A stretch of DNA of 6,219 bases, from assembly GCA_946481265.1 (NCBI GenBank), contig CAMLNE010000257.1, positions 1 to 6,219 on the forward strand, given 5' to 3'. The translations under genes were made by a program, and so were the position numbers. The notes beneath the pieces are model-generated. The model had not been told where the DNA came from. It worked only from the letters and a program-made list of their open reading frames with translations, and did no database searches. Origin of the DNA: an uncultured Panacagrimonas sp. Its GTDB lineage: Bacteria > Pseudomonadota > Gammaproteobacteria > Nevskiales > Nevskiaceae. Positions 1 to 6,219 of this stretch are shown piece by piece (positions within the stretch are counted from its first letter, which is position 1; each line of letters starts with the position of its first letter).

Positions 1-513
1 GCCGATGCGCGACAGGTGCTGGGCCATGCCCAGGCGATCCATGCAGTTCATCATGGCCGCCTGCGTGATCGCCGTGCCGTAGCCGTAGGCGGCCATGTGC
101 GAGTTGTTCATGTTGGCGCCGAACTCGTAGTGCCGCAGCGGCACCAGCGCGGTGACCAGCTGATGGCGCGCCGCCAGCGGCAGGCTGCGCAGCAGGTCGC
201 GCTTCTCCACGAAGTCGAGCTGGCGGTCCAGGGCGTCCTGCTGCTTGGCGCGAGTGATCGTGTAGGCGCCGTAGTAGTACTGGCGTGGATCCTTCAGCGC
301 GTACCAGTCCTTCATCACCACCGCAGTGCGGCGCACGTCGTAGAGATCGCGCTCCGGGTCCCACAGCGGCTTGTAGTGGAAGTTCGTCGTCGGCTGGATG
401 TCGAACGCGCTTTCCTGGTAGCGCGTGGCGTTCTTGTCGCCGAAGCGCTTGGCCAGATGCTCGTAGGTATTGCGGATCGGCTTGACGCCGGTGGTGCGGA
501 TTTCAACCGTCAT
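1..513 (-). CDS. dmpL: Phenol hydroxylase oxygenase beta subunit, DmpL/P1 (partial, N-terminal 171 residues)
   Basis: This is the 5' part of the gene for the beta subunit of a multicomponent (soluble diiron) phenol hydroxylase, which converts phenol to catechol in the cytoplasm. In this family the beta subunit is the structural partner of the diiron alpha subunit (DmpN) and has no metal site. The reading frame opens with ATG at 513 and stays open to the left edge (exactly 171 codons). AGGAG at 521-525 lies 7 bases upstream. I recognise family stretches such as NFHYKPLWDPERDLYD (residues 44-59), DPRQYYYGAY (75-84), LVPLRHYEFGANMNN (123-137) and MDRLGMAQHLSRIG at the edge. Full-length family members have about 330 residues, so roughly half is missing. 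It follows dmpK by 57 bp and is very probably co-transcribed from the sigma-54 promoter at 914-929. The toluene-4-monooxygenase-type beta subunit is the main alternative, but the dmpK neighbour favours phenol hydroxylase. Confidence 0.95.
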   Translation of the reverse strand, partial: MTVEIRTTGVKPIRNTYEHLAKRFGDKNATRYQESAFDIQPTTNFHYKPLWDPERDLYDVRRTAVVMKDWYALKDPRQYYYGAYTITRAKQQDALDRQLDFVEKRDLLRSLPLAARHQLVTALVPLRHYEFGANMNNSHMAAYGYGTAITQAAMMNCMDRLGMAQHLSRIG

Positions 514-543
514 GTGATTTCTCCTGGACTCGTTATCCCTGAT

Positions 544-560
544 CCCGGACCGCGTCCGGG
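544..560 (-). repeat. Perfect 7-bp stem hairpin between dmpK and dmpL
   Basis: CCCGGAC, a 3-base loop, then GTCCGGG form a perfect G+C-rich hairpin in the 57-bp gap between dmpK and dmpL. There is no T tract, so it does not look like an intrinsic terminator. An intercistronic hairpin here could be an mRNA processing or stability element. With the adjoining GGAATGA that overlaps the dmpK stop, it could also be a copy of a dispersed REP-like repeat. The function is inferred only from position and structure. Confidence 0.5.
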
Positions 561-570
561 CTGCGCCTTG

Positions 571-855
571 TCATTCCGTCACCCCCGGCGTGCCATAGCG
601 CCACTTCGCCTGGTCGATATCCATCGCGGTCTCTTGCTCGCGCGTCAGGTACACCACGCGGTTGGCACGGCAGAACTCGCGGTAGGCCGCGAGCGGCATG
701 ACCAGTTCGGTCATCAGGTCCGGACTGCCCACGCCGAACGCGAACTCGACGAAACCGCGATCCGTGATGCGATGGAAACGGACATAGCGGGCCCGCGCGT
801 CGTCCGGGGACAACAGCGGCGTCGATACCTGCTGGCTTGACGATGGGGGCACCAC
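571..855 (-). CDS. dmpK: Phenol hydroxylase accessory/assembly subunit DmpK
   Basis: This is the small first gene of the phenol hydroxylase operon, 94 residues with a GTG start. In the Pseudomonas dmp system DmpK is not part of the turnover complex. It binds the oxygenase and is thought to help assemble the active iron-containing enzyme. The sequence shows the family pattern: RYVRFHRITDRGFVEFAFG (residues 23-41), an acidic/hydrophobic segment LMTELVMPLAAYREFCRANRV (47-67) and a C-terminal KWRYG (84-88). The length is normal for the family (about 90). Two GTG codons stand in tandem (855-853 and 852-850). GGAGGA at 861-866 lies 5 bases from the first and 8 from the second, so the exact start is ambiguous by one codon. 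It is preceded by the sigma-54 promoter at 914-929 and followed by dmpL. Confidence 0.92.
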   Translation of the reverse strand: MVPPSSSQQVSTPLLSPDDARARYVRFHRITDRGFVEFAFGVGSPDLMTELVMPLAAYREFCRANRVVYLTREQETAMDIDQAKWRYGTPGVTE

Positions 856-860
856 GGTTC

Positions 861-866
861 TCCTCC
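861..866 (-). promoter_or_regulatory. Strong Shine-Dalgarno of dmpK
   Basis: GGAGGA on the minus strand sits 5-8 bases before the tandem GTG codons. It supports initiation at a non-ATG codon, since no ATG lies at a suitable distance. Confidence 0.75.
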
Positions 867-913
867 GGGGCTGGCCGCCTGTACGCCTGCGGCACTTTGA
901 TGGGTGCCATCAG

Positions 914-929
914 AGCACCGACCGTGCCA
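914..929 (-). promoter_or_regulatory. Sigma-54 (-24/-12) promoter of the phenol hydroxylase operon (Po-like)
   Basis: The minus strand reads TGGCACG-GTCG-GTGCT. This matches the RpoN consensus TGGCACG-N4-TTGCW at every position but one, with the required 10 bases between the invariant GG (928-927) and GC (916-915). Transcription should begin about 12 bases beyond the GC, near 903, leaving a leader of about 50 nt before the dmpK GTG at 855. A sigma-54 promoter facing dmpK is what is expected next to a divergent DmpR-type activator. Confidence 0.9.
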
Positions 930-965
930 TTTGGGCGAAAAGCGGGTCCGGGCGGACGATATTTA

Positions 966-978
966 TGACAACCCCTTG
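966..978 (+). promoter_or_regulatory. Candidate IHF-binding site
   Basis: TGACAA-CCCC-TTG matches the IHF consensus WATCAA-N4-TTR at 7 of 9 defined positions and adjoins an A/T-rich patch (958-968) in otherwise G+C-rich DNA. Relative to the inferred transcription start near 903 it lies at about -63 to -75. That is the position of the IHF site that bends the related XylR/Pu and DmpR/Po promoters. The strand is nominal. Confidence 0.45.
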
Positions 979-1047
979 TTTGGCAAGAGATGAAAGCTTC
1001 GAGTGGGCCGCCCTCCGCCGGAGAGGACCGGCATGCCGAACGGCGCG

Positions 1048-1067
1048 AATGAATGAATTCATCCATT
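1048..1067. promoter_or_regulatory. Near-perfect palindrome, candidate proximal upstream activator site for DmpR
   Basis: This 20-bp inverted repeat has one mismatched pair and is centred on GAATTC, with a perfect ATGAATTCAT core at 1053-1062. It lies about 155 bp upstream of the inferred transcription start, within the usual range of DmpR/XylR-type enhancer sites. The centred 16-mer matches the palindromic TTGATCAATTGATCAA-type consensus, as I recall it, at 11 of 16 positions. The assignment is inferred from symmetry and position. Confidence 0.45.
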
Positions 1068-1091
1068 ACCGAGAGCTCACCTGAAGCCGGA

Positions 1092-1107
1092 ATCGATCAA
1101 ATTCGAT
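1092..1107. promoter_or_regulatory. Inverted repeat ATCGA-N6-TCGAT, candidate distal upstream activator site
   Basis: ATCGA and TCGAT flank TCAAAT. The left part, TCGATCAA (1093-1100), matches the TTGATCAA half-site of XylR/DmpR-type upstream activating sequences at 7 of 8 bases. It is centred about 42 bp, four helical turns, beyond the 1048-1067 palindrome. That would put two activator sites on one face of the helix. The site lies about 75 bp before the dmpR start codon, so it could also mediate autoregulation. Confidence 0.45.
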
Positions 1108-1179
1108 GGTGCGGCGCAGCAAGCTTTTGCCGAAATCCGCGCCTATGCTGGCCGCTTCGAGTCCGAAAACGGCTGCCCG

Positions 1180-3099
1180 ATGTCCACGCTGCCCCCCTCC
1201 TCACCGCCACCGCGCACCCCGCTGGCCAGCCGGCCGCCCGTGGGCGATGCCGGCATCCCGCTGCCGGACAACACCGACCTCGTCTCGCGCATCCACTTCT
1301 CGCCGCAGGACGGCCGCATCTGGCTGGACGACCAGCGCATGCTGCTGATGCACGCCTCCGGTTTCGGCGTGCTGCGACGCGAGCTGATCGAGAGCCTGGG
1401 AGTCGAGCGCGCGCGCGGCCTGATGACGCGCATCGGCTACAACTCCGGCGCCAACGACGCCCAGCTCGCCCGCAAGTTGCGCCACGACAGCGACGCGGTG
1501 GACATGATCCACGTCGGCCCGCAGCTGCATATGCTCGAGGGCGTGGGCACGGTGATCCCGGTGCGCACCGATGTCGACGAGGAGCACGGCAGCTACCACG
1601 GCGAGTACATCTGGCAGGGCTCCAGCGAGGCCGAGGAGCACATCCGCATCTACGGCCTGGGCGCCGAGCCGGCGTGCTGGATGCAGATCGGCTACGCCTC
1701 CGGCTTCATCAGCCGCTTCATGGGCAAGCCCATCCTGTTCCGCGAGGTGGAGTGCAAGGCACAGGGCCACGAGCACTGCCGCATCGTCGGCAAACCGGCC
1801 GAGGAATGGGCCGACGACGCGGCGGGCGACCTGCGCTTCCTGCGCGCCGATCCGCTCACCGGTGGCGTGGCCACCAACGCGCGCAAGCGCCGGAGCGCCG
1901 AGGCCGATGGCGGTCGCACGCATGCCGAGCCGCCCCTGCTGGCGCCGCCGTCCGCCTCATCGCCCGCGGTGGAACTGCAGCCGCTGAGCGACGACGCGCC
2001 GGTGCTGCCGTTCGGCCGCGAGGACGTGGTCGGGGTCTCCGCCGGCTTCAACGCCGTCTGCCACAAGATCCGCCGCGTCGCGGACACGCGCGCCACGGTG
2101 CTGTTCCTGGGCGAAAGCGGTGTCGGCAAGGAAGTGCTGGCGCGCAGCCTGCACCGCATCAGCCCGCGCGGCGAAGGCGCCTTCATCGCCGTCAACTGCG
2201 CCGCCATCCCCGAGAACCTGGTCGAGTCCGAGCTGTTCGGCGTGGAACGCGGCGCCTTCACCGGCGCCACTCACTCGCGCGCCGGCCGCTTCGAGCGCGC
2301 CGAGGGGGGCACGCTGTTCCTGGATGAGATCGGCATCCTCAGCAACACCGCGCAGGGCAAGCTGCTGCGCGCCCTGCAGGAACGCGAGGTCGAGCGCGTC
2401 GGCGGCAGCGGGATCATCCGGGTCGACGTGCGGGTGATCGCCGCCACCAACCTGGACCTGATCGAGGAAGTGAAGCAGGGCCGCTTCCGCGAAGACCTGT
2501 TCTTCCGGCTGAACGTCTTTCCCATCCGCGTGCCCGCCCTGCGCGACCGCCTGGAAGACATCCCGGTCTTCATGAACCACTTCCTGCGCAAGTTCTGCCG
2601 GATGCACGACCGCCGCGTCGCCGGCTTCACCGGCCGCGCCATCGACCACATGCTCAGCTACCACTGGCCCGGCAACATCCGCGAGCTGGAAAACGTCGTC
2701 GAGCGCGGCGTGATCCTGGCGCCCGACGGCGGCGCGATCGACTCCGTCCACCTGTTCGCGGGCGGCGAGCAGGTGGAGTCGAGTCACCTCAGCGTCGGCG
2801 CGGGCGGCATGCTGCGACGCGCGGCCGCATCGTCGGGCGCGGAACGCACGAAGAAGGACAGCGCCGCGACCACGCCCGATATCGACCCCGACCGTCTCAA
2901 CCGCGTGCGCAGCAAGATCACCCACCTGCTGGCCGGTGTGGGAAGTGACGAAAACGGCACGACCTCGCTGGACGAGATCCAGGACGCGCTGGTGCAGAGC
3001 GCGGTGCGCAGTGCCAAGGGCAACCTGGCGGCCGCGGCCAGGATGCTGGGGATGACGCGGGCGCAGCTGGTGTACCGGCAGAAGACCAGAGACGCTTGA
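1180..3099 (+). CDS. dmpR: Phenol-responsive sigma-54-dependent transcriptional activator, DmpR/MopR/XylR family
   Basis: This is an NtrC-type activator of 639 residues that binds phenols directly and then drives open-complex formation by sigma-54 polymerase at the divergent dmpK promoter. The aromatic-sensing domain with its V4R part spans about residues 33-210. His117 and Trp145 align, at a constant offset of +11, with the phenol-contacting His106 and Trp134 of MopR. Cys166, Glu189, Cys192 and Cys200 align with its structural zinc site (Cys155, Glu178, Cys181, Cys189). The AAA+ domain carries Walker A GESGVGKE (311-318), the sigma-54 contact loop GAFTGA (358-363) and Walker [11 protein letters not shown] (376-385). 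A Fis-type helix-turn-helix is at the C-terminus (about 595-635). The linker between sensor and ATPase (about 211-280) is long and rich in Pro, Ala and Ser. ATG 1180 has no clear Shine-Dalgarno. The frame is open back to 1057 but has no ATG there, and homology begins at about residue 31, so 1180 is the best start. Confidence 0.95.
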
Positions 3100-3109
3100 C
3101 CGGTTGCCT

Positions 3110-3133
3110 GTGCGGAACGAAGGCGCGCCGCAC
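3110..3133 (+). terminator. Weak hairpin after dmpR, possible terminator
   Basis: GTGCGG (3110-3115) and CCGCAC (3128-3133) can pair around a 12-base loop, 10 bases after the dmpR stop codon. No T run follows, so if it ends transcription it does so inefficiently or with Rho. Only the position makes it worth recording. Confidence 0.25.
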
Positions 3134-3520
3134 CCGTCTTCACGATCGGTTTGCGGGGGCGGCTGCCGACCCTGGCCCCGTATTGGACTCCAGTCGTGCC
3201 CGCGCGTGGAACGAACGGCGGTGGAGTCGGCGCGATCGGCGTGATCTCTACGCGGTGTGCCCGGCCGGAGACACTCCCGCATCTCGCGATCGGCTCCGTA
3301 ATCCCTTGCGCGCCGGTTGTCGATCGTTCATGAGGGGCGTCTAATCCGGGAACGGGGAGCAGTCCGGAACGCGCACAAACGCGCGGGCCGGCTGGGCAGA
3401 AAACCAAAAAGACCGTCTCGCGGATCAGGGAGCAGGAGACATGCGCCGATGTCTTGGCCATCAGCGGGTTGGCTTGGGAGATCGCGGCCCATCTTTCGCA
3501 GCCGCAACTGCCGTGCTCCG
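3134..3520. other. Gene-free spacer between dmpR and the cassette array
   Basis: I see no gene in this stretch. The short open frames on both strands have no recognisable domains, no convincing ribosome sites and arginine/proline-rich compositions typical of out-of-frame G+C-rich DNA. I looked specifically for an integron integrase on either strand and found no tyrosine-recombinase motifs. A pair of 5-bp inverted arms, GTCTC (3415-3419) and GAGAC (3436-3440), is too short to interpret. The segment may hold the decayed edge of an older insertion. Confidence 0.5.
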
Positions 3521-3551
3521 GTTTAGCGGACAGGCTCGCGGTTTAGCGGAC
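3521..3551 (+). repeat. Two direct repeats of GTTTAGCGGAC, 20-bp period
   Basis: Identical 11-mers lie at 3521-3531 and 3541-3551, just before the first cassette boundary. Each begins GTTTAGC, one base away from the integrase core box GTTRRRY. Tandem directly repeated integrase-binding boxes occur in attI sites, so these could be part of a degenerate attI. They could equally be chance or remnants of another element. Confidence 0.5.
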
Positions 3552-3561
3552 GGTGTTCGTT

Positions 3562-3580
3562 ACCTAATTAGGTGTTATAC
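3562..3580 (+). other. Left boundary of the cassette array: palindrome plus core site GTTATAC
   Basis: ACCTAATTAGGT (3562-3573) is a perfect 12-bp palindrome directly followed by GTTATAC (3574-3580). GTTATAC is the reverse complement of GTATAAC, the box that closes the first cassette at 4153-4159. The crossover in integron recombination falls after the G of this box, so the first cassette should begin at 3575. I cannot fold the sequence to the left into a full attC. The junction may therefore be an attI, a relict of one, or a non-canonical genomic insertion site. Confidence 0.6.
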
Positions 3581-3587
3581 CCGTGAG

Positions 3588-3594
3588 AGAGGAG
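3588..3594 (+). promoter_or_regulatory. Shine-Dalgarno that favours a TTG start for the first cassette gene
   Basis: AGAGGAG ends 6 bases before TTG 3601. The in-frame GTG at 3583 lies 5' of this site and has no purine-rich sequence ahead of it, only the GTTATAC box. The ribosome site therefore points to 3601. Confidence 0.6.
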
Positions 3595-3600
3595 AAAGCG

Positions 3601-4146
3601 TTGGATAGCTTCGCGGTAGCCATCCATCGCGCTGGCGAATTCTTCATGCATTGCCTGTGGCTACAGGGGCAGATGGTTGATCTCATAATCCTCTTCAAGG
3701 ACCCACTGCTCAGGACTGCCTTTATCAACTCACCGTCTGTCGTGCCCGATGAGATGGTTGCCGAGCGGGCCAAGTACTGGGAGAAGGACTTCGGTCCTAT
3801 ACGGACCGAGTTCGAAAGGCTCTTTGGTTCAAGAATGAAGGCTGAGCACGTTGAAGATCTCGAGGCCGTCTATCTGCTTCGAAACGCAATCGCGCACTGC
3901 CATGTGTCCATGGCGCGAGACTACTTCTTGTTCCGTCCAGGTCGGGGAGAGAAGCAAATATCAGCGATGGCGAGCGTTTTGAAGCTCGATCCGATAGAGA
4001 ATCCATCGAGACCAATCATGATGAAGCTCTCGCTCAGTGATGAGGCTCGCTTCATGCGTGACTTCAATCGACTCAAGGGCCTTGATGAAGACTGCTTCAG
4101 CAATATCGCGGCTTCACTCGGGGTTCCGCATGGGCGCATTCGGTAG
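3601..4146 (+). CDS. Cassette-encoded HEPN-like hypothetical protein
   Basis: This is a 181-residue soluble protein, or 187 residues if translation starts at GTG 3583. I do not recognise a named family. The clearest motif is LLRNAIAHCH at residues 92-101, counted from the TTG start. R94-N95-x3-H99 matches the R-x4-6-H signature of HEPN domains, in the usual setting of a helix with an RNxxxH core. HEPN proteins are often RNases in toxin-antitoxin, abortive-infection and other conflict systems, or non-catalytic nucleic-acid partners. Long predicted helices precede the motif (about 2-35 and 50-80), compatible with an all-helical HEPN bundle. No signal peptide or membrane segment stands out. The gene fills the first cassette, and its stop codon is 6 bases before the attC. 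No antitoxin-like partner lies in the same cassette. The start is chosen by the AGAGGAG at 3588-3594. Catalytic activity is inferred from the motif only. Confidence 0.8.
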   Translation: MDSFAVAIHRAGEFFMHCLWLQGQMVDLIILFKDPLLRTAFINSPSVVPDEMVAERAKYWEKDFGPIRTEFERLFGSRMKAEHVEDLEAVYLLRNAIAHCHVSMARDYFLFRPGRGEKQISAMASVLKLDPIENPSRPIMMKLSLSDEARFMRDFNRLKGLDEDCFSNIAASLGVPHGRIR

Positions 4147-4152
4147 TCGCGG

Positions 4153-4252
4153 GTATAACCAGCGGTTCAAGCCGACGGTCATGCCCCCCGCGAGTAGTTC
4201 GGTTGATGGGCGTAGGCTGTGGCATGACCGCGGCTTAACCTAGGTGTTGGAC
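4153..4252 (+). other. attC site of the first cassette (100 bp)
   Basis: Outer boxes are GTATAAC (4153-4159) and GTTGGAC (4246-4252). The inner arm GGTTCAAGCCG (4164-4174) pairs with CGGCTTAACC (4231-4240), leaving one unpaired C, the extrahelical base that directs integrase in folded attC. The stem continues inward with CGGTCATGCC (4175-4184) against GGCATGACCG (4221-4230), a perfect 10-bp match. This is the best-folded attC in the window. The crossover is expected between 4246 and 4247. Confidence 0.9.
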
Positions 4253-4276
4253 CCCTGGCAGTCGAGCCGCACCAGT

Positions 4277-4282
4277 GGAGGA
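4277..4282 (+). promoter_or_regulatory. Shine-Dalgarno of the ankyrin-repeat gene
   Basis: GGAGGA ends 9 bases before ATG 4292. It decides the start against the in-frame GTG at 4244, which lies within the attC and would make translation span the cassette junction. Confidence 0.7.
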
Positions 4283-4291
4283 CAGCTGACG

Positions 4292-4906
4292 ATGTTGCAG
4301 AAGGACATCTCGTCGTTCATCAAGGCCATCCGTGGCCATGACAACACTGCTGTGCGTCGCATGCTGGACGAGATGCCAGAGTTGATTGCGTCGAAAGCGA
4401 AGAGCCCTCCCAAGAAGGACGATGGTCAATCGCCTTTGCAGGTCGCCTTTAAGGTCGGGAACTTCGAGGCCGCCTCGGTGTTGGTCGAGCGAGGCGCTGA
4501 TCCCGACTACATCGAAGTCTCGGACATCAACGAGTGGCGAGCGCCCGTTCTGCACGATGCACTTCGAGCCACGATCTTCAACTGCAAGACGCTCCAGAAG
4601 GATCCGGCACAGTTCGAGGTTGCCTTAGCGTTGGTACGGAGGCTGCTCGAGCTTGGCGCAAAGCCGAACAAGGAAGACTCCTATGGCAATTCAGGAGCCA
4701 TGCGCGCTGCGCTGGATGCGCGCCAGTTGATCGCACACCCGGCCGTGGATAAAGGTCCCGAGGGGAGTGCCTGGCAGATCTCACGTGTGTTTTCGTTGCT
4801 CCGTGAATTCGGCGCAGACATCGACCATCCAACCGAGCGCAGAGCGGCGGTTCGGAAGATGCTTGCATCCTGGAACCTTGAGGAGCTGGTCGGTGCTTCC
4901 GTATAA
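4292..4906 (+). CDS. Cassette-encoded ankyrin-repeat protein
   Basis: A 204-residue protein built from degenerate ankyrin repeats, the helix-turn-helix units that mediate protein-protein contacts. Visible units are at about residues 5-32 (FIKAIRGHDNTAVRRMLDEM), 45-75 (GQSPLQVAFKVGNFEAASVL followed by VERGADPDY), 84-128 (with a 17-residue insertion, ending LVRRLLELGAKPNKED) and 133-180 (ending VFSLLREFGADIDHPT). The helix-ending signatures ERGADPD, ELGAKPN and EFGADID are diagnostic. No enzymatic domain, signal peptide or membrane segment is visible, so it is probably a cytosolic binding or inhibitor protein. Single-domain bacterial ankyrin proteins sometimes act as immunity or anti-effector factors, but nothing here proves that. 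It occupies the second cassette alone and has its own good ribosome site. The partner is unknown. Confidence 0.88.
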   Translation: MLQKDISSFIKAIRGHDNTAVRRMLDEMPELIASKAKSPPKKDDGQSPLQVAFKVGNFEAASVLVERGADPDYIEVSDINEWRAPVLHDALRATIFNCKTLQKDPAQFEVALALVRRLLELGAKPNKEDSYGNSGAMRAALDARQLIAHPAVDKGPEGSAWQISRVFSLLREFGADIDHPTERRAAVRKMLASWNLEELVGASV

Positions 4907-4942
4907 GTGAGCCAGCGTGCAACGCTCTCCCGCCAATTTCGG

Positions 4943-5047
4943 GTCCAACAAGCTAATGCAGCCGAGGTCTCTGCCGCCGGTGAGCGTTCAGTTGACCCGC
5001 GAGGTCAGCGTGGGCGACAGAGCCCCGGCTGATCGCAGGCGTTAGGC
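4943..5047 (+). other. attC site of the second cassette (105 bp)
   Basis: Outer boxes are GTCCAAC (4943-4949), the exact complement of the cassette's opening GTTGGAC, and GTTAGGC (5041-5047). The inner arms GCTAATGCAGCCG (4952-4964) and CGGCTGATCGC (5026-5036) pair through CAGCCG/CGGCTG with an extra G bulging in the left arm. CTCTG and CAGAG extend the stem. The left arm region (4951-4978) matches the next attC (5701-5728) at 26 of 28 positions. The 36 bases between the ankyrin stop and this site hold nothing recognisable. Confidence 0.88.
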
Positions 5048-5053
5048 ACTCCG

Positions 5054-5698
5054 ATGGCTCGCCGACCAATTCATCCCGATGTTGTCGCCGAGGTTCTAAT
5101 CGAATCCCGCCGGCGCTGCTGCATTTGCTTTGGTCTCAACCGCGACACGTCCATCTGCCAAGGCCAAATCGCTCATCTGGACGGAAAGTCGAGCAACAGC
5201 GTGAAGGAAAATCTAGCGTTTCTTTGCTTCAACCACCATGACAAGCTCGACAGTTCAACCCGGCAAAGTAAGAACTTCACTGTGCTAGAGGTCAAGCGCT
5301 TTCGGTCTGAGTTGCGAGACGCGATCCGCGAGGCTTTCTCGATCCCCGTGACATTCGGTGATGCGGAGACGTCCGAGAAAGGTGAGCTTTCAGGGCATTA
5401 CATCCGCGCAGGTGGGGTCGACAGTGCAGAAATTAAGATCCTGCGAATGAAGGGCAATCGCTATCACGTCTCCGGGCTGGCCCTGCATGGAACCGATCGA
5501 GCTGGCGGTCCAAACTTGGGCGAGATCGACTTCGTCGCTGAATTGGACGATGGACTACTGTTCATTGACTCCGGCTTTAAGCCCCCGTACCGCCTTTGGC
5601 TGCGGGTGCGTGATGGAAAGCTTGTCGCAGAAGAGGAGAATGAATTCGGATATTTCGGGGTAGGAGCGCGATTCGGAGGCACCTATGAACGCGCCTAA
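5054..5698 (+). CDS. Cassette-encoded HNH-nuclease-like protein with beta-rich C-terminal domain
   Basis: A 214-residue protein in two parts. Residues 1-95 look like an HNH/McrA-type zinc nuclease module: C22-x2-C25, then IAH41, N53, and C58-x2-H61 followed by H62. This follows the C-x2-C...H...N...C-x2-C/H order of the HNH fold, with His replacing the usual fourth zinc cysteine. The IAHLDGK and ENLAFLCFNHHDKLD stretches are typical. Residues about 112-214 form a separate glycine- and aromatic-rich, beta-predicted domain (GHYIRAGG, GNRYHVSGLAL, YRLWLRV, GYFGVGARFGGTY). It resembles small barrel domains of uncharacterised proteins, but I cannot name it. HNH enzymes cut DNA in restriction, homing and defence; the second domain may be a sensor or binding module. 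ATG 5054 is 6 bases after the opening attC box, with no strong Shine-Dalgarno. The stop codon lies inside the closing attC box, as in many cassettes. Nuclease activity is inferred. Confidence 0.85.
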   Translation: MARRPIHPDVVAEVLIESRRRCCICFGLNRDTSICQGQIAHLDGKSSNSVKENLAFLCFNHHDKLDSSTRQSKNFTVLEVKRFRSELRDAIREAFSIPVTFGDAETSEKGELSGHYIRAGGVDSAEIKILRMKGNRYHVSGLALHGTDRAGGPNLGEIDFVAELDDGLLFIDSGFKPPYRLWLRVRDGKLVAEEENEFGYFGVGARFGGTYERA

Positions 5699-5791
5699 CC
5701 AGCTAATGCAGCCGACGTCCCTGCCGCCCGGGCTCACGTCGATCGTTGATGTTCCGTCGCGGCAGGGCCGCGGCTGATCGCGGTGTTGGGC
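5693..5791 (+). other. attC site of the third cassette (99 bp)
   Basis: Outer boxes are GCCTAAC (5693-5699), the exact complement of the cassette's opening GTTAGGC and containing the TAA stop of the HNH-like gene, and GTTGGGC (5785-5791). The inner arms GCTAATGCAGCCG (5702-5714) and CGGCTGATCGC (5771-5781) are the same as in the preceding attC. CCCTGCCGC and GCGGCAGGG extend the stem perfectly. Bases 5785-5796 also form a 12-bp palindrome, GTTGGGCCCAAC, across the start of the next cassette. Confidence 0.88.
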
Positions 5792-5814
5792 CCAACGACT
5801 CGTACCTTGATCAC

Positions 5815-6159
5815 ATGACTGACTACACAGATCCCGCACGCACTCTTGCTCTTCTCAATGAACTCGAGGGCGTCGGCATGAGCAACGATGCATTCTCAAT
5901 TCTTCACCATTTCCAGAGCCCAGAAACTATTCAGAGCCACACAAGCTATTGCCGACTGCTGTCGGAGGAGGGGTCACGATTCCGGACGAGAAGCAATCCG
6001 CTAGTACAGAGGCGACTTGAAATGGTGTTGGCTATGTACAGAGCGGGTGGGTTCAAAGAAACGACCTCAGCACTCTTCGAGCACCTCGCTCATGCGGCAG
6101 TACTAGAGGTTCCTTTTGATCGTCGCCCCTTGGCGGAGCAGCTACGTGACGCTCAATAA
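5815..6159 (+). CDS. Cassette-encoded hypothetical protein, 114 residues
   Basis: A small soluble protein in the fourth cassette that I do not recognise. It looks mainly helical, with no transmembrane segment or signal peptide. Possible helices are at residues 7-20 (ARTLALLNELEGVG alone is clearly amphipathic), 24-50 and 62-96. There are no zinc-binding pairs or obvious catalytic motifs, and only one cysteine (C46). ATG 5815 is the first ATG after the cassette's opening box and is chosen for that reason. There is no clear Shine-Dalgarno, and the frame runs further upstream only by crossing the attC. Codon use matches the other cassettes. The stop is 6 bases from a putative insertion-sequence end, and no closing attC box follows. 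The C-terminus appears complete, but I cannot rule out that a short original tail was replaced. Confidence 0.75.
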   Translation: MTDYTDPARTLALLNELEGVGMSNDAFSILHHFQSPETIQSHTSYCRLLSEEGSRFRTRSNPLVQRRLEMVLAMYRAGGFKETTSALFEHLAHAAVLEVPFDRRPLAEQLRDAQ

Positions 6160-6165
6160 TCGTCG

Positions 6166-6219
6166 TGAACCGCCCCGGTTTTCCCGGAGGCTCGTTGATG
6201 TGAGTCACGCCGCGAGGGC
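6166..6219 (+). mobile_element. Probable terminal inverted repeat and start of an IS3-family insertion sequence (runs off the right edge)
   Basis: From 6166 the sequence starts TGAACCGCCCCGG, continues through a T4 run and reaches CCCGGAGGCT at 6183-6192. This resembles the outer end of IS3-family elements, whose tips begin with TG and whose first gene follows closely. The identification rests on recalled similarity to such ends, not on a search. The second end and the target duplication are outside the window. It lies where the fourth cassette's attC should begin, so it probably interrupted or replaced that site. Confidence 0.55.
6200..6219 (+). CDS. Possible first codons of an insertion-sequence transposase gene (OrfA), partial
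   Basis: GTG at 6200 opens a frame (six complete codons visible) 9 bases after GGAGG at 6186-6190. IS3-family OrfA genes commonly begin this close to the element's left end. Too little is present to identify a protein, so this is an inference from the putative inverted repeat at 6166-6192. Confidence 0.22.

Follow-up and report, generated by a model that had tools for sequence, protein, structure and literature searches.

A probable CALIN downstream of the phenol hydroxylase regulator gene dmpR in a lineage near Panacagrimonas

Described cassette arrays and the dmpR-associated array

One survey counted similar numbers of CALINs (clusters of two or more attC sites lacking an integron integrase) and of complete integrons, 2961 and 2760, respectively, and gives a mean CALIN size of almost 6 attC sites (PMC9024848). 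In Xanthomonas, CALINs are reported off the platform locus in about half of the genomes (PMC12444791), and a link between cassettes and the catabolism of industrial waste was already proposed in 2009 for the Tar Ponds cassettes (Koenig et al. 2009, PMC2669170). The window analyzed here, a stretch of 6,219 bp (Table 1), very probably contains a genuine CALIN directly downstream of a dmpR-dmpK-dmpL phenol hydroxylase locus. It resembles described CALINs in having at least two attC sites, co-oriented cassettes that are few in number, and no intI seen adjoining. Only the dmpR neighbor and the IS3-family end set it apart, and the absence of an integrase holds for the visible 6.2 kb only, the right flank ending inside the IS. 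The array shares its position at a non-platform locus with the Xanthomonas CALINs found away from ilvD/intI (PMC12444791), while its host, probably a Nevskiales-like gammaproteobacterium, is nearer Panacagrimonas by DmpR, whose nearest relatives are 81-84% identical and include, among those named, Panacagrimonas (Nevskiales). A similar case was observed in genome G252, where 9 attC matches span about 20 kb of a single contig; the best intI match of this genome, a fragment below threshold, lies on a different contig.

Cassettes and industrial-waste catabolism occur together in the Tar Ponds report as they do here, but there the catabolic genes lie within the cassettes (PMC2669170), whereas in the window they lie beside the array, whose cassettes contain different genes. 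The initial annotation had placed the start of the array about 475 bp past dmpR, and the crossover box GTTATAC (3574-3580) indeed comes 475 bp after the end of the gene at 3099. It had further suggested that the link to the phenol operon would be a new context for cassettes. A role for the operon was not borne out: none of 8 other dmpR-like loci had an attC match, and the four cassette genes gave no match to an aromatic-degradation family. Array and phenol genes adjoin in a single case and look like neighbors by chance. The classification as a CALIN, arising by loss or rearrangement or by delivery to a secondary site, was upheld by the attC sites accepted by our covariance model and by the lack of an intI or a clear attI adjoining them in the window, while the supposed unusualness of the array was not, given the number of CALINs already reported (PMC9024848).

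Table 1. Features of the 6,219-bp window. attC scores are from the covariance model run on the window with filters off; their E-values are rough.
Feature	Position	Strand	Details
dmpL-like phenol hydroxylase subunit, truncated at 3' end by window edge	1..513	-	PF02332 E 3.4e-35
dmpK-like phenol hydroxylase subunit	571..855	-	PF06099 E 1.2e-20
dmpR/mopR-type sigma-54 activator	1180..3099	+	XylR_N, V4R, sigma-54 activation, Fis HTH
Spacer	3100..3573	.	between dmpR and array
Two perfect 13-bp direct repeats, 20 bp apart	3519..3551	+	CGGTTTAGCGGAC, right before array
Left crossover box	3574..3580	+	GTTATAC, start of cassette 1
Cassette 1	3575..4246	+	box pair GTTATAC 3574 / GTATAAC 4153, attC1
Cassette 1 gene, HEPN-like	3601..4146	+	TTG start, 181 aa, motif RNAIAH
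Predicted attC1	4153..4252	+	42.2 bits, E 2.5e-9
Cassette 2	4247..5041	+	box pair GTTGGAC 4246 / GTCCAAC 4943, attC2
Cassette 2 gene, ankyrin-repeat protein	4292..4906	+	ATG start, 204 aa, PF00023 E 3.4e-6 (scan began at GTG, 4244)
Predicted attC2	4943..5047	+	34.2 bits, E 2.4e-7
Cassette 3	5042..5785	+	box pair GTTAGGC 5041 / GCCTAAC 5693, attC3
Cassette 3 gene, HNH-like	5054..5698	+	214 aa, C-terminal beta-rich domain
Predicted attC3	5693..5791	+	32.5 bits, E 6.4e-7
Cassette 4, incomplete	5786..6165	+	opened by GTTGGGC 5785
Cassette 4 gene	5815..6159	+	114 aa, best family match no better than E 0.065
IS3-family element end (IS51-type in some annotations)	6166..6219	-	begins TGAACCGCCCCGG, continues past window edge

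Cassette chain and attC sites

In each of the three complete cassettes, reverse-complementing the R'' box of the cassette's attC gives exactly its left box; the three cassettes join head to tail, co-oriented with dmpR. The four small co-oriented genes described in the initial annotation were observed as four ORFs on the plus strand, the fourth in a cassette without its own attC in the window (the partner box GCCCAAC is absent from 5797 to 6165). A chain of three cassettes with stems arose in 0 of 3000 shuffles of positions 3100-6219 for each of two box patterns, and a chain by boxes alone in 0 of 3000 with the stricter pattern and 1 of 3000 with the looser, the box and stem limits having been chosen once the sites were already known. 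A strict GTTRRRY box on both sides finds just two of the three sites because the left box of cassette 1 is GTTATAC.

The attC covariance model was trained solely on sites from other, intI-bearing loci. Candidate sites (37) came from 13 of 21 integron loci, and six that were judged doubtful by eye were dropped to leave 31; the model input comprised 25 of these from 12 loci, the other six being omitted to keep the alignment short, and one site misaligned in its 3' arm (L121_1634) was retained among the 25. Applied to the window, as the initial annotation had proposed, the model accepted all three of the complete attC sites that had been claimed (32.5-42.2 bits). On the minus strand the positions of attC1, attC2 and attC3 reached just 10.8, 5.3 and 12.7 bits, respectively, and besides the three sites nothing in the whole window scored above 12.7 bits. 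A run with default filters on 74 other loci (1,225,558 bases) gave top scores of 14.1 and 13.6 bits. The three predicted sites, which fall inside 1.64 kb, have the imperfect R''/L''-L'/R' hairpin, the AAC...GTT ends and the strand asymmetry of attC.

Nine integron loci had given the model no site, and four of these were nevertheless matched by it (L113, L125 and L128 at E <= 1; L122 at E <= 0.01), while no match was observed in the other five (L118, L119, L120 and L129 at E <= 1; L117 at E <= 0.01). Sites outside the training set were also recovered in G252. Our listing of 78 attC matches contains the training sites of its own loci, which are matches by construction. Arm identities among the three attC of the window (0.66, 0.70 and 0.84) were comparable to those inside each of eight other arrays (means 0.59-0.78), and the mean identity of the window's sites to those eight arrays was lower (0.52-0.67, with a single best pair at 0.73).

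Ends of the array and its possible origin

The left neighbors of the array are dmpR and the spacer rather than the adjoining intI by which a complete integron is recognized. A tblastn search with 16 IntI proteins returned nothing above chance level in the 6219-bp window (best E 0.044), in line with the earlier statement that the spacer has no integrase, and comparison of the spacer with the fetched loci gave only matches 16-32 bp long, none with an E below 0.005. At the right end, the IS3-family sequence matched 38 plasmid records at <=88% identity, many annotated as IS3 family transposase, and among the matches listed 23 of 30 began at 6164-6166. The element cuts the array at about 6166, with 6165 as the last base before the presumed IS terminus.

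The array is marked by a lower GC content (0.54-0.56, down from 0.69). A palindrome, CCTAATTAGG (3562-3573), precedes the left crossover box and was the sole covariance-model match at this end (8.2 bits, E 0.65, both strands). The 18 bases left of the box scored -17.9 with an attC-half position weight matrix (PWM), a value under that of every one of the 31 training sites (minimum -3.4, leave-one-out) and under that of 74% of background boxes. On these two scores we rejected the junction as half an attC, which argues against excision of the array from a longer one. Cassette 1 is whole at its left end, where its box matches the reverse complement of its R'' box base for base, so an IntI-type event and not a random break would have made the junction. 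The locus adds one well-supported CALIN from a near-Panacagrimonas lineage, with a readable left boundary, apparently made by IntI, that is useful for asking how an array comes to lose its integrase or to escape from it.

Our first-ranked, though tentative, explanation is that an integron once stood here, that its intI was deleted or replaced, and that its attI survives in decayed form in the 60-odd bases preceding 3574. The intact, IntI-type left boundary and the direct repeats at 3519-3551 are consistent with such a remnant, as is the AT-rich flank CCTAATTAGGT in GC-rich DNA, which by eye is like 2 of 14 presumed attI (L114, L130). The attI PWM score of the flank, 1.69, lies inside the leave-one-out range of these 14 sites (-5.7 to 16.5, 4 of 14 lower) and is reached by 7% of background boxes, and anchored alignment to attI gave background fractions of 0.04 (mean) and 0.05 (best), all of these being nominal, uncorrected values from few sites, whose own assignment as attI rests on the first box near intI. 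The nominal likeness means that attI may still be present, but the resemblance is only weak: by mean score to the other attI, 13 of 14 exceed the flank (two by less than a tenth), by best score 11 of 14 do so, and the spacer is without an IntI remnant. Ranked second, and possible, is delivery by an IntI acting in trans, which would have put the cassettes into an attG-type site behind dmpR and left the native sequence as left flank. Cassette insertion at genomic attG sites has been described (PMC12901181, PMC12444791), off-target insertion is listed as one of three proposed CALIN routes (PMC8618304), and a short GNT core is reported to suffice for IntI1 (PMC10127599). The flank, which is not attC-like, agrees with this, whereas four consecutive cassettes would require block transfer or repeated events, and the closest dmpR relative among the matches listed in genome contigs is just 60% identical.

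Rearrangement, an unseen intI or an assembly error share the remaining probability. It is unlikely that the array belongs to an ordinary complete integron with its intI out of sight, for example past the IS or after an inversion. Of 369 genomes sampled from the class of G001, 137 had an intI above the curated cut-off, but from its orientation the array is expected to have attI and intI at its left end, and that side consists of 3.5 kb of dmp genes and spacer. A chimera, in which an array contig was misjoined to a dmp contig during metagenome assembly, is the least probable of these explanations and a very unlikely one. The contig is short with a GC step at the junction, cassette arrays are described as assembling poorly (PMC9024848), and the DmpR and cassette 1 protein clusters were found on one contig each (the cassette 3 cluster was on four). 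Against a misjoin, the junction coincides exactly with the crossover box and lies outside any attC repeat that other arrays might share, and the base-exact box pairing of cassette 1 covers 3574-4159. 

IntI-type recombination probably put the cassettes in place, and they would now be immobile, barring an IntI supplied in trans that recognizes their attC hairpins. Any cassette expression may come from read-through past dmpR or from promoters within the cassettes.

Cassette-encoded proteins

HEPN ribonucleases are helical domains with an R-x4-6-H motif. In the cassette 1 protein, R94, N95 and H99 were invariant in 31 aligned sequences, the window's included, and the predicted model was helical (pLDDT 93). 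Four of these 31 family sequences matched Pfam HEPN_RiboL-PSP at E <= 0.1 (best E 0.0027), although the window's own protein had no match at that threshold, and 12 of the 31 matched PADLOC RTasHEPN at E <= 0.01. No significant PDB fold match was observed for the predicted structure. Conserved residues and model together suggest that the protein belongs to a HEPN-like family.

HNH nucleases carry an HNH motif with metal-binding residues. For the cassette 3 protein, six residues (C22, C25, H41, N53, C58, H62) were invariant in 31 sequences, 8 of which matched Pfam HNH_3 (best E 0.0014). The window's own protein had no HNH_3 match; a PHROG HNH match was observed for cassette 3 (E 2.3e-4), and the N-terminal part of its predicted model was of low confidence. 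The alignment points to a family that is HNH-like. Cassettes 1 and 3 are, from their neighborhood and weak profile matches, candidate anti-phage defense genes, and the two little-characterized protein families to which they lead are worth testing for phage defense. A more specific proposal, which we consider unlikely, is that two unrecognized nuclease-type defense genes (HEPN-like and HNH-barrel) were delivered off-target behind dmpR as an expressed catabolic regulator, where transcription of the regulator replaces the integron promoter. If true, a sigma-54 regulator gene would serve as a fixed platform for cassette expression without an integrase.

The stop codon of the cassette 3 gene sits within the R'' box of attC3.

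The phenol-hydroxylase locus and the cassette array

The minus-strand dmpL-like and dmpK-like genes form the start of a phenol-hydroxylase operon (see table), and the closest relatives of the adjacent activator were 81–84% identical, the named ones belonging to Panacagrimonas (Nevskiales), which makes a Nevskiales-like gammaproteobacterium the probable host. A spacer of 474 bp separates dmpR from four small co-oriented genes. Upstream of dmpK we observed a sigma-54-type element (TGGCAC-N5-GTGCT, one mismatch), as would be expected for a DmpR-controlled operon. The case for it rests on position, with six matches at two mismatches or fewer in the window versus 2.8 expected. The consensus of the DmpR upstream site had no match in the window at three mismatches or fewer.

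Features of the phenol-hydroxylase locus and the cassette array
Feature	Position	Strand	Remark
dmpL-like phenol-hydroxylase gene	1-513	-	cut by the window
dmpK-like phenol-hydroxylase gene	571-855	-	
Sigma-54-type -24/-12 element	914-929	-	
dmpR/mopR-type activator gene	1180-3099		divergent from the dmp operon
Direct repeat	3519-3551		
Palindrome	3562-3573		
Crossover box of cassette 1	3574-3580		GTTATAC
attC1	4153-4252	+	
attC2	4943-5047	+	
Cassette 3 gene	5054-5698	+	
attC3	5693-5791	+	
IS3-family element			first 54 bases, closing the window at its right end

The attC sites were evaluated with a covariance model built independently of the window sequence. Its source was 21 intI-bearing loci from 21 genomes of the class of the Caballeronia genome G001; box pairing plus a stem on their array sides gave 37 candidates in 13 loci, and 25 sites from 12 loci entered the model. 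The initial annotation had described three structurally complete attC sites and called for such a search, and the model, run with filters off, accepted all three on the plus strand (42.2, 34.2 and 32.5 bits), while the remaining 18 window matches at E ≤ 10 reached at most 12.7 bits. In 74 other loci (1,225,558 bases, default filters), which had been chosen for similarity to DmpR rather than for any integron, the top two matches scored 14.1 and 13.6 bits. Fourteen integron loci, 12 of which had supplied training sites, yielded 78 sites at E ≤ 0.01 with 22 to 68 bits, and the window scores fall in the lower half or middle of this range. The boxes of three cassettes pair exactly and form a head-to-tail chain with stems. 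Under limits set post hoc, such a chain arose in none of 3000 shuffles for either of two box patterns, and a chain of boxes only in 0 and 1 of 3000. A stricter first script recovered two of the three sites.

Boundaries and origin of the array

Sixteen IntI proteins compared with the window gave a best E of 0.044 (within cassette 3), which is at chance level, while the same set recovered the intI of comparison locus L124 at full score. The earlier statement that no integrase is visible beside the array is thus upheld for the visible 6.2 kb, whose right end is an IS. Matches to IS3-type plasmid sequences (38 records) started at 6164-6166 in 23 of 30 among the matches listed, 5-7 bases past the stop codon of gene 4; the fourth attC has therefore either been displaced by this element or is situated on its far side.

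Cassette 1 starts exactly at its crossover box, and we therefore attribute the left boundary to an IntI-type event. The 18 bases before the box do not resemble an attC right half: their position weight matrix (PWM) score of -17.9 is lower than that of any of the 31 training sites, which ranged from -3.4 to 16.4 in leave-one-out scoring, and 74% of 8708 background boxes also scored higher. Background boxes matched attC1 in 0.01% of cases, attC2 in 0.15% and attC3 in 12%, so this matrix is not sharp for every site. The covariance model found only the palindrome at the left end (8.2 bits, E 0.65, both strands).

We consider the array most likely to be a CALIN, as initially proposed, and both of the proposed origins are retained. 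An origin by intI loss next to a now decayed attI comes close to being probable. The flank was weakly similar to 14 presumed attI sites, with nominal background fractions of 0.07 by PWM and, in anchored alignment against 1500 GC-matched boxes, of 0.04 (mean) and 0.05 (best); 13 of the 14 attI sites outscored it by mean and 11 by best. Spacer and dmpR occupy the side of the array on which attI and intI would be expected. Off-target delivery of the cassettes in trans is a serious possibility that we rate as rather less than probable; secondary genomic (attG) sites are described in PMC12901181 and PMC12444791. In those dmpR-like loci whose DNA could be aligned in this region, similarity to dmpR breaks off a little ahead of its stop codon; within the spacer, the fetched loci matched over only 16-32 bp (E 0.005 or worse). 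The spacer also contains a perfect 13-bp direct repeat with a 20-bp period, and a search beyond this spot found no second occurrence.

Published work counts 2961 CALINs versus 2760 complete integrons but cautions that CALINs are over-counted in draft assemblies (PMC9024848), reports CALINs off the platform locus in about half of Xanthomonas genomes (PMC12444791), and proposes three routes to CALINs (PMC8618304). In a CALIN of comparison genome G252, two attC matches appear a second time at a distance of about 15.5 kb, their scores unchanged (L139 16683-17467; L140 12172-12956), as if a segment had been duplicated; the best intI match of this genome was a sub-threshold fragment on a separate contig. 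An intI match above the curated cut-off was present in 137 of 369 genomes sampled from the class of G001, a share that struck us as high.

Phenol catabolism, mobility and expression

The initial annotation also proposed aromatic degradation as a new context for cassettes. Among titles and abstract openings on integron cassettes with phenol hydroxylase, dmpR or aromatic catabolism, we found no earlier dmp-flanked array, but the present one is a single case of little weight: the attC model matched none of eight other loci with dmpR-like genes (L001-L006, L133, L134). In passages of PMC8461059 and PMC2864759, integron and phenol/dmpR words occur in unrelated uses only, and the Tar Ponds abstract deals with catabolic genes inside cassettes, unlike the flanking arrangement here (PMC2669170).

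The bottom strands of attC sites in known integrons fold and are cut by IntI. Those of the window could behave in the same way if an IntI were provided in trans; otherwise the array would be static. Between 3000 and 6219 we observed no sigma-70-type promoter (shuffle mean 1.1) and no plus-strand terminator-like site, the two terminator-like sites found (shuffle mean 2.9) both being on the minus strand; read-through from dmpR into the cassettes is therefore possible.

Cassette-encoded proteins

Cassette 2 encodes an ankyrin-repeat protein, and family searches with the cassette 4 product gave no match. The cassette 3 product is a 214-aa HNH-like protein with 172 relatives (120 listed); C22, C25, H41, N53, C58 and H62 are invariant in its alignment with 30 of them. 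Its HNH-like N-terminus is joined to a well-modelled beta-rich C-terminal domain, with weak, non-significant matches to lipocalin/FABP-like folds. Compared with PADLOC (E ≤ 0.01), 24 of 31 family members matched PDC-M68A, 21 the 'Effector' endonuclease PDLC00749 and 17 ZorE.

On the At plasmid of Agrobacterium fabrum, a single gene separates a cassette 3 homologue (40%) from qatD, part of a Qat anti-phage system. On a plasmid of E. coli, a cassette 1 homologue (39%) immediately precedes an 'anti-phage transmembrane ATPase'. These neighbours may serve as a lead, not as a function. The homologue records (10 Agrobacterium, 5 E. coli) are of equal identity within each set, each probably a single lineage, and the attC model had no matches in these plasmid loci.

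The cassette 1 product (gene at 3601-4146) belongs to a 181-aa family of which 33 proteins were found. An RN-x3-H motif, the mark of HEPN ribonucleases, is invariant across 30 of these proteins aligned with the one from the window. HEPN profile matches to the family were weak; the protein model was confident and all-helical (pLDDT 93), with no significant match in a PDB fold comparison. One member, the 248-aa P0143, is extended at its N-terminus by a segment for which the HicB-like antitoxin domain PF15919 is listed, and the profile scan likewise gave this domain for one member, a hint that the family may have a toxin-antitoxin-like role.
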